Below are positions 1 to 64,000 of a stretch of DNA of 64,000 bases, piece by piece. Position 1 is the first letter of the stretch. Each line of letters starts with the position of its first letter. The DNA lies in the NCBI RefSeq assembly GCF_019448235.1, contig NZ_CP080409.1, positions 3,100,001 to 3,164,000 on the forward strand, in the 5' to 3' direction. The DNA comes from Nocardioides panacisoli. Its GTDB lineage: Bacteria > Actinomycetota > Actinomycetes > Propionibacteriales > Nocardioidaceae. The position numbers and the translations under genes are program-made. The notes below the pieces were generated by a model. That model had not been told where the DNA came from. It saw only the letters and a program-made list of their open reading frames with translations, and did not search any database.

Positions 1-385
1 GCAGTCGGTCGGCCAGGCGCTGCGCCACGGGCAGATGGCACCGGTCTAGGAGGACGACGTCGTCCGCCGCGTGCTCGATGACGTAGGCGAGGTCGTGCTC
101 TGCGAGCCGGATGTTGAGCGTGTGCAGCACCCGCTTGCTGATCGGGGCGGCGGCGTACGCCTCGAGGTGACGACGGTGGTTCGCGGCGAGCGTGGCGACG
201 CGGGCGCCGGCCGGGACCTCGAGGCGGTCCAGTGCCGCGACCAGGCGCCGCACGCGCCGAGCCCACGTGCAGTACGTCGTGCCCTCGTGGTCGTCGTCGA
301 TCACCTGCTTGTGGCCGAAGATCGACTCGGCACGTTCGAAGACGTGCGCGATCGTCAGTGGCCGGGGCTGCATCAGGCCGTGCAT
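1..385 (-). CDS. AMP-dependent acyl-CoA synthetase, N-terminal part (runs off window)
   Basis: Reading the minus strand from an ATG at 385 gives 128 codons open to the window edge, beginning MHGLMQPRPLTIAHVFERAE and continuing with GARVATLAANHRRHLEAYAA and LHTLNIRLAEHDLAYVIEHA. These are the N-terminal landmarks of long- and medium-chain fatty-acyl-CoA ligases (ANL superfamily), which activate carboxylic acids to acyl-AMP and then acyl-CoA. The AMP-binding P-loop and catalytic lysine would lie outside the window, so substrate is unknown. A second in-frame ATG lies at 373. It is divergent from the GAF regulator, with about 160 bases of shared promoter DNA. Confidence 0.85.
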   Translation of the reverse strand, partial: MHGLMQPRPLTIAHVFERAESIFGHKQVIDDDHEGTTYCTWARRVRRLVAALDRLEVPAGARVATLAANHRRHLEAYAAAPISKRVLHTLNIRLAEHDLAYVIEHAADDVVLLDRCHLPVAQRLADRL

Positions 386-542
386 CGTGCGGCTGCTCCT
401 CCGTCCCGTCGTGGCGCGGGCCGTCGCGCTGCAGGGGGACGTCACTGCGGGCGCGGCGCCGCTCGGCGGCTTCACCCTAGGGAGCACCGGTCGGGCGGAG
501 CAGGTGTCGACCGACCACAGTCCCGGGCACCGTGGTGGATCG

Positions 543-2318
543 ATGTTCTACCGTGCTGCCGTGGAAGGCGACGTGGAGGCCGAGGCCCGGAGCGGCCGTG
601 AACGGGAGCTGGCATCGCTCTACGCCACCGCACGGTCGCTGACCGCGCTCGGCGACGTCGACGACGTGCTCCGGTCGATCGTGCGCCACGCGCACGACCT
701 GATCGGCACCGACTTCACCTACCTCTCCCTCCTCGGCGACGACGGCGTCCTCGGCATCACCGCCAGCGAGGGCACGATCTCGGCCGACTTCCGCTCGGCC
801 CACATCCCACCCGGCACCGGCCTCGGTGGCACGGTGGTCGAGTCGCGCGCCGCCCACTGGGTCGCCGACTACGCCGCGGCCGGCGAGCTGCGACACGACC
901 CGGGGTTCGACTCCCTCGTCGGGAACGAGGGGCTCGTCGCCCTGTTGGGGGTGCCGCTGTTGGCCCGCGACCGGGTGATCGGCGTGCTCTTCGCCGCGGA
1001 GCGGACCGAGCGCCACTTCCGCACCGACGAGATCGCGCTCCTCAGCGCCTTCGCCGACCATGCCGCCGTGGCACTGGACAACGCTCGCCTCTACGAGCAG
1101 AGCCGGGAAGCGCTCGGCGAGCTGCAGTCGGCGTACCGCACCATCGAGGACCAGATGGCGATCATGCAGCGCGCCCAGTCCGTGCACGACGCCCTGACCG
1201 CCGTCGTGCTGGCCGGCGGGGGGCCGGCGACCGTCGCCTCCGAGCTCGCGGACCGCCTCGGCGGTGCCGTCACGCTCCTCGACCGCGACGGGGCCCTGCT
1301 CGCGCGGGGCGGGGAGGAGGTCGCGGCCGGCGAGGCGTCCGACGGGGCGCTCCGCGCGATCGAGGAGGCGCGCGCCGGGGGTCGGACCGTCACGACGGTC
1401 GGCGCCGACGGTCACCAGCACAGCGCCGCGACGGTCCGGGCCGGCGAGAGCGTCCTGGGCACGTTGGTGTGGCGCCACCGCCAGGATCCCGGGCCCGTCG
1501 ACCTGCGCAGCCTCGAGCTCGCCACCCACGTCGTGGGCCTGCTGATCCTGAAGGAGAACGCGACCGCAGAGGCAGCCGAGCGGCTCAGTGGCGAGCTGCT
1601 GACCGAGCTGATCGTCGCCAGCCCCCACCCCACCGCGACCCAGGAGGCGCGCGCGAGCACCCGGGGCATCGACCTCCGCGCGCTCGACGCGGTCTTCACG
1701 GTGCGTGCCGACGGTGTCGCGACCTCGGACGTCGTACGCCGCCTGCACGCGATCGCGCGAGAGCAGCGGGGCCTGGCCGGCGAGCACCGCGGCCGCGCCA
1801 CCCTGATGGCCGCGGCCGACGACGTCGAGGCCACGGCCCGCGAGGTCCATCGTCGCCTCCGTGCCGAGACCGGCGCCCCGGTCGTGGTCGTCGGTGAGCG
1901 CGTGCGGGACCACGACTGGGCACGGGCGTTCCTGCTGGCCACGCGATGCCTTGCGGTCGCCGGCCACCTCGGTGCCACCGACCTCGGCGCCACGACGTCC
2001 CGGTTCTCCCTCTATGCGTTGGTCTTCGACGCCGACCGGGCCGAGGAGCTCGACCGGTTCCTGGGCGACGCGATCGGGCCGCTGCTGGAGTACGACGCGC
2101 GCCGCGGCACCGACCTCGTCGCCACCCTGGCGGCGTACTTCGACCACGACGGCAACCTGCGGCGCACCGCACGGGCGCTCCACGTGCACCTGAACACGCT
2201 GCTCAAGCGGGTCGACCGGATCGCGACCGTCCTCGGTCGCGACTGGCGCTCCTCCGACGACCTGCAGCTGCGCCTCGCGGTTCGGCTCCAGGCGTTGCGG
2301 GAGCGGCTCGACCACTGA
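543..2318 (+). CDS. GAF-domain, PucR-type helix-turn-helix transcriptional regulator
   Basis: 591 residues from ATG 543; GTG 561 is a plausible alternative. The frame stays open further upstream, but that part overlaps the opposite acyl-CoA ligase and lacks homology-like sequence. Residues about 25-185 form a GAF sensor domain (TDFTYLSLLGDDGVLGITAS, GVLFAAERTERHFRTDEIAL). The C-terminus, LRRTARALHVHLNTLLKRVD, is the PucR/CdaR-type HTH that usually binds as a dimer. It probably controls the divergent CoA ligase and/or the symporter 138 bases downstream, by position only. The ligand is not predictable from sequence. Confidence 0.85.
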   Translation: MFYRAAVEGDVEAEARSGRERELASLYATARSLTALGDVDDVLRSIVRHAHDLIGTDFTYLSLLGDDGVLGITASEGTISADFRSAHIPPGTGLGGTVVESRAAHWVADYAAAGELRHDPGFDSLVGNEGLVALLGVPLLARDRVIGVLFAAERTERHFRTDEIALLSAFADHAAVALDNARLYEQSREALGELQSAYRTIEDQMAIMQRAQSVHDALTAVVLAGGGPATVASELADRLGGAVTLLDRDGALLARGGEEVAAGEASDGALRAIEEARAGGRTVTTVGADGHQHSAATVRAGESVLGTLVWRHRQDPGPVDLRSLELATHVVGLLILKENATAEAAERLSGELLTELIVASPHPTATQEARASTRGIDLRALDAVFTVRADGVATSDVVRRLHAIAREQRGLAGEHRGRATLMAAADDVEATAREVHRRLRAETGAPVVVVGERVRDHDWARAFLLATRCLAVAGHLGATDLGATTSRFSLYALVFDADRAEELDRFLGDAIGPLLEYDARRGTDLVATLAAYFDHDGNLRRTARALHVHLNTLLKRVDRIATVLGRDWRSSDDLQLRLAVRLQALRERLDH

Positions 2319-2366
2319 TCCGCCTCGATGGTGGACGTCTGCACCACCAGTGACCCCGGAACTGTG

Positions 2367-2376
2367 GGTGATCACC
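2367..2376. promoter_or_regulatory. Perfect 10-bp palindrome upstream of symporter gene
   Basis: GGTGATCACC lies in the gap between the regulator and the symporter, about 28 bases upstream of a TAGAGT -10-like hexamer (2404-2409). Its placement suggests an operator, perhaps for the regulator just upstream. This is inference from position and symmetry only. Confidence 0.3.
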
Positions 2377-2456
2377 ACCTCATCGTCGAGCCGAAGGCGT
2401 TCCTAGAGTGACGGCGACCACATCGGGCCAGGAGCCCGACCGACGGAGGAGAGTTC

Positions 2457-3965
2457 GTGAGTGTCGTCCTAGGGATCGTGATCCTCTACTTCCTCGTCAT
2501 GTTCGCCATCGGCTACTGGGCGAACACGAGGATGAAGTCGTCCAAGGAGTTCCTGGTCGCCGGCCAGACGCTCGGGTTCTTCGTCATGGCGATCGCCACC
2601 TTCTCCTCCATCCAGAGCGGGTTCGGGATGATCGGCCACACGGCGAACACCTACGCCTGGGGCATGCAGGCCATCGTCGCTGCCGCCCTGCTGGTGCCGC
2701 TCAGCTTCGCGCTGTCCTGGTTCCTGCTGGGGGCGCGGCTCTACCGCATCGCCCGTGAGCACGCGGTGTACTCCGTGCCCGACGTGATCCGGGTGCGCTA
2801 TCCCGACCGGTCCGCCCACCTGGCGATGTCAGTGGCGATGTTCGTGGGCGCCGTGGCCTACATGACCGCCCAGGTGACGGCCATGGGCGTCATCGTGGCG
2901 ATCATCTTCGGCACCTCCGTCACGTCCGGTGCCATCATCGGCTCCGCCGTCGTCGCCGCCTACACGATCGCGGGAGGCATGCTCGCCGCGGTGTGGACCG
3001 ACCTGGTCCAGGGGTTGCTGATGATCGCGATGTCGATCGCGACCTTCGTGGTCGCCACGAACTCGGTCGGCGGCTGGTCGGACATGATCGCCACCATCGA
3101 GCGCTCCGATGCCAGCTGGCTGCAGCTGGACGCCACCCAACCGATCACCTGGGTCTTCGGCTTCGTCTTCCTCGCCGTGCTGGGCACGGCGGCCCAGCCC
3201 CAGCTGGTGACCAAGTTCCTCATGCTCCGCTCGGGATCGGAGCTGCGCTGGGGCGCGCTCGTCGCGGCCGTGGCGTACGCCGTCACGACGTTGTTCGCCC
3301 TGTCGATCGGGCTCGCGATGCGTGCGTTGGCCATCGAGGGTCGCGCACCCGAGCTGGGCAACATCGACAACACCACCACCTGGTTCCTCGACAACATGAC
3401 CGCTCCCGCCTTCGCCGGCTTCGTCATGGCGGGCCTGCTGGCCGCGATCATGTCCAGCGCCAGCTCGTTCATCACCATCGGTGCCTCCTCGCTCACCCGG
3501 GACCTGATGTCCTCCCTCGGCCGCACCGTCGAACGTGACCTGCTGTGGGGCCGACTGGCCAGCGGCTTCGTCGTCCTGTGCTCGCTGCTGTTCTCCCTCT
3601 ACCTCACCCAGGTCGTCTTCCTCCTCGGTGCGATCGGATGGGCCGCCTTCGCGGCGGCGATGTTCGCCCCGATCGCGCTCGGGATCTACTGGCGTCGTGC
3701 GACCGGCCTCGCGACCACGGTCGCCGTCGGGTTCGGCCTGGTCGCCAACCTGGCGCTGACGATCCTCACCTCGGAGGGCGTGATCACCCTGCCCGCCTAC
3801 ATGCAGTCGGGGGGCCTGGTGATCGCCGTCGGCGTGCTCCTGTTCGTGGGCACCTCGCTGCTCCGGCCCGCCGCCGGGTCCCGCCGCGGGTTCGACCACG
3901 CCTACGGCGTGGCGCCGACGCACGAGGCCCGCGCCACCGCCACCACCGCCGCCCACGACTCCTGA
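2457..3965 (+). CDS. Sodium:solute symporter (SSS family)
   Basis: 502 residues, usual length for the SSS family. A GGAGGAG ribosome site at 2446-2452 sets the GTG start. The protein is hydrophobic throughout, with about 13 predicted helices. It carries the family-typical region around FSSIQSGFGMIGHTANTYAW and the conserved core AGFVMAGLLAAIMSSASSF. It should couple sodium influx to uptake of an organic solute; the substrate (organic acid, proline, pantothenate or other) cannot be told. It is followed after 15 bases by a small membrane protein, so the two are probably cotranscribed. Confidence 0.85.
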   Translation: MSVVLGIVILYFLVMFAIGYWANTRMKSSKEFLVAGQTLGFFVMAIATFSSIQSGFGMIGHTANTYAWGMQAIVAAALLVPLSFALSWFLLGARLYRIAREHAVYSVPDVIRVRYPDRSAHLAMSVAMFVGAVAYMTAQVTAMGVIVAIIFGTSVTSGAIIGSAVVAAYTIAGGMLAAVWTDLVQGLLMIAMSIATFVVATNSVGGWSDMIATIERSDASWLQLDATQPITWVFGFVFLAVLGTAAQPQLVTKFLMLRSGSELRWGALVAAVAYAVTTLFALSIGLAMRALAIEGRAPELGNIDNTTTWFLDNMTAPAFAGFVMAGLLAAIMSSASSFITIGASSLTRDLMSSLGRTVERDLLWGRLASGFVVLCSLLFSLYLTQVVFLLGAIGWAAFAAAMFAPIALGIYWRRATGLATTVAVGFGLVANLALTILTSEGVITLPAYMQSGGLVIAVGVLLFVGTSLLRPAAGSRRGFDHAYGVAPTHEARATATTAAHDS

Positions 3966-3980
3966 CCGGAGGGGACACCG

Positions 3981-4391
3981 ATGAACCTCGACAAGACCGA
4001 CACCGTCATCGCGGCGATCTCCGCCGCGACGCTGCTCGCCGCGATCGGCATGATCTTCGACGTCTGGCAGGCCGTCTACTACGCGATCCCTGCCTTCGTG
4101 CTGCTGTTCATGCTGCTGGGGTCGCTCAACGCGCGTGACGAGTGGTCTCCGCGCGCCCTGGTCCCGGTCCTCGGGCTGTGGTCGGTGCTCGCGGCCCTGT
4201 TCGTGGCTGCCGGGATGCTCGCCGGCAGCTCCGCGGAGCTGGGCGGCCTCCCGGCCTCGACCGGGATCTTCCTCTACCTCGTGTGGCCGATCAGCACCGT
4301 CGGTGCCCCGCTCGCCTACGCCGTGGTCTACAGCCGCTGGCTGGCCCCCGACCTGCCGACCGCCGAGTCGGCACCGAGCACGCCGCAGTGA
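3981..4391 (+). CDS. Small four-helix membrane protein, symporter partner
   Basis: 136 residues from ATG 3981 with GGAGGGG at 3967-3973. Four hydrophobic segments are visible (about residues 10-30, 32-50, 62-82 and 95-118), with a short charged C-terminal tail. I do not recognise the family. Its position directly after an SSS permease is like the small membrane proteins that accompany some sodium symporters, so an accessory or stability role is possible. That is inferred from context, not from sequence. Confidence 0.7.
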   Translation: MNLDKTDTVIAAISAATLLAAIGMIFDVWQAVYYAIPAFVLLFMLLGSLNARDEWSPRALVPVLGLWSVLAALFVAAGMLAGSSAELGGLPASTGIFLYLVWPISTVGAPLAYAVVYSRWLAPDLPTAESAPSTPQ

Positions 4392-4449
4392 GGTGAGGGG
4401 GGCGCTTGCGGCGTTCGGGACCCGGTGGCCGCCACCTACAGTGGCGCCC

Positions 4450-5067
4450 ATGGTCCGCCACCGCACCGTCTTCCGCACCGACGACGCCGAGGTCAACGCC
4501 TACAAGCTGCTGACCGCGGTGGTGGTGCCGCGACCGATCGCCTGGGTGTCGACGCTGTCGGCGGACGGCGTCGGGAACCTGGCGCCGCACTCCTTCTACA
4601 CCGTCGCGTCGGCGCGGCCGCCGATCGTGCAGTTCACCTCCGTGGGCCACAAGGACAGCCTGCGCAACGCGCGGGAGACGGGCGAGTTCGTCATCAGCCT
4701 CGCCAACCGCGCGCTGATGGACCAGGTCAACGCCACCAGCGCGCCGTACGACGCCGAGGTCGACGAGGCGAGCACGGTGGGCGTCGCGATGGAGGCCTCC
4801 GAGACGGTGGCCCCGCCGCGGGTCGCGGGGTCGCCGGCCTCGATCGAGTGCCGGCTGCACTCGACGGTGGACCTGGGGGAGTCGGTCGTGGTGCTCGGCG
4901 ACGTCCTCGCGGTCACCGTCGCCAGTGAGGCGCTCGTCGACGGACACCCCGCGATGGAGCACCTCGAGCCGGTCTCGCGCCTGGGGCGGAACCAGTGGGG
5001 CCTGCCGCCCGAGGTGGTCGCCGTCGACCGGCCCACCGAGGTGCCCCGCGGCGATCGTCCCCGGTGA
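4450..5067 (+). CDS. Flavin reductase-like FMN-binding split-barrel protein
   Basis: 205 residues. The motif VVPRPIAWVSTLSADGVGNL followed by APHSFYTVASARPPIVQFTS is typical of the flavin-reductase-like FMN-binding domain (DIM6/NTAB family). The C-terminal HLEPVSRLGRNQW is also characteristic. Members reduce flavin or act as flavoproteins with unknown substrates. The ATG at 4450 lies 7 bases after a TACAGT -10-like hexamer (4437-4442) and no Shine-Dalgarno is seen, so the mRNA may be leaderless. Upstream in-frame starts overlap the previous gene and encode unrelated sequence. Confidence 0.85.
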   Translation: MVRHRTVFRTDDAEVNAYKLLTAVVVPRPIAWVSTLSADGVGNLAPHSFYTVASARPPIVQFTSVGHKDSLRNARETGEFVISLANRALMDQVNATSAPYDAEVDEASTVGVAMEASETVAPPRVAGSPASIECRLHSTVDLGESVVVLGDVLAVTVASEALVDGHPAMEHLEPVSRLGRNQWGLPPEVVAVDRPTEVPRGDRPR

Positions 5068-5103
5068 GCCGCGGAGTGTGAGGGAACGCATGTCGTCGCC
5101 GGG

Positions 5104-5132
5104 TTGGGTCGGGCGACGGCCCGCGTGAGAAT
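5104..5132 (+). promoter_or_regulatory. Putative promoter of the 33-residue small ORF
   Basis: TTGGGT (5104-5109) and GAGAAT (5127-5132) are separated by 17 bases, a reasonable vegetative sigma-factor promoter. It would give a leader of about 55 bases ahead of the small ORF at 5194. Confidence 0.35.
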
Positions 5133-5193
5133 GGTGGTAGTGGGAGTGACGAATCCACGACACCTGACCCCGTCGCTCACAAGGAGGTGCACT

Positions 5194-5295
5194 GTGATCA
5201 CCAAGTTCATGACTCTCTACCGCCGCTACGACGACGTACTCGAGGCCTTCGTGCCGTGGCACCAGCGCACCTGGGAGCGGCACACGACTCGCTGA
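5194..5295 (+). CDS. Small 33-residue protein with strong ribosome binding site
   Basis: GTG 5194 is preceded by a near-perfect AAGGAGG (5181-5187) at 6-base spacing and encodes a 33-residue peptide starting MITKFMTLYRRYDDVLEAFV (initiator read as Met) and ending in a basic tail (RTWERHTTR). A perfect 17-bp stem-loop terminator starts 18 bases after the stop. The strong Shine-Dalgarno, candidate promoter and dedicated terminator together argue for a real monocistronic small gene. The peptide is amphipathic and aromatic-rich with no obvious signal peptide. No family recognised. Confidence 0.6.
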   Translation: MITKFMTLYRRYDDVLEAFVPWHQRTWERHTTR

Positions 5296-5312
5296 GTCGC
5301 CCTCGCACCATC

Positions 5313-5347
5313 ACGCGGGGCCGGGAACGACGTTCCCGGCCCCGCGT
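5313..5347 (+). terminator. Rho-independent terminator of small ORF
   Basis: Positions 5313-5329 and 5331-5347 are perfect 17-bp complements around a single central base. They are followed by CGTATTTT, one of the few T-rich stretches in this GC-rich window. In RNA the innermost pairs must open to form the loop. It separates the 33-residue gene from the AbrB-family gene. Confidence 0.8.
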
Positions 5348-5429
5348 CGTATTTTCGGCCGTGCGCAGTGGCCGGGGACCGCGAGGCCCGGTTGTGTGGC
5401 GGTGTCGGGACGTGAAGGAGGCCGAGTCG

Positions 5430-6460
5430 GTGCGGTGGGTGCGGCTGCTGGCGCTCGTGGGCGCCTCGCTGGTCGTCCTCGTGCTGCTCGGCGCGCCGAC
5501 GCCACCGCTCTTCGCCGGCCTGCTGGGGGCCCTGGTCGTCGCGCTCACCACCACGGAGCCGCCCACCCTGCACGTGGCGTGGTTCCGCCTCGCGCAGTCG
5601 ATCATCGGCGTCTCGGTCGCTGCCCAGATCGACCCGGAGGTGCTGCCCGCCGTCGGCGTCGACATCGTGCCGATCACCGTGTCCATCCTGGTCACGATCG
5701 CGGTGTCGGTGGGCATCGGCCAACTGCTGCGTCGTCACCACGTCAGCGCGGTCACCGCGACCTTCTCCACCGTCGCCGGCGGCGCGTCGGGCATGGTCGC
5801 CCTCGCCGAGGACTACGGCGCCGACGCCCGGATCGTGCTGGTCAACCAGTACCTGCGGGTGCTCTTCATCCTCCTCACGCTGCCGATCGTGGTCACCGTC
5901 GTCTTCACCGCCAGCAGCGCCGACGTCGACGGTGCGAACGGGCCGGGCCTGTGGGCCGGTGGCCTCGCCGACTACGCCTTCGTCGCGCTCGCCCTGGCGC
6001 TGGGCAACGCCGGAGGTCGGCTGCTCCGGCTGCCGGCGCCCGCCCTGCTGGGCCGTTGGCGGCCGGGATGGCCCTGACCACGGTCCCGGCGCTGGACGCA
6101 CCGGCAGTGCCGGGCTGGCTGCAGGCCCTGGGCTTCCTGCTGCTCGGGGGCCAGGTCGGGCTGCGCTTCACCCGCCCGACGCTCGCGGCGATCGGACGCA
6201 TGATGCCGACGGTCCTGGTCGTCATCGTCCTCAGCGTCGCCGCCTGTGCCGGCGTCGGCGTCGTCCTGGCCGCCGTCACCGGTGAGTCCCGGCTCGACGC
6301 CTACCTCGCCACCACGCCCGGTGGCCTCCCCGCCGTGCTCGCGGCGGCCACGGGCACCTCGGACAACCTCACCTTCGTGACCGCCGCCCAGACCGTACGC
6401 CTCCTCCTCGTGCTGCTGCTGACGCCGATCGTGGCGCGCTGGGTGTTCCGGCGCAGCTGA
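5430..6460 (+). pseudogene. AbrB-family membrane protein, frameshifted near 6053
   Basis: Two adjoining frames encode one polytopic protein of about 343 residues. The first (5430-6077) holds LVALTTTEPPTL-type helices and the TFSTVAGGASGMVALAEDYG signature of the PF05145 family (AbrB duplication / membrane putative transporter). It ends LPAPALLG followed by junk RWRPGWP and a stop. The second frame continues PLAAGMALTTVPALDA and contains the repeat-matching LATTPGGLPAVLAAATG. A single missing C in GGGCCGTTG (6051-6059) explains the break, because LLGP is expected there. The start GTG 5430 is set by AAGGAGG at 5415-5421. It could be a true lesion, a sequencing error or, less likely, recoding. 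Confidence 0.75.
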
Positions 6461-6524
6461 GCGGCGCGCTCGGTGCATACTGGTGCGGGGCCGTCACATC
6501 GGGTGGCGGCGGAGGGAGGGCACC

Positions 6525-6668
6525 GTGGCTTTCATCCTGTGGCTCATCGCCGTGGTCCTGGTGGTCTACGGCATCATCCGTGCGGTCCGTGGTGACCTGC
6601 TCGTCGGGATCCTGATCGTGATCGTCGGCCTGCTCATCGGGCCGGGAGGCGTGTCGATCTTCACCTAG
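6525..6668 (+). CDS. Small membrane protein, GPGG-type (DUF6131-like)
   Basis: 47 residues from GTG 6525, preceded by the purine-rich GGAGGGAGGG (6511-6520). Two hydrophobic helices (AFILWLIAVVLVVYGIIRAV and LLVGILIVIVGLLIG) end in GPGGVSIF, a pattern I associate with tiny actinobacterial membrane proteins such as DUF6131. Function is unknown. Its TAG stop overlaps the TAG stop of the convergent alcohol dehydrogenase in the palindrome CCTAGG. Confidence 0.7.
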   Translation: MAFILWLIAVVLVVYGIIRAVRGDLLVGILIVIVGLLIGPGGVSIFT

Positions 6669-7735
6669 GGCTCCTCCCCACCGGCCGGGTCGATGACGGT
6701 GATCCCGGTCAGCGTCGCGCGGTCGAACCCGGGCAGCACCTGCGCGGCCTCGGTCAGCGGGATCGTGCGCTCGACCAGGTCCTGGGGACGCAGGCGGCCC
6801 TGCTCGATCAGCGCGAGCATGCCCGGGTAGTCCACGGCCGCCATGCCGTGGCTGCCGAGCAGGTCGAGCTCCCACCCGATGACACGCGCCATCGGGACCC
6901 GCGGGTGCCCGGCCACGGGCGGCAGCAGGCCGACCTGCACGTGGCGGCCGCGACGCCGCAAGCTGTGGATCGCGACCGAGCAGGTCTGCTCGCTCCCGAC
7001 GGCGTCGACGGCCACCTCGCTGCCGCCGCCGGTGAGGTCGGCGACCGCGGCGGGCACGTCGGTGTCGTCGGTGTCGCCGCTGACCAGTGCGTGGTCGGCG
7101 CCGAGGTCGGTCGCGAGTGCGAGCGCGTCGGGGTTGCGGTCGACCGCGATCACCCGCGCCCCGAGGGCCCGCGCGATCATCACCACGCTCAGGCCGACAC
7201 CACCGGCACCGACCACGGTGACGGTCTCACCGGCCGAGAGCCGCGCACGACTCACCAGTGCGCGGTACGCCGTCGCGAACCGGCACCCCAGGCTGGCCGC
7301 CGTCGCGAAGTCCACCGCGTCGGGCACGGCGACGAGGTTGGTGTCCGCCGCGTGCAGTGCGACGTACTCCGCGAACGAGCCCCAGTGGCTGAAGCCCGGC
7401 TGCTGCTGGTCGGGGCAGACCTGCGCGTCGCCGGCCCGGCACCAGGCACACCTCCCGCAGCCGCACACGAACGGCACGGTGACCCGGTCACCGACCGACC
7501 ACCGCGTGACTCCCTCGCCGACGCTGCTGACCTCGCCGGCCAGCTCGTGCCCCGGCACGTGCGGGAACGCCACGCGGTCGTCGTGCCCGGCCCAGGCGTG
7601 CCAGTCGCTGCGGCACAACCCGGTGGCCGCGACGCGGACGACGACGCCGCCCGGGGGAGCGGTGGGGGTCGGGACCGCGCGGACCTCCGGGGTGGCCCCG
7701 GCAGCATCGACGACCATGGCGCGCATGGTCGGCAC
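6665..7735 (-). CDS. Zinc-dependent alcohol dehydrogenase (MDR superfamily)
   Basis: 356 residues, full family length. It shows the catalytic zinc region ATGLCRSDWHAW and PHVPGHELAGEV (Cys, His-Glu pair), a structural zinc lobe with four cysteines (CGCGRCAWCRAGDAQVC) and a Rossmann motif VVGAGGVGLSVV for NAD(P). It oxidises an alcohol or reduces an aldehyde; the substrate is not determinable. The start ATG 7735 has a second Met four codons in. It sits 31 bases from the amidohydrolase start region on the same strand and may be cotranscribed with it. Confidence 0.9.
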   Translation of the reverse strand: MPTMRAMVVDAAGATPEVRAVPTPTAPPGGVVVRVAATGLCRSDWHAWAGHDDRVAFPHVPGHELAGEVSSVGEGVTRWSVGDRVTVPFVCGCGRCAWCRAGDAQVCPDQQQPGFSHWGSFAEYVALHAADTNLVAVPDAVDFATAASLGCRFATAYRALVSRARLSAGETVTVVGAGGVGLSVVMIARALGARVIAVDRNPDALALATDLGADHALVSGDTDDTDVPAAVADLTGGGSEVAVDAVGSEQTCSVAIHSLRRRGRHVQVGLLPPVAGHPRVPMARVIGWELDLLGSHGMAAVDYPGMLALIEQGRLRPQDLVERTIPLTEAAQVLPGFDRATLTGITVIDPAGGEEP

Positions 7736-7766
7736 GCTGCCACACCCGTGCCGGTCAGGGCACCAC

Positions 7767-9566
7767 TCAGGGTGTCGGCACCACCGGCGGGCGGAGCCGG
7801 GCGGCCGGCAGCGCGTCGCGGCTGGTCTCCCCGAACCGCAGGAACCGCCCGGTGCGCTCGGTGCCCAGCGCCGGCGCCGGCTCGCCGTCCTGCCACACCG
7901 TGCGGCCGCCGACCATCACGCGCGGCACCGCGGCGTCGTTGCGGTTGACCATCCGTGACAGGCCGCCGTACTGCGCCACCGGCGCCTCGGCGTACGCCGT
8001 CAGGGAGCCGTCGAGGCGGACCGGGTCGATGATCGCGAGGTCGGCCCGGTCGCCCACCCGCAGGTGACCGGCGTCCAGGCCGTACCAGTCAGCCAGCTCA
8101 CCGGTCAGCCGGTGGACCGCCTGCTCGGCGGTCAGGAACGCCTCCCCGTCCCGCTCGGCCTCGAGCACGTGCTGCAGCAGCCGCAGCCCGAAGTTGTAGA
8201 ACGCCATGTTGCGCAGGTGGGCGCCCGCGTCGGAGAAGCCCATCTGCACGCCCCGCTCCTGGGCGATCTTGCGCAGCACCGTCGGCCGGTGCCCCGAGAT
8301 CGTGGTGCGCCACCGGATGTCCGTGCCGTGCTCGAGCACCAGGTCGAGGAAGGCGTCGACGGGGTGCTGTCCGCCGCGCTCGACCCCGACCTGTCCGAAC
8401 GACCTGCCGACCACCGACGGGTCGGGGCAGGCGACGATCTCGGCGTCGAAGAAGTCGCGGTGCCAGACCCGTGGTCCGTACTTCGACTCGTAGTCCTTGC
8501 GGAAGGCCGCACGGTAGGCCGGGTCCCGCATGAGTTCGTCGCGGGCCAGCTTCTCCTGCAGGTGCAGCGCCTGCGCCCCGGAGCCGAACTCCTCGAAGAT
8601 CACCAGGTCGATGCCGTCGGCGTACACCTCGAAGGGGACGGGCAGGTGCTGCCAGCGGAAGTCGGCGCCGACGCCGTTGACGCCGGCCGCCAGGCCCCGC
8701 ATCAGGTGGATGATGAAGGGGATCGCCTTGATGTCGGCGGCCGAGAGCAGGCTGGTCTTCAGCGGCTTGCGTCCCCACCCGATGGAGGCGAGCGCCTGCA
8801 ACGCGATGGTGTGCGGGTGGGAGGCGTCGGGACCGGCCTGGAGCACCCGGTCGCGCTCCCGCAGGATCCGCCGCAGGCCCCGCATCTCGCGGGACCTCGC
8901 GTACGTCGACGGCAGCGTGCGCGAGCGGCACAGCTCCCCGTCGAGCTTGTCGAAGAGCAGCTGTTGTGCCGACATCCCCACGAACCCGGCGTCCAGCGCC
9001 TCCCCGAGCCACTGCTCCATCCGTCGCTGCTCGGCGCGGGTCGGACGCACCTCGGGCCGGGTGGCGCGGTCGAGGCCCATCGCGGCCGCCCGCATGTCGG
9101 AGTGGCCGACGAAGGCGGCGAGGTTCGGCCCGAGCGGCCGGTCCTCCAGGGCAGCGACGTACTCCTGCGCCGAGCCCCAGGTCCGTGCCCGCTCGACGTG
9201 CCCGATGACGTGGTCGCGGGGGATGGCTTCCACCCGTCCGAAGAGGTCGCCGGCGTCGACGGGGTCGCAGTGGATCGTCGAGAGCGAGCAGGAGCCGAGC
9301 AGGATCGTCGTCACGCCGTGGCGCACCGACTCGCTCAGCGCCGGCCCCTCGAGCACCTCCACGTCGTAGTGGGTGTGGATGTCGACCATGCCCGGGACGA
9401 CCCAGCGCCCGCCGGCCTCGACGACGTCGTCGCAGCCGGCCGCGTCCAGCGGTGACTCCGAGATCGCGGCGACCCGTCCGTCACGGATGCCGAGGTCCCG
9501 GATCGCCGAGGGCGCCCCGGTCCCGTCGAACCAGCGGGCGCGGCGGATGACGGTGTCGAAGGCCAT
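7767..9566 (-). CDS. D-aminoacylase-type amidohydrolase
   Basis: 599 residues from ATG 9566 (MAFDTVIRRARWFDGTGAPS). The N-terminal composite beta domain is followed by the metal-binding VDIHTHYDVEVLEG, a later HSDMR, SGHRPTVLRKIAQERG and the catalytic Asp region FSDAGAHLRNMAFY. The C-terminus has VGDRADLAIIDP. This is the N-acyl-D-amino-acid deacylase / amidohydrolase-3 style architecture: a TIM-barrel metallohydrolase acting on a C-N bond. Exact substrate unknown. An extended upstream frame encodes Arg-rich nonsense and was rejected. Confidence 0.85.
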   Translation of the reverse strand: MAFDTVIRRARWFDGTGAPSAIRDLGIRDGRVAAISESPLDAAGCDDVVEAGGRWVVPGMVDIHTHYDVEVLEGPALSESVRHGVTTILLGSCSLSTIHCDPVDAGDLFGRVEAIPRDHVIGHVERARTWGSAQEYVAALEDRPLGPNLAAFVGHSDMRAAAMGLDRATRPEVRPTRAEQRRMEQWLGEALDAGFVGMSAQQLLFDKLDGELCRSRTLPSTYARSREMRGLRRILRERDRVLQAGPDASHPHTIALQALASIGWGRKPLKTSLLSAADIKAIPFIIHLMRGLAAGVNGVGADFRWQHLPVPFEVYADGIDLVIFEEFGSGAQALHLQEKLARDELMRDPAYRAAFRKDYESKYGPRVWHRDFFDAEIVACPDPSVVGRSFGQVGVERGGQHPVDAFLDLVLEHGTDIRWRTTISGHRPTVLRKIAQERGVQMGFSDAGAHLRNMAFYNFGLRLLQHVLEAERDGEAFLTAEQAVHRLTGELADWYGLDAGHLRVGDRADLAIIDPVRLDGSLTAYAEAPVAQYGGLSRMVNRNDAAVPRVMVGGRTVWQDGEPAPALGTERTGRFLRFGETSRDALPAARLRPPVVPTP

Positions 9567-9597
9567 GCCCGAATGGAACGTGTTCCAGCGAGTGCTG

Positions 9598-10770
9598 TCA
9601 ACGGTCCCCGTGGTCGGTGCCCCGGTCGTTCTCCTCGCGTTGCTGGCGCCGCTGGTACTCCCGACGGCTGTACGCCGCCTGCTTGACCGCCTCCTCGTCG
9701 GCGAGGCCCGAACCGAGCGCACCGGCGATGGTGCCCATCGACGTGGACAGCCATGCGAGGCCGACGTAGTCGGCGAGCCCGACGGCGTGACCCACCTGGC
9801 TCTCCATGTGGCCGTGGGGGATCACCACGAAGGCGGCGAACAGGGTGGCCACGAACAGCAGCAGGTACATGAAGAGCACCGCGACGGAGATGGTCGCGGT
9901 GGTCGCCGTGTTCGCGATCACCGCTGCCTCGCGGGACCCGAGGTCCCTGCGCCGCTCCCAGAGGCCGTTGTCGGCGATGAGCCAGATGATCATCGCGCCG
10001 ACCGCGACCCCGGTCACCAGGACCAGCCGCCACGGCGCGAAGGCGTCCGCGAGCTTCCAGATGTTGGAGTAGAAGACGCCGAAGGCCGCACCCGCCGCCG
10101 CACCGGCGATCGCCGGCGACAGGCTCGGGAGCAGCAGCCACGGACGGTTCGCCCGGACCATGCCGGCCAGCAACCGGAGCCGGCCGCGCACGCCCAGCAG
10201 TGCGATGTGCTCGTCGATCCCCTCGTAGCTGGACTCGACGTGGCCCAGGGGCGCCCGCATGCCGCGGGCGCGCCGGCTCTGCTCGTCGGTGGGGTGCCCG
10301 GGGCCCGACTGCTCACGGTCGTCCTCGTCGCCCGCGCGCTGCTGCTGCGTACGCCGCGGGTTGACGTGCTCGGAGACCACGTGGGCCGTGGCGCGCAGGG
10401 CACGCCGGCGGGTGCGCAGCGCGCCGAGAGCAGGCACCGAGAGCATCGCGATGCAGTCGTCGGTGGTGTAGTCGGCCAGGATCGGTAGCCACTCGGCCCG
10501 CCGGGGGAGGTCGGTCACGAGGACGACCGCGTCCCAGTCGTGCTCGGCCAGCGCGTGCCTGCCGAGCTCGGCCGCCGGCAGGGTGCCGTCGGCGTCGAGG
10601 TGCAGCTGCTGCTCGACCACCTCGACGCGCCAGTGGTCATCGGTGCCCTCGGCCAGTCGCGCGGCGAGGCGGTCCTCCTCGGCGAGCCAGCGCGCGATCC
10701 GGTGCGGGACGCCGGGATCGGCGACCAGCCCCACGACGTACTCGGCCCGCGATGCGGGCGTCTCCTCCAC
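9598..10770 (-). CDS. Membrane protein with soluble N-terminal domain, unknown function
   Basis: 390 residues from GTG 10770, which has GGAGGAGG (10775-10782) just upstream. Residues 1-160 are hydrophilic (VVGLVADPGVPHRIARWLAE, DWDAVVLVTDLPRRAEWLPI). About five hydrophobic segments follow from residue 205 onward (PWLLLPSLSPAIAGAAAGAA, WRLVLVTGVAVGAMIIWLIA, SVAVLFMYLLLFVATLFAAF). The C-terminal tail is rich in Arg, Gln and Glu. I do not recognise the family. It is divergent from the second PucR-type regulator. Confidence 0.65.
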   Translation of the reverse strand: MEETPASRAEYVVGLVADPGVPHRIARWLAEEDRLAARLAEGTDDHWRVEVVEQQLHLDADGTLPAAELGRHALAEHDWDAVVLVTDLPRRAEWLPILADYTTDDCIAMLSVPALGALRTRRRALRATAHVVSEHVNPRRTQQQRAGDEDDREQSGPGHPTDEQSRRARGMRAPLGHVESSYEGIDEHIALLGVRGRLRLLAGMVRANRPWLLLPSLSPAIAGAAAGAAFGVFYSNIWKLADAFAPWRLVLVTGVAVGAMIIWLIADNGLWERRRDLGSREAAVIANTATTATISVAVLFMYLLLFVATLFAAFVVIPHGHMESQVGHAVGLADYVGLAWLSTSMGTIAGALGSGLADEEAVKQAAYSRREYQRRQQREENDRGTDHGDR

Positions 10771-10889
10771 GATTCCTCCTCCGGGTGCCCCATGGTCGAG
10801 TGGATCCCCCAGCGTCACAGTGACCGGTCGCAACCTCCGCCCGCGCAGCGACGTGCGATCGGTCACAGGCAGCGGGGTACGTTGCTCGG

Positions 10890-12149
10890 GTGCCCCCCTC
10901 GCCTCCCGCCGACGCCACGCTGGCGGCCCACGTCGACCGCCACCGGGCCACGCGGCTCGACCCGTTGACCGACCGGCTGGTGGAGATGATCGAGCGGGCG
11001 AACCCCGGCTACCGTCGGAGTGGCCTGGTGCCGCGGGAGGACCTGTGGCACTCGTGCCACACCAACATCGACCGCATCCTGGAGCTGCTCTCCCGAGCGC
11101 TGGACCCGGCACGGGAGGCCACGGAGCCCGGCACGCCGATGCTGCCCGACGACGCCGTCGAGTACGACGCGGCCCGGGCCACCGGCAAGCGCCGCTCCGA
11201 CCAGGGCCTGCCGCTGGACGACGTACTCCGTTCCTTCCGGATGGGTGGGCGGATCATCTGGGACGACCTGCTCGCCGAGGCGCCGGACATGGGGGTCGAG
11301 GCACTGCGCGAGGTCGGGACCCAGCTGTGGGAGATCGTCGACGCCACCTCGGCGCAGGTGGCGCGCTCCTACCACCAGGCCGAGCGGGAGCACGTGCGCG
11401 CCGACGAGCAGCTCCGGGTCCGGTTGTGGGAGGGCGTGCTCGGGGGTCGTGGTGTCGAGCCCGGGTTCGCCCACGAGGCCGGCCGCACCCTGCAGCTGCC
11501 GCCGGAGGACCCCATGGTCGTCGTGGTCGCGCCGGTCGTCGACCTGGACCTGGCGCGCCACGTGCTGAGCGGCCACCACATGGCCTGGACGAGCCGCTCC
11601 GGGGACGTGGTCGGCCTGGTCGTGCCGGGTGAGGGCGACGCGTCGGCCACCTACGACGCGCTCGAGCGGCTGGCGGTGCGCTCCGGTCTCGTGGGCGTCT
11701 CGATGCCCGTCGACGGGCTCGCGCTCGCCCACGTCGGACTGCACCAGGCGACCCTCGCGCTGCGGGCCGCGACGCCCGACGCCGGACTGGCCCGGTTCGA
11801 CGCCCACCTGCCCGAGGCGCTGCTGTTCAGCGCGCCCGACATCGCGGCCCACCTGGTCGGCGTCTGGCTCGACCCGGTGCTCGCCCTGCCGCACGCCGAG
11901 GCCCAAGTGCTGCTCGACACCGTGCGGGGCTGGGTCGCCACCTCGGGGTCGGCGACCCGCACCGGCGAACTGGTCCACTGCCACCGCAACACGGTGCTCA
12001 ACCGGCTGCGCCGGGTGGAGGAGGTCACGGGTCGCGTGCTCGGCGAGGCGCCCCCGATGGAGCTCGACCTCGCGCTGCGCGCACTTGGGCAGCGTGCACA
12101 AACCTTCGACGCCCATGGTGGGCGCGCCGGCTCTGGCGTCGCGGAGTGA
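10890..12149 (+). CDS. PucR-family helix-turn-helix regulator
   Basis: 419 residues. The N-terminal half has the helical RsbRD/PucR-like region (LPLDDVLRSFRMGGRIIWDD). The central part is a GGDEF-like degenerate domain, and the C-terminal TRTGELVHCHRNTVLNRLRR is the PucR HTH. The GTG at 10890 lies 7 bases after TACGTT (10877-10882), so initiation may be leaderless. It is 104 bases upstream of, and codirectional with, the molybdenum hydroxylase genes, making that operon its most likely target (inference). Confidence 0.85.
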   Translation: MPPSPPADATLAAHVDRHRATRLDPLTDRLVEMIERANPGYRRSGLVPREDLWHSCHTNIDRILELLSRALDPAREATEPGTPMLPDDAVEYDAARATGKRRSDQGLPLDDVLRSFRMGGRIIWDDLLAEAPDMGVEALREVGTQLWEIVDATSAQVARSYHQAEREHVRADEQLRVRLWEGVLGGRGVEPGFAHEAGRTLQLPPEDPMVVVVAPVVDLDLARHVLSGHHMAWTSRSGDVVGLVVPGEGDASATYDALERLAVRSGLVGVSMPVDGLALAHVGLHQATLALRAATPDAGLARFDAHLPEALLFSAPDIAAHLVGVWLDPVLALPHAEAQVLLDTVRGWVATSGSATRTGELVHCHRNTVLNRLRRVEEVTGRVLGEAPPMELDLALRALGQRAQTFDAHGGRAGSGVAE

Positions 12150-12253
12150 CCGTCGTCACGATGGGGTGAGCGCGCTCGCCCGGGTCGATCCGGTGCGGCG
12201 CCGGCAGCTGGCTCCCCGGCTGTCGCCACCATGCCTCGTCACTTGGGAGTGAG

Positions 12254-14566
12254 ATGTCCACACCGGAAGACGCAGCGCCCACCTCGCTGCGCCGACGCAC
12301 CTTCGTCGGCTACGTCATCGGCGGCTCGACCCTCGCGGTCGCCGCGGACCTCGCGATCGCCAAGCCCGCTCGGGCCGACGGCGTACCGTCGGTCCCGCAG
12401 ATCCCCGAGATCTACGACCTGGAGGACCTGCAGACCGACGCGGCACTGCCCACCTCGCAGCTGATCACCATCGAGATCGACGACGAGGGCAACGCCAACT
12501 TCGCGATCCCCCGCATGGAGGTCGGTCAGGGCATCACCACCTCGACGGCGATGATCATCGCCGAGGAGTTGGACCTGCCGCTGGAGAAGGTCAACGTCAC
12601 CCTCGCACCCGCTCGCCCCGAGCTGCTGTTCAACCAGCTCACCGGTGGGTCGAACACCTCCTACTCGACCTACACCCCGATCCGGGTCGCGGCCGCCGTG
12701 GCCCGCAAGTCGCTGCTCCAGGCCGCCGAGGCCTACCTGGACTACGGCCAGGAGCGGCTGCGCATCCTCGACGGCGTCATCAGCGCCCCCGACGGCAGTT
12801 CGGTCGGGTTCGGCGAGCTCGCCCCGATGGCGGCCTCGCCGGAGACCAAGAAGGTCGACGTCACCCTCAAGGAGGGCGAGAAGAAGGTCGTCGGTACGCC
12901 GCGCAACCGCGTCGACGCCCTGGAGGCCGTGACCGGCCGCAAGGAATTCTCCATGGACCTCGAGGTCGAGGGCGCGCTGCCGACGATGGTGTGCCGCCCG
13001 CCGACGCTGTTCGGCAGCCCCGAGCGCCTCAACAACGAGTCCGAGATCCTCGGCATGCCCGGCGTCGAGGACGTCGCCGTGGTCGACACCGGTGTCGCGG
13101 TGCGTGCCGCGACGTTCGGCCAGTGCATCGACGCCATCATCGCCATGGACGTCGACTGGGCCGGCGGCCCGATCGAGGGCGAGTCGGACCAGACGATCCT
13201 GTCGCGGGTGAAGAAGGCCGAGCTCCCGCTCGCGGTGCCCAAGGTGCCGCTGCTGGCCAAGCAGGTCGACGCCGAGTTCGAGTTCATGTTCCGCAGCAGT
13301 GCGGCGCTGGAGCCCAACTGCGCGATCGCCGACGTCCGCGACGACGAGGCCACGGTGTGGTCCGGCCTGAAGGTCCCGATCCTGGCCCAGCAGAACATCG
13401 CCAAGGCCGTCGGCCTGCCCCAGAACAAGGTGACCGTCAACGTCATCACCGGCGGCGGCTCGTTCGGTCACAAGCTCTTCGGCGACGCCGCGATCGAGGC
13501 CGCCAAGGTCTCCAAGGCGATGGGCAAGCCGGTCAAGCTGATGTGGCACCGGGCCGACGAGCCCCGCCAGGGCCGCCTGCACCCGATGTGCACCTCGCGG
13601 ATCCGCGCCACGATGCTCGGCAAGCAGGTGCTCACCTTCGAGCAGCGCCACACCAGCGTCGTGACGGACTTCAGCCACGGCCTGGGCGAGATGCTCACCT
13701 CGATGGTCGACGAGCTGCCCACCGGCCTGGGCGGCCTCGGCTTCTCGCAGTCGATCTTCACGCTCACCCAGGAGCTGCCCTACAACTTCGGTGTCGTGAC
13801 GCAGCTGCTCAACGAGACCGACGACCGGTTCCCCACCGGCAGCATGCGCAACATCTACTCGCCCGACGTGCGGGTAGCCAACGAGCTGGTGGTCGACATG
13901 CTGGCGGAGAAGGCCGGCATGGATCCGCTGGAGTTCCGGATCAAGTACACCAAGTCCGAACAGGTCCGGAAGGTGCTGGAGAAGGTCGGCGAGGAGAGCG
14001 ACTGGGGCAAGCAGATGCCGCAGGGCACCGCCCAGGGCGTCTCCATCCACCGGGAGTACCGCGGCGCCACGGCCTGCGTGGTCGAGATCGACTGCCGGCC
14101 CGAGACGGTCAACCGCAAGATCCGCAACGCCGTCACCGGCCCCCGGGTCACCAAGGGCACCTTCGCCGTCGACGCCGGGCTGGTGCTCAACCCGCGCGGC
14201 CTGGAGGCCCAGATGCAGGGCGGGTTCGCCGACGGACTGGCGCTGACGCTCACCAGCAGCTGCCACCTGCGCGACGGCCACTTCCTCGAGGCCAGCTGGG
14301 ACAACTACTACTACACCCGGCAGTGGAACATGCCGCCGGAGTTCGACGTCCACATCGTCGAGTCCGACGCCACCCACCCCGGCGGTGCGGGGGAGGCCGG
14401 TGTCGCCGCGTCGGCCGCCTCGGTCGCCTGCGCCTACGCCCGTGCGACCGGCACGGTGCCCAAGCGGTTCCCGATCAACCACGACGACCCGCTGGGTTTC
14501 GAGCCCAAGTCGTTCGTGCCCTCGGTGCCGCAGTCGCCCACCAACGGCCTCCAGTTCACCTACTGA
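12254..14566 (+). CDS. Molybdopterin-binding aldehyde/N-heterocycle dehydrogenase large subunit (IorB type), Tat-exported
   Basis: 770 residues. The N-terminus SLRRRTFVGYVIGGSTLAVA is a twin-arginine signal ending near KPARADG. Family landmarks follow: IPRMEVGQGITTSTAMIIAE, a cofactor loop GGGSFGHKLFGDAAIEAAKV, and near the C-terminus HPGGAGEAGVAASAAS, which includes the catalytic Glu (GEAG) of xanthine-oxidase-family enzymes. The short-tailed two-subunit layout without an FAD subunit matches isoquinoline 1-oxidoreductase and membrane-linked aldehyde dehydrogenases, which pass electrons to a cytochrome. The substrate is unknown; aromatic aldehydes or heterocycles are plausible given the neighbouring paa genes. 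Confidence 0.88.
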   Translation: MSTPEDAAPTSLRRRTFVGYVIGGSTLAVAADLAIAKPARADGVPSVPQIPEIYDLEDLQTDAALPTSQLITIEIDDEGNANFAIPRMEVGQGITTSTAMIIAEELDLPLEKVNVTLAPARPELLFNQLTGGSNTSYSTYTPIRVAAAVARKSLLQAAEAYLDYGQERLRILDGVISAPDGSSVGFGELAPMAASPETKKVDVTLKEGEKKVVGTPRNRVDALEAVTGRKEFSMDLEVEGALPTMVCRPPTLFGSPERLNNESEILGMPGVEDVAVVDTGVAVRAATFGQCIDAIIAMDVDWAGGPIEGESDQTILSRVKKAELPLAVPKVPLLAKQVDAEFEFMFRSSAALEPNCAIADVRDDEATVWSGLKVPILAQQNIAKAVGLPQNKVTVNVITGGGSFGHKLFGDAAIEAAKVSKAMGKPVKLMWHRADEPRQGRLHPMCTSRIRATMLGKQVLTFEQRHTSVVTDFSHGLGEMLTSMVDELPTGLGGLGFSQSIFTLTQELPYNFGVVTQLLNETDDRFPTGSMRNIYSPDVRVANELVVDMLAEKAGMDPLEFRIKYTKSEQVRKVLEKVGEESDWGKQMPQGTAQGVSIHREYRGATACVVEIDCRPETVNRKIRNAVTGPRVTKGTFAVDAGLVLNPRGLEAQMQGGFADGLALTLTSSCHLRDGHFLEASWDNYYYTRQWNMPPEFDVHIVESDATHPGGAGEAGVAASAASVACAYARATGTVPKRFPINHDDPLGFEPKSFVPSVPQSPTNGLQFTY

Positions 14567-14587
14567 GGATCGGAAGGATCACGACCC

Positions 14588-15064
14588 ATGCCGCAACACA
14601 CTTTCGTCCTCAACGGCGAGTCGGTCACGGTGGACGTCGAGGACGACGTCCGCATCCTGTGGGTCCTCCGGGACCTGCTGGGCGTCACCGGCCCGAAGTA
14701 CGGCTGCGGGATCAACGTCTGCAAGGCGTGCACGTCCCACATCAACGGCAAGGCCTTCAACCCCTGCTCGGTGCCGGTGAGTGCGCTGGCCGACGACGAC
14801 GAGGTCACCACCATCGAGGGGCTGCCCGACACCGTCGGAGCGAACCTGCACCCGATGCAGGAGGCCTGGCTGGACCGTGACGTCGCCCAGTGCGGCTACT
14901 GCCAGCCCGGCCAGATCATGGCCGCGGTGGCCCTGGTGCGCAAGGTCCGCGACGAGGGCCGCGCCATCAGCGAGGCCGACCTCGACACCATCCGCAACAT
15001 CTGCCGCTGCGGCACCTACACCCGCATCCGTCAGGCGATCAAGCAGGGCGCCGAGTCCATGTGA
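14588..15064 (+). CDS. [2Fe-2S] small subunit of the molybdenum hydroxylase (IorA type)
   Basis: 158 residues, standard for this subunit. The plant-type ferredoxin cluster ligands are C40, C45, C48 and about C60 (CGINVCKAC then FNPC). The second helical cluster is [10 protein letters not shown] around residues 100-103 and [10 protein letters not shown] near 135. It shuttles electrons from the molybdenum cofactor outward. No signal peptide is visible, so it would be co-exported with the Tat-tagged large subunit encoded 21 bases upstream. Confidence 0.9.
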
Positions 15065-15088
15065 CTCCGCGTGAGCAGGGTGAGCACT

Positions 15089-15128
15089 CCCGTCCCGGGG
15101 CGTCGTCGGCGTACCGCCCCGGGACGGG
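15089..15128. terminator. Bidirectional hairpin terminator between iorA-like gene and TetR gene
   Basis: Perfect 14-bp complementary arms (15089-15102 and 15115-15128) with a 12-base loop occupy the gap between two convergent genes. No T-run follows, which is common for actinobacterial terminators. It would insulate the molybdenum hydroxylase operon from the paaZ-tetR operon. Confidence 0.7.
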
Positions 15129-15153
15129 TCACTCTCCCGATGACGGCTCGCGA

Positions 15154-15768
15154 TCAGTGGCGGCGGATGCCGTCCAGCACGAGTGAGCACACCTGGGCGG
15201 CCAGCTCGTCCGGCGTGGTGTGCCGCTCGGGGTGGTACCACTCCCGCACCGAGTTGATCATCCCGAAGATGAGCCGCGCGGTGGTCGGCGCATCGATGTC
15301 CTCACGGACGACGCCCTCGGCGATCGCCTCCTCGACCACGCCGGCCACCACCTTGTCGTAGGCGCGGCGCTGCGCGAGCGCCCACCGCTCGGTCTCGGTG
15401 TTGCCGTGCACGCCCAGCAGCAACTTCACGTAGGGCAGCCGCTCGGCCATGATCTCGATGTTGCGCCGGATCAGGTGGGTCAACCGGTCCATCGCCGGCC
15501 CGGAGACCGCCCCCTCCTCCTCGGTGCTGGCCATGAGCGGGTCCAGCGCCCGCTCCAGCCCGAGGCGGAGCAGCTGCTCCTTGCTCTCGATGTGGTGGAA
15601 GATCGAGGACTTCGACAGCCCCGACGCCTCGGCGAGGTGGGTGAAGCTGGTGCCGTCGTAGCCCCGCTCGGTGAACACGCGGACGGCGACCTCGAGGAGC
15701 CGGTCGAGGTTGTAGACCGGACGCGCCTCCCCCGACGGCAGGGTGCGCCCGGACCTCGACTCACTCAC
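15154..15768 (-). CDS. paaR: TetR/AcrR-family repressor, PaaR-like
   Basis: 204 residues with an N-terminal TetR HTH ([20 protein letters not shown]) and an all-helical ligand domain. It lies only 22 bases downstream of paaZ on the same strand, so it is most likely expressed from the paaZ promoter, where two TetR-type palindromes occur. In related actinobacteria a TetR-type PaaR represses paa genes and is released by phenylacetyl-CoA; that role is inferred here from family and position. The symbol is tentative. Confidence 0.8.
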
Positions 15769-15790
15769 CGGCCCATGTTCCCACGGTGCC

Positions 15791-17845
15791 TCAGCCGGCC
15801 TCGGGTGGCCACGTCTTGGCGACCAGGGTGAGGACGTCGTACGCCGCCACCGGCTCGTCGTCCTGGTTGGTCACCACCGCGTCCCAGCGGACCTCGCCGT
15901 AGTCGGCGGACGCCCGCGGTGTGACCTGCTTGGCGGTCAGCGTCACGCGGATGGTGTCCTCGGCCCTGACCGGGGTGAGGAACCGCAGCCGGTCGACACC
16001 GAAGTTGGCGAGCACCGGGCCCGGGTTCGGCTCGACGAACAGGCCGGCGGCCAGCGAGACCACCAGGTAGCCGTGGGCGACGATGCCGCCGAACAGCGGG
16101 TTGGCCTCCGCGGCCGCCTGGTCGGTGTGGGCGTAGAAGGTGTCGCCGGTGAAGTCGGCGAAGTGGTCGACGTCGGCCCGGCTGACGGTGCGGGGCTCGG
16201 ACACGAGGCTGTCGCCGATGCGCAACTCGGCGAGGCTCTTGCGGAACGGGTGGACCTCGCCCGTCCGCCGTGCGGAGCCGGGGGTCCAGCGTCCCGTGAT
16301 CGCGGTGAGCATGTCGGGGGAGGCCTGGATCGCCGTGCGCTGCATGTGGTGCAACACGCCGCGGATGCCGCCGAGCTCCTCCCCGCCGCCGGCGCGGCCG
16401 GGGCCGCCATGGGCGAGGACCGGCAGGGGGCTGCCGTGCCCGCCTGCCCGCGCGGCCTCCTTGGCGTCGTCGCGGTCGAGGACGAGCAGGCGGCCGTGCC
16501 AGGGCGCCAGGCCGAGCGTGACGGTGCGGGCGAACTCCGGGTCGTGGGTGACCACGGAGCCCACGAGGCTGCCCCGGCCGCGGGCCGCGAGCTCGACCGC
16601 GTCCGCGGCGGTCTCGTAGCCGATGACGGTGCTGACCGGTCCGAACGGCTCGATGTCGTGCGGCTCGGTGGCGCCCGGGTGGGCACGGAGCAGGACGGGG
16701 GAGAGGAACGCGCCGGTCTCCGCGGCGGCGCCGACGACCTCGACGTGCTCGGGGTCGCCGTGGACGACGTCGGCGCCGCCGCGCAGCGCCTCGATCGCCT
16801 TGCGGACCTCCTCGCGCTGGGCGAGGCTCGCCAGGGCGCCCATCCCGACGCCCTCGGCCTCGGGGTGTCCGACGGGCACCGCCGCGAGCCGCTCGCGCAG
16901 CCCGGCGACGACGGCGTCGGCGATCGCCTCGGGCACGATGACCCGCCGGATCGCGGTGCACTTCTGGCCGGCCTTGACCGTCATCTCGGTCACGACCGCG
17001 GAGAGGAAGAGGTCGAACTCCGGGTCGTCCACGCCGACGTCGGGGCCCAGGATCGAGCAGTTCAGCGAGTCCGCCTCGACGCCGAACCGGACCCCGCGCT
17101 GCACCACCGCCGGGTGGGTGCGCAGCACCTCGGCGGTGTGCGCGGAGCCGGTGAAGGCCACCGCGTCGCGCTCGTCGAGGTGGTCGAGCAGGTCGCCGGC
17201 GCCGCCGCTGACCAGCTGCAGCGTTCCCTCGGGCAGGATGCCGGACTCGATGATGCGGCGTACGACGGCCTCGGTGAGGTACGCCGTCTGGCTGGCCGGC
17301 TTCACGATGCTCGGCAGTCCCGCGAGGAAGGCGGGCGCGAGCTTCTCCAGCATGCCCCAGACGGGGAAGTTGAACGCGTTGACCTGCACGGCCACGCCGG
17401 TGCGCGAGGTGTGCACGTGCTGGCCGACGAAGGTGCCGTGCTTGCCCAGCGGCTCCAGGTCGCCGTCGAGCACCACGGTGTCGTTGGGCAGCTCGCGCTT
17501 GCCCTTGCTGGCGTAGGAGAACACCGTGCCGATGCCACCGTCGATGTCGACCATCGAGTCGCGCTGCGTGGCGCCGGTGCGGGCCGAGAGGGCGTAGAAC
17601 TCCTCGGTGTACTGACCGAGGTGCTGGGCCAGTGCCTTGAGCAGCCCGGCGCGCTCGTGGAAGGTGAGGCGGCGCAGGGCGGGACCGCCCACGCGGCGGC
17701 CGTGGTCGACCATCGCGGCGAAGTCCAGCCCGGTCGTGGAGACCCGTGCGACCTCCTCACCGGTCGCGGCGTCGAGCACCGGCTCGCCGTCGGCCTCGCT
17801 GCGGAACCAGGTGCCGGCGACGTAGCTCTCCAGCAGTGCGCTCAC
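15791..17845 (-). CDS. paaZ: PaaZ: bifunctional oxepin-CoA hydrolase / 3-oxo-5,6-dehydrosuberyl-CoA semialdehyde dehydrogenase
   Basis: 684 residues, matching the usual size of about 680. The N-terminal aldehyde dehydrogenase domain carries the catalytic Cys in KAGQKCTAIRRVIVP and Glu in FGVEADSLNC. The C-terminal MaoC-like hot-dog hydratase domain (about residues 540-684) contains DFTGDTFYAHTDQAAAEANP and GIVAHGYLVVSLAAGL. It opens the oxepin ring and oxidises the resulting aldehyde. GTG 17845 is chosen because GGGAGGGAG precedes it. It is transcribed divergently from paaA. Confidence 0.93.
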   Translation of the reverse strand: MSALLESYVAGTWFRSEADGEPVLDAATGEEVARVSTTGLDFAAMVDHGRRVGGPALRRLTFHERAGLLKALAQHLGQYTEEFYALSARTGATQRDSMVDIDGGIGTVFSYASKGKRELPNDTVVLDGDLEPLGKHGTFVGQHVHTSRTGVAVQVNAFNFPVWGMLEKLAPAFLAGLPSIVKPASQTAYLTEAVVRRIIESGILPEGTLQLVSGGAGDLLDHLDERDAVAFTGSAHTAEVLRTHPAVVQRGVRFGVEADSLNCSILGPDVGVDDPEFDLFLSAVVTEMTVKAGQKCTAIRRVIVPEAIADAVVAGLRERLAAVPVGHPEAEGVGMGALASLAQREEVRKAIEALRGGADVVHGDPEHVEVVGAAAETGAFLSPVLLRAHPGATEPHDIEPFGPVSTVIGYETAADAVELAARGRGSLVGSVVTHDPEFARTVTLGLAPWHGRLLVLDRDDAKEAARAGGHGSPLPVLAHGGPGRAGGGEELGGIRGVLHHMQRTAIQASPDMLTAITGRWTPGSARRTGEVHPFRKSLAELRIGDSLVSEPRTVSRADVDHFADFTGDTFYAHTDQAAAEANPLFGGIVAHGYLVVSLAAGLFVEPNPGPVLANFGVDRLRFLTPVRAEDTIRVTLTAKQVTPRASADYGEVRWDAVVTNQDDEPVAAYDVLTLVAKTWPPEAG

Positions 17846-17902
17846 GGGTCTCCCTCCCAGGGCCGGTCGGTGCGGCCGGACGGATGACCGGCGATCGCGC
17901 GC

Positions 17903-17915
17903 CGACCGATCGGTT
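17903..17915. promoter_or_regulatory. TetR/PaaR-type operator, copy 1
   Basis: CGACCGATCGGTT contains the perfect palindrome ACCGATCGGT (17905-17914). It shares 12 of 13 bases with the second copy 46 bases away and lies in the paaZ-paaA divergent promoter. ACCG/CGGT half-sites are typical of TetR-family operators, including those described for PaaR. Confidence 0.6.
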
Positions 17916-17948
17916 GGCGGATCGGACGATGGTGTGTACCGTAGCGAC

Positions 17949-17961
17949 CGACCGTTCGGTT
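17949..17961. promoter_or_regulatory. TetR/PaaR-type operator, copy 2
   Basis: CGACCGTTCGGTT lies 25 bases upstream of the paaA start, downstream of a TACCGT-like -10 region (17938-17943), where bound repressor would block paaA transcription. The half-sites ACCG and CGGT are separated by two bases. It is nearly identical to copy 1, which lies closer to paaZ. Confidence 0.6.
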
Positions 17962-17986
17962 TGTCGACCACCGCCCGGGAGGCACC

Positions 17987-18949
17987 ATGACGACCGCGTC
18001 CTCGGCACCCGCCCACGACCGCGCCGCGGACCCGGCGCTGGAGCAGCAGTTCGCCGCCACCATCGAGCGCCACGACCGCATCGAGCCGCGCGACTGGATG
18101 CCCGAGGGCTACCGCAAGACGCTGGTGCGCCAGGTCGCCCAGCACGCCCACAGCGAGATCATCGGGATGCAGCCGGAGGGCAACTGGATCGGCCGCGCCC
18201 CGTCACTGCGGCGCAAGGCGATCCTGCTGGCCAAGGTGCAGGACGAGGCCGGGCACGGCCTCTACCTCTACTCCGCGACCGAGACCCTCGGCGCCTCCCG
18301 CGACGAGCTCACCGAGAAGCTCATCAGCGGGGCGCAGAAGTACTCCTCGATCTTCAACTACCCCACGTTGTCCTACGCCGACGTCGGCACCATCGGCTGG
18401 CTCGTCGACGGCGCCGCGATCTGCAACCAGGTGCCGCTGTGCCGGACGTCGTACGGCCCCTACGGCCGGGCGATGATCCGCATCTGCAAGGAGGAGTCCT
18501 TCCACCAGCGCCAGGGGTTCGAGCTGCTGCACACCATGATGCGCGGCACCGAGGAGCAACGCGCGATGGTGCAGGAGTCCGTCGACCGGTTCTGGTGGCC
18601 CTCGCTGATGATGTTCGGCCCGCCCGACGGCGACTCGCCCAACACCGAGCAATCGATGGCCTGGGGCATCAAGACTCACACCAACGACGAGCTGCGCCAG
18701 AAGTTCGTCGACATGACGGTGCCGCAGGCCGAGGCCCTCGGCGTGACGCTGCCCGACCCCGAGCTCGCCTGGAACGCCGAGCGCGGCCACCACGACTTCG
18801 GCCAGCCCGACTGGGAGGAGTTCTGGGCGGTGGTCACGGGCAACGGCCCGTGCAGCACCCAGCGCGTCGCCCACCGCCGGCGCGCCTGGGAGAACGGTGC
18901 GTGGGTGCGGGAGGCCGCGCTCGCGTTCGCCGGGAACGAGGAGGAGTGA
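17987..18949 (+). CDS. paaA: PaaA: phenylacetyl-CoA 1,2-epoxidase catalytic subunit
   Basis: 320 residues. It shows the ferritin-like carboxylate-bridged di-iron ligands typical of Paa[21 protein letters not shown] (ExxH-type) and [20 protein letters not shown]. The [20 protein letters not shown] region is also conserved. With PaaC, PaaB, PaaD and PaaE it inserts oxygen into the aromatic ring of phenylacetyl-CoA. GGGAGGC upstream sets ATG 17987. It is the first gene of the paaABCDEIGK operon and is controlled by the two operators just upstream. Confidence 0.95.
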
Positions 18950-18952
18950 CGT

Positions 18953-18976
18953 GGTCTCGACAGGCTCGACCAACGA
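18953..18976 (+). repeat. Short paa-junction repeat, copy 1
   Basis: A 24-base sequence starting GGTCTCGACAGG and ending CTCGACCAACGA lies directly after the paaA stop. It is identical to 19274-19297. It has imperfect dyad symmetry (GGTC-TCGA against TCGACC). Confidence 0.85.
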
Positions 18977-18980
18977 GGGA

Positions 18981-19274
18981 ATGACCGACGTGTCAGCGCA
19001 GTGGCCGCTGTACGAGGTGTTCGTGCGGGGCAAGCGGGGGCTCAACCACGTCCACGTGGGCTCACTGCACGCCGCGGACGACCAGATGGCGATCCTCCAC
19101 GCCCGTGACGTCTACACCCGTCGCAACGAGGGCGTGAGCATCTGGGTCGTCAGGTCCGCCGACGTCACCGCCTCAAGTCCGGACGAGAAGGACCCGCTCT
19201 TCGCGCCCAGCGGCGACAAGGTCTACCGGCACCCCACCTTCTACGACATCCCCGACGACGTCCCCCACATGTAG
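18981..19274 (+). CDS. paaB: PaaB: epoxidase complex subunit
   Basis: 97 residues, typical for PaaB (about 95). The core WPLYEVFVRGKRGLNHVHVG, followed by HARDVYTRRNEGVSIWVVRS, is characteristic. PaaB bridges PaaAC heterodimers. ATG 18981 is chosen; GTG 18990 in the same frame has better spacing from GAGGGA (18974-18979) and could be the true start. The TAG stop at 19272-19274 runs into the second copy of the junction repeat. Confidence 0.92.
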   Translation: MTDVSAQWPLYEVFVRGKRGLNHVHVGSLHAADDQMAILHARDVYTRRNEGVSIWVVRSADVTASSPDEKDPLFAPSGDKVYRHPTFYDIPDDVPHM

Positions 19275-19319
19275 GTCTCGACAGGCTCGACCAACGACCG
19301 ACCTCTCGACCAACGAGGA
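19274..19319 (+). repeat. Short paa-junction repeat, copy 2 plus partial copy
   Basis: 19274-19297 repeats the 24 bases of 18953-18976 exactly. A truncated third copy (CTCTCGACCAACGAGGA, 19303-19319) follows and supplies the GAGGA ribosome site of paaC. The paaB stop codon ends on the first base of the repeat. Confidence 0.85.
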
Positions 19320-19323
19320 AGCC

Positions 19324-20259
19324 ATGGCCGACGTACACACCCCCGACCCGGGCACCGACGACAACCCGTACGCCGGGCTGCTGGTCAACGACGCCCACTG
19401 GGCCTTCGGCACCGATTTCGAGGACCCGTTGGCGGGCGTCGACACGACGGTCCCCGAGGACGTCGACCCGGGCGTGCTGGCGGCGTACTGCCTGATGCTC
19501 GGCGACGACGCTTTGGTGCTCTCCCAGCGGCTCTCGGAGTGGTGCAGCCGTGCGCCGGACCTCGAGGAGGACATCGCGCTGGCCAACATCGCGCTCGACC
19601 TGCTCGGCCAGGCGCGGCTCCTGCTCGCCCGGGCCGCGGCGGCCGACCCGACGGTCGTGCCCTCGCTGCCGGCAGGGTCGCCGGTGCCCGACGAGGACCG
19701 CCTGGCCTTCTTCCGCGACGACCTCCACTTCCGCAACGTCCGCCTCGCCGAGGTGGGCGGCGGCGACTTCGCCGACGTGGTCGTGCGGATCCTGCTCTTC
19801 GCCAGCTGGCGCCTCGCGCTCCTGGAGGGGCTGGCCGGATCGCGCGACGGCGTCCTCGCAGCCGTGGCGGCCAAGGGCACCAAGGAGCTCACCTACCACC
19901 GCGACTTCGCCGCTCGCTGGTTCCTCACCCTCGCGCGGGGCACCGAGGAGTCCCGCCGGCGGTTGGTCGCGGCGCTGGAGCAGCGCTGGCCGTTGTGGGA
20001 GGAGCTCTTCGTGACCCACCCCGTGGAGCTCGACGCCGCGACGAGCGGCATCGGTGTCGACCCGGCCGCCGTGGCCGAGGATGTCGACGGCGTGCTCGAC
20101 CGCGTGTTCGGGGCCAGCGGCGTCGCGCGCCCCGACGTGGCGCCCCTGGCCGGCGTCCGGGGGCGCACCGGCCGCGACGGCTGCCACACCGAGGCGCTGG
20201 GCCTGCTGCTCGCCGAGATGCAGGTCGTCGCCCGCGCCCACCCGGAGGGTCGCTGGTGA
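19324..20259 (+). CDS. paaC: PaaC: epoxidase structural subunit
   Basis: 311 residues, somewhat longer than the usual 250 or so because of an N-terminal acidic extension (about residues 1-45). The ferritin-like core has GDDALVLSQRLSEWCSRAPD, IALANIALDLLGQARLLLAR and the C-terminal GRDGCHTEALGLLLAEMQVV. PaaC resembles PaaA but lacks the catalytic iron role and forms the structural half of the heterodimer. Its TGA overlaps the GTG of paaD by 3 bases within GTGA. Confidence 0.93.
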   Translation: MADVHTPDPGTDDNPYAGLLVNDAHWAFGTDFEDPLAGVDTTVPEDVDPGVLAAYCLMLGDDALVLSQRLSEWCSRAPDLEEDIALANIALDLLGQARLLLARAAAADPTVVPSLPAGSPVPDEDRLAFFRDDLHFRNVRLAEVGGGDFADVVVRILLFASWRLALLEGLAGSRDGVLAAVAAKGTKELTYHRDFAARWFLTLARGTEESRRRLVAALEQRWPLWEELFVTHPVELDAATSGIGVDPAAVAEDVDGVLDRVFGASGVARPDVAPLAGVRGRTGRDGCHTEALGLLLAEMQVVARAHPEGRW

Positions 20260-20774
20260 GCGCCGTGACCTCGCGACAGGAGCTGCGCGAGCGCGCCCGG
20301 GACGTGGCCGCGACCGTGGTCGACCCCGAGCTGCCCATGCTCACCCTGCTCGACCTCGGGGTGCTCCGCGACGTCGACGTCGACCACGAGGGCACGGTGG
20401 TCGCCGCCATCACCCCGACCTACTCCGGGTGTCCGGCCATGGCCACCATGCGCGACGACCTGGTCGCCGCGCTGGCAGGGGCCGGCCTCCCGGCCCGCGT
20501 CCGCGTCCAGCTGGAGCCGGCCTGGACCTCGGACTGGATCACGCCCCGTGGCCGCGCGGCCCTCGCCGACGCCGGCATCTCGCCCCCGGGGCCGGCACCG
20601 CACCACGACGGCCCGATCCCGCTGCAGCTGACCGCCACCCGACGCGCCGTGCACTGCCCGCGCTGTGGCGCCGACGACGTCGCACTCACCTCCGAGTTCG
20701 GCTCGACGGCCTGCAAGGCGATGTACCGCTGCCGGGACTGCGGCGAACCGTTCGACCACGTGAAGGAGATCTGA
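20256..20774 (+). CDS. paaD: PaaD: Fe-S assembly factor for the epoxidase (DUF59 family)
   Basis: 172 residues from GTG 20256, coupled to paaC by a GTGA overlap. The N-terminal DUF59/MIP18 domain shows VVDPELPMLTLLDLGVLRDV and PTYSGCPAMATMRDDL. The C-terminal zinc-ribbon-like part has CPRCGADDV, TACKAMYRC and CRDCGEPF. It is needed for epoxidase maturation, probably iron-sulfur delivery. GTG 20265 is a possible alternative start. Confidence 0.93.
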   Translation: MSAVTSRQELRERARDVAATVVDPELPMLTLLDLGVLRDVDVDHEGTVVAAITPTYSGCPAMATMRDDLVAALAGAGLPARVRVQLEPAWTSDWITPRGRAALADAGISPPGPAPHHDGPIPLQLTATRRAVHCPRCGADDVALTSEFGSTACKAMYRCRDCGEPFDHVKEI

Positions 20775-20775
20775 G

Positions 20776-21861
20776 GTGACCGCTACCAGCACGCTGGCGC
20801 CCGGGGCGCGCACGACCTTCCACCCGCTCACCGTCTCCGCCGTCGACCGGCTCACCGACGACGCCGTCGCGGTCACCTTCGCCGTCCCCGAGGACCTGCG
20901 CGAGGACTTCGACTTCGCGGCCGGGCAGTCCCTCACGCTGCGCCGCGTCATCGACGGCGAGGAACACCGTCGCAGCTACTCCATCTGCGCGCCCGTCGGC
21001 GCCGCGCCACGGATCGGCGTACGCGAGATCCCGGACGGGCTGTTCTCCCGCTGGCTGGTCCACGAGGTGCGCCCCGGCGACCGCATCGAGGTCCAGCCGC
21101 CCAGCGGCAGCTTCCGGGCCGACCCGAGCCCGGCCGGGCGGCACCTGTGCATCGCCGCCGGGTCGGGCATCACGCCGATGCTCTCGATCGCCTCCTCGGT
21201 GCTTGCCCACCCCGACGCCGAGGTGACGCTGCTCTACGGCAACCGAGCGACGGCCACGGTGATGTTCGCCGAGGAGCTCGCCGACCTCAAGGACGCCCAC
21301 CACGACCGGTTCGGGCTGGTCCACGTGCTCTCCCGCGAGCCCCGCGACGTCGACCTCTTCTCCGGCCGGCTCGACGGCGAGCGACTCCGCGAGCTGCTCA
21401 CGCGGCTGGTCCCCGTGGGCGACATGGACCACGTGTGGCTGTGCGGCCCCGTCGCGATGCTCACCGAGGCCCGCACCGTGCTCACCGACCTCGGCGTGTC
21501 GAGCGACCGGGTGCACGCCGAGCTCTTCCACGTCGACGAGCCGCCCCCGCAGCTGCGCCACCCCGAGCGCGTCGTCGAGGGCGTCACCAGCGACGTCACC
21601 CTCGTGCTGGACGGCCGGTCGGCCACGACGCCGATGCCGCGCGACAGCACGATCCTCGACGCCGCGCAGCGGACCCGCAGCGACCTGCCCTTCGCCTGCA
21701 AGGGCGGCGTCTGCGGCACCTGCCGCGCCCGGATCCGCGAGGGCGATGTCGACATGGTGCGCAACTACGCCCTCGAGCCCCACGAGGTGGAGCGCGACTT
21801 CGTCCTCACCTGCCAGAGCTTCCCCGTCAGCGACGAGATCGTGGTCGACTTCGATGCCTGA
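20776..21861 (+). CDS. paaE: PaaE: epoxidase NAD(P)H reductase
   Basis: 361 residues. Domains in order: FAD-binding ferredoxin-reductase barrel (HRRSYSICAPVGAAPRIGV), NAD(P)-binding domain (AAGSGITPMLSIASSVL, VWLCGPVAMLTEAR) and a C-terminal [2Fe-2S] domain with CKGGVCGTCRARI and LTCQSFP. It transfers electrons from NADPH to the PaaA di-iron centre. It starts one base after the paaD stop and overlaps paaI by 8 bases. Confidence 0.94.
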   Translation: MTATSTLAPGARTTFHPLTVSAVDRLTDDAVAVTFAVPEDLREDFDFAAGQSLTLRRVIDGEEHRRSYSICAPVGAAPRIGVREIPDGLFSRWLVHEVRPGDRIEVQPPSGSFRADPSPAGRHLCIAAGSGITPMLSIASSVLAHPDAEVTLLYGNRATATVMFAEELADLKDAHHDRFGLVHVLSREPRDVDLFSGRLDGERLRELLTRLVPVGDMDHVWLCGPVAMLTEARTVLTDLGVSSDRVHAELFHVDEPPPQLRHPERVVEGVTSDVTLVLDGRSATTPMPRDSTILDAAQRTRSDLPFACKGGVCGTCRARIREGDVDMVRNYALEPHEVERDFVLTCQSFPVSDEIVVDFDA

Positions 21862-22333
21862 GTCCGCTCAGCCGGAGCCGGAGCACTCGGCGCAGCCCGA
21901 CGTACCCGACGCCGACGCGCTCGCCCACGCGAGTGCGGAGGCGATGTGGGCCGGCGACCACGCCAGCCACGCGCTCGGCATGGTGCTCGAGGACGTCACG
22001 CCCGGCACCGCGCAGCTGTCCATGGCCGTGCGCCAGGACATGGTCAACGGCCACCGGCTGTGCCACGGCGGCATCATCGCCACCCTCGCCGACAGTGCCT
22101 TCGCCTTCGCCTGCAACAGCCACGGCACCGTCACCGTCGCCTCGGGGTTCGCCGTCGACCTGCTGGCACCCGCACGACTGGGTGACGTGCTCGTCGCCGA
22201 GGCCCGGGAGGTACGCCGTCGCGGCCGCTCGGGCGTGTACGACGTCACCGTGCGCTGCGGGGACGAGGTGATCGCGGAGTTCCGCGGCCGGAGCCGCTCG
22301 CTCGGCCGCCCGATCCTGCAGGAGGACGCATGA
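21854..22333 (+). CDS. paaI: PaaI: hot-dog acyl-CoA thioesterase
   Basis: 159 residues. The hot-dog motif NGHRLCHGGIIATLADSAFA with HGGxxxxLAD is the PaaI-type thioesterase signature. It is thought to release CoA from stalled or toxic ring-hydroxylated CoA esters. ATG 21854 overlaps the end of paaE and the TGA overlaps the ATG of the next gene, so translation is coupled. Confidence 0.9.
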   Translation: MPESAQPEPEHSAQPDVPDADALAHASAEAMWAGDHASHALGMVLEDVTPGTAQLSMAVRQDMVNGHRLCHGGIIATLADSAFAFACNSHGTVTVASGFAVDLLAPARLGDVLVAEAREVRRRGRSGVYDVTVRCGDEVIAEFRGRSRSLGRPILQEDA

Positions 22334-23121
22334 CCGACGACCCCGTGCTCGTGGAGCGGACCGACGCCGTCGCGACGGTGACGCTCAACCGGGCCGACCG
22401 CAAGAACGCGCTCACGACCGAGCTGAAGGTCGCACTGCGCGACGCCGTCGCCGACGTCGCGGCCGATCCGGCCGTGCGCGCCGTCGTCCTCGCCGCCACC
22501 GGGAGTGCCTTCAGTGTGGGCCAGGACCTCGGGGAGCACGCCGCCGCGCTCGAGGGCGGCGCGGAGGCTGCCTTCGCCACCGTCGAGGAGCACTACGCCC
22601 CGATCGTGCGGGACCTCGCCACCATGCCCAAGCCGGTCGTCGCCGCCGTGCAGGGCACCTGCGTCGGCGCGGGACTCGGCCTCGCGCTCGCCTGCGACCT
22701 GCGCGTGCTCGCCGCCGGCGCCACCTTCGCGACGGCGTTCACCGGCATCGGGCTGACCTTCGACTCCGGCCTGTCCCACACGCTCCCGCGCGCCGTCGGC
22801 GACGCCCGGGCCCGCGAGCTGATGCTGCTGCGAGCCTCCTTCACCGCCGAGGACGCCGTCGCCTGGGGCATCACCGGTGAGGTCGTCGACGGCGACGCCG
22901 TGGCCGACCGGGCCCACGCGATCGCCGCCACGCTCGCGGCCGGGCCGACGACGGCGTACGCCGAGACCAAGGCGCTGCTGCAGGCCTCGGCGACGTCGTC
23001 GCTGCAGGAGGCGCTCGCCGCCGAGGGCGCCGCGCAGACCCGGTGCGGCGCGACCGAGGACCACCACGGCGCGGTGACGGCGTTCCTCGCCCGCGAGAAG
23101 CCGACCTTCGACGGCCGCTGA
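22330..23121 (+). CDS. paaG: PaaG-type enoyl-CoA hydratase/isomerase
   Basis: 263 residues with crotonase-fold motifs: RADRKNALTTEL, the oxyanion-hole segment GSAFSVGQDLGEH and VQGTCVGAGLGLALACDLRV. The segment GIGLTFDSGLSHTLPRAVG keeps an Asp where PaaG has its catalytic Asp (PDCGG), supporting the ring-1,2-epoxyphenylacetyl-CoA isomerase over a generic PaaF hydratase. Assignment within the crotonase family by eye is uncertain. It overlaps paaI by ATGA. Confidence 0.75.
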   Translation: MTDDPVLVERTDAVATVTLNRADRKNALTTELKVALRDAVADVAADPAVRAVVLAATGSAFSVGQDLGEHAAALEGGAEAAFATVEEHYAPIVRDLATMPKPVVAAVQGTCVGAGLGLALACDLRVLAAGATFATAFTGIGLTFDSGLSHTLPRAVGDARARELMLLRASFTAEDAVAWGITGEVVDGDAVADRAHAIAATLAAGPTTAYAETKALLQASATSSLQEALAAEGAAQTRCGATEDHHGAVTAFLAREKPTFDGR

Positions 23122-23152
23122 CCGCGCATCGCCCACGACACAGGAGCCACGC

Positions 23153-24457
23153 ATGGACGACCTGAGCCCGCGGCCGGGCGACCTGGACCCGATCGAGACC
23201 GCGCCCCTCGAGGAGCTGCGGGCGCTGCAGCTGGAGCGGCTGCGGTGGACGGTGGCGCACGCCCACGACCGCGTCCCGCACTACCGGCGGGCCCTCGACG
23301 AGGCCGGTGTCCATCCGCGCGACGTCACCGCACTCGAGGACCTGTCACGACTGCCCCTCACCACCAAGGCCGACCTGCGGGAGAACTACCCCTTCGGCAT
23401 GTTCGCCGTGCCGCGGGAGCAGGTGCTGCGACTGCACGCGTCGTCGGGCACCACCGGCCGCCCCACCGTCGTCGGCTACACCCGCGACGACCTCGACACC
23501 TGGGCCGACGTCGTCGCCCGCAGCATCCGCGCCGCGGGTGGGCGCGCCGGCCACCTGCTGCACAACGCCTACGGCTACGGGCTCTTCACCGGCGGCCTCG
23601 GCGCCCACGCCGGCGCCGAGCGGCTGGGCTGCACCGTCGTGCCGGTCTCCGGCGGCATGACCGAGCGCCAGGTGCGGCTGATCGACGACTTCCGGCCCGA
23701 CATCATCACCGTGACGCCGTCGTACATGCTCGCGCTGGTCGACGAGATGGAGCGCCAGGGCATCGACCCCCGATCCACGTCGCTGAAGGTCGGCATCTTC
23801 GGCGCCGAGCCGTGGACCGACGACATGCGCCGCGAGCTCGAGGAGCGGCTCGACATGCACGCGGTCGACATCTACGGGCTCTCGGAGGTGATCGGGCCGG
23901 GCGTGGCCAGCGAGTGCGTCGAGACCAAGGACGGGCTCACCGTGTGGGAGGACCACTTCTACCCCGAGATCATCGACCCGGTGACCGGCGAGGTGCTGCC
24001 CGACGGGGAGGAGGGCGAGCTGGTCCTCACCTCGCTGACCAAGCAGGCGATGCCGGTCATCCGCTACCGCACCCGTGACCTGACCCGTCTCCTGCCGGGC
24101 ACCGCCCGCACGATGCGGCGGATCGAGAAGATCACCGGCCGCACAGACGACCTGATCATCCTGCGCGGGGTGAACCTCTTCCCGACCCAGATCGAGGAGC
24201 TGATCCTGCACACGCCGGCCCTCTCGCCGCACTTCCAGTGCGTGCTGACGCGGCCGGACAAGCTCGACGAGATGACGGTCGTGGTCGAGCACCGCGAGGG
24301 CGCGGGCGACGCGGCCGGTGACGCCGGCCGCGCGTTGCGGGCGATGGTCAAGGACGCGATCGGCGTGACCGTCGGCGTCGACGTGGTCGCGCCGGAGAGC
24401 ATCGAGCGCTCGGTGGGCAAGATGCGCCGGATCATCGACCGACGCGGGCTGCGCTGA
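23153..24457 (+). CDS. paaK: PaaK: phenylacetate-CoA ligase
   Basis: 434 residues, standard length. The AMP-binding P-loop is ASSGTTGRPTVVGYTRDD. The hinge and C-terminal motifs include YRTRDLTRLLPG, GRTDDLIILRGVNLFPTQIE and the lysine-bearing SVGKMRRIIDRRG. It activates phenylacetate to phenylacetyl-CoA, the first committed step and the source of the PaaR ligand. ATG 23153 follows CAGGAG (23139-23144). Last gene of the plus-strand paa operon in this window. Confidence 0.94.
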   Translation: MDDLSPRPGDLDPIETAPLEELRALQLERLRWTVAHAHDRVPHYRRALDEAGVHPRDVTALEDLSRLPLTTKADLRENYPFGMFAVPREQVLRLHASSGTTGRPTVVGYTRDDLDTWADVVARSIRAAGGRAGHLLHNAYGYGLFTGGLGAHAGAERLGCTVVPVSGGMTERQVRLIDDFRPDIITVTPSYMLALVDEMERQGIDPRSTSLKVGIFGAEPWTDDMRRELEERLDMHAVDIYGLSEVIGPGVASECVETKDGLTVWEDHFYPEIIDPVTGEVLPDGEEGELVLTSLTKQAMPVIRYRTRDLTRLLPGTARTMRRIEKITGRTDDLIILRGVNLFPTQIEELILHTPALSPHFQCVLTRPDKLDEMTVVVEHREGAGDAAGDAGRALRAMVKDAIGVTVGVDVVAPESIERSVGKMRRIIDRRGLR

Positions 24458-24481
24458 CAGCCGGGTCGCAGCCGGCCGGTG

Positions 24482-24583
24482 CTACTCGACCAGCATCAGG
24501 AACCCGACCACGGCGCCGACGAGCACGACACCGACTCCCACGAGCAGGGCAGACACTGCGATCACTCTGCGCCACCACGGCAT
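24482..24583 (-). CDS. 33-residue single-helix membrane peptide
   Basis: ATG 24583 to TAG 24482 on the minus strand encodes MPWWRRVIAVSALLVGVGVV followed by LVGAVVGFLMLVE: a short basic N-terminus and one long hydrophobic helix. A TAGGGT -10-like box sits 7 bases upstream on that strand, so the transcript may be leaderless. Size and composition fit a real small membrane protein, but nothing else supports it and I recognise no family. Confidence 0.4.
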   Translation of the reverse strand: MPWWRRVIAVSALLVGVGVVLVGAVVGFLMLVE

Positions 24584-24604
24584 GCGGACGACCCTACGTG
24601 CGGG

Positions 24605-25315
24605 TCAGCAGAAGCCGAGCATCTCGGTGAGCGCGTCGCGCTCACTGGCGTCGATGGCCAGGTCCCAGCGTGACTTCACCCGGATCCAGCGCTTCGCGTA
24701 GCTGCACTGGTAGTCCTTGCGGGGCCGCCAGGCCGCGGGGTCGTCGTCGCCCTTGGACTGGTTGGTCGGTCCGTCGACGGACAGCAGGTTGGCCGGTGAG
24801 TTGGCGAACCGGGAGCGCCGCTCGTCGCTCCAGTCGCGGGCGCCGGACTTCCAGGCCTCCGACAGCGGCACCACGTGGTCGATCTGCAGGGCCTGGGCCT
24901 GCCGCGGGTCCTTGAGGTCGTCGAAGCGGAGCGTGGCGCCGGTGTAGGGGTCCACCCACGTGCCCGCGACGACGTCGTGGTCGCACGCACCCTGCTGCTG
25001 CACCCGCGCCTCGACCGCGTCGCGCAGCAGCACGTCGTCGCGCTGGTTGCACCCGTTGTCGTCGATGTCGGCCCACGCGCTGCCGAACGCGTCGCGGTCG
25101 TAGTCATCGGCGTACGCCGGCCGCGGCTCGACGCGCAGTCCCGCCAGCCGCTGCCCGATCGGCACCTGCGGCTGCACCGGCCGGACCGAAGTCGACGGTC
25201 CCGCCGTCACCGTCCCCCGCGGCGTCCGCTCCTCGCTCGTCGTCACCGTCGACAGGCACCCGGCGGCCACCAGCGCCGTCGACGCCACCGCGATCGCCCA
25301 CGCCCACCTGGTCAC
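24605..25315 (-). CDS. Secreted HNH nuclease lipoprotein (DUF1524-type)
   Basis: 236 residues from GTG 25315. The N-terminus WAWAIAVASTALVAAGC is a lipoprotein signal with lipobox LVAAGC. The C-terminal half has the HNH/DUF1524 signature: QALQIDHVVPLSEAWKSGA, then FANSPANLLSVDGPTNQSKG and DDPAAWRP, with paired cysteines. Such exported HNH proteins are common in actinobacteria and are thought to digest extracellular DNA. A CACAAT hexamer 6-8 bases upstream suggests leaderless transcription. Confidence 0.85.
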   Translation of the reverse strand: MTRWAWAIAVASTALVAAGCLSTVTTSEERTPRGTVTAGPSTSVRPVQPQVPIGQRLAGLRVEPRPAYADDYDRDAFGSAWADIDDNGCNQRDDVLLRDAVEARVQQQGACDHDVVAGTWVDPYTGATLRFDDLKDPRQAQALQIDHVVPLSEAWKSGARDWSDERRSRFANSPANLLSVDGPTNQSKGDDDPAAWRPRKDYQCSYAKRWIRVKSRWDLAIDASERDALTEMLGFC

Positions 25316-25381
25316 CCCGACATTGTGCCGTCGGGGTCCGACAGGTCGGCTCGGCACGGTGACGACGAGCTGTCGGGCCCG

Positions 25382-26449
25382 TCAGTGCCAGGAGCGGGCG
25401 AGCTGCAGCAGCCGGTCGTTGGCCTCGGGCTCGCCGATGCTGACGCGACAGCCCTCCCCGGCGAACGGGCGTACGGCGATGCCGATCGTCTCGGCCGCCG
25501 CGGCGAACTCGGCCGTCCGCTCGCCCAGGTCGAACCACACGAAGTTCCCCTGTGGCTCCGGCACGTCCCACCCGGACTCGCGCAGGCCGTCGTGGGTGCG
25601 GGAGCGCTCGGCGACGAGCCCGGCGACCCGCTCCAGCAGGGCGTCCTCGGCGTCGAGCGAGGCCACCGCCGCCGCCTGGGCGACCGCGTTGACGCCGAAC
25701 GGCAGCGACACCGCCCGCAGCGCACCGGCGATCGGGTCGCTCGCGACGGCGTACCCGACGCGGAGGCCGGCCAGGCCGTAGGCCTTGGAGAAGGTGCGCA
25801 GCAGCACCACGTTCGCGTGCATCCGGTACGTCGCCAGTCCGTCCACCGGGTCCTCGGAGCGGACGAACTCGCGGTAGGCCTCGTCGACGACCACCAGGAC
25901 GTGCGACGGCACGGCGGCCAGCAGGTCGTCGAGCTCGCGCTGGGTGACCGCGGGGCCGGTCGGGTTGTTGGGGGTGCACACGACGAGCACCTTGGTGCGG
26001 TCGGTGACGGCCGCGGCCATCGCCGCGAGGTCGTGACGCCCGTCGGCCGTCACCGGGACCTGGACCGACGTGGCCCCGGCGGCCCGGACGGCGATCGGGT
26101 AGGCCTCGAAGGACCGCCAGGCGTAGACGACCTCGTCGCCGGGATCGCAGAAGGCGGCCACGACGTCGTACACCAGGGCGACCGAGCCGGCGCCCGCGGC
26201 GAGGTGCTGGGTGCCGACCCCGAGCCGTGCGGCGAGGGCCTCGTAGAGCGCGGTGTTGCCCATGTCGGGGTAGCGGTTCATCCGCGCGACGGCGGCCGTC
26301 GCGGCATCGAGGACGCCGGGCAGCGGGGGATGCGGGTTCTCGTTGGAGGAGACCTTGTAGGTGGTGATCCCGGGCCGGGCGGCCGGCGGTCGGCCGGGCA
26401 CGTAGGTGGGGATCTGGCTGACGTGGCTGCGTGGCTGAGGGTGGGCCAT
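25382..26449 (-). CDS. Aromatic / histidinol-phosphate aminotransferase (HisC2/Pat type)
   Basis: 355 residues, PLP fold-type I. It carries VSSNENPHPPLPGV near the N-terminus, VVCTPNNPTGP, VVVDEAYREFV and the PLP lysine in LLRTFSKAYGLAGLRVGY, with RVSIGEPEANDRLL containing the carboxylate-binding Arg. As a stand-alone copy outside a his operon it is probably an aromatic amino-acid (phenylalanine) aminotransferase, consistent with the Pat assignment in actinobacteria. The upstream region carries three copies of the 18-bp intergenic repeat. Confidence 0.88.
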   Translation of the reverse strand: MAHPQPRSHVSQIPTYVPGRPPAARPGITTYKVSSNENPHPPLPGVLDAATAAVARMNRYPDMGNTALYEALAARLGVGTQHLAAGAGSVALVYDVVAAFCDPGDEVVYAWRSFEAYPIAVRAAGATSVQVPVTADGRHDLAAMAAAVTDRTKVLVVCTPNNPTGPAVTQRELDDLLAAVPSHVLVVVDEAYREFVRSEDPVDGLATYRMHANVVLLRTFSKAYGLAGLRVGYAVASDPIAGALRAVSLPFGVNAVAQAAAVASLDAEDALLERVAGLVAERSRTHDGLRESGWDVPEPQGNFVWFDLGERTAEFAAAAETIGIAVRPFAGEGCRVSIGEPEANDRLLQLARSWH

Positions 26450-26482
26450 GTCACAACCCTAGGGCGGGTCCGGCGCAAGAGC

Positions 26483-26564
26483 CGAGTTGGCGCCGAGTCG
26501 ACCCGCTCATGGGCCGAGTTGGCGCCGACTCGACCCTCCTGTGAGCCGAGTTGGCGCCGACTCG
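26483..26564. repeat. Array A of the 18-bp near-palindromic intergenic repeat (three units)
   Basis: Units at 26483-26500 (ending GAGTCG), 26515-26532 and 26547-26564 (both CGAGTTGGCGCCGACTCG) start exactly 32 bases apart. Each has a GGCGCC core and CGAG/CTCG ends. The spacers are similar (ACCCGCTCATGGGC, ACCCTCCTGTGAGC). This array lies between two divergent genes; the other three arrays are at convergent junctions. Confidence 0.9.
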
Positions 26565-26604
26565 GCATCCCGTTCGACGATGGTGGCGGTGTCAACCACC
26601 GCCG

Positions 26605-26610
26605 GTAGGC
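26605..26610 (+). promoter_or_regulatory. -10 box of leaderless marR gene
   Basis: TAGGCT lies 7 bases before ATG 26618 with no Shine-Dalgarno. The same hexamer at the same spacing precedes dnaX (43559) and the DUF4177 gene (60627). Confidence 0.5.
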
Positions 26611-26617
26611 TGGTGGC

Positions 26618-27067
26618 ATGACGACGTGGCTCGACGAGGACCAGCAGCGCGCGTGGCGGGCGTGGCTCAACGCCCACGCCCAGCTGTCCGCGCGCCTGGG
26701 TCGCGAGCTGCAGGCCGCCAGCGGCCTCTCGCTGGCCGACTACGAGGTGCTCGTCGCCCTCACCGACGTGCCCGACCACCGGATGCGGATGTTCGAGCTC
26801 ACCGACGCCGTGCAGTGGGAGAAGAGCCGGCTGTCCAAGCAGATCAGCCGCATGACGGCGCGCGGCCTGGTCTCGCGCACCGAGTGCCCCGACGACCGCC
26901 GCGGCGCCCACGTCGCGCTCACGGCCGAGGGCCTCGCCGCGATCCGGTCCGCCGCGCCCGGCCACGCCGACTCGGTGCGCTCCTTGGTCTTCGACGGGCT
27001 CGAGGACGACGAGGTCCGCGCGTTGGAGAAGTTCTTCGGCCGCGTCCTCGACCGCGTCAACGGCTAG
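26618..27067 (+). CDS. MarR-family regulator
   Basis: 149 residues, normal for MarR. The winged-helix region is visible in [40 protein letters not shown] and the wing [20 protein letters not shown]. It binds DNA as a dimer and usually responds to phenolic or oxidative signals; no ligand can be assigned. The target may be the divergent aminotransferase or itself. Its 3' end overlaps the convergent thioesterase by 11 bases. Confidence 0.88.
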
Positions 27068-27539
27068 GTCGCTCCCGCAGCGTCACCGGCTCCCCGGCGT
27101 ACGCCGCCAGGTCGGCCCGCACCTCCTCCGAGATCGGCCACGACTCGTTCGTGCCGGCGTCCCACAGCACGATCGCGGTCTCGGAGACGACCGCCGGCGG
27201 GTGGTCCTCGCCGACGCGCAGCTCGGAGGAGACCGTCACCGACGTCCGGCCGACGTGGCTCACCCACATCCGCACCAGGAACGGCTGGAACGGCACGAAC
27301 CGCATCTCGGCGTGGTAGTCGACGCGCTGGGAGCCGACCAGCTCCACCACGCCGTCGGGCAGCCGGCCGAGCAGTCCGGTGCCGCTGCCGGCCACCTCGG
27401 CGAAGCGGAGGAAGAGCAGGCGCGCCTCGTCGAGCACCCGGATCGCCTCGACGTTGTCGACGTGCCCGCCGAGGTTGACGTCACGCAGTCGGGCCTGGAT
27501 CTCGCACTCGAAGGTGACGGTCGGATGGTTCTCGCTCAC
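27057..27539 (-). CDS. Acyl-CoA thioesterase, hot-dog fold (4HBT type)
   Basis: 160 residues from GTG 27539. The pattern [20 protein letters not shown] resembles the active-site stretch of 4-hydroxybenzoyl-CoA thioesterase relatives (RxxDxNxxGHVxN). [20 protein letters not shown] and [20 protein letters not shown] complete the fold. The substrate is unknown. It is divergent from ACC deaminase (88-base gap) and convergent, overlapping, with marR. Confidence 0.82.
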
Positions 27540-27626
27540 GGCCCGATCCTCCCCGGCCGGCCACGTCGCCGCGGCTGCGGCCCCGACACCGTTCCGCCGG
27601 GCACACGCAACTGCGAGGATGATCAG

Positions 27627-28646
27627 ATGAGGCTGCAGGAGTTCCCCCGCCACCCGCTGACCTTCGGACCCAGCCCGGTGCACCGCCTCGCGCGGCTGAC
27701 CGAGCACCTCGGCGGGGCCGAGGTGTGGGCCAAGCGGGAGGACGTGAGCAGCGGCCTCGCCTTCGGCGGCAACAAGGTGCGCAAGCTGGAGTACCTCGTG
27801 CCCGACATCCTCGCCAGCGGGGCCGACACGCTCGTGTCGATCGGCGGCGTCCAGTCCAACCACACCCGCCAGGTCGCCGCCGTCGCCGCGCACCTGGGGC
27901 TGCGGGCGCGGCTGGTGCAGGAGCACTGGGTGCCGTGGGACGAGCCGGTCAACGACCGCGTGGGCAACATCCAGCTCTCGCGGATGATGGGCGCCGACGT
28001 GCGGCTCGACCCCGCGGGGTTCGACATCGGGATCCGCCAGTCCTGGGAGGACGCGATCGCCGAGGTCGAGGCGGCGGGCGGCACGCCGTACGCCATCCCC
28101 GCCGGGGCCAGCGAGCACCGACTCGGCGGCCTGGGTTTTGCCAATTGGGCCTTCGAGGTCGCCGAGCAGGAGCGTGACCTCGGCGTCCACTTCGACACCG
28201 TCGTCGTGTGCACCGTCACCGGGTCCACCCACGCCGGCATGGTCGCCGGGTTCGCGGCACTGGAGGAGCTGACCGGCGTACGCCGCCGCGTGATCGGCAT
28301 CGACGCCTCCGCGACACTCGCGCGCACCACCGACCAGGTCGAGCGGATCGCTCGCCACACCGCCGAGCTCATCGAGCTCGGGCGTGACCTGCGCGACGAC
28401 GAGATCACCGTGCTCGAGGGGTGGGCCGGTGACCGCTACGGCATCCCCGTCGAGTCGACCATGGCCGCCATGCGACTCGGCGCCGAGCTGGAGGCGATGA
28501 TCACCGACCCGGTCTATGAGGGGAAGTCGCTGGCCGGCCTGGTCGACCTCGTCGGCAGCGGCGACATCCCCCGCGACGCGACCGTGCTCTACGCCCACCT
28601 GGGCGGGCAGCCCGCCCTCAACGCCTACCACTCGCTCTGGCCCTGA
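27627..28646 (+). CDS. acdS: 1-aminocyclopropane-1-carboxylate (ACC) deaminase
   Basis: 339 residues, family length. The PLP lysine is K50 in [15 protein letters not shown], the catalytic serine S77 is in [11 protein letters not shown], and the Tyr-Glu pair near residue 297 is in [16 protein letters not shown]. The C-terminal [10 protein letters not shown] is also present. The Tyr-Glu pair and the LGG segment fit true ACC deaminases rather than D-cysteine desulfhydrases. The enzyme converts ACC to 2-oxobutyrate and ammonia, lowering plant ethylene, which would suit a plant- or soil-associated host. Confidence 0.87.
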
Positions 28647-28666
28647 TCGGCCCGCCCGGGATCAGG
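28642..28666. terminator. Shared hairpin spanning both stop codons of convergent genes
   Basis: CCTGATC (28642-28648) pairs with GATCAGG (28660-28666) around an 11-base GC-rich loop. The TGA of acdS (28644-28646) lies in the left arm and the stop of eccC (28662-28664) in the right arm. It probably acts as a compact bidirectional terminator. Confidence 0.55.
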
Positions 28667-31600
28667 CCGTCGGCTCGGTCCAGGCCACCTGCACGGTGCG
28701 TACGCCGTCCTCGCGGGTGACCAGTCGACCGCGTCCCGGAGGGGCGGGGGCGGCGCGCACCCCGGCCAGCAGTGGACCCTCGTCGGGACTGCCGGAGAGC
28801 AGCAGGCCCGGCGCTGCCAGGTCACGCAGCGCCTGCAGCACCGGTTCGTGCAGCGCCCGTGCCGCGCCGCCCGAGCGCCGCGCCACCGCCAGCCGCAGCC
28901 CGACGTCGCCGGCCTGGGGCAGCAGCGGCAGGAGGGGCGTCAGCGGTGAGCGTCCACCGAGGGTGAGCAGGTCGTGGTCGTCGACCACGACGAAGACCTC
29001 GGCGCCGGTCCACCACGATCGCTCCCGGAGCTGGCGTGGCGTGACGTCGGGTCCGGGGAGCCGGGTGGTCAGGTAGTCGGCGAGTTCCTGCAGCGCGGGC
29101 TCGGCCTGCGCGGCGGAAGTGAGGTGGTGCAGCACGAAGTCGTCGGGGAGCTCACCGCCCAGCGAGCGACGTGGATCCACCAGCACCAGCTGCGCCCGGT
29201 CCGCGCCCCGGGTCCGCTCGATGGCGCGCACCCAGGTGCGCAGCGTCGCGCTCCTGCCCGAGCCGCCCTCGCCGAGGACCAACAGGTGCGGCGTCCTCGT
29301 CACGTCGATCCCGACCGGGGCCAGCGTCGACTCCGCCAGCCCGACCACCAGGTCGTCGCCCTCGCTGGTGAGGTCCTCGGCCGCGACGACGTCCGGGAGC
29401 AGTCGCAGCGCGGGCGCGCGCTCGCCCGGCCAGCGCGACGTCGACCGCTCGACCAGGTCCGCCAGTCCGTGCGCCGAGGCGTCCGGGTCGGCGACGCCGT
29501 CGACGCGGGGCAGCGCGGCGAGGAAGTGCTCGCCGGCCGCGGTGAGGCCGCGTCCAGGCCGTCCGGTCGGCACCGCCGCCGCCCGCCGCCGGTCCACCTC
29601 AGAGTCCATCGGGTCGCCCAGCCGCAGCTCCAGTCGGGTGCCGAACGCGTCGCGCAACCCACCGCGGAAGTCGGCCCACCGCTGCGCGCTCGCGACCAGG
29701 TGCACGCCCACCCCGAGGCCGCGGGCAGCCACCTCCTGCAGCGCGGCCGCCTCGTCGGCGTACTCCGCCCGGAGCGCGCCCCAGCCGTCCACGACCACGA
29801 ACACCTCGCCGTACTCGTCCGCCAGTCCGGCCTCCCGGGCCGCGAGGAGCTCGGTGACCTGCGCGACGGCGCGGCGTACGACGTCGGGCTGGTGCCGCGT
29901 CGCGACGCCGCTGACGTGGGGGAGGTGCGCCCAGGGACCGAACCCGCCGCCCCCGAGGTCCAGCACGAAGAACTGCACCTGCCGTGGACCGTGGTGCTGC
30001 GCGAGGCCGGCGACCAGCGTCTGCAGCAGTGTGGACGCGCCGCTGCGCGCTGCACCGACCACGGCGACGTGCCCACCGGCCCCGGACAGGTCGAGGACGA
30101 GCGGGTCGCGCCGCTGCGCACGGGGACGGTCGACGATGCCGATGGGGACAGCCCAAGGACCGGCGTCGACCTCGTCCGCCCGGTCGAGCTCGTCCAGCGT
30201 CGGTGGCGTGGCCAGCGGGGGCAGCCAGATCCGGTGGGCGGGGTGCCTGTGGCGGCGCAGCGCCGCGACGGCCTCCGCCAGCAGGGTCGGCGCCTCGCTG
30301 TCGGCGGCCGGCCGCTCGGCGTCGACGGTGTCCCGCGTCGCTGCGGTGAAGGGCACCACCTGCGTGACGACCGGCGCGGGGGCTGCCCGCGCCCCCGAGA
30401 CGTAGGCGGCCCGGAAGCGCGTGAGGGTCGCCGGGTCCGGCCGGAGGTAGCCGATGCCGGGTTCGGCGGGCAGGGTGTGGGCGTCCGCGACGCCGATCGC
30501 GGTGCGGGACTCGGCTGCGCTGAAGGTGCGCAGGCCGACGCGGTAGGACAGGTGCGAGTCCAGCCCCCGCAGTCGCCCCTCCTCCAGCCGCTGGGAGGCG
30601 AGCAGGAGGTGCAGGCCCAGGGAGCGGCCCAGGCGGCCGATGGCCACGAACAGGTCGAGGAACTCCGGCCGGGCCGCGAGCAGCTCGGAGAACTCGTCGA
30701 CGACGATGAACAGCGCCGGCAGCGGTGGCAGGTCCGCGCCCTCGGCCCGCGCCCGGTCGTAGTCGCGGAGCGAGGCGAGGTTCCCGGCCTCCCGCAGCAG
30801 CTCCTGGCGCCGGGTCAGCTCGCCGGCGAGTGCGTCCTGCATCCGCTCCACCAGTGTCAGCTCGCGTGCGAGGTTGGTGATGACCGCCGAGGCGTGGGGG
30901 AGGTCGGCCATCCCCGCGAACGTCGCGCCGCCCTTGAAGTCGACCAGCACCAGGTTGAGCTCCTCGGGCGTGTGGGTGAGCGCGAGCCCGAGCACCAACG
31001 TCCGGAGGAACTCCGACTTGCCGGACCCGGTCGCGCCCACGACCAGCCCGTGGGGTCCCATGCCACCCTGCGCCGCCTCCTTCAGGTCCAGGTGCACCGG
31101 GCGGCCGGCGTCGTCGAGACCGATCGGCACCCGGAGCCGCTCCTCGACGGTGCGGCGGCGCGGGGCCGCGGACGGTGAGGTGCCGAGCAGGTCGAGATAG
31201 TCCCCGGTGGCGGTGGGGCCGGCCGTGCTCCGTCCGGCCAGCCGCCGCGCGACGGCCTCTGCCGCGGCCACCGACATCCGGTCGGGCACCAGCACCTCCG
31301 CCGCGCCCGCGGTCGGGTCGAGCGTGACCACGGTCGTCCCGGGGGCGGGCTGGTCAGCCGGCGTGGGGGAGTCGGCGCCATCGTCGGCGTCGACCACGAC
31401 GAGGAGGCGCGTCGGGCCACCCTCCACGCTCGGCCGTCGTGCACCACGGGCGTGCGGGAGCCACTTGACCCACTCCCACGCCGGGGCGCTCGCGTCGTCG
31501 GTGACGACCTCGATGCCGACGTGCGCGGGGTCGTGGAGCACCGCGACCTGGCACAGCAGCGCCCGCGCGCGACCGCGGGCGTCCGCGCCGCCCAGGGCCC

Positions 31601-32222
31601 GCCGGGGCCGGTCGGCGAGGTCGAGGACGACCGGCAGGTCTGGCTGGCGGGCGTGCACCGCCACGAACCGGTGCAGTGCGGCAGCCGTCGCCGGGTCGGC
31701 CTCGGCGACCTCGTCGTCCCCGGGGACGACGAGGTCCGCCGCGAGCGGTCGGTCGCCGACCCCGACCCGCGCCGTCCAGAAGTCCGGATCGCCGGGGCGG
31801 CGCTCCCCCACCCGCGACCCCTCCGCCACCAGGCGCGCCAACGCCGCCGGCGGGGGATGACGCGACTCCTCGGAGCGACGCTGGTCGGCGGCCACCTCCC
31901 GCACGGTGCGGCGTACGACGGCCAGGTGGCGCAGGTAGGAGCGGCGCGCGCTGCCGACGCGCTGGTGGTGCTGGCGCCGCTGCCGGTCGACCTGCACGGC
32001 GACGAAACCGAGGGTGGCGCCGGCGAACATCCCGGCGGCGAGGAAGCGTGTCACCGTGCTCGCCCCGCCCAAGGAGGCCACCAGCACGATCGAGCCGACA
32101 CTGCCCAGCATCGGGAGGGCGTTGAGCGCCAGTCCGGCGGCACCCTCGCGCGGTTGCTGGGGCGGCGGCGGGCGCAGCTCCACCCGCGGCAGGGGTGGTG
32201 GCTCCTCGTGCGTCCGGTTCAC
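28662..32222 (-). CDS. eccC: EccC: type VII secretion FtsK/SpoIIIE ATPase (fused Ca-Cb form)
   Basis: 1186 residues. Two N-terminal membrane helices (about 30-75) are followed by three ATPase modules. Module 1 has an intact Walker A (GATGSGKSEF, about residue 395) and Walker B IVVDEFSELL. Module 2 has GAARSGASTLL near 729 and module 3 has GEGGSGRSATLR near 987; both lack the Walker lysine. EccC drives export of WXG100 proteins through EccBCD in the inner membrane, and its last module normally binds the substrate signal. It is divergent from the WXG100 genes across 183 bases; a TAGGCT -10-like box is at 32259-32264. Confidence 0.9.
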   Translation of the reverse strand: MNRTHEEPPPLPRVELRPPPPQQPREGAAGLALNALPMLGSVGSIVLVASLGGASTVTRFLAAGMFAGATLGFVAVQVDRQRRQHHQRVGSARRSYLRHLAVVRRTVREVAADQRRSEESRHPPPAALARLVAEGSRVGERRPGDPDFWTARVGVGDRPLAADLVVPGDDEVAEADPATAAALHRFVAVHARQPDLPVVLDLADRPRRALGGADARGRARALLCQVAVLHDPAHVGIEVVTDDASAPAWEWVKWLPHARGARRPSVEGGPTRLLVVVDADDGADSPTPADQPAPGTTVVTLDPTAGAAEVLVPDRMSVAAAEAVARRLAGRSTAGPTATGDYLDLLGTSPSAAPRRRTVEERLRVPIGLDDAGRPVHLDLKEAAQGGMGPHGLVVGATGSGKSEFLRTLVLGLALTHTPEELNLVLVDFKGGATFAGMADLPHASAVITNLARELTLVERMQDALAGELTRRQELLREAGNLASLRDYDRARAEGADLPPLPALFIVVDEFSELLAARPEFLDLFVAIGRLGRSLGLHLLLASQRLEEGRLRGLDSHLSYRVGLRTFSAAESRTAIGVADAHTLPAEPGIGYLRPDPATLTRFRAAYVSGARAAPAPVVTQVVPFTAATRDTVDAERPAADSEAPTLLAEAVAALRRHRHPAHRIWLPPLATPPTLDELDRADEVDAGPWAVPIGIVDRPRAQRRDPLVLDLSGAGGHVAVVGAARSGASTLLQTLVAGLAQHHGPRQVQFFVLDLGGGGFGPWAHLPHVSGVATRHQPDVVRRAVAQVTELLAAREAGLADEYGEVFVVVDGWGALRAEYADEAAALQEVAARGLGVGVHLVASAQRWADFRGGLRDAFGTRLELRLGDPMDSEVDRRRAAAVPTGRPGRGLTAAGEHFLAALPRVDGVADPDASAHGLADLVERSTSRWPGERAPALRLLPDVVAAEDLTSEGDDLVVGLAESTLAPVGIDVTRTPHLLVLGEGGSGRSATLRTWVRAIERTRGADRAQLVLVDPRRSLGGELPDDFVLHHLTSAAQAEPALQELADYLTTRLPGPDVTPRQLRERSWWTGAEVFVVVDDHDLLTLGGRSPLTPLLPLLPQAGDVGLRLAVARRSGGAARALHEPVLQALRDLAAPGLLLSGSPDEGPLLAGVRAAPAPPGRGRLVTREDGVRTVQVAWTEPTA

Positions 32223-32405
32223 GGTGCGTCCTGGTGTCGGGGTCCCGAGCGAGCGTCCAGCCTAGGTCGGTGCCGGCCCGCTGACCTGCGCCTTTCCCGC
32301 TGCCTGTGGACAACCGGAGCAGGGGGTTCCGCGACGTGGGTCGTGCTGGATAGGACTGCTCCACCGCGCGCCGGTCCGATGCCGGCGCAGCAGAGGAGGA
32401 TCACC

Positions 32406-32726
32406 ATGAGCACCCACGCACCCCAGTTCGGGCAGGGCGACGGCACGCTGTCGCGCGCCGCCGGCCTCGTCGCCGAGGCCCGGCAGGACTTCACCACCAT
32501 GAGCCAGCAGCTCGACGGCCAGATCGCAGCGGTCCACGGCCAGTGGGGCGGCCGCGGCGCCCAGGCCTTCTTCCTGCTCCACCGCGCGTGGACGGAGAAG
32601 CAGGCCACGGTGGTGCGCGCGCTGGACGAGTTCGAGGCCTCGCTGCGCCGCACCGAGGCCGACAACGTCGACACCGACCAGACGCAGGGCAGCAGCTACC
32701 AGGCGCTGGTCCAGCGGCTCGGCTGA
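32406..32726 (+). CDS. WXG100-family (EsxA/EsxB-like) secreted protein 1
   Basis: 106 residues, predicted helix-turn-helix hairpin with W47-G48-G49 at the turn (VHGQWGGRGAQAF). ATG 32406 is set by GAGGAGG just upstream (32393-32399). These small proteins form dimers with their neighbour and are exported by EccC. It lacks the C-terminal YxxxD/E signal, which is present on the second protein. A possible -10 (TAGGAC, 32351-32356) lies in the divergent promoter region. Confidence 0.87.
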   Translation: MSTHAPQFGQGDGTLSRAAGLVAEARQDFTTMSQQLDGQIAAVHGQWGGRGAQAFFLLHRAWTEKQATVVRALDEFEASLRRTEADNVDTDQTQGSSYQALVQRLG

Positions 32727-32738
32727 GGGAGGACGACC

Positions 32739-33035
32739 ATGAACCTCGACGGGATGCGCGTCAACCACGCCGCGCTGGAGCAGGCCGCGGCCGACCTCCA
32801 GCAGACGGTGCGCCACATCGACGCCCGGATGGACCGCCTCGAGAGCGAGCTCGAGCCGCTGCGCAGCGACTGGGCCGGCGCGGCCCAGCAGACCTACGTC
32901 GTCGCGAAGTCCCAGTGGGACCGCGCGATCGCCGAGATGCGCGACCTGCTGGACCAGACCCGACTGACCGTGCAGCAGTCCAACGCCGAGTACGCCGCTG
33001 CCGACCGCAGGGGGGCCGCGGCATTCGAGATCTGA
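32739..33035 (+). CDS. WXG100-family (EsxA/EsxB-like) secreted protein 2
   Basis: 98 residues with W45-A46-G47 at the hairpin turn (LRSDWAGAAQQTY). A YxxxD export signal, Y85-A-A-A-D89, lies near the C-terminus in SNAEYAAADRRG. It starts 12 bases after the first WXG100 gene with GGGAGGA as ribosome site. It probably carries the secretion signal for the heterodimer. Confidence 0.88.
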   Translation: MNLDGMRVNHAALEQAAADLQQTVRHIDARMDRLESELEPLRSDWAGAAQQTYVVAKSQWDRAIAEMRDLLDQTRLTVQQSNAEYAAADRRGAAAFEI

Positions 33036-33065
33036 GCCCGGCCGGTCCAGTCGGCCCTGCCAACA

Positions 33066-33102
33066 CTGCCGGCCCTGCCGGCCCTGCCGGCACTGCCGAC
33101 AC
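33066..33102 (+). repeat. 9-base tandem repeats upstream of eccD
   Basis: Four near-identical tandem copies of a GCCCTGCCG-type unit (the last is GCACTGCCG), preceded by ACACTGCCG, lie in the 80-base gap between the second WXG100 gene and eccD. Read in the eccD frame they encode PAGPAGPAG, but no ATG, GTG or TTG precedes them in that frame. They could form alternative stem structures ahead of the eccD start. Confidence 0.7.
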
Positions 33103-33115
33103 CGCCGCCGGGTCG

Positions 33116-34378
33116 GTGTCGGTGACCGTCTCGGGCGGTCGCCGTCGCGCCGACCTGGTGCTGCCCACCGCCGTGCCGGTGGCCGAGCTGCTGCCCGACC
33201 TCGCGGGTCGGCTCGACCTGCTCGACGGGGCGACCGCCCACGAGCCGCTCGACCTCACGACCGTGCTCGGCGACCGCCTGGGCGACGACCTCGGGCTCGG
33301 GCCGCAGGGCGTGGCCGACGGGGCACTGCTCCTGCTCACCGCGGGCCCTCCCGCGGCACCGCCGGCGCGCCACGACGATCCGGCCGACGCCGTCGCGGAG
33401 GCGGTCGAGCGGACCCAGCCGCCGTGGTCCCCGGCCGCGGCGCGGCGTACGACGCTCGCAGCGGCCGTCCTCGCGCTCGGGCTGGGACTCGCGGCGCTGT
33501 CGGGGGTGCCGGCCGGGTCGGCGGCGACGGTCGCCGGCGTGCTCGGCAGCCTGCTGGTGGTGCTGGCCGTCGTGGGGGAGCGGCGGCACGGGGATCGGGC
33601 GACGGTCCTGGTGCTCACCTGGCTCGCCTCCTGCCACGGGGCGGTGACCGGTGCCCTGCTCGCCCCGATGTGGCGGGCGGAGGCCACGCTCGCCGCGGCG
33701 GGTGCCGGGCTGCTGGTCGTCGCACTGGGGTGCGTGGCGCTGCGGCTGCCGGCGGTCCCGCCCGCACTGGTCGGCTGCGTGGCCGTGGTCGCCGGGGTGC
33801 TGGTGCTCGCCGGGGTCGACCGCGCGACGGCGGCCCCGATCGGCCTGGTGGTGCTGGTGCTGGCCGGCAACGCGACCCCACGGCTGGCGTCGGGGGCGGC
33901 CGGCCTCCACGCCGACACCCGGGAGGAGCACGCCAGGGCACTGGAGCCACGGGTCACCACCGGCCACGACCTGCTGCTCGCGGCGGAGGTGGCGCTGGGC
34001 GTCGCCGTCGTGGCACTGGCGCCGGTCGTCGGTCGACTGGGGCCGTGGGGGACGGCGCTGGCCGCCACCGGTGCCGTCGCCGTGCTGCTGCGGGCGGTGC
34101 ACCGCCGCTCCGCGCCGCAGGTGCAGGTGGTGGTCACCGCCGGCGTGGCCGCGCTGGTCGCGCTCGGGGCGGTGCTGCTGGTGACCGGGTCGGCAGGGCC
34201 CGGCCCCGCCCTCGTCGCGCCGGTGGTCGGGCTGGCCGCCCTCGCGGGGCTCGTGCTCGGGGTGCGGCCCACGGTGCGGCTGCGCCGGTGGGGCGCGGTG
34301 CTGGAGACGCTCGCCGTGGTGGCACTGCTGCCGCTGCTGGTGCTGACCGTCGGCTGGTTCGACGCGATCCGGGGGTGA
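33116..34378 (+). CDS. eccD: EccD: type VII secretion multispanning membrane channel component
   Basis: 420 residues from GTG 33116, the first usable start in frame. GTG 33122 is an alternative; neither has a clear Shine-Dalgarno. The N-terminal ubiquitin-like domain (VSVTVSGGRRRADLVLPTAV, PLDLTTVLGDRL) is followed from about residue 105 by roughly ten transmembrane helices, with a cytosolic loop near LHADTREEHARALEPRV. EccD normally has eleven helices and forms the bulk of the T7SS membrane pore. It is translated in an operon with the WXG100 genes and eccB. Confidence 0.87.
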   Translation: MSVTVSGGRRRADLVLPTAVPVAELLPDLAGRLDLLDGATAHEPLDLTTVLGDRLGDDLGLGPQGVADGALLLLTAGPPAAPPARHDDPADAVAEAVERTQPPWSPAAARRTTLAAAVLALGLGLAALSGVPAGSAATVAGVLGSLLVVLAVVGERRHGDRATVLVLTWLASCHGAVTGALLAPMWRAEATLAAAGAGLLVVALGCVALRLPAVPPALVGCVAVVAGVLVLAGVDRATAAPIGLVVLVLAGNATPRLASGAAGLHADTREEHARALEPRVTTGHDLLLAAEVALGVAVVALAPVVGRLGPWGTALAATGAVAVLLRAVHRRSAPQVQVVVTAGVAALVALGAVLLVTGSAGPGPALVAPVVGLAALAGLVLGVRPTVRLRRWGAVLETLAVVALLPLLVLTVGWFDAIRG

Positions 34379-34384
34379 GGTGCG

Positions 34385-35479
34385 GTGACCGACGACGCTG
34401 ACCTGCTCGAGGCGCAGGGCCACGACCGGCGCCGGGTGCTCGCCGCCCTGGTGCACGGGCGACCGGGCGGGGAGGAGGTGGCACTGCCGCGCCGCCTGCG
34501 CAGCGTCGTGGCGGGCGTCGTGCTCGCCGCACTGGTGCTGGTCGGCGCGTTCATCGCCTCGGTCGTGGCGCCCCGCGACGCGGTGGACTGGGACGGACCG
34601 TCGCTCGTCGCCGACACCGACAGCGGCGCGCTCCACCTCATCGACGACGACGCCCCCGACGGCCCCGTGCTGCGGCCCGTCGCCAACGCGACGTCCGCGC
34701 GCCTCCTGGCCGGGGACACCTCGCCGCAGCAGGTCCCGGGGAGCGTGGTCGCCGCGAGTCCGCACGGGCCACCGGTCGGACTGCCCACCGCCCCACCGAC
34801 GGTTCCGCCGCCGGGATCACTGTTGCCCGACGGCTGGACCGCGTGCACCGGCCGCGGACAGGGCGTGCACCTCGACATCACCGAGGTGCCGGCGGCCCGT
34901 CCCGTCACCGCCGACACCGGTGTGGTGGTCGACGACGGCGCGCGCCGGTGGCTGGTCGCGACCAGCCGCACCTACGACGGCACCACCGCCGCCCGGCGCC
35001 ATCCCGTGGCCGCCGGTACGCCGGTCGCGCGAGCGGCCGCGGTCGAGGTCGACCCCGGGTGGGTGGCGTTGTTCCCCGTCGGCGGGCCGGCCGCGGGCGT
35101 GGAGGTCCGGATCCCGCCGACGGTGCCGGACGGCGAGGTGTGCGCCGTCATGGAACGCAGCGGGGAGGAGGGCACGTCGGTCGCGCTCGCGATCTCCCCG
35201 GCCGACCGGACCGCGGAGCCGGTCGCGCCCGGCGAGGTGGCGGCGTACGTCGCACCGGGGCACGGTGCCCTGGTGCGGGCAGGGAGCGGGCCCACCCAGC
35301 TCGTCGCGGAGACCGGCCGTCGACACCCGGTCGAGGAGGCCGCGCTCGAGCGGCTGGGACTGGCCGGGGAGCGGCCCGCGGAGGTCCCGGCCGCCTGGCT
35401 CGGCCTGCTGCCCGAGGGGGTCGAGCTCTCGACCGCGGCGGCGCGGTGTCCGCTGGGCCGTGCCCCGTGTCGCGAGTGA
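34385..35479 (+). CDS. eccB: EccB: type VII secretion single-pass periplasmic component
   Basis: 364 residues, shorter than mycobacterial EccB (about 480). A cytosolic N-terminus (residues 1-40) is followed by one helix (VVAGVVLAALVLVGAFIASV) and a large periplasmic domain. It includes the family-typical LVAETGRRHPVEEAALERLG and paired C-terminal cysteines (CPLGRAPC). GTG 34385 is 6 bases after the eccD stop. The central repeats look reduced, consistent with a minimal system. Confidence 0.83.
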   Translation: MTDDADLLEAQGHDRRRVLAALVHGRPGGEEVALPRRLRSVVAGVVLAALVLVGAFIASVVAPRDAVDWDGPSLVADTDSGALHLIDDDAPDGPVLRPVANATSARLLAGDTSPQQVPGSVVAASPHGPPVGLPTAPPTVPPPGSLLPDGWTACTGRGQGVHLDITEVPAARPVTADTGVVVDDGARRWLVATSRTYDGTTAARRHPVAAGTPVARAAAVEVDPGWVALFPVGGPAAGVEVRIPPTVPDGEVCAVMERSGEEGTSVALAISPADRTAEPVAPGEVAAYVAPGHGALVRAGSGPTQLVAETGRRHPVEEAALERLGLAGERPAEVPAAWLGLLPEGVELSTAAARCPLGRAPCRE

Positions 35480-35537
35480 GGGTGGCGGGACTCGCGCCTC
35501 CGCGGCGCCGGCCGCGAGCGCGTCTACGCTGAGCGCG

Positions 35538-36536
35538 ATGACTTCCCAGACCACGCGGCCGCCGCGGAGTGGGCGGCTCGACGGCCAGGTCGTGGCGGTC
35601 CTGCTGGTACTCGTCGCCGCGCTGCCCGTCGTCCGGCTGCTCGGGCCGGGACTGGACGCCCCGGCCTTCCAGGCGTGGGCGACGGTGTTCGTCGCGATCG
35701 TGGTCCAGTCGGTGCCGTTCCTGGTGCTGGGCGTGGTCCTCTCCGGACTCATCTCCGCTCTGCTGTCGGAGCGGGCCGTCTCTCGTCTGCTCCCCCGCAA
35801 CCCCGCACTCGCCGTCCCGGTCGCCGGCGTCGCCGGGATCGGGCTGCCCACCTGTGAGTGCGCGGCGGTCCCGGTCGCCTCGGGGCTGGCCCGGCGCGGC
35901 GTACCGTCCGCAGTCGCGCTGACCTTCCTGCTCGCCGCACCGGCGGTCAACCCCGCCGTGATCGTGTCGACCGCGGTCGCGTTCTCCGGCCGCACCGACA
36001 TGGTGGCCGCGCGCTTCCTCGCCTCGATGGCGGTCGCGATCGTGGTGGGCTGGATCTACGTCGCGCTGGCCCAGCGGCTGCCGGCGCTGAGGCTGCCCCG
36101 CATCGGCGGCCCGGTGCACTCCCACGGCGGCAACGGCCGGCTCGGCGCCTTCGTCGGCGCCGCCTGGCACGACTTCCTGCCCGCCGCCGGCTTCCTCGTG
36201 GTCGGCGCCCTGATCGCGGCCGCGGTGAAGGTGCTGGTGCCGTTGGAGATCGTGGAGTCGGTGGCCGGCCAGTTCCTGCTCTCGGTGGTGGTGCTGGCCG
36301 CGTTCGCCTTCGTGGTCGCGCTGTGCTCGGAGGCCGACGCATTCATCGCCGTCAGCCTCACGGCGTTCTCCGACACCGCCAAGCTCGTCTTCCTCGTCGT
36401 CGGGCCCGCCATGGACGTCAAGCTCGCCGCCATGGAGGCGGGCCAGTGGGGCCGGCAGTTCGCGCTGCAGTTCGTGCCGCTGGTCCTCGTGCTCGCCACG
36501 ACCATCGCCTGCCTCGTCGGCTGGGTGATGCTGTGA
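35538..36536 (+). CDS. Permease of the DUF318/ArsP family (YcgR-like)
   Basis: 332 residues, about eight to ten helices. The signature GIGLPTCECAAVPVASGLAR with its Cys-Glu-Cys, and LLAAPAVNPAVIVSTAVAF, are diagnostic of PF03773 permeases; SEADAFIAVSLTAF completes the second half. In Bacillus the YcgR/YcgQ pair is Zur-regulated and linked to zinc, and here the next gene is a YcgQ-like partner beside a zinc-sparing ribosomal cassette. Metal (zinc) transport is therefore a reasonable inference. A TACGCT box (35524-35529) 8 bases before ATG 35538 suggests a leaderless mRNA. Confidence 0.83.
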   Translation: MTSQTTRPPRSGRLDGQVVAVLLVLVAALPVVRLLGPGLDAPAFQAWATVFVAIVVQSVPFLVLGVVLSGLISALLSERAVSRLLPRNPALAVPVAGVAGIGLPTCECAAVPVASGLARRGVPSAVALTFLLAAPAVNPAVIVSTAVAFSGRTDMVAARFLASMAVAIVVGWIYVALAQRLPALRLPRIGGPVHSHGGNGRLGAFVGAAWHDFLPAAGFLVVGALIAAAVKVLVPLEIVESVAGQFLLSVVVLAAFAFVVALCSEADAFIAVSLTAFSDTAKLVFLVVGPAMDVKLAAMEAGQWGRQFALQFVPLVLVLATTIACLVGWVML

Positions 36537-37198
36537 ACCGCGCTGCCCAGGCCCTCGTGCTCACCGCCGTCGGTGCGCTGACGCTGCGGATCGGGATCAC
36601 CGACGAGTACGTCCGCTACGTCAACGAGTGGATGCGGTGGCCGCTGGTCGCCAGCGGGGTGCTGCTGCTCCTGCTCGCCTTCACCGCGGTGCTCTGGCCC
36701 GCCGAGGAGGACCACCCGATCACCCCGGTCGCCTGGGTGCTGCTGCTCCCGGTGGTGATCGGCCTGGTCGTCCAGCCGCCCAGCCTCGGCTCCTTCCTCG
36801 CCGAGCGCGGCGTCAACAAGGTCAGCGCCGCCGAGGACCGGGCCGCGGTCGCGCCGCTGCCCGAGGGTGGGATCGCCGACGTGGGCGTGTCCAACTTCGT
36901 CCGGCTCGCCTCCAGCGACGGCGAGCTGTCGGGGCGCACGGTCCGGCTGCGCGGCTTCGTCACCAGCGATGCCGACGGGTGGTACGTCACGCGCATCGCG
37001 ATCCGCTGCTGCGCCGCGGACGGTGCCGCGTTCCGGGTCGCGGCCCGCGGGGTGGAGGCGCCGCCGACGGACCAGTGGGTCGAGGTCGTGGGCACCTGGG
37101 TCGACGGCACCGGCGTCAGCCTGGTCGCTGCGGACGATCCGGCGCTGGACGTCACCGACCTCACCCTGATCGACGAGCCGAAGCGTCCCTACGAGTGA
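36533..37198 (+). CDS. TIGR03943-type permease subunit (YcgQ-like)
   Basis: 221 residues from GTG 36533, overlapping the permease stop as GTGA. Two to three N-terminal helices precede a soluble domain containing VRLRGFVTSDADGWYVTRIA and IRCCAADGAAFRV. The twin Cys in an IRCCAAD context is characteristic of this partner of DUF318 permeases. The conserved cysteines could bind metal. Coupled translation argues for a two-component transporter. Confidence 0.82.
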   Translation: MNRAAQALVLTAVGALTLRIGITDEYVRYVNEWMRWPLVASGVLLLLLAFTAVLWPAEEDHPITPVAWVLLLPVVIGLVVQPPSLGSFLAERGVNKVSAAEDRAAVAPLPEGGIADVGVSNFVRLASSDGELSGRTVRLRGFVTSDADGWYVTRIAIRCCAADGAAFRVAARGVEAPPTDQWVEVVGTWVDGTGVSLVAADDPALDVTDLTLIDEPKRPYE

Positions 37199-37677
37199 GC
37201 CCGGACGGCGGTCGGCCGTCGCCGGGCCCGGGAGTGCGGCTGGGCTTCGGCGCGCTGCTCGTCGCCGTCGCCGTCCTCGTGCTCCTCGTCCGGCCGGACC
37301 CGGTGCGCACCCGTGACGCCCCACCGGACACGACGGCCTCGCCGACCGTCGTGCCGACAGCGGCGCCGGCCCGCGCGCCGGACGAGGCGACGTTCTGTGC
37401 GGCGCACCGGGAGTGGGTCGCCGCCCGCGAGCGACACGCCGAGGACGACGACCGCCGCGAGCCACTGCGCGAGGAGGCCGACCGGATGGTCACGCTCGGG
37501 GTGCCCGACGCGATGAGCACCCTCGCCGTCGGTGGCCTGTACGCCGAGCTGGCGGCCACCTATGCCGCGCTCGGCCTGGTGCTCAGCGAGTCCGCGGTCC
37601 CCGGCGGGGTGGAGGCGAGCACGCTCGACGGTGCGGACGCGGCGTACGACGCCTACGTCCGCACCGCCTGCCGCTGA
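37195..37677 (+). CDS. Exported/anchored small protein of unknown function
   Basis: 160 residues from GTG 37195, overlapping the previous stop (GTGA). It has one N-terminal hydrophobic helix (LGFGALLVAVAVLVLLV), a Thr/Pro/Ala-rich linker and a helical domain with two cysteines (ATFCAAHREWVAARERHA, VRTACR). I do not recognise a family. Translational coupling to the permease pair suggests an accessory periplasmic role. Its 3' end meets the convergent bL36 gene within 18 bases. Confidence 0.65.
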   Translation: MSPDGGRPSPGPGVRLGFGALLVAVAVLVLLVRPDPVRTRDAPPDTTASPTVVPTAAPARAPDEATFCAAHREWVAARERHAEDDDRREPLREEADRMVTLGVPDAMSTLAVGGLYAELAATYAALGLVLSESAVPGGVEASTLDGADAAYDAYVRTACR

Positions 37678-37695
37678 CGCAGCGCGCGGGGAGGG

Positions 37696-37818
37696 TCAGC
37701 CCTGACGGCCCTTGAAGCGCGGGTTCTGCTTGTTGATCACGTACGTGCGCCCGCGGCGCCGCACGACCTGGGCGCCGGGCTGGTTCTTCAGCGACCGGAG
37801 CGAGTTGCGCACCTTCAT
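37696..37818 (-). CDS. rpmJ: Ribosomal protein bL36, zinc-independent paralog
   Basis: 40 residues: [20 protein letters not shown] followed by a basic C-terminus with [11 protein letters not shown]. It has no cysteine, unlike the zinc-binding bL36 (which has three Cys and one His), so it is the C-minus form. AAGGAGG lies just upstream. The ATG overlaps the bL32 stop (TGATG). It is the last gene of the minus-strand operon bL31B-cobW-bL32-bL36 under the Zur-like site. Confidence 0.93.
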
Positions 37819-38000
37819 CACGTCCTCCTTCCGGTGGCCGGGTCGACGAGACCGGCGTGGACCGTCCGCACCAGCCGCCGCGGCACCCGGTGCGTCGTGC
37901 CGTCGACGGTGACCGGCACCAGCGCCGGTGCCGCGGCACGCCACTGCGCACGGCGGTGCCGGGTCCGGCTGCGGGAGGTCCGTCGCTTGGGGACCGCCAT
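37818..38000 (-). CDS. rpmF: Ribosomal protein bL32, zinc-independent paralog
   Basis: 60 residues beginning [20 protein letters not shown], the canonical bL32 N-terminus, but without the four zinc-ligand cysteines. ATG 38000 overlaps the stop of the CobW-like gene as TGATG. An upstream in-frame ATG (38030) lies inside the preceding gene and was not chosen. Confidence 0.93.
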
Positions 38001-39070
38001 CACGCCACCTTCCGGATCGGACCGAGCCACGGTTCGAAGCCGTCCTCGTCGGGCGACCGGGACAGCCGCTCACCCTCCTCGGCGGTCATGAGCAGGCGGT
38101 CGAAGCTCTCCCGCAGGTGGGCCGGCGGGACGCCGACGCCGGTCAGCACCAGCCGGGTGAACGGCGTACGCCGTCCCCAGCCGGCGTGGTCGCCGATGCA
38201 GAGCTGGCCCCCGGCGCCGTCCCACTCCACGGCCCGGTCGGGGCGGGTGGGGAGCCAGAAGCAGCCGCGCGAGCGGTGGTTGCCGCCGCCGAGGAGCTCG
38301 AGGGACTCCAGCAGTCGCTCGGGGTGGAAGGGCTGGAGTGACTGCAGGTCCAGCCGCCACACGCCCTCGGCCTGCAGGCGCGGCAGGGCCTCGCGCCGCG
38401 TGGGGTCGGTCCACTCGCTGGTCCGACGATGGCGGTGCAGGTGGCCGGTGAGGGTGGCGGCGTCGAGGTCGTGGCTGCCGGCCATGACGGTGGCGTCGGG
38501 GCGTGCCAGCGCCGCGACGAGTCCGTGGGCCGCGGCGTCGGGGGTGTCGTCGAAGACGACGACGTCGGCGTACTCCACCATCGCGGCGAGCACCTCGCCG
38601 ACGCCGCGCCGGTCCTCCTCGGCGCAGTGGTGGCCCCGGTCGACGAGCAGGTCGTCGCTGAGCAGGTCCCGCACGGGGTGGCTCGCGCTGGCAGCGGTCA
38701 CCACGGCCGAGACCCGCAGGAACCGCGCGAGCCGCGTGTCCCACGCCAGCGCGCCGCACAGGTTGGCGGGCTCGGCGCCGACCGGCAGGTGCGAGACGAT
38801 GCTCTGCCACCGTCCGTCGCGGGCCAGCCGCTCGAGGGTGGGCAGGATGTCCTCGCGGATCGCGCAGCTGACGCACGCGTGCTCCAGCAGCGTCTCGTGC
38901 TCCTCGAGCACGCCGGTGATGTCGCTGACGGTCCGGGTGAGGACCTGACGGTCGACGTCGATGTGGTGGCGCACCGCGACGGCGCCGGGCAGGTCGAACT
39001 GCAGTCCGACCAGGGTCGCGGCCATCGGGGCGGGGTCGACGCCGGCGAGGAGGACGACGGGGACGCGCAT
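38000..39070 (-). CDS. CobW/COG0523-like protein with degenerate GTPase motifs (Mrf-like)
   Basis: 356 residues. Overall plan is that of COG0523 G3E proteins, with a C-terminal CobW_C-type domain ([40 protein letters not shown]) and the CxxC-type metal motif in [20 protein letters not shown]. The Walker A position reads [14 protein letters not shown] with no GxxGxGK, and no NKxD is seen. In mycobacteria a COG0523 protein in the zinc-sparing ribosomal operon (Mrf) recruits a hibernation factor to ribosomes; this may be the counterpart. TGATG overlaps couple it to genes on both sides. Confidence 0.8.
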
Positions 39071-39333
39071 CAGGGCACCTCCCTGCGGCCGTAGCGGCGC
39101 TCGAACTTCTCGACACGGCCCTCGGTGTCGACCACACGGCCACGGCCGGTCCAGAAGGGGTGGCTGTGCCGGCTGACGTCGACGTCGACCACCGGGTGCG
39201 TCACGCCGTCGAACTCGACGGTGTGGTCGGGGTCGACCCGGCCGGCGAGCGTGGATCGGGTGACCAGCACGTGGCCGGTGCTGCGGTCGCGGAACGCGAC
39301 GTGCCCGTAGTCGGGGTGGATCCCCTGCCTCAT
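39070..39333 (-). CDS. rpmE2: Ribosomal protein bL31 type B, zinc-independent
   Basis: 87 residues, longer than zinc-type bL31 as expected for type B. It begins [20 protein letters not shown] and contains [20 protein letters not shown] with no CxxC. GGAGGTAG precedes ATG 39333. It is the first gene of the minus-strand operon driven by TACTAT (39372-39377) across the Zur-like palindrome. Confidence 0.94.
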
Positions 39334-39351
39334 CGGCTACCTCCGTATGGT

Positions 39352-39357
39352 TAGAAT
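39352..39357 (+). promoter_or_regulatory. -10 box for the plus-strand ribosomal operon
   Basis: TAGAAT lies immediately before, and shares its last T with, the Zur-like palindrome. It would start transcription of bL28-bL33-uS14-bS18. Confidence 0.5.
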
Positions 39358-39371
39358 GAGAATCATTCTCA
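39357..39371. promoter_or_regulatory. Zur-type operator between two divergent ribosomal operons
   Basis: TGAGAATCATTCTCA is a perfect 7-1-7 inverted repeat, matching the TGAnAATnATTnTCA pattern of actinobacterial Zur/Fur sites. AT-rich palindromes are rare in this window. A plus-strand TAGAAT abuts one side and a minus-strand TACTAT (39372-39377) the other, so one repressor dimer could close both promoters. Genes on both sides encode zinc-independent ribosomal proteins, which points to Zur over Fur. Confidence 0.85.
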
Positions 39372-39377
39372 ATAGTA
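39372..39377 (-). promoter_or_regulatory. -10 box for the minus-strand ribosomal operon
   Basis: Read on the minus strand this is TACTAT, directly adjoining the Zur-like palindrome, about 39 bases upstream of the bL31 type B start. Confidence 0.45.
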
Positions 39378-39396
39378 CCCCATGAGGAGGAACGCC

Positions 39397-39633
39397 GTGT
39401 CCCAGGTCTGCCAGGTCACCGGAGCGAGCCCCGCCTTCGGCAACCGTGTGTCCCACTCCCACCGCCGCACTCGTCGCCGCTTCGACGTCAACGTCCAGCG
39501 CAAGCGCTACTGGGTGCCGCGCCTGCAGCGCCACGTCACGCTGCGGGTCAGCGCCCGCGGCATCAAGACGATCGACCGACGTGGCATCGACGCCGTGGTG
39601 GCGGACCTGCAGCGGCGAGGCGAGCGGTTCTGA
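39397..39633 (+). CDS. rpmB: Ribosomal protein bL28, C-minus paralog
   Basis: 78 residues starting at GTG 39397, chosen because GAGGAGG (39384-39390) sits 6 bases upstream; the earlier ATG 39382 overlaps that ribosome site. The sequence [20 protein letters not shown], then [20 protein letters not shown], is typical bL28. Only one cysteine remains (QVCQVTG where zinc forms have CxxC), so no zinc site. Its stop overlaps bL33 as TGATG. Confidence 0.93.
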
Positions 39634-39803
39634 TGGCGCGCAAGGGCAGCGAAGTCCGTCCGATCGTGAAGCTGCGGTCGACCGCCGGCACCGGCTACAC
39701 CTACGTCACGCGCAAGAACCGCCGCAACGACCCCGACCGGATGGTGCTGCGCAAGTTCGACCCCGTCGTCCGGCGCCACGTCGAGTTCAAGGAGGAACGC
39801 TGA
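39633..39803 (+). CDS. rpmG: Ribosomal protein bL33, zinc-independent paralog
   Basis: 56 residues: [20 protein letters not shown], then [20 protein letters not shown], ending [10 protein letters not shown]. No cysteines, unlike zinc-type bL33. Joined to bL28 and uS14 by TGATG overlaps on both sides. Confidence 0.94.
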
Positions 39804-40108
39804 TGGCCAAGCGCAGCAAGATCGCCGCCGAGGCCCGTCGCCGGCGGACGGTCGCGGCGTACGCCGCCCGCCGAGCGGAACTCAAGGACGCCGTACGCCG
39901 CGCCGCCCCCGGGACGCCCGAGCTCGCCGCGGCCGTGCGCGCGCTCGACCGCCTGCCGCGGGACGCATCGCCCACGCGGCTGCGCAACCGGGACCAGGTG
40001 GACGGGCGTCCCCGCGGCTACGTCCGACTGACCGGCACCTCACGCATCCGCTTCCGCGAGATGGCCCACCGCGGCGAGCTGCCCGGCATCAGGAAGTCCA
40101 GCTGGTGA
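39803..40108 (+). CDS. rpsN: Ribosomal protein uS14, zinc-independent paralog
   Basis: 101 residues, the long cysteine-free form (zinc uS14 is about 61 residues with CxxC pairs). [20 protein letters not shown] and the C-terminal [20 protein letters not shown] are diagnostic. GGAGG at 39791-39795, inside the end of bL33, serves as ribosome site. Confidence 0.94.
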
Positions 40109-40212
40109 GCCCCCGCCTGCTGCACCGGATGGCCGTGGTCCGCCTCGCCGTCCTCATCGCTGGACCGACCGACCCGCCCCGCGCGACCGCACCGACCGAC
40201 GAGGAGCACCCG

Positions 40213-40449
40213 ATGAAGCCGACCCCCCGTCCGCGCCGTCCCGCCCGCGCCAAGCGGGCGTTGCTGCCGCCCCACGTGACGACCGTCGACTACAAGGACG
40301 TCGACCTGCTGCGCACGTTCCTGTCCGACCGGGGCAAGATCCGCGCGCGCCGCGTCACCGGCCTCACGCCGCAACAGCAGCGCGCCGTGACCGCGGCGAT
40401 CAAGAACGCGCGCGAGATGGCGCTGCTGCCCTACGACGGCAAGTACTGA
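40213..40449 (+). CDS. rpsR: Ribosomal protein bS18, zinc-independent paralog
   Basis: 78 residues from ATG 40213 with GAGGAG (40201-40206). The core [20 protein letters not shown], then [20 protein letters not shown], is standard bS18, without cysteines. The frame is open back to a GTG at 40105 that overlaps the uS14 stop (GTGA), but the extra 36 residues do not look ribosomal. The 104-base gap therefore probably is untranslated, or briefly translated only for coupling. Confidence 0.92.
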
Positions 40450-40526
40450 GCGGGGCGGCCGTCGTCGCGGCGGCAGGCACGGGGCACCGGGGGTACCGTC
40501 TCCGGGAATCGTCGCGAAGGAGAGCC

Positions 40527-41423
40527 ATGGCCTGGACTGCGAAGGACCTGCCCGACCTCACCGGCACGACCGCCGTCGTGACCGGTGCCAACGCCGGCAT
40601 CGGCGAGGTGACCGCCCACGAGCTGGCTGCCCACGGCGCCCACGTCGTGCTGGCGTGCCGCAACGTCGAGGCGGGGGAGAAGGCACGGTCCGGCATGCCC
40701 GGTGAGACGCGGGTCGAGCACCTCGACCTCTCCTCGCTGGCCTCGGTGCGCGCCTTCGCCGAGCGGTGGCAGGGGCCGTTGGACCTGCTGGTCAACAACG
40801 CGGGCGTCATGCGGCCGCCGGCGTTCCGGGAGACCGGGGACGGCCACGAGTTGATGTTCGGCACCAACCACCTGGGCCACTTCGCCCTGACCGGACTGCT
40901 GCTGCCCACGCTGATGGCCCAGGCGGCGCCGCGCGTGGTCACCGTCTCCTCGATCGCCCACCACGCCGGCGACGAGCACGTGGTCGAGGCCAACCCGGCA
41001 GCGGGCTACGACGCCAACCGCTACTACGGCCACAGCAAGCTGGCCAACCTGCTCTTCGCCCAGGAGCTCCACCGCCGCAGCGTGGCCGCCGGGGCCCCGC
41101 TGGTGAGCACGGCCGCCCACCCCGGGATCTCGGCCACCAACCTGGTCGCCTCCCGCGACGGCATGGGCGCGAACCCGATCGTGCGGCTGGTCGCGCCGCT
41201 GGCGATGCCGTTGGTCTTCCAGTCCGCCGCCCGCGGCGCGGACCCGACGCTGTACGCCGCCACGGCGGGCGAGCCCGGCTCCTACACCGGACCGCAGAAG
41301 CGGGGCGAGTCCCGCGGCCCGATCGGCCCGGCCCGGTTGAGCCGCTCGGCGCGCGACGAGGCGCTGGCCGCGAAGCTGTGGGACCTGAGCGAGGAGAGCA
41401 CCGGCGTACGCATCCGCCTGTGA
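40527..41423 (+). CDS. Short-chain dehydrogenase/reductase (SDR), retinol-dehydrogenase-like
   Basis: 298 residues. NAD(P)-binding motif TAVVTGANAGIGEVTAHELA, NNAGV, the catalytic Ser region VVTVSSIAHHAG and YGHSKLANLLFAQELHRR (YxxxK). The late HPGISATNLV is typical of the subgroup that includes WW-domain oxidoreductase and RDH-like enzymes. Substrate unknown. GAAGGAGA precedes ATG 40527. It is followed by the convergent tRNA-Ser gene. Confidence 0.9.
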   Translation: MAWTAKDLPDLTGTTAVVTGANAGIGEVTAHELAAHGAHVVLACRNVEAGEKARSGMPGETRVEHLDLSSLASVRAFAERWQGPLDLLVNNAGVMRPPAFRETGDGHELMFGTNHLGHFALTGLLLPTLMAQAAPRVVTVSSIAHHAGDEHVVEANPAAGYDANRYYGHSKLANLLFAQELHRRSVAAGAPLVSTAAHPGISATNLVASRDGMGANPIVRLVAPLAMPLVFQSAARGADPTLYAATAGEPGSYTGPQKRGESRGPIGPARLSRSARDEALAAKLWDLSEESTGVRIRL

Positions 41424-41487
41424 GTGGCCGGGTCGCGGGGCCCAGCGAGGACGGTGGCCTCGCTGGATCCCACGACTCCGGTGTCGG

Positions 41488-41572
41488 CGGAGGTAGGGGG
41501 ATTCGAACCCCCGAGGGCGTTAACCCAACCCGCGTTCCAAGCGAGCGCCATAGGCCACTAGGCGATACCTCC
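41488..41572 (-). tRNA. tRNA-Ser (anticodon GGA)
   Basis: The minus strand folds as an 85-base class II tRNA. The acceptor GGAGGTA (5' end at 41572) pairs with TACCTCC next to discriminator G, the expected base for serine. The anticodon loop CTTGGAA contains GGA. A long variable arm follows, then GGGGGTTCGAATCCCCC as T-arm. CCA is not encoded. The neighbouring SRP RNA and dnaX are a common actinobacterial arrangement. Confidence 0.93.
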
Positions 41573-41629
41573 GCAGAGGAGGCTACCTGTGGCGGGCGGG
41601 TCGTCCGAAATCGGCTCCGGCCGCCGACC

Positions 41630-42514
41630 TCACGTGCCGCAGCGGGCGAGGAGCTCGTCGAGGACCTCGCCCTCGTGGCGGTGGCCGTAGAGGTGCCCGA
41701 CCTCCGCGGGCCACTCCACCAGCGTCGCCGAGGGCAGCTGCCCGACCAGGCGGTGGGCGGCGGCGAGCGGAGCGTTGCGGTCGCCGGCCGCGTGGAACCA
41801 GGTCAGCGAGGTGTGGACCTGCGCCACGTCGACGTCGGACCAGTCGCCGCCGAGCGCCATGGCCTCGTCCACCCAGCCCTCGGGGCCCTGGGCCAGCGCC
41901 TCGGTGACGTTGCGTGCGAACGCCTCCTGCCAGCCCGCGTCGCGCATCACGGCCTGGTCGTCGGGCGGTGCGGAATCCATGACCGACCGGAAGCCGGCCA
42001 GCGGGTCCCCGCTCATCGCGTCGTGGGACGCACTCGTGAGCTCGGCGACGGTGGCGCGGTCGCCGAGCCGGGCGGCGGTGAAGACGCGCCGGTTGAGTTC
42101 GATCATCTCCTCGACCTCCTCCTCGCGCGGCGGTGCGAGCCCCACCTCGATGGTCGCCGCGGCGACCCGGGCGGGATGGCGCGCGCACAGGCACAGGATG
42201 TGCGGCGCCGCACCGCTGCCACCCAGCACCGGCACCTGCTCGACGCCGATCTCGTCGAGGATCGCGACGAGGTCGTCGGCGTGCTCGCTGAAGCCGCGGC
42301 CGGGCAGCCGGGTGGACGCCCCGAAGCCGGGCCGCTCGGTGCTGATGACCCAGAGGTCGCGGTCGTCCCACGGGGTGGGGTCGGCGAGGACGGGGTAACG
42401 GGAGCCCGGGGTGCCCGGGACGCGGAGGAGCGGCTGGCCGGCGGGGTCGCCGTACTCGGTCCACGCGACGGTGCGACCGTCGGGCCGGGTCAGGCTCCGC
42501 TCGCGCAGCTCCAT
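41630..42514 (-). CDS. Alpha/beta-hydrolase
   Basis: 294 residues from ATG 42514 (MELRERSLTRPDGRTVAWTE). The nucleophile-elbow region is VPVLGGSGAAPHILCLCARH, with Ser in GGSGAA. The oxyanion region GTPGSRYPVL and a C-terminal His in EVGHLYGHRHEGE complete a likely triad. Such proteins hydrolyse esters, epoxides or C-C bonds; no specific substrate is evident. Twelve extra upstream residues from 42550 are possible but lack a ribosome site. Confidence 0.8.
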   Translation of the reverse strand: MELRERSLTRPDGRTVAWTEYGDPAGQPLLRVPGTPGSRYPVLADPTPWDDRDLWVISTERPGFGASTRLPGRGFSEHADDLVAILDEIGVEQVPVLGGSGAAPHILCLCARHPARVAAATIEVGLAPPREEEVEEMIELNRRVFTAARLGDRATVAELTSASHDAMSGDPLAGFRSVMDSAPPDDQAVMRDAGWQEAFARNVTEALAQGPEGWVDEAMALGGDWSDVDVAQVHTSLTWFHAAGDRNAPLAAAHRLVGQLPSATLVEWPAEVGHLYGHRHEGEVLDELLARCGT

Positions 42515-42575
42515 CCGCTGAGTGAAGCACGGGCCGCGTCGCCGTGCCACGGGAGCACGCCCGATCCCCCCAACT

Positions 42576-42605
42576 TTGGGGTGCCGGCCGCGCCTCGCCT
42601 AGAGT
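42576..42605 (+). promoter_or_regulatory. Promoter of the SRP RNA gene
   Basis: TTGGGG (42576-42581) and TAGAGT (42600-42605) are separated by 18 bases just upstream of the SRP RNA, fitting a housekeeping promoter. Confidence 0.5.
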
Positions 42606-42606
42606 T

Positions 42607-42700
42607 GGGGCAACCCCCCACGTGGCGGCATCGTGCCGAATCCCCCAGGGCCGGAAGGCAGCAAGGGTAAGCATGCTCTGCCGGGTACGTGGGGGGCCTT
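42607..42700 (+). ncRNA. ffs: Signal recognition particle RNA (4.5S type)
   Basis: The hallmark domain IV sequence GGGCCGGAAGGCAGCAAGGG (42648-42667), with GGAAGG tetraloop region and AGCA asymmetric loop, is present. The ends pair strongly: CCCCCCACGT (42614-42623) with ACGTGGGGGG (42687-42696). The size fits the short bacterial form. It guides ribosomes to the membrane together with Ffh. Exact ends are approximate. Confidence 0.9.
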
Positions 42701-42728
42701 GTCGTTCCGGACGTGCCACGCTGGGGTG

Positions 42729-43505
42729 GTGCTCGTCATCGGCCACCTCACCGACACCCACTTCGGCGGCGATCCCTCGGCCGTCGAGCGCAGCAAGCGG
42801 GTGCTCGCCCACCTCGCCGCGTTCGTTCCGCCGGTCGACGTGCTGGTCGTGACCGGGGACGTCGCCGACCACGGGACGCCGGAGGAGTACGCCGAGGCGA
42901 CCCGGGTCTTCGCCGGCTGGCCGGGGCCGGCGCCCGTGCTGTGGTGCCCGGGCAACCACGACGTGCGGCAGCACTACGCGGCCTTCCGCGGGGAGCCGGA
43001 GCACCCGCCCGCGGAGCCGTTGGACGAGTACGTCCGGGTGGGCGGCGTGCTGTTCTGCCTGCTCGACTCGCTGGTGCCGGCCCGGGACGGGCGCCGCATC
43101 GACCACGGCCACCTGCAGCGCGCCAGCCTGGACCGGCTGGACCGCGAGCTGGCCGCGCGGGCACCCGGCGAACCCGCGATCGTCTGCTTCCACCACCCAC
43201 CCGTCGACCTCCACATGGGACGGATGGACCCGATCCGCCTCGACGACCCCGACGAGCTCGCCGACGTGCTGGCGGCGCATGCGGACGTCGCGGCCGTCCT
43301 GACCGGCCACGCCCACACGGCTGCGGCGACGTCGTACGCCGGCCTGCCGCTGCGGATCGGCGGTGGGGTGGCCTCGACGGTCACCCTGGACCAGGAGCAG
43401 GAGGGCGCGGGGTGGGCGCCCATCACCCACGACCTCGGGCCGAGCCTGGCCGTGCACGTCCTCGACGACGCCGGCGGGCTGGTCACCCACTGGCGCACGC
43501 TCTGA
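42729..43505 (+). CDS. Calcineurin-like metallophosphoesterase (CpdA-like)
   Basis: 258 residues from GTG 42729; GTG 42726 is equally possible. All class III phosphodiesterase metal motifs are in order: HLTDTHFGG, VVTGDVADHG, WCPGNHDVR, VCFHHPPVD and LTGHAHTAAA. Related proteins hydrolyse cyclic nucleotides. The open frame extends back across the SRP RNA, so the start must lie after 42700. Confidence 0.85.
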   Translation: MLVIGHLTDTHFGGDPSAVERSKRVLAHLAAFVPPVDVLVVTGDVADHGTPEEYAEATRVFAGWPGPAPVLWCPGNHDVRQHYAAFRGEPEHPPAEPLDEYVRVGGVLFCLLDSLVPARDGRRIDHGHLQRASLDRLDRELAARAPGEPAIVCFHHPPVDLHMGRMDPIRLDDPDELADVLAAHADVAAVLTGHAHTAAATSYAGLPLRIGGGVASTVTLDQEQEGAGWAPITHDLGPSLAVHVLDDAGGLVTHWRTL

Positions 43506-43558
43506 CCGCGGCATCCGTGGACGCCCCTCTCGGGGTGTCGGGCGTCGGTGGCGGTCAG

Positions 43559-43564
43559 TAGGCT
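43559..43564 (+). promoter_or_regulatory. -10 box of leaderless dnaX
   Basis: TAGGCT lies 7 bases before GTG 43572, with no Shine-Dalgarno between, the same arrangement as at marR and the DUF4177 gene. Confidence 0.5.
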
Positions 43565-43571
43565 CCGATGC

Positions 43572-45572
43572 GTGGAGTCCCCGCTTGCGCTGTACCGCCG
43601 CTACCGGCCCGAGACCTTCGCCGAGGTCATCGGGCAGGAGCACGTGACCGAGCCGCTGCGCGCCGCGCTCGCCGGCAACCGGGTCAACCACGCCTACCTC
43701 TTCTCCGGGCCCCGCGGCTGCGGCAAGACCACCAGCGCCCGCATCCTCGCGCGCGCACTCAACTGCGAGCAGGCGCCGGTGGCCGACCCCTGCGGGGAGT
43801 GCGAGAGCTGCCAGGACCTGGCCCGCGGTGGACCGGGCTCGATCGACGTGATCGAGATGGACGCCGCGTCCCACGGTGGTGTCGACGACGCGCGCGACCT
43901 GCGGGAGAAGGCGTTCTTCGCGCCGGTCAAGAGCCGCTACAAGGTCTACATCATCGACGAGGCCCACATGGTCACCCCGCAGGGCTTCAACGCCCTGCTC
44001 AAGCTCGTCGAGGAACCGCCGCCCCACCTGCGGTTCATCTTCGCCACGACCGAGCCCGAGAAGGTCATCCCGACCATCCGCTCCCGCACCCACCACTACC
44101 CGTTCCGGCTCATCCCGCCGCGGTTGCTCTCCTCCTACCTCACCGAGCTGTGCGAGAAGGAGGACGTCCCGATCGAGCCGGCCGCGATCCCGCTGGTGGT
44201 GCGTGCCGGTGGCGGGTCGGCCCGCGACACCCTCTCGGTGCTCGACCAGCTGCTCTCCGGCGCCGGCGCCGACGGGGTCACCCACCAGCTCGCGACCGGA
44301 CTCCTCGGCTACACCCCCGACACGCTGCTCGACGACGTCGTCGACGCCTTCGCGGCCGGTGACGGTGCGGCGGTGTTCGGCGTGGTGGACCGCGTCATCG
44401 AGACCGGGCAGGACCCCCGGCGCTTCACCGAGGACCTGCTCCGGCGGCTGCGTGACCTGGTGATCGTCGCCGCGGTCCCCGAGGCGCCGGCCTCCGGCCT
44501 GATCGACGTCCCCAGCGACGCGGGGGAGCGCCTCGTCGCGCAGGCGGGCCGGTTCGGTCGCGCCGAGCTCACCCGGGCGGCCGACCTCGTCGCGACCGGC
44601 CTGACCGAGATGCGCGGCGCCACCGCCCCGCGACTGCTGCTGGAGCTGATCTGCGCGCGGGTGCTCCTCCCGGCCGCCGACCACAGCACCGAGGGTGTGA
44701 TGGCCCGGCTCGACCGGCTCGAGCGCCGGGTGTCCATCACCGGCACTCCGTCAGCAGCAGCCCCGGCCGAGCCCGCGATCCCCGGCCAGGACCGTCCCGA
44801 GCCCGACCGTGTCGAGCGCGCCATGCCCGAGCGCGCCGAGCCCGCCCCCGTGGCCGAGCCGACCCCGACGCCCGAGTCCGCTCCGACTCCCGAGCCCACA
44901 TCGGTGGTCGAGCCTGCCGAGACCCCCGCCGAGCCCACCGTGCGGCCCGAGCCCACCTCGAGTCCCGAGCCCTCCCCGGCGGTCGAGCCCGTCGAGACCC
45001 CCGCGGGGCCGACCTCGGCCCCCGCACCCGCCCCGGCGCCGAGCACGGCCCCGGCCGGCGGCGACGGCCTCAGCCTGGTCGACGTACGCCGCCTCTGGCC
45101 CGACGTCATCGAGGCGGTCAAGCGGCGCCGCCGGGTGACCTGGATCCACCTGACCAACCACTCCCAGGTCGTCGGCTTCGACGGCGCCACGCTGACGCTG
45201 GGCTTCACCAACACCGGAGCCCGGCAGAGCTTCGAGGGCGGCCACCTCGACGTGGTCAAGCAGGCCATCACCGACGTCATCGGCGCGTCGTGGCGCATCG
45301 AGACCATCGACGACGCCGGCGCCGACCCGTCCGCGGCTCCGCCGCCCGAGCCGCCGCCGACTCCGCCCCCGCCGACCTCGGTCGAGGAGCCGGAGCGGCT
45401 CTCGCGCCGTGAGCAGATCGCCCAGCAGACGGCCGAGGCCGAGGAGGCGCCGCCGGAGGACCCCGACGCCGACGTCCGGCCCGACGACGCCGACGTGGAG
45501 TCGATGGACACCGGCGACCTGCTCGAGCGCGAGCTGGGCGCCACCATGATCGAAGAGACACCCAACAACTGA
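43572..45572 (+). CDS. dnaX: DNA polymerase III gamma/tau subunit
   Basis: 666 residues from GTG 43572 (ESPLALYRRYRPETFAEVIG). The clamp-loader AAA+ domain has Walker A SGPRGCGKTTSARILARAL, a zinc finger with four Cys (NCEQAPVADPCGECESC), Walker B IIDEAHM and sensor FATTEPEKV. Residues about 395-500 are a Pro/Glu/Thr/Ser linker of repeated EP and TP pairs, followed by a C-terminal tau-like domain (LWPDVIEAVKRRRRVTWIHL) and an acidic tail. No slippery A-run for a gamma frameshift was seen. Leads a cluster with ybaB and recR. Confidence 0.95.
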   Translation: MESPLALYRRYRPETFAEVIGQEHVTEPLRAALAGNRVNHAYLFSGPRGCGKTTSARILARALNCEQAPVADPCGECESCQDLARGGPGSIDVIEMDAASHGGVDDARDLREKAFFAPVKSRYKVYIIDEAHMVTPQGFNALLKLVEEPPPHLRFIFATTEPEKVIPTIRSRTHHYPFRLIPPRLLSSYLTELCEKEDVPIEPAAIPLVVRAGGGSARDTLSVLDQLLSGAGADGVTHQLATGLLGYTPDTLLDDVVDAFAAGDGAAVFGVVDRVIETGQDPRRFTEDLLRRLRDLVIVAAVPEAPASGLIDVPSDAGERLVAQAGRFGRAELTRAADLVATGLTEMRGATAPRLLLELICARVLLPAADHSTEGVMARLDRLERRVSITGTPSAAAPAEPAIPGQDRPEPDRVERAMPERAEPAPVAEPTPTPESAPTPEPTSVVEPAETPAEPTVRPEPTSSPEPSPAVEPVETPAGPTSAPAPAPAPSTAPAGGDGLSLVDVRRLWPDVIEAVKRRRRVTWIHLTNHSQVVGFDGATLTLGFTNTGARQSFEGGHLDVVKQAITDVIGASWRIETIDDAGADPSAAPPPEPPPTPPPPTSVEEPERLSRREQIAQQTAEAEEAPPEDPDADVRPDDADVESMDTGDLLERELGATMIEETPNN

Positions 45573-45594
45573 CCCGGACCCTGAGAGGTGCCCC

Positions 45595-45990
45595 ATGAGT
45601 GAGAACCCCTTCGACGCCCTCGGCGGTGGCGGCGGCCTCGACATCAACGCCTTGATGCAGCAGGCCCAGCAGATGCAGGAGGGCCTGCAGGCCGCCCAGG
45701 CCGAGCTGGAGGAGGCGACCGTCGACGGCACGGTCGCCGGCGGTGCCGTGACCGTGACCGTCAGCGGTGTCGGCGAGCTCAAGAACGTCGCGATCCAGCC
45801 CGGTCAGGTCGACGGCTCCGACGCCGAGTCGCTCGCGGACCTGAGCGACCTGATCGTCGCCGCCTACCGCGACGCCCGCGCCAAGGCCGACACGATGGCC
45901 GCCGAGAAGATGGGCCCGCTCGCCGGCGGCGGCATGCCCGGACTGCCCGGCGAGGGCGGCGGTTCCTCGGGACCGCTGGGCTTCCAGTGA
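45595..45990 (+). CDS. YbaB/EbfC nucleoid-associated protein
   Basis: 131 residues. [20 protein letters not shown] and [20 protein letters not shown] are YbaB signatures, with a Gly/Pro-rich C-terminal tail ([19 protein letters not shown]) typical of actinobacteria. Binds DNA as a dimer. Its place between dnaX and recR is conserved across bacteria. GAGAGG precedes ATG 45595. Confidence 0.93.
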
Positions 45991-46586
45991 TGTACGAAGG
46001 GGTCGTCCAGGACCTCATCGACGAGCTCGGCCGGCTGCCCGGTGTCGGTCCCAAGAGCGCCCAACGCATCGCCTTCCACCTGCTGCAGTCCGAGGAGGCC
46101 GACGTACGCCGCCTCGCCGAGGTGCTGATCGAGGTCAAGGCGAAGGTGAAGTTCTGCAGCATCTGCTTCAACGTCGCCGAGGCCGACCAGTGCCGCATCT
46201 GTGCCGACCCGCGTCGCGACGGCAGCGTGCTGTGCGTGGTCGAGGAGTACAAGGACGTCGTCGCCATCGAGCGCACCCGCGAGTTCAAGGGCCGCTACCA
46301 CGTGCTGGGCGGCGCGATCTCGCCCATCGACGGCATCGGTCCCGAGCAGCTCCACATCCGTGAGCTGCTGACGCGGCTGGGCGACGGCAGCGTCACCGAG
46401 GTGATCCTGGCCACCGACCCCAACCTCGAGGGCGAGGCCACCGCGACCTATCTCACGCGCATGTTGGAGCCGATGGGGTTGCGCGTGACCCGTTTGGCGA
46501 GTGGACTGCCCGTAGGCGGTGACCTGGAGTACGCCGACGAGGTCACCCTGGGACGCGCATTCGTGGGAAGGCAGGCGGCGACATGA
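45990..46586 (+). CDS. recR: Recombination mediator RecR
   Basis: 198 residues. N-terminal helix-hairpin-helix [20 protein letters not shown], the zinc finger [16 protein letters not shown], a Toprim domain ([16 protein letters not shown]) and C-terminal [20 protein letters not shown]. It loads RecA at gaps with RecF/RecO. ATG 45990 overlaps the ybaB stop (TGATG). Confidence 0.95.
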
Positions 46587-47230
46587 TCAGCGATCGCTCC
46601 GAGACGCCGACGGGGGAGTTCCCGGCCCACGCCGCGCTGCGCGCCATGGTCGAGGTCGAGGCGCAGAACGTCCGCCTCGCCGACGACCTGGCCGCCTCCT
46701 TCCAGGCCTTCCTCGACGCACTCACCGCCATCACCCGTGAGGCGACCGGCAACGAGGCGGTCTCGCTGCTGCTGCTCCAGGTCAGCCAGGTGTCGCTGGC
46801 GGGTGCGCGGTTGGGTGCCCAGCGCGACATCACGCCGCTGGGGGAGTTCCAGCCCGACGTGGGACCCGATGCCGACTTCGACGACGTCCGCATGCAGCTC
46901 GGTGAGCTGCTGGGCAACGCCGACGTCTACAGCCACGTGCTCGACCCCTACCAGCCCGAGCTGGTGGTGAGCAGCCTCGCCGACGACCTGACCGCCATCG
47001 CGGCGGACCTGGAGAACGGCATGCGCCACCACCGCGCCGGCGACGTGGACGAGGCCATGTGGTGGTGGCAGTTCTCCTACGTCTCCAACTGGGGGTCGCT
47101 GGCCAGTGCGGTGCAGAAGGCGCTGCACTCGGTGGTCTCCCACGACCGCCTCGACGTCGACAACGCCTCCGAGCAGGACCAGATCGACGCCGCGGAGGCT
47201 GTGCTGGACGCCACCTCCCCGGAGGCGTGA
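46583..47230 (+). CDS. DUF5063-domain protein
   Basis: 215 residues overlapping recR by ATGA. Mostly helical; [20 protein letters not shown], then [20 protein letters not shown] and the tryptophan-rich [20 protein letters not shown], are features of DUF5063 proteins that follow recR in actinobacteria. Function unknown, conceivably linked to recombination by context. Confidence 0.82.
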
Positions 47231-47238
47231 CGGCTCCC

Positions 47239-47244
47239 TAGAAT
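47239..47244 (+). promoter_or_regulatory. -10 box of the ask-asd operon
   Basis: TAGAAT, giving a leader of about 67 bases ahead of ask. No convincing -35 hexamer was found at standard spacing. Confidence 0.4.
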
Positions 47245-47294
47245 GGGGTTCGCGTCCCAGTTGTGCTGGGATGGGTTCGGAACACTCTTCCCGA

Positions 47295-47311
47295 TCAACT
47301 TCAGGAGTTGA
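47295..47311 (+). promoter_or_regulatory. Hairpin overlapping the ask ribosome binding site
   Basis: TCAACT (47295-47300) pairs with AGTTGA (47306-47311) across a TCAGG loop. The AGGAG ribosome site of ask (47303-47307) lies partly in the loop and partly in the stem. A second small hairpin (TCCCAG with CTGGGA) lies just upstream. It may tune ask translation. Confidence 0.4.
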
Positions 47312-47317
47312 GCCCCC

Positions 47318-49664
<2,347 letters not shown>

Positions 49665-49677
49665 GCCACCCACGTGC

Positions 49678-49746
49678 CGAGTCGGCGCGAACTCGACGAG
49701 TTCGCGCCGACTCGACGCAATTGTGGGCCGAGTTGGCGCCGACTCG
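49678..49746. repeat. Array B of the 18-bp near-palindromic intergenic repeat (three units)
   Basis: Units at 49678-49695 (CGAGTCGGCGCGAACTCG) and 49697-49714 (its exact reverse complement) form a perfect 37-base inverted repeat. A third, CGAGTTGGCGCCGACTCG, is at 49729-49746, exactly 32 bases from the second. The array fills the gap between the convergent asd and membrane-protein genes and could act as a bidirectional terminator. Confidence 0.9.
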
Positions 49747-49756
49747 ACCCGGGTGG

Positions 49757-50758
49757 CTAACTCTCCGGTTCGACGAAGGTCTTGGTGACGAAGACCGAGA
49801 GGGCGTACGCCCCGACGGTGACGACGGGGATCACCACCAGCGACGACCAGTGGTCGAGCACGTCGATGAGCAGCAGCAGCGCGACGACGGCGACCAGGCC
49901 GACGGCGAGGAAACTGCTGCTGCCGGGGTCGGGCACGTCGAAGCTCTTCAGGATGGCGCTGCCGAGCATCACGCTCACGATGAACATCGCCACCAGCAGC
50001 AGGAAGCCGGGCCCCCCGCCACACGTCGCGGTGCCGCGGATGGCCTCGCAGCCGCGCAGCGAGAGCCAGGTCAGCACGACCATGCCCAGGCCGACGATGG
50101 CTCCGGTGAGGACCGCGGCGGGGTAGTGGTCGAGCATCGGCACGGCGGTCGTCGAGGAGTCGTCCTCGTCGGAGCCCGGTGACGCCGGGCCGCCGCTGCT
50201 TCCACCGTCACTGTCGTCGCCGTCGTTGCGCACCAGGTCGCCGACCCGGTCGCGGACCCGCTGCAGGAGCGACGGGCCGGACGCGGCCGCTGCCGGGGCG
50301 GCGGCCACCGGCGCCAAGTCGTCCTCGTCCTCGTCGAGACCGGTCTCGATCTCGTCGATGATCGGCTCGTCGTCGGCCACGGGCGGCAGCACGCTGGTCT
50401 CCTGTGCGGCCGGTGCCGATGACGGACGACTCTCCGGCCGGCTCTCGACCGGCGCGTCGGCGTCCTCGGCCTCCGCAGGGTCCGCCGTCGGGACCTCGGC
50501 GGTCTCCGGGGGCGCGAAGGCTGCGTGGTCGGTGTGGGCGGTGTGCTCGGGCTCGTCCTCGCCAGCGGCGGCCTCCGCCGGCGCCGGTGCCTCGGTGGGA
50601 GCGTCCTCGGCCTCGGTCGTGGGCTCCTCGGCGGTCGGAGCAGGCTCCGGGTGCTCGGACGCGGATCCGGTGTCGTCGCCCCGACCGGACTTCTTCTTAC
50701 GACCGAACAGCTTCGGTGGCTCCAAGCTGACCTTCAGCTTGTCCTGCTCGTCTGACAT
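49757..50758 (-). CDS. Membrane protein with long acidic Pro/Ala-rich N-terminal region
   Basis: 333 residues from ATG 50758. Residues 1-210 are low-complexity and strongly acidic (runs of E, D, P, A; for example GLDEDEDDLAPV), preceded by a basic patch (KLFGRKKKSGRG). Four hydrophobic helices follow (AAVLTGAIVGLGMVVLTWLS, FLLLVAMFIVSVMLGSAILK, FLAVGLVAVVALLLLIDVLD, LVVIPVVTVGAYALSVFVTK), with two cysteines in a loop. No family recognised. Convergent with asd, divergent from the MFS gene. Confidence 0.72.
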   Translation of the reverse strand: MSDEQDKLKVSLEPPKLFGRKKKSGRGDDTGSASEHPEPAPTAEEPTTEAEDAPTEAPAPAEAAAGEDEPEHTAHTDHAAFAPPETAEVPTADPAEAEDADAPVESRPESRPSSAPAAQETSVLPPVADDEPIIDEIETGLDEDEDDLAPVAAAPAAAASGPSLLQRVRDRVGDLVRNDGDDSDGGSSGGPASPGSDEDDSSTTAVPMLDHYPAAVLTGAIVGLGMVVLTWLSLRGCEAIRGTATCGGGPGFLLLVAMFIVSVMLGSAILKSFDVPDPGSSSFLAVGLVAVVALLLLIDVLDHWSSLVVIPVVTVGAYALSVFVTKTFVEPES

Positions 50759-50798
50759 GAGGAGCAGTGTGTCATGGACCCCTCGCCACGGTGCGGTC

Positions 50799-52424
50799 AT
50801 GAGCCACTCCGCGGGCAGCGTCACCGCGGTTGTCGACGGGGGTCCGGCGTGGTCGAATCGACCCGTGGTGGCGACCTCCGCCCCGATCCGGTGGGGCACG
50901 ACCGAGGGGCGGTGGGTGCTGGCCGCGGCCGTCCTCGGCTCGGGCATGGCCGGGGTGGACGCCACCGTCGTCAACGTGGCGCTCCCGGCGCTCGGCGAGG
51001 ACCTCGACGCCGACTTCGCAGTGCTTCAGTGGGTCGTGAGCGGCTACGCCCTGACGTTGGCGTCGTTCATCCTGCTCGGGGGCACGCTGGGGGACCGCTT
51101 CGGTCGGCGGCGCGTGTTCGCGGTCGGTGTGGCGTGGTTCGCCGTCGCGTCGGTGCTGTGCGGCATCGCCCCGAACGCCGAGCTCCTGGTCGCCGCCCGG
51201 GTGCTGCAGGGGGTGGGCGGCGCGCTGTTGACGCCGGCGAGCCTGGCCATCCTGCAGGCGAGCTTCGCAGCGGATGACCGCGGCCGGGCGATCGGTGCGT
51301 GGTCGGGGCTGGGTGGGGTGGCGACCGCGATCGGGCCGTTCCTGGGCGGCTGGCTGGTGGCGAGCGTGTCGTGGCGGTGGGTGTTCCTGATCAACGTGCC
51401 GCTCGCGCTGGTGGTGCTGTGGGTGCTGTGGAGCCACGTGCCTGAGAGCCGCGACAGCGAGGACACCGGCGGGATCGACTGGGCCGGGTCCGCGCTGGCC
51501 GCGACCGCACTCGCCGGCCTGACCTACGCCGCGATCGGTGGCGGCGAGCAGGGCGTCACGGCCGCGGTCGGACTGGCGCTGGCGGTGGGCCTGCTGGCGG
51601 GGGCGGCGTTCTGGCTGCTGGAGCGGCGGACGTCGCACCCCGTCCTGCCGCCCTCCATCCTCGCCTCGCGGCAGTTCGGCGCCGTCAACGCGGTGACGTT
51701 CGTGGTCTACGGTGCCCTGGGGGTGGTGTTCTTCCTGCTGGTCGTGCAGCTGCAGGTGGTCTCGGGCTTCGGGCCCGTGGCCGCGGGCGCGGCGCTGCTG
51801 CCCGTCACGCTGGTGATGCTGGCGCTCTCCGCACGGTCGGGCGAGCTCGCCAGCCGGATCGGGCCGCGACTGCAGATGGCGGCGGGCCCGGTCGTCTGCG
51901 CCGCCGCGCTGGTGTGGATGCTGGGCATCGATGCCGACGCTCGCTACGTCCGCGAGGTCCTCCCGCCGGTGCTGCTGTTCGGGCTCGGCCTGGCGGTGAT
52001 GGTGGCACCGCTGACGGCCACGGCACTCGCGGTGGTGCCCGAGCGCCACGCCGGGCTGGCCTCCGGGGTCAACAACGCGGTCGCCCGGACCGGTGGCCTG
52101 GCGGCCGTCGCGGTGATCCCGGTGCTCGTCGGGCTCACGGGGGCCGACTACGCCGACCCCGACGTCTTCGACACCGCCTTCGACCGGGCGATGCTGGTGG
52201 CCGCCGTGGTGCTGCTGGTCGGTGGGGTGCTGGCGTTGGTGAGTGTCCGTGCCGACGCGCTCGTCGCCGAGGGTGGCAGGGGTGAGCCGTACGCCGCGGC
52301 ACCGGTGGCCGGCCCCACGGCCACCGCTCGCCACCACCTCAACCACTGTGCGGTGGCCGGCCCGCCGCTGGTCTGCGACGTCCCCGACGAGGGCCACGCC
52401 GGATCCGGAGCCCACGAGGACTGA
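50799..52424 (+). CDS. MFS multidrug exporter, DHA2 (EmrB/QacA) family
   Basis: 541 residues, 14-helix type. Motif A-like LGGTLGDRFGRRRVFAVGVA, the antiporter motif C region GVATAIGPFLGGWLVASVSW and motif D1-like LDADFAVLQWVVSGYALTLA place it in DHA2. It probably exports drugs using the proton gradient. ATG 50799 is chosen; GTG 50865 or 50868 are alternatives closer to the first helix. The C-terminus (about 45 residues) is hydrophilic with HHLNHC. Confidence 0.87.
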   Translation: MSHSAGSVTAVVDGGPAWSNRPVVATSAPIRWGTTEGRWVLAAAVLGSGMAGVDATVVNVALPALGEDLDADFAVLQWVVSGYALTLASFILLGGTLGDRFGRRRVFAVGVAWFAVASVLCGIAPNAELLVAARVLQGVGGALLTPASLAILQASFAADDRGRAIGAWSGLGGVATAIGPFLGGWLVASVSWRWVFLINVPLALVVLWVLWSHVPESRDSEDTGGIDWAGSALAATALAGLTYAAIGGGEQGVTAAVGLALAVGLLAGAAFWLLERRTSHPVLPPSILASRQFGAVNAVTFVVYGALGVVFFLLVVQLQVVSGFGPVAAGAALLPVTLVMLALSARSGELASRIGPRLQMAAGPVVCAAALVWMLGIDADARYVREVLPPVLLFGLGLAVMVAPLTATALAVVPERHAGLASGVNNAVARTGGLAAVAVIPVLVGLTGADYADPDVFDTAFDRAMLVAAVVLLVGGVLALVSVRADALVAEGGRGEPYAAAPVAGPTATARHHLNHCAVAGPPLVCDVPDEGHAGSGAHED

Positions 52425-52510
52425 GCGACCGCGCACCGAAGCGGGCCGAGAACGACCGAACCCGGCGTACCGCTCGGTCCGCCGGGTTCACGATGTCGCG
52501 AGACATCACG

Positions 52511-52587
52511 TGGTCGGGCTGACAGGATTTGAACCTGCGGCCTCCTCGTCCCGAACGAGGCGCGCTACCAAGCTGCGCTACAGCCCG
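52511..52587 (-). tRNA. tRNA-Pro (anticodon CGG)
   Basis: The minus strand gives CGGGCTG as 5' acceptor arm (from 52587), D-arm GCGCAGCTTGGTAGCGC, anticodon stem-loop CCTCG-TTCGGGA-CGAGG with anticodon CGG, T-arm GCAGGTTCAAATCCTGT and acceptor CAGCCCG, discriminator A and an encoded CCA (52511-52513). Confidence 0.95.
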
Positions 52588-52665
52588 ATGAGAGCCCCCA
52601 CTCCGGGAGGCTCTCGAGTACGGGAGCATACCCGAGCCGTCGGGCGGTCCCGCAATCGAGGTCGG

Positions 52666-53586
52666 TCAGTCCCGCGGGAGCAGCGTGAGCAGCGTTGCCT
52701 CGGGTCGGCAGGCCAGACGCAACCGGATCTGGGGGTGCGTGCCGAGGCCCGCCGAGACGTGCAGCCACGCCGAACCCGGCTCGCCCGGCATCGAGTCCGC
52801 GGGGTGCCGGTGCAGTCCCCGCGCCCGCTCCGGCTCGAGGTCGCAGTTGGTGGTGAGGGCACGGCCGCCGGGCAGGCACACCTGGCCGCCGTGGGTGTGG
52901 CCGGCAATGATCGCCTCGTAGCCGTCGGCGGCGTACTGGTCCAGCACCCGGAGGTACGGCGCGTGCGTGATCCCGAGCCGGACGTCGGCCGTCCGATCCG
53001 CCTGTCCCGCCACCGCGGGGAGGTCGTCGTAGCCCAGGTGCGGGTCGTCGACACCGGCGAACGCGATCGAGGTCTCGCCGACCCGCACCGTCTCGCGACG
53101 GTTCGTCAGGTCGTGCCACCCGGCGGCGCGGAAGCCGTCGCTCAGGTCGCCCCACGGCAGCGGCGGCAGGTCCGTGCGGCGCTTGCCGTCGTCGGGCAGC
53201 AGGTAGGCCAGCGGGTTGCGCAAGCCGGGGGAGAAGTAGTCGTTGGAGCCGTGCACGAAGACGCCCGGCCGGTCCAGCAGCGGCGCGAAGCAGTCCAGCA
53301 CCGCCGGCACCGCGTCGCGGTGGGCGAGGTTGTCCCCGGTGTCGATGACGAGGTCGGGCGCCAGGTCGCCCAGGCGGCGTACCCAGTCCTGCTTGGCACG
53401 CTGCCCCGGCACAAGGTGGAGGTCGCTGAGCTGGAGCACCCGCAGCGGCCGCATGCCGGCCGGGAGCAGGGGCAGCTCGTAGCGCCGCAGGGTGTACTGC
53501 CGCGCCTCCCATGCGGCGTACGCCGTCACCGCGGCGCCGGAGGCCGCACCGGCGCCGAGCACGCGCGGAATCGAGAGGAAGGGCAC
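52666..53586 (-). CDS. Membrane-anchored metallophosphoesterase (YkuE/Rv3683-like)
   Basis: 306 residues from GTG 53586. An N-terminal helix (VLGAGAASGAAVTAYAAW) precedes the phosphoesterase domain with LQLSDLHLVPGQ, VIDTGDNLAHRDA, FVHGSNDYFSP, GITHAPY and IIAGHTHGGQVCLPGG. The GSND where GNHD is usual is a known variant of this subfamily. Mycobacteria have a similar gene beside ponA2. It is divergent from yqeY across 40 bases. Confidence 0.87.
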   Translation of the reverse strand: MPFLSIPRVLGAGAASGAAVTAYAAWEARQYTLRRYELPLLPAGMRPLRVLQLSDLHLVPGQRAKQDWVRRLGDLAPDLVIDTGDNLAHRDAVPAVLDCFAPLLDRPGVFVHGSNDYFSPGLRNPLAYLLPDDGKRRTDLPPLPWGDLSDGFRAAGWHDLTNRRETVRVGETSIAFAGVDDPHLGYDDLPAVAGQADRTADVRLGITHAPYLRVLDQYAADGYEAIIAGHTHGGQVCLPGGRALTTNCDLEPERARGLHRHPADSMPGEPGSAWLHVSAGLGTHPQIRLRLACRPEATLLTLLPRD

Positions 53587-53626
53587 GTGGCAAGGCTGCC
53601 ACACGGTGCGACATACCCTTGCCGCC

Positions 53627-54085
53627 ATGGGCACTCTCAAGGATCAGCTGCGCACCGACCTCACCGCTGCGATGAAGGCGCGGGACAAGGCGCGCGCCTC
53701 GACGCTGCGGATGGTGCTGACCGCACTCAGCAAGGCCGAGGTGGCCGGTGACACCGCGCGCGAGCTCAGTGACGAGGAGGTCACCCAGGTGCTCACCAAG
53801 GAGGCCAAGGGCCGCCGCGAGGCGGCGCTCGCCTTCGAGGAGGGCGGTCGCGCCGAGAGTGCGGAGAAGGAGCGGGCCGAGGCGGCGGTCATCGCCGAGT
53901 ACCTGCCCGAGCAGCTCGACGAGGCGGCCATCGCCGAGGTCGTGAGCACGACGATCGCCGAGCTGGGCGTCGCCGAGGACGGCATGAAGGCCATGGGCCG
54001 CGTCATGGGCGCGGTGCAGCCGAAGGTGGCGGGACGGGCCGACGGTGCCGCCGTCGCCGCGGAGGTACGCCGCCAGCTCGGCTGA
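53627..54085 (+). CDS. GatB/YqeY-domain protein
   Basis: 152 residues. KDQLRTDLTAAMKARDKARA, TLRMVLTALSKAEV, the acidic-basic stretch LTKEAKGRREAALAFEEGGR and EYLPEQLDEAAIAEVV are characteristic of YqeY. The tail AMGRVMGAVQPKVAGRADGA, then VAAEVRRQLG, resembles the tRNA-binding tail domain of GatB. ATG 53627 follows TACCCT (53614-53619) by 7 bases, suggesting leaderless transcription. Confidence 0.9.
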   Translation: MGTLKDQLRTDLTAAMKARDKARASTLRMVLTALSKAEVAGDTARELSDEEVTQVLTKEAKGRREAALAFEEGGRAESAEKERAEAAVIAEYLPEQLDEAAIAEVVSTTIAELGVAEDGMKAMGRVMGAVQPKVAGRADGAAVAAEVRRQLG

Positions 54086-54109
54086 GCGGACCGGACCGAG
54101 CCACCGGGG

Positions 54110-54147
54110 CGAGTCGGCGTGAACTCGGCCGAGTTCACGCCGACTCG
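54110..54147. repeat. Array C of the 18-bp intergenic repeat: perfect 38-bp palindrome
   Basis: CGAGTCGGCGTGAACTCG (54110-54127), GC, then its exact reverse complement CGAGTTCACGCCGACTCG (54130-54147). It lies between the convergent yqeY and PBP genes, 11 bases before the PBP stop. A strong hairpin would form in either transcript. Confidence 0.92.
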
Positions 54148-54158
54148 GCACCCGGGCG

Positions 54159-56552
54159 CTAGTTGTTGCCGCGGCCTCCGCCACCGTTGCCGCCGCCGTT
54201 GTTGCCGCCGTTCCCGCGGCCGCCACCGTTGCCGCCGCCGTTGTTGCCGCCGTTGTTGTTCTTCTTCTTCGGCGGGGGCGGCACGAAGCCGGTGGAGGGG
54301 TAGATGTAGACGGTGAGGCCCTTGCCGTAGGTGGCACCGCCGCCGGGCGAGGAGTAGGCGACCAGGCCCTCGGAGACGTTGGAGTTGCGCTCGTCGCCGA
54401 CGACGGGGTTGTAGCCGGCGTCCTCGAGCTGGCCGCGGGCGGAGGCGATGCTGTCGCCGCTGACGTTGGGCACGGTGCCCTGCTCGCCGTTGATGATCTT
54501 GTCGGTGGGCTGCACGAAGTCCTCGTCGTCGAGGATCCCCGAGATGCCCTGGAAGGTCTCGCCCCAGATCGGGCCGGCGGTGGTCGAGCCGGCGGTCGTG
54601 GTGCGGAAGACGCCACCGATGGTCTGGCCGTCCAGGGTGATCTGACGCCCGGTGTCGTTGTTGACGCCGGCCACCACGGCCGCACCGGCCATGTTGGGGG
54701 TGTAGCCGGAGAACCAGACGGCCTTGTTGTCGCTGGTCGTCCCGGTCTTGCCGGCGGCCGGCTGGCCCGGCGTCAGCGGCGCGCCGAAGCCACCGGGCTC
54801 GATGACGCCGCGGAGCACGTCGTTGACCGCGTCGCCGACCTCCTCGTCGAAGACCCGCTTGCAGCTCTTGTCGTAGGACTTGAGCTGGTTGCCGTTCGCG
54901 TCGGAGATCTTCAGCACCGGGCGCGGGTTGCAGTTGATGCCACGCGCGGCGAAGGTCGCGTAGGCGCCGGCCATGTCCAACGGGCTGACGTCGGCGACGC
55001 CGAGGGTGAAGGAGGGGATCTGGTCGCCCTTGTCGAGGGTGCGGATGCCCATCTGGCGGGCCAGGCGCCACGGCTGGCAGATGCCGACCTCCTGCTCGAG
55101 GCGCACGAAGAAGGTGTTGACCGAGTTCTGCGTGCCCTCGTAGAGGTCCGGGGTGGCGCTGGAGTTCGTCGAGTTGCCGGGGCTCCAGGTCTCGCTGCTG
55201 CGGTAGTTGCCCTCGCAGGTCTTGAACGAGTTCAGCTGCACCGTGGCGGGCTCGGCGGCGGAGATCCGGCGGTTGAGCGGGATGCCCTGGTTGATGGCGG
55301 CGGCGAGCACGAAGACCTTGAAGGTCGAGCCCGGCTGGAAGCCGTTGGCGTTGCCGAACTGCTTGGGCACCGTGTAGTTGAGGTAGGTCTGGCCGGGACC
55401 GTCGCCCTGGGGGCGGGACTGGGCGAGCGCCTTGACCTCACCGGTGCCGGGCTCGACCAGCGCCATCGCTCCCAGTGCGGTGTCGCTGGAGTTGACGTTG
55501 TTGGCGACCGCCTGCTGCGCCGAGCGCTGCATCCGGGTGTCGATCGCGGTCTGGATGCGCAGGCCGCCGGTGCGGATCAGGCGCCGACGGTCCTCCTTGG
55601 TCTCGCCGAGTGCGCGGTCGTTGAGGAGGTACTCGATCGCGTACTCGCAGTACCAGGTGGCCACGGAGTCGTCGCAGCCGTTGGGCATGGCCTGCACGTC
55701 CAGGCCCAGGCCCTTGCCCTGCAGCTGCTCCACCCGCTTCTCGGGGGCCGCGCCGAGGGAGGCCATCCGGCGCAGCACCACGTCGCGGCGCTCCTTGGCG
55801 CGCTCGGGGTACGACGTCGGGTTCAGCGCCTCGGGGCTCTGCACCAGACCGGCCAGGGTGGCGGCCTGCTTGCGGTTGAGGTCCTTGGCATCGACGTTGA
55901 AGAAGTGCTTGGCGGCCGACTGCACGCCGTACGCGCCGTCGCCGAAGTAGACGGTGTTGAGGTAGCGCTCGAGGATCCAGTCCTTGGAGTACTTCTTCTC
56001 CAGCGCGATCGCGTAGCGCAGCTCGCGGATCTTGCGCGCGTAGGACTCGTCGGTGGCCCGGGCGATGGCCTCCTCGTCGCCGTCGGCCTGGTTGACCAGC
56101 GTCTGCTTCACCAGCTGCTGGGTGATCGAGGAGCCACCCTGGACGACCTCGTCGGCGGCCTGGTTGGTCACCAGGGCGCGCAGCGTGCCCTTCAGGTCCA
56201 GGGCGCCGTGCTGGTAGAACCGGTAGTCCTCGACCGCGAGCAGCGCCTTGACCATCTGCTTGGAGATCTGCTTGAGCGGGATGACGATCCGGTTCTGGTC
56301 ATAGATCGTGGCGATGGTGTTGCCCGCGCGGTCCTCCAGGATGGTGCGCTGGGCGAGCAGGTCGGTCTCGAGCTCCTGCGGCAGGTCCTCGGCGGTGCCC
56401 GCGATGCTGCGGGCCGAGAGGCCGGCCACGCCGGCGAAGGGGATCGCCAGGCCCGAGACCACGACGCCGAGCACCGCAGAGACCAGCGCCATCACACCGA
56501 GGTGGGAGGCGATCTTGCCTGCGGGGAGCTTGTCGGCGTCGGATCGTGCCAT
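54159..56552 (-). CDS. Class A penicillin-binding protein with PASTA domain (PonA2-like)
   Basis: 797 residues from ATG 56552. A short cytosolic tail and one helix (ALVSAVLGVVVSGLAIPFAG) are followed by the glycosyltransferase domain (VEDYRFYQHGALD, QGGSSITQQLVKQ, RKIRELRYAIALEKKYSKDW). The transpeptidase has SxxK in QPGSTFKVF (about 407), SVN in TQNSVNTFF (about 478) and AGKTGTTSD (about 602). One PASTA domain (VPNVSGDSIASARGQLEDAG) follows, then PPPPKKK and a Gly/Asn-rich tail. Polymerises and crosslinks peptidoglycan outside the membrane. Divergent from whiB, as ponA2/whiB4 in mycobacteria. Confidence 0.93.
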   Translation of the reverse strand: MARSDADKLPAGKIASHLGVMALVSAVLGVVVSGLAIPFAGVAGLSARSIAGTAEDLPQELETDLLAQRTILEDRAGNTIATIYDQNRIVIPLKQISKQMVKALLAVEDYRFYQHGALDLKGTLRALVTNQAADEVVQGGSSITQQLVKQTLVNQADGDEEAIARATDESYARKIRELRYAIALEKKYSKDWILERYLNTVYFGDGAYGVQSAAKHFFNVDAKDLNRKQAATLAGLVQSPEALNPTSYPERAKERRDVVLRRMASLGAAPEKRVEQLQGKGLGLDVQAMPNGCDDSVATWYCEYAIEYLLNDRALGETKEDRRRLIRTGGLRIQTAIDTRMQRSAQQAVANNVNSSDTALGAMALVEPGTGEVKALAQSRPQGDGPGQTYLNYTVPKQFGNANGFQPGSTFKVFVLAAAINQGIPLNRRISAAEPATVQLNSFKTCEGNYRSSETWSPGNSTNSSATPDLYEGTQNSVNTFFVRLEQEVGICQPWRLARQMGIRTLDKGDQIPSFTLGVADVSPLDMAGAYATFAARGINCNPRPVLKISDANGNQLKSYDKSCKRVFDEEVGDAVNDVLRGVIEPGGFGAPLTPGQPAAGKTGTTSDNKAVWFSGYTPNMAGAAVVAGVNNDTGRQITLDGQTIGGVFRTTTAGSTTAGPIWGETFQGISGILDDEDFVQPTDKIINGEQGTVPNVSGDSIASARGQLEDAGYNPVVGDERNSNVSEGLVAYSSPGGGATYGKGLTVYIYPSTGFVPPPPKKKNNNGGNNGGGNGGGRGNGGNNGGGNGGGGRGNN
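54181..54254 (-). repeat. 42-base tandem duplication encoding the Gly/Asn-rich PBP tail
   Basis: A 32-base stretch at 54181-54212 recurs exactly at 54223-54254, a 42-base period, within the 3' end of the PBP gene. It encodes the NNGGGNGGG-type tail, suggesting recent slippage or unequal duplication that varies tail length. Confidence 0.8.
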
Positions 56553-56617
56553 GCGCCTCAGATTACGGGAACTTCCTGAGAGGACCGATTCCGTCGCGCG
56601 ACGACCAGCGACCACGT

Positions 56618-56635
56618 CTAGTCACTAATGACTAG
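56618..56635. promoter_or_regulatory. CTAGTCA inverted repeat in the PBP-whiB promoter region
   Basis: CTAGTCA (56618-56624) and TGACTAG (56629-56635) form a perfect 7-4-7 inverted repeat in the 175-base divergent gap; a related GTCACTAG lies at 56675-56682. The AT-leaning dyad is unusual here and probably marks a regulator or promoter site for one or both genes. Confidence 0.45.
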
Positions 56636-56727
56636 TGCGCCGCCACCGTTGAGGCGTCCCTCCCCTCCGAAACGGTCACTAGCGTTGACCCATCGAAGCC
56701 CGCGTTGGGGGCGGGAATCGGAATCGG

Positions 56728-57015
56728 ATGGGGACGAACATGTGGGATGACGACTGGACCAACCGCGCCGCCTGCCGCACCAAGGGGCCCGACGACCTCT
56801 TCGTCCGCGGGGCCGCGCAGAACCAGGCCAAGAAGATCTGCGCCAGCTGCCCGGTGGTGACCGAGTGCCTCGCGGAGGCGCTGGACAACCGCATCGAGTG
56901 GGGCGTGTGGGGTGGCATGACCGAGCGCGAGCGGCGTGCGCTGCTGCGTCGTCGGCCGGCGACCTCGTTCCGCGAGCTGTTCGAGACCGCTCGCCGCGAG
57001 CTCGTCGCCTCCTGA
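56728..57015 (+). CDS. WhiB-family iron-sulfur regulator (WhiB4-like)
   Basis: 95 residues. The four cluster cysteines are C16 (NRAACRT), C38 and C41 (ICASCPV) and C47 (VVTEC), followed by the G-[VI]-W-G-G turn (GVWGGMTERERRALLRRR) and a basic tail for DNA contact. WhiB proteins sense oxygen or NO through a [4Fe-4S] cluster and act with sigma factors. The adjacent divergent PBP and downstream ArsA-like ATPases match the mycobacterial whiB4 context. ATG 56740 is an alternative start. Confidence 0.93.
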   Translation: MGTNMWDDDWTNRAACRTKGPDDLFVRGAAQNQAKKICASCPVVTECLAEALDNRIEWGVWGGMTERERRALLRRRPATSFRELFETARRELVAS

Positions 57016-57065
57016 TCCGGAGGTCGGCCGCTGCCTGACCCGAGGCGAATTCCCCTCGGCTCGGC

Positions 57066-57881
57066 TCAGCGGCGGCGTACGACGAGGGTCTGGCTGGCCT
57101 GCCCGATCACGCCGGTCGTGTCGAAGAGCTGGCCGGTGGCGACGCCGGTGCCCTCGGGACCGATCGTCGTCCGGGCGGCCAGGCCGACGTGCGCGCCGAT
57201 CGGCGCGCGCCAGAGGTTCACGCTGACGTCGGCGTTGCTGAAGAGGTACTCCTCCAGTGGGAGCACCCAGCTCAGCCCGTTGCAGAAGTCCGCGGTCGCC
57301 GCGGCCAGCGACGCCGGTCGGGTGTCCGCACCGGCGAGCAGCGGGAGCCGGAAGCCGAACCAGGCGGTCGCCTCGCCCGGCTCGTCGACGGTGCCCGCAG
57401 CCACGCGTGGCGCCATCGCGTCGGCGTAGAAGGACGGGTAGTCCGGCATCCCCGGGATGCGGAAGCGGGGCAGGTCCTCGGCCAGTGCCACCGGCGGTGG
57501 GTCCTCGTGAGCGAGCGTCGGCACGTCCAGCGGCTGGTCCGGCACCGCGACGGTGACCGCTCGCGCGGTCGCGACCGTGGCGCCCTCGCTGGTGACCGTG
57601 GCCTCCCAGCGACCGGCGCTGCGGCCGGCGCGGCCGGTGACCGTGAGCTGCAGCGCAGTGAGCGGCACGGGGCGGAGGAACTCCACCGTCAGCCGTGCGA
57701 GCCGGTGGCCCTCGCCGGCCTCCTGCTCCACGCAGTGCGCGAGCAGGGCCGCCGGTGCGCCGCCGTGCTGGGCGTCGGCACTCCAGGGGCCGCGGGCGTA
57801 CTCGGTCGGGAGGAAGGTGCCGGGACCGTCCCCGGGCACGAAGACGGCATCGGCGGAGGCGGCGGCAGTCACCCGAGGCAT
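57066..57881 (-). CDS. Acyl-CoA thioesterase, TesB-like double hot-dog
   Basis: 271 residues. WSADAQHGGAPAALLAHCVE and RLARLTVEFLRPVPLTALQL are typical of the N-terminal hot-dog of TesB/4HBT_3 proteins; the C-terminal hot-dog includes SNADVSVNLWRAPIGAHVGL and ATGQLFDTTGVIGQASQTL. It probably hydrolyses acyl-CoA esters. It is inserted between whiB and the ATPase pair relative to the mycobacterial order. Confidence 0.83.
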   Translation of the reverse strand: MPRVTAAASADAVFVPGDGPGTFLPTEYARGPWSADAQHGGAPAALLAHCVEQEAGEGHRLARLTVEFLRPVPLTALQLTVTGRAGRSAGRWEATVTSEGATVATARAVTVAVPDQPLDVPTLAHEDPPPVALAEDLPRFRIPGMPDYPSFYADAMAPRVAAGTVDEPGEATAWFGFRLPLLAGADTRPASLAAATADFCNGLSWVLPLEEYLFSNADVSVNLWRAPIGAHVGLAARTTIGPEGTGVATGQLFDTTGVIGQASQTLVVRRR

Positions 57882-57909
57882 CGTACGGAGCCGCGCGCCT
57901 GCCTCGCCG

Positions 57910-59094
57910 TCAGGCCTGGTCGGCCAACAGGTCGCCGACCTCGCGGAGGCCGGCCAGGTCGTGCACGTCCCCGGCGAGCGCGGGCACGACGGCCCGGGGG
58001 ACCTGGGGGTGGGCGGTCGCGAACCGCTCCCGCAGCGCCCGCTCGCGGGTCACCGACTGCACCTGGTCGGCGTGCAGCCGCAGCAGTCCCGCCGTCAGCG
58101 ATGCCGGGTCCTCACGCCGCAACCGGCCCGCCGCGGCCAGCGCGTCCTCGGCCTCCAGGGCGCTCGCCGGCTGTGGGTTCGCGCGGTTGACGACGAGGCC
58201 CGCCAACGGCATCTCGTCCTCGCTGAGCCGCTCCACGAAGTACGCCGCCTCCCGCAGTGCGTCCGGCTCCGGGGCCGCCACCACCAGGAACGCCGTCCCG
58301 TCGGCCTGCAGCAACGAGTAGGTCTTCTGCGCGCGTTGGCGGAACCCACCGAAGACGGTGTCGAGGGCGGCGACGAAGGTCTGCAGGTCCCGCAGCACCT
58401 GGGCGCCCAGCACCTTGGTCAGTGCGCCGGTGACCAGCCCGAAGCCCGCCGTCATCAGCCGCGCGGGGCCGCGGGCCGGGGCCAGCATCAGCCGGATGAA
58501 GCGGCCGTCGAGGAAGCTCGACAGCCGTTCGGGGGCGTCGAGGAAGTCCAGCGCGGACCGCGACGGCGGGGTGTCCACCACGATCAGGTCGTAGTCGCCG
58601 CTGCGTTGCGCCTCGCGGTGGATCTGGCCGAGCTTCTCCATCGCCATGTACTCCTGCGTGCCCGCGAACGAGCTCGACAGGGCGACGTAGAAGGGGTTGT
58701 CCAGGATCTGCTGCGCCTTCTCCGGGCTGGCCTGGGACTCCACCACCTCGTCGAAGGTGCGCTTCATGTCCAGCATCATCGCGTCCAGCCGGCCGGACTC
58801 GCCGTCGGTCGCGTCCGTCGCGACCCCCTGCACCGGCCGCGGGGTGTTGTCCAGCTCCTCAATGCCCATCGACTGCGCGAGCCGGCGCGCCGGGTCGATG
58901 GTCAGGACGACGACCTTGCGGCCCCGCTCGGCCGCCCGCAGTGCGAGCGCGGCCGAGGTGGTGGTCTTGCCGACCCCGCCGGAGCCGCAGCACACGATGA
59001 TGCCGGTGTCGCGGTCGTCCAGCAGCGCGTCGACGTCGAGCGGTCCGGCCGACTGCGTCGTGGTCGGCCCCACGCGGCTCCTGCTCCTGCTCAT
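57910..59094 (-). CDS. ArsA/GET3-like ATPase, second of a pair
   Basis: 394 residues from ATG 59094. The deviant Walker A is GSGGVGKTTTSAALALRAAE, followed by LTIDPARRLAQSMGI and the switch DLIVVDTPPSRSALDFLDAP. In mycobacteria two such ATPases (Rv3679/Rv3680) form a heterodimer related to GET3 that has been linked to redox and glycerol stress. ATG overlaps the stop of the partner gene (ATGA), supporting one complex. Confidence 0.88.
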   Translation of the reverse strand: MSRSRSRVGPTTTQSAGPLDVDALLDDRDTGIIVCCGSGGVGKTTTSAALALRAAERGRKVVVLTIDPARRLAQSMGIEELDNTPRPVQGVATDATDGESGRLDAMMLDMKRTFDEVVESQASPEKAQQILDNPFYVALSSSFAGTQEYMAMEKLGQIHREAQRSGDYDLIVVDTPPSRSALDFLDAPERLSSFLDGRFIRLMLAPARGPARLMTAGFGLVTGALTKVLGAQVLRDLQTFVAALDTVFGGFRQRAQKTYSLLQADGTAFLVVAAPEPDALREAAYFVERLSEDEMPLAGLVVNRANPQPASALEAEDALAAAGRLRREDPASLTAGLLRLHADQVQSVTRERALRERFATAHPQVPRAVVPALAGDVHDLAGLREVGDLLADQA

Positions 59095-60089
59095 GCCAGT
59101 CCCTGCTCCCGCATCGTCGACGCGAGCTCGTAGAGCCCGCCCAGGTCCACGCCGCCCGCCAGCCGCGGCAGCTCGTACGCCGGCACGTCCAGCGCCGCGA
59201 TGCGCTCGCGCTGGGAGTCCTCCAGTGCCCGCCGGTCGGCGTGGTTGCGCGCCTCGCTGAGCAGGCCGTCGACCAGGGCGTCGTCGGGCTCGAGGCCGGC
59301 ACCGGACAGGTCGCCGGCGATCGCGTCGCGGTCCAGCGTCCCGGCGCGGGCCGCGGCGAGCTCCTCGGTCGTGAGGTCCTGCGGGCGTACTTGGTTGACG
59401 ACGACGCCGCCGACCGGGATGTCGACCTCGCGGACCTCCTCGATGGCGTCGGCGGTCTCCTGCACCGGCATCTCCTCCAGCAGGGTCACCAGGTGCACCG
59501 CGGTCCGCGGCGAGCGGAACAGCTGCATCATCGTGTCGGACTGCTGCTTGATGGGGCCCACCTTCGCCAGCCCGGCCAGCTCGTTGCTGACGTTGAGGAA
59601 CTGGGTGATCCGACCGGTCGGGGGAGCGTCGAGCACGACCGCGTCGTACTCCTGCGCCCCCCGGTTGCGCGTGTTGCGCTGCACCGCCTCGTAGACCTTG
59701 CCGGTGAGCAGCACGTCGCGCACGCCGGGGGCGATGGTGGTCGCGAACTCGACCACGCCGAACTTGTCCAGCGCCTTGCCCGCCCGGCCGAGGCGGTAGT
59801 ACATCGCGAGGTACTCCAGCAGCGCCGACTCCGCGTCGATGTGCAGGGCGTGCACGACGCCCTTGCGGCCGCTCTCCTCCGGGAGCCCGGTGGTGAGCCG
59901 GCGCTCCTCGTAGGGCAACGGGTCGACGTCGAACATCCGCGCGATGCCCTGCCGACCCTCCACCTCGCACAACAGCACGTTCGTGCCCGCCCTGGCGAGG
60001 GCGAGCGCCAACGACGCGGCGACCGTCGACTTGCCGGTGCCCCCCTTGCCGGTGACCACGTGGAGCTTCACCCGCGACCAATCACTCAC
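59091..60089 (-). CDS. ArsA/GET3-like ATPase, first of a pair
   Basis: 332 residues from GTG 60089. The P-loop VVTGKGGTGKSTVAASLALA has the signature lysine of ArsA/MinD ATPases. NVLLCEVEGRQGIARMFDVD, VVLDAPPTGRITQFLNVSNE and VVVNQVRPQDLTTEE follow. Smaller than its partner and translationally coupled to it. Probably acts as a heterodimeric chaperone-like ATPase; no arsenite-binding cysteines are obvious. Confidence 0.88.
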   Translation of the reverse strand: MSDWSRVKLHVVTGKGGTGKSTVAASLALALARAGTNVLLCEVEGRQGIARMFDVDPLPYEERRLTTGLPEESGRKGVVHALHIDAESALLEYLAMYYRLGRAGKALDKFGVVEFATTIAPGVRDVLLTGKVYEAVQRNTRNRGAQEYDAVVLDAPPTGRITQFLNVSNELAGLAKVGPIKQQSDTMMQLFRSPRTAVHLVTLLEEMPVQETADAIEEVREVDIPVGGVVVNQVRPQDLTTEELAAARAGTLDRDAIAGDLSGAGLEPDDALVDGLLSEARNHADRRALEDSQRERIAALDVPAYELPRLAGGVDLGGLYELASTMREQGLA

Positions 60090-60165
60090 CCGGGCAGCCT
60101 AGCGATCGCACGGCACGGCCACCGGCTTTGCGGTGCGTGCTGGACGCCGCGGAGCGGCCGCCCGC

Positions 60166-60585
60166 TCACGCGAGCTTGTCCGCCAGCACGACCCAGGTGA
60201 AGAAGCACACGCCGAGCAGCATGCCCACGTGCCCCAGGATCGACAGCGCCGGCCCGTCGCCCCAGCTGTCGCCGGTCGTGGCCCGGGCGTGCGCGCCCGA
60301 GGCGGACTGCCACCGGGCCAGGATCAGGATGCCGATGACCACCTCCACCCACCAGGCGAGGAGTGCGACCGCGCCGAGGGTCCCGCCCGGGGCGGTGAGG
60401 TAGGCGATCCACGCGACCAGTGCCACGACGCCGACGGCGGTGTGGGCGTTGACCACGCCGAGGGGGACACGCGCGCTGCCCGCCTGCGACTGCTCCGAGG
60501 AGAGCCGCATCCGGGTGAGGAGGACGACGACGGCCGCCAGGCCGGTGAGCAGCCACACGGCGTTGTCGAGGTTCACGGGCGGCAT
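60166..60585 (-). CDS. Four-helix integral membrane protein
   Basis: 139 residues from ATG 60585. Four hydrophobic segments: NAVWLLTGLAAVVVLLTRM, HTAVGVVALVAWIAYLTAPG, ALLAWWVEVVIGILILARW and ILGHVGMLLGVCFFTWVVLA. No family recognised. It shares a divergent promoter region with the DUF4177 gene, and lies upstream of the ATPase pair on the same strand, though separated from it by 76 bases. Confidence 0.7.
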   Translation of the reverse strand: MPPVNLDNAVWLLTGLAAVVVLLTRMRLSSEQSQAGSARVPLGVVNAHTAVGVVALVAWIAYLTAPGGTLGAVALLAWWVEVVIGILILARWQSASGAHARATTGDSWGDGPALSILGHVGMLLGVCFFTWVVLADKLA

Positions 60586-60626
60586 CGTCGCACAACCCGT
60601 GACATGGGCCACGCCGTCTCGCGTGA

Positions 60627-60632
60627 GTAGGC
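60627..60632 (+). promoter_or_regulatory. -10 box of leaderless DUF4177 gene
   Basis: TAGGCT lies 8 bases before ATG 60641, as at marR and dnaX, with no ribosome site. Confidence 0.5.
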
Positions 60633-60640
60633 TGCGGACC

Positions 60641-60796
60641 ATGACCAAGTGGGAGTACCAGGTGGCGCCGGTGTTGAACCACGCCGCCACGCAGATCCTG
60701 AACAACTTCGGCGAGGACGGCTGGGAGCTCGTCGCCATCATGGGCGGCGAGGGCGGCAACGACATCGCCTACTTCAAGCGCCCCGCCGAGGGCTGA
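60641..60796 (+). CDS. DUF4177-family small protein
   Basis: 51 residues: MTKWEYQVAPVLNHAATQIL, then NNFGEDGWELVAIMGGEGGN and DIAYFKRPAEG. The K-W-E-Y start and LNxxGxDGWELV core are the DUF4177 signature. A homologue (Rv3678A) sits beside RidA and the ATPase pair in mycobacteria. Function unknown. The RidA gene begins one base after its stop. Confidence 0.87.
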   Translation: MTKWEYQVAPVLNHAATQILNNFGEDGWELVAIMGGEGGNDIAYFKRPAEG

Positions 60797-60797
60797 C

Positions 60798-61271
60798 ATG
60801 GCCGCGGCGAGCACCCCCGAGGAGCGGCTGGCCGAGCTCGGGCTGAGCGTGCCCGACGTCGTGCCGCCCGTGGCGGCGTACGTCCCCGCGGTGCGCAGTG
60901 GCGACCACGTGCTGACCGCGGGCCAGCTGCCGATGCGCGACGGCGAGCTGCTGGCCACCGGCAAGGTCGGTGCGGAGGTCACGCCGGAGACGGCGTACGA
61001 CGCCGCACGGCAGTGCGCCCTCAACGGGCTGGCCGCCGTCCGGTCGGTGACCGGGGACCTGTCCGCGATCACCCGGATCGTCAAGGTGGTCGTGTTCGTC
61101 GCCTCCGACCCGGCCTTCACCGCCCAGCCCGGCGTCGCCAACGGCGCCTCGGAGCTGCTCGGCGAGGTCTTCGGCGACGCGGGCGTGCACGTCCGGTCCG
61201 CCGTCGGCGTCGCGGCGCTGCCGCTGGACGCGCCGGTCGAGGTCGAGCTGACCGTCGAGGTCGCCTCCTGA
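60798..61271 (+). CDS. RidA/YjgF-family protein
   Basis: 157 residues. Contains VRSGDHVLTAGQLPMRDGEL, then ALNGLAAVRSVTGDLSAITR and VKVVVFVASDPAFTAQPGVA, ending with a trimer-interface segment, FGDAGVHVRSAVGVAALPLD. Members deaminate reactive enamine/imine intermediates. This is the longer actinobacterial form (about 155). Its stop overlaps the Nudix ATG (TGATG). Confidence 0.87.
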   Translation: MAAASTPEERLAELGLSVPDVVPPVAAYVPAVRSGDHVLTAGQLPMRDGELLATGKVGAEVTPETAYDAARQCALNGLAAVRSVTGDLSAITRIVKVVVFVASDPAFTAQPGVANGASELLGEVFGDAGVHVRSAVGVAALPLDAPVEVELTVEVAS

Positions 61272-62146
61272 TGCAGATCCCGGTCCCGCCGGTGCCGCTG
61301 CCGGAGAAGGTCGCGCAGGTGGCGCAGGAGTACGCCGACGGCACGCGGGAGCCGGCCGAGCCGCGCAACGCCGCGACCGTCGTACTGCTCCGCGACGCGG
61401 CGGCCGGCAGCGCCGGTGGGCCGGAGGTCTACCTGATGCGGCGGCAGGTCTCGATGGACTTCGCCGGCGGCATGTGCGTCTTCCCCGGGGGCGGCGTGGA
61501 CGAGCGCGACTTCGACGGCACCGTCTCGTGGGCGGGCCCCTCCCCGGCGGAGTGGGCCCGGTTGCTCGGCACCGACGAGGAGGTGGCGCGGGCGTTGGTC
61601 TGCGCCGCGGTGCGCGAGACCTTCGAGGAGTCCGGCGTGCTGCTCGCCGGCCCGTCGGAGGACTCCGTCGTCGCCGACACCACCGGCGAGGACTGGGAGG
61701 CCGACCGCGTGGCGCTGGAGTCGCGCGAGCTGGCGATGACCGACTTCCTCGCCCGCCGCGGCCTGGTGCTGCGCACCGACCTGCTCGGCGCGTGGTCGGG
61801 CTGGCTGACGCCGGTCTTCGAGCCCAAGCGCTACCGCACGTGGTTCTTCGTGGCGGCGCTGCCGGAGGGGCAGCGCACGCGCGACGTCTCCACCGAGTCC
61901 TCCTCGGTGGTCTGGCAGGGCGCGACCTCGGCGGCCGAGGACGTCGAGGCGTCACGGATGGCGATGCTGCCGCCGACCTACCTGACCTGCCTCCACGTCG
62001 GCCAGCACCGCAGCGTGGCCGACGTGCTGGCCGCCGCGGACCGGGAGGTGGCGATGTTCATGCCCGAGGTCGAGCGCCTCGATGACGGCTTCACGCTGAC
62101 CATCCCCGAGGAGCTGCGTCCCCTGCTCGCGGCACGGCGGCCATGA
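61271..62146 (+). CDS. Nudix hydrolase
   Basis: 291 residues from ATG 61271. The Nudix box is recognisable but has a long insertion: FPGGGVDERDFDG, then an insert of roughly 35 residues before ALVCAAVRETFEESGVLL, which carries the RExxEExG core. This insertion-bearing large form resembles mammalian NUDT19-type proteins, often acyl-CoA diphosphatases. The substrate is inferred at best. Coupled to RidA upstream and to the MBL gene downstream (ATGA). Confidence 0.85.
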   Translation: MQIPVPPVPLPEKVAQVAQEYADGTREPAEPRNAATVVLLRDAAAGSAGGPEVYLMRRQVSMDFAGGMCVFPGGGVDERDFDGTVSWAGPSPAEWARLLGTDEEVARALVCAAVRETFEESGVLLAGPSEDSVVADTTGEDWEADRVALESRELAMTDFLARRGLVLRTDLLGAWSGWLTPVFEPKRYRTWFFVAALPEGQRTRDVSTESSSVVWQGATSAAEDVEASRMAMLPPTYLTCLHVGQHRSVADVLAAADREVAMFMPEVERLDDGFTLTIPEELRPLLAARRP

Positions 62147-62970
62147 CCCAGCAGCCGGAGTGGAACGGTGGCGCCTTCGGTGAGCGCGGACGGTGCGTGC
62201 TCGCCCCCAACCCCGGTGTCATGACGCTCGACGGCACCAACACCTGGGTCCTGCGCGAGCCCGGTGCGGAGCGGTCGATCGTCGTGGACCCGGGTCCCGT
62301 GGTGGACGAGCACCTCGACGCGGTCGCGGAGTCGGCCGGGCAGGTCGAGTACGTGCTGCTGACCCACCACCACCTCGACCACTCCGAGGCGGCGCGCGGC
62401 TTCGCTGAGCGCATGGGGTGCGGCGTCCGCGCCCTCGACCCCGAGCTGTGCTGGCGCTCGGAGCCGGTGACCGACGGCGAGCGGATCGACGTCGGTGGCC
62501 TTCAGGCCGAGGTCCTCACCACGCCGGGCCACACCTCGGACTCGATCTCGCTGGTGCTGCCGGCCGAGCGCGCCCTGCTGACCGGCGACATGGTGCTGGG
62601 GCGGGGGACCACGGTGGTGGTGCACCCCGACGGCGAGCTGTCGGCGTACTTCGACTCCATCGCGCGGATGCGCGCCCTGGTGAGCGAGGACCGGGTCGAC
62701 ACGCTCTGGCCGGCGCACGGCCCGGTGCTCGACGATGCCGCCGGCGTCCTCGACCACTACGTCGTCCACCGTCGCCAGCGCCTCGCGCAGGTGGAGGCGG
62801 CCCTGGAGCGACTCGGCCTCACCCCCACCGACCTGCCGCCCGACGTCGCCGAGCACGACACCCTGCCCCGCCGCGTCGTCGAGGTCGTCTACGCCGACGT
62901 CGACGAGTCGCTGTGGGGCGCCGCCGAGTGGTCGGTCCGCGCCCAGCTGGCCTACCTCGCCCGCCGCTGA
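62143..62970 (+). CDS. Metallo-beta-lactamase-fold hydrolase (Rv3677c/LACTB2-like)
   Basis: 275 residues. NPGVMTLDGTNTWVLREPGA, the zinc motif LLTHHHLDHSEAARGF (HxHxDH), TPGHTSDSISLVLP, LTGDMVLGRGT and LWPAHGPVLDD occur in order. The C-terminal helical domain (VVHRRQRLAQVEAALERLGL) is typical of the LACTB2-like group, some of which are RNases. Translation is coupled to the Nudix gene. Confidence 0.88.
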   Translation: MTQQPEWNGGAFGERGRCVLAPNPGVMTLDGTNTWVLREPGAERSIVVDPGPVVDEHLDAVAESAGQVEYVLLTHHHLDHSEAARGFAERMGCGVRALDPELCWRSEPVTDGERIDVGGLQAEVLTTPGHTSDSISLVLPAERALLTGDMVLGRGTTVVVHPDGELSAYFDSIARMRALVSEDRVDTLWPAHGPVLDDAAGVLDHYVVHRRQRLAQVEAALERLGLTPTDLPPDVAEHDTLPRRVVEVVYADVDESLWGAAEWSVRAQLAYLARR

Positions 62971-62976
62971 CCTCGC

Positions 62977-63098
62977 CGAGTCGGCGCCAACTCGGCTGTC
63001 CGGGGCGCCGAGTCGGCGCCAACTCGGCACTGAGCGCCGTCGTTGAGCCGAGTTCACGCCGACTCGACCCGTTCGTGGGCCGAGTTCACGCCGACTCG
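62977..63098. repeat. Array D of the 18-bp near-palindromic intergenic repeat (four units)
   Basis: Units at 62977-62994 and 63009-63026 (both CGAGTCGGCGCCAACTCG, 32 bases apart), then 63049-63066 and 63081-63098 (both CGAGTTCACGCCGACTCG, again 32 apart). The array fills the 129-base gap between the convergent MBL and enoyl-CoA hydratase genes. Confidence 0.92.
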
Positions 63099-63099
63099 G

Positions 63100-63876
63100 T
63101 CAGTGGAACGTGGGGGCGCGCTTCTCGACGAAGGCGCTGATGCCCTCCTGGCCGCTGGGGGAGGAGCCGAGGTGGCTGATCGACTCGGCCTCGCGCCGCA
63201 GGGCAGACTCGGCGGCCGGCTCGGTCAGGTCGCGGATGAGGTGCTTGGCGGCGACCTGCGCGTCGCGGGAGCCGGCGAGCAGCGTCGCGACGACCTCCTC
63301 GGCAGTGGCCTCCAGCTCCTCGGCCGGTACGACGCGCGCCAGCAGCCCCGCGGCGTGCGCCTCCTGTGCCGAGAGCAGGTCCCCGAGGATCGCCAGCCGC
63401 AGCGTGCGGTGCATCCCGAGGGTGTTGACCAGCAGCGTGCCGCCACCGTCGGGGCTGAGTCCGACCTTGGCGTAGGCGAGGCTGAACTGCGCCGAGTCGG
63501 CGGCGAGCACGATGTCGGCCGCCGCCGACAACGGGAACCCCACGCCGGCCGCCGTGCCCTGCACGACGCTGACCACGACCGCGTCGCAGCGCTTGAGCTC
63601 GGTGACGATCCGGTGCGCGCCCTCGGCGAGCTCGAGCAGGTGCGACTTCGGGTCGCTCGCCTCGGCGAAGCCGTCCAGCGCACCGCCGACGGAGAAGAAG
63701 CGCCCCTCCGCCGCCAGCACGATCACCCGAGCGGCGTCGGCCTTGGCCTGCAGGATCGCGGCGAGCAGCGCGTCGCCGGACTCCGGCGTCAGCGGGTTGC
63801 CCGCGGACGGGTTGGTCAACGTGATCCGGGCACACCCGTCGGCATGGTGGTAGCGGACGGACTCGTGCTCACTCAT
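63100..63876 (-). CDS. Enoyl-CoA hydratase/isomerase family protein
   Basis: 258 residues from ATG 63876. Crotonase features: ARITLTNPSAGNPLTPESGD, VIVLAAEGRFFSVGGALDGF and VQGTAAGVGFPLSAAADIVL, then SPDGGGTLLVNTLGMHRTLR. The oxyanion-hole segments are present, while the usual catalytic Glu region is replaced by SPDGGG, so the reaction (hydratase or isomerase) is open. AAAGGAA upstream favours ATG 63876; GTG 63894 would overlap the preceding stop (GTGA) and is possible. Confidence 0.85.
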   Translation of the reverse strand: MSEHESVRYHHADGCARITLTNPSAGNPLTPESGDALLAAILQAKADAARVIVLAAEGRFFSVGGALDGFAEASDPKSHLLELAEGAHRIVTELKRCDAVVVSVVQGTAAGVGFPLSAAADIVLAADSAQFSLAYAKVGLSPDGGGTLLVNTLGMHRTLRLAILGDLLSAQEAHAAGLLARVVPAEELEATAEEVVATLLAGSRDAQVAAKHLIRDLTEPAAESALRREAESISHLGSSPSGQEGISAFVEKRAPTFH

Positions 63877-63890
63877 CGGGTTCCTTTCAC

Positions 63891-64000
63891 TCACGCGGCG
63901 CAGTCGCCGGTCGAGGCGGGGGAGGTGTCGTCGCGGGAGGCATCGGCGATCTCGGAGACCTGGCCCGCGGTGACGGCGTACCCGGTCTCGTTGTCGGTGA
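63891..64000 (-). CDS. C-terminal end of a gene, possibly a MarP-like serine protease
   Basis: The last 36 codons are visible: TDNETGYAVTAGQVSEIADA, then SRDDTSPASTGDCAA and a TGA at 63893-63891. The TGYxxTAxQV pattern and a terminal cysteine resemble the C-terminus of MarP-type periplasmic proteases, which in mycobacteria lie near the RidA/MBL genes. The identification rests on a very short stretch. Confidence 0.4.
   Translation of the reverse strand, partial: TDNETGYAVTAGQVSEIADASRDDTSPASTGDCAA

What the first reader, a model, noticed from the sequence alone, without database searches (positions are those of the whole stretch)
26483..26564. Family of 18-bp near-palindromic intergenic units; array A with exact 32-bp phase in a divergent promoter region
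Three units (consensus CGAGTYGGCGCCRACTCG) start at 26483, 26515 and 26547, exactly 32 bp apart, with similar spacers. The same unit family recurs at 49678, 54110 and 62977, always between genes. Across the window I count 12 units. The 32-bp step recurs in three of the four arrays (five steps in all), which suggests a DNA-binding protein that oligomerises along about three helical turns, or a mobile/duplicating element. This array is unlike the others because it lies upstream of two divergent genes (aminotransferase and marR), so it cannot be only a terminator. I know of no named element with this structure.
Basis: seen in the sequence. Interest (0 to 1): 0.72.

Follow-up and report, generated by a model that had tools for sequence, protein, structure and literature searches.

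The report
Nuclease-linked DNA repeat arrays in Nocardioides
The repeated units are scattered copies of a DNA array that also flanks, on both sides, the gene of a predicted DNA-cutting protein; the same pairing of gene and private repeat is seen in other actinobacteria, so it looks like an unrecognised repeat-and-enzyme system of the genome.

Summary
Confirmed: 12 units in the window, 104 exact units genome-wide against 0 for the reversed pattern, 45 of 46 adjacent same-strand steps at 32 bp. The palindrome is incidental: the unit is about 22 bp and asymmetric, a 12-bp core shared by many Nocardioides plus a species-specific word. Spacings keep one helical face. The same array flanks both sides of one gene of this genome, predicted to encode an AbiEi-type DNA-binding protein fused to a Vsr / I-Bth0305I-type nuclease. 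Homologs occur in 181 of 215 Nocardioides genomes. In 64 of 78 homolog loci the two flanks match as inverted repeats, against 4 of 344 control genes. A second paralog here has its own dispersed family. I conclude that the arrays are binding sites of a cognate AbiEi-Vsr nuclease, working like REP/RAYT with an unrelated enzyme (no RAYT here). Binding is inferred from AbiEi proteins that bind 23-bp repeats; spread by the nuclease is untested. The array at 26483 is absent in 29 of 29 relatives fetched.

The parts
26481..26566 (-). Array A: three units in minus orientation, 32-bp step, in the divergent aminotransferase/marR gap
26545..26566 (-). Full 22-bp unit of array A: core GCCGAGTCGGCG + word CCAACTCGGC, read on the minus strand
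   Evidence: sequence; unit boundary inferred from genus comparison
26513..26534 (-). Second unit of array A (core with one change, GTCGAGTCGGCG)
26481..26502 (-). Third unit of array A (degenerate: 1 mismatch in the 18-mer, 2 in the core)
49676..49748 (.). Array B: one plus unit, two minus units (start steps 19 and 32), between convergent genes
54108..54149 (.). Array C: plus/minus pair, 20 bp start to start, folds into one long hairpin, convergent gap
62975..63100 (.). Array D: two plus then two minus units (steps 32, 40, 32), convergent gap
25382..26449 (-). Neighbour: class I/II aminotransferase
26618..27067 (+). Neighbour: MarR-family regulator

Best explanation
The arrays are phased binding sites of a cognate protein encoded elsewhere in the same genome (outside the window, G000:C1:936130-937080). 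It is predicted to be an AbiEi-type winged-helix DNA-binding/antitoxin module fused to a Vsr / I-Bth0305I-type nuclease. One monomer most likely binds each ~22-bp unit (core + species-specific word), side by side on one face of the helix, with two blocks of monomers facing each other across the plus/minus junction. The gene lies between two such arrays pointing at each other, so the protein probably autoregulates as AbiEi does. The dispersed arrays form a REP-like family, gained and lost over evolution, that I infer is spread or maintained by nuclease-made breaks and repair. SHOWN by sequence: the arrays, phasing, orientation, flanking of the nuclease gene, separate families for paralogs, conserved candidate catalytic residues. 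PREDICTED: the fold. INFERRED: binding, autoregulation, cleavage. SPECULATIVE: mobilisation of arrays by the nuclease.
Confidence: 0.72

Rival explanations
1. Operator network without mobility: the AbiEi-Vsr protein binds the arrays as a chromosome organiser, global regulator or nuclease reservoir (for example part of a defence), and arrays arise by ordinary duplication and recombination.
For: An RbpA-like C-terminus lies beside the gene in 26 of 35 loci, so it behaves like a resident gene; two gaps between homologous genes carry arrays in more than one species with different words (own against URHA0032; URHA0032 against Yes46-02), which suggests maintenance and concerted change, although those loci had been picked for holding arrays; helical phasing implies selected protein-protein contact.
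Against: The array of the finding is absent at the orthologous gene in 29 of 29 fetched species; turnover of words between species and conservation of candidate catalytic residues are not needed for mere organisation.
Confidence: 0.25
2. RNA-level function: the arrays are tandem bidirectional transcription terminators or 3'-end stabilisers; the nuclease link is secondary.
For: Many arrays start within 30 bp of a stop codon and 17 of 38 lie between convergent genes; all five folded stretches have z -5.3 to -7.5.
Against: Array A lies upstream of two divergent genes; no T run follows the units of the four window arrays (by eye); plus/minus distances are helically phased, which RNA hairpins do not need; single-orientation arrays lack the long plus/minus hairpin; arrays flank the nuclease gene on both sides.
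Confidence: 0.1
3. Classical REP/BIME elements moved by a RAYT.
For: Same layout: enzyme gene between two inverted repeats, dispersed intergenic copies (PMC2817692 passages).
Against: Y1_Tnp found in 1 of 215 genus genomes, none here; no GTAG foot in the unit.
Confidence: 0.02
4. Slippage-born tandem repeats without a dedicated protein.
For: Some spacers inside an array are identical copies, so local duplication happens.
Against: Other spacers differ while the length stays 32; opposite-strand junctions are phased; two families in one genome each tied to its own paralog.
Confidence: 0.03

Closest known systems
REP/BIME repeats with RAYT (REP-associated tyrosine transposase)
   Same: Enzyme gene flanked by two inverted repeats; repeats dispersed between genes; clusters; several enzyme-repeat pairs in one genus (passages of PMC2817692; here)
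   Different: Enzyme is AbiEi + Vsr-type nuclease, not a Y1/HUH transposase; double-stranded phased ~22-bp sites, no GTAG foot
AbiE type IV toxin-antitoxin operators (AbiEi, Rv2827c)
   Same: AbiEi-type N-half by fold and PADLOC; 22-23-bp repeats facing each other; gaps differing by ~10 bp
   Different: Fused nuclease instead of a separate toxin gene beside it; arrays on both sides of the gene and at tens of other loci
EDxHD homing endonuclease I-Bth0305I and Vsr mismatch endonuclease
   Same: C-terminal fold; acidic and histidine residues conserved
   Different: Not in an intron; intact repeats flank the gene instead of an interrupted target site; different DNA-binding half

Membership tests
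REP/RAYT | Y1/HUH RAYT gene in genome | tested here: not met
   0 in own genome, 1 of 215 in genus; control rings in 5 of 14
REP/RAYT | GTAG (or CGTC) tag at foot of palindrome | tested here: not met
   unit GCCGAGTCGGCGYGAACTCGGC or with CC centre, by eye; criterion from PMC3733652 passages
REP/RAYT | Enzyme gene between two inverted repeats of the dispersed family | tested here: met
   (with a different enzyme)
AbiE type IV toxin-antitoxin | AbiEi homolog | tested here: met
AbiE type IV toxin-antitoxin | Adjacent AbiEii (DUF1814) toxin gene | tested here: not met
   own locus: the two neighbours are RbpA and an SNF-type symporter; other genomes not tested
AbiE type IV toxin-antitoxin | 23-bp inverted repeats at own promoter bound by AbiEi | tested here: inconclusive
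   repeats present; binding not tested
EDxHD homing endonuclease | Vsr-like catalytic fold | tested here: met
EDxHD homing endonuclease | Catalytic E, D, H, D residues | tested here: inconclusive
   E214 47/47, D246 46/47, H264 44/47, D273 47/47; assignment to the motif is mine, primary paper not held
EDxHD homing endonuclease | Gene interrupts its own target site or lies in an intron/intein | tested here: not met
   intact units on both sides, free-standing gene between rbpA and a symporter; that the units are the target is itself inferred
Intrinsic terminator | Hairpin followed by U-tract | tested here: not met
   hairpins strong but no T run beside the units of the four window arrays, by eye
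MITE | Terminal inverted repeats with target-site duplication | not tested
   no near-identical empty site was available

The most novel reading that the evidence does not exclude
Actinobacteria carry an undescribed class of genome-resident systems in which an AbiEi-Vsr nuclease and a private repeat array (helically phased in Nocardioides) co-evolve. The nuclease drives spread or conversion of its own arrays, the recognition word turns over between species, and several mutually orthogonal nuclease-array networks can coexist on one chromosome.
Probability: 0.5. Interest if true: 0.9.

Novelty: categorically new. Interest (0 to 1): 0.8.

Why it matters
It gives a predicted target to a large actinobacterial family that sources call 'AbiEi family antitoxin' or 'hypothetical protein' (names; 181 of 215 Nocardioides genomes; 49 of 103 genera sampled in the class). 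It also suggests that enzyme-linked intergenic repeats have arisen outside REP/RAYT with an unrelated nuclease. The variable half of the site next to a conserved half is a natural experiment in DNA-recognition evolution, and two pairs within one genome make direct specificity tests possible.

Tried and rejected
RAYT and viral carriage of the arrays (0 viral contigs for the core-tandem pattern, and for the unit) were tested and not found. Rfam gave three sub-threshold microRNA models on the array (26.3 bits or less, gathering 80-105), which I take as hairpin noise. The exact tandem unit matched 0 stretches in genome contigs (records of the own genome may be left out there), which first suggested a species oddity; widening to the 12-bp core changed that. 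Profile search of solved structures was weak (best E 0.18, an unrelated cyclase; 3r3p at 0.2). Two mispaired-flank controls were inflated, as I read it by syntenic coding neighbours: 56 of 624 oriented mispairs exceed 16, and in the unoriented one no locus of 80 exceeds its 99% point. I relied instead on other genes' flanks (which left out the 4 nuclease genes themselves). My first gene caller mis-called neighbours and was replaced. An orientation count with one core gave 18 facing, 9 reversed and 8 other; it reads GCCGACCCGGCG units the wrong way round and was redone with two cores: 23, 0 and 12. Seven minus/plus neighbours at 33 bp in relatives I set aside as a palindromic core variant (GCCGACTCGGCG). 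Search for empty sites gave one weak candidate, L147 against L076, not followed.

Literature: ten searches in open-licence PubMed Central, seen as listings. Passages only were read of PMC7319586, PMC3710099, PMC3943268, PMC3733652 and PMC2817692. No title or abstract start in these listings links AbiEi-Vsr proteins with repeat arrays; the listings were capped and subscription papers are not covered.

Full report
WHAT IS THERE. The window is G000:C1:3100001-3164000 of a 3,565,529-bp single-contig genome, one of 215 searched in its genus. Contig lengths shared with titled records (for example 243730 bp in G098 and N. lianchengensis) show that the genus is Nocardioides. Genome-wide the exact pattern occurs 104 times forward and 105 reverse, the reversed control 0. 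From the listings units form 38 arrays; the scan of fetched stretches shows a few further degenerate units. Of 46 adjacent same-orientation steps, 45 are 32 bp and one is 31. Of 28 opposite-orientation junctions all are plus-then-minus. The excess of convergent gaps is weak (17 of 38 arrays against 23 of 90 gaps of 60 bp or more in the same stretches, array gaps included, p 0.04).

THE UNIT IS NOT THE PALINDROME. The exact unit is nearly private to this species: in 195 genomes it has 104 copies here, 7 in G098 and at most one per strand in each of the other 193. After the core comes a word that differs between species. In 203 tandem steps from the remaining loci the step is 22 (46), 23 (1), 24 (4), 31 (28), 32 (118), 33 (4) or 44 (2), never 25-30, although the pattern allowed 20-34; in the ten set apart the 12 steps scatter from 21 to 33. 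So the unit is about 22 bp, and units are stacked either directly or with one helical turn between.

HELICAL PHASE. Start-to-start distances at plus/minus junctions in this genome are 18-20, 29-30, 40, 51-52 and 62: best period 10.65 bp, R 0.96 (n 28). In relatives, counting each distance once per species in the 80 stretches, best period 10.45, R 0.72 (n 27). For the null I used the 9 distinct own values (maximum R 0.94 for periods 10-11.2) and the 27 relative values (0.71); neither was reached in 20,000 uniform draws. Modulo 32 the own classes are 8, 19 and 30, so the phase is not just missing 32-bp units. This points to double-stranded DNA with protein on one face. It is a Nocardioides property: listed steps in TGATCATGCA genomes of other families run from about 21 to 40, the pattern's limit.

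THE PARTNER GENE. Comparing array neighbours between species showed one gene with arrays on both sides in four species, here at 936130-937080 between a +++ and a ---- array. It matches 181 of 215 genus genomes at E<=1e-20 and 87 of 246 class genomes at E<=1e-15, own included. By inverted match of its two flanks, 64 of 78 homolog loci exceed 16, the maximum of 240 neighbouring random windows (51 of 59 in Nocardioides, 13 of 19 outside; two duplicate loci dropped). Of 344 other genes of similar length, from the window and stretches that hold arrays, 4 do. Fisher p is 1e-56, though the loci are related, so this does not count independent events. Mispaired flanks were a poor control (see Tried and rejected). 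In 35 inspected loci the arms face each other in 23, are reversed in 0 and are undetermined or mixed in 12. An RbpA-like C-terminus lies beside the gene in 26 of 35 (motif match); here Pfam names the neighbours RbpA and an SNF symporter.

COGNATE PAIRING. Paralog 2 of this genome (987239-988081, 37% identity) is flanked by a different unit, GTCGAGTCGGCACTTCTCAACG, which is dispersed: a 17-base pattern with up to 2 mismatches hits 51 times, its reversed control 7. In 20 fetched stretches I find 37 units at up to 6 of 22 mismatches, in 19 stretches; 13 of 15 same-orientation steps are 21-22 bp, the others 43 and 65. In G055, which has four homologs, the two examined differ: one has the word CTTGTGTCCG, dispersed with steps of 30-32, the other TGAGTTGTAC, dispersed with 22-bp steps. 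For 9 nuclease genes the flank words are closest to the same genome's dispersed words in 8, narrowly for G021; the exception is G208. Genomes with core arrays have the nuclease in 57 of 60 cases, the others in 124 of 155 (p 0.006). Outside the genus, nuclease flanks carry other units (TGATCATGCA..., GATCTTGACC...), and TGATCATGCA arrays are dispersed in G321, G380, G319 and G441. That 6 of 7 genomes with such arrays have the nuclease, against 81 of 239 (p 0.009), is partly circular, since the pattern was read off the flanks in four of the six; without those four it is 2 of 3.

In the 320 bp upstream of the orthologous aminotransferase, none of the 29 best-matching other species fetched (of 179 other genomes with a match) has a core, and self-match scores are at most 13 against 34 here. 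At least four of the 29 (G009, G212, G233, G279) have core arrays elsewhere. Array A is therefore a lineage-specific gain, or a loss elsewhere; by eye the upstream gene also differs in many relatives. By contrast the gap at 638536 carries arrays in three species, with different words in the two whose arrays were printed. What array A does to the two promoters is unknown; occupied by protein it could repress or insulate them.

MECHANISM, NOVELTY AND LIMITS. Most likely the arrays are binding sites of the cognate AbiEi-Vsr nuclease, with autoregulation at its own gene. Spread by nuclease-made breaks and repair is the natural reading by analogy with REP/RAYT, whose genes are always flanked by two inverted REPs (abstract and passages). 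But RAYT itself is absent, and no insertion footprint was seen. A secondary role as terminator is not excluded: the arrays fold strongly as RNA (z -5.3 to -7.5). I rate it categorically new because each known family considered fails a defining feature tested here (MITE was not tested), although the layout works like REP/RAYT. My probabilities (judgement): arrays real and non-random 0.99; cognate binding 0.85; nuclease-driven spread 0.5.

Noticed in passing
G000:C1:987239-988081 and 17 other fetched stretches (loci L266-L285): A second dispersed ~22-bp family (GTCGAGTCGGCACTTCTCAACG) tied to a second AbiEi-Vsr paralog in the same genome
   Followed up: partly
L189 (G000:C1:1209435-1213127): A weaker homolog (32% identity) is flanked by yet another inverted repeat (flank match score 37), possibly a third system
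   Followed up: no
G000:C1:415561, 1468003, 2015580, 2825407, 2923072: Five arrays overlap ORFs called by my rough gene caller; whether they really lie inside genes is unresolved
   Followed up: no
L021 (G080:C25:10620-13637): Tandem units of about 22 bp with another core (CGAGTTGCCCCGAACTCACCGT) in another Nocardioides; the family is wider than the core I searched
   Followed up: no
L286-L315: By eye the gene upstream of the aminotransferase differs in many relatives, so the window's locus may be rearranged where the array sits
   Followed up: partly
own-genome plus/minus junctions: By eye, innermost plus and minus units often share the same centre type, including a shared rare variant at 1285579/1285609, suggesting conversion or pairing between arms
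   Followed up: no
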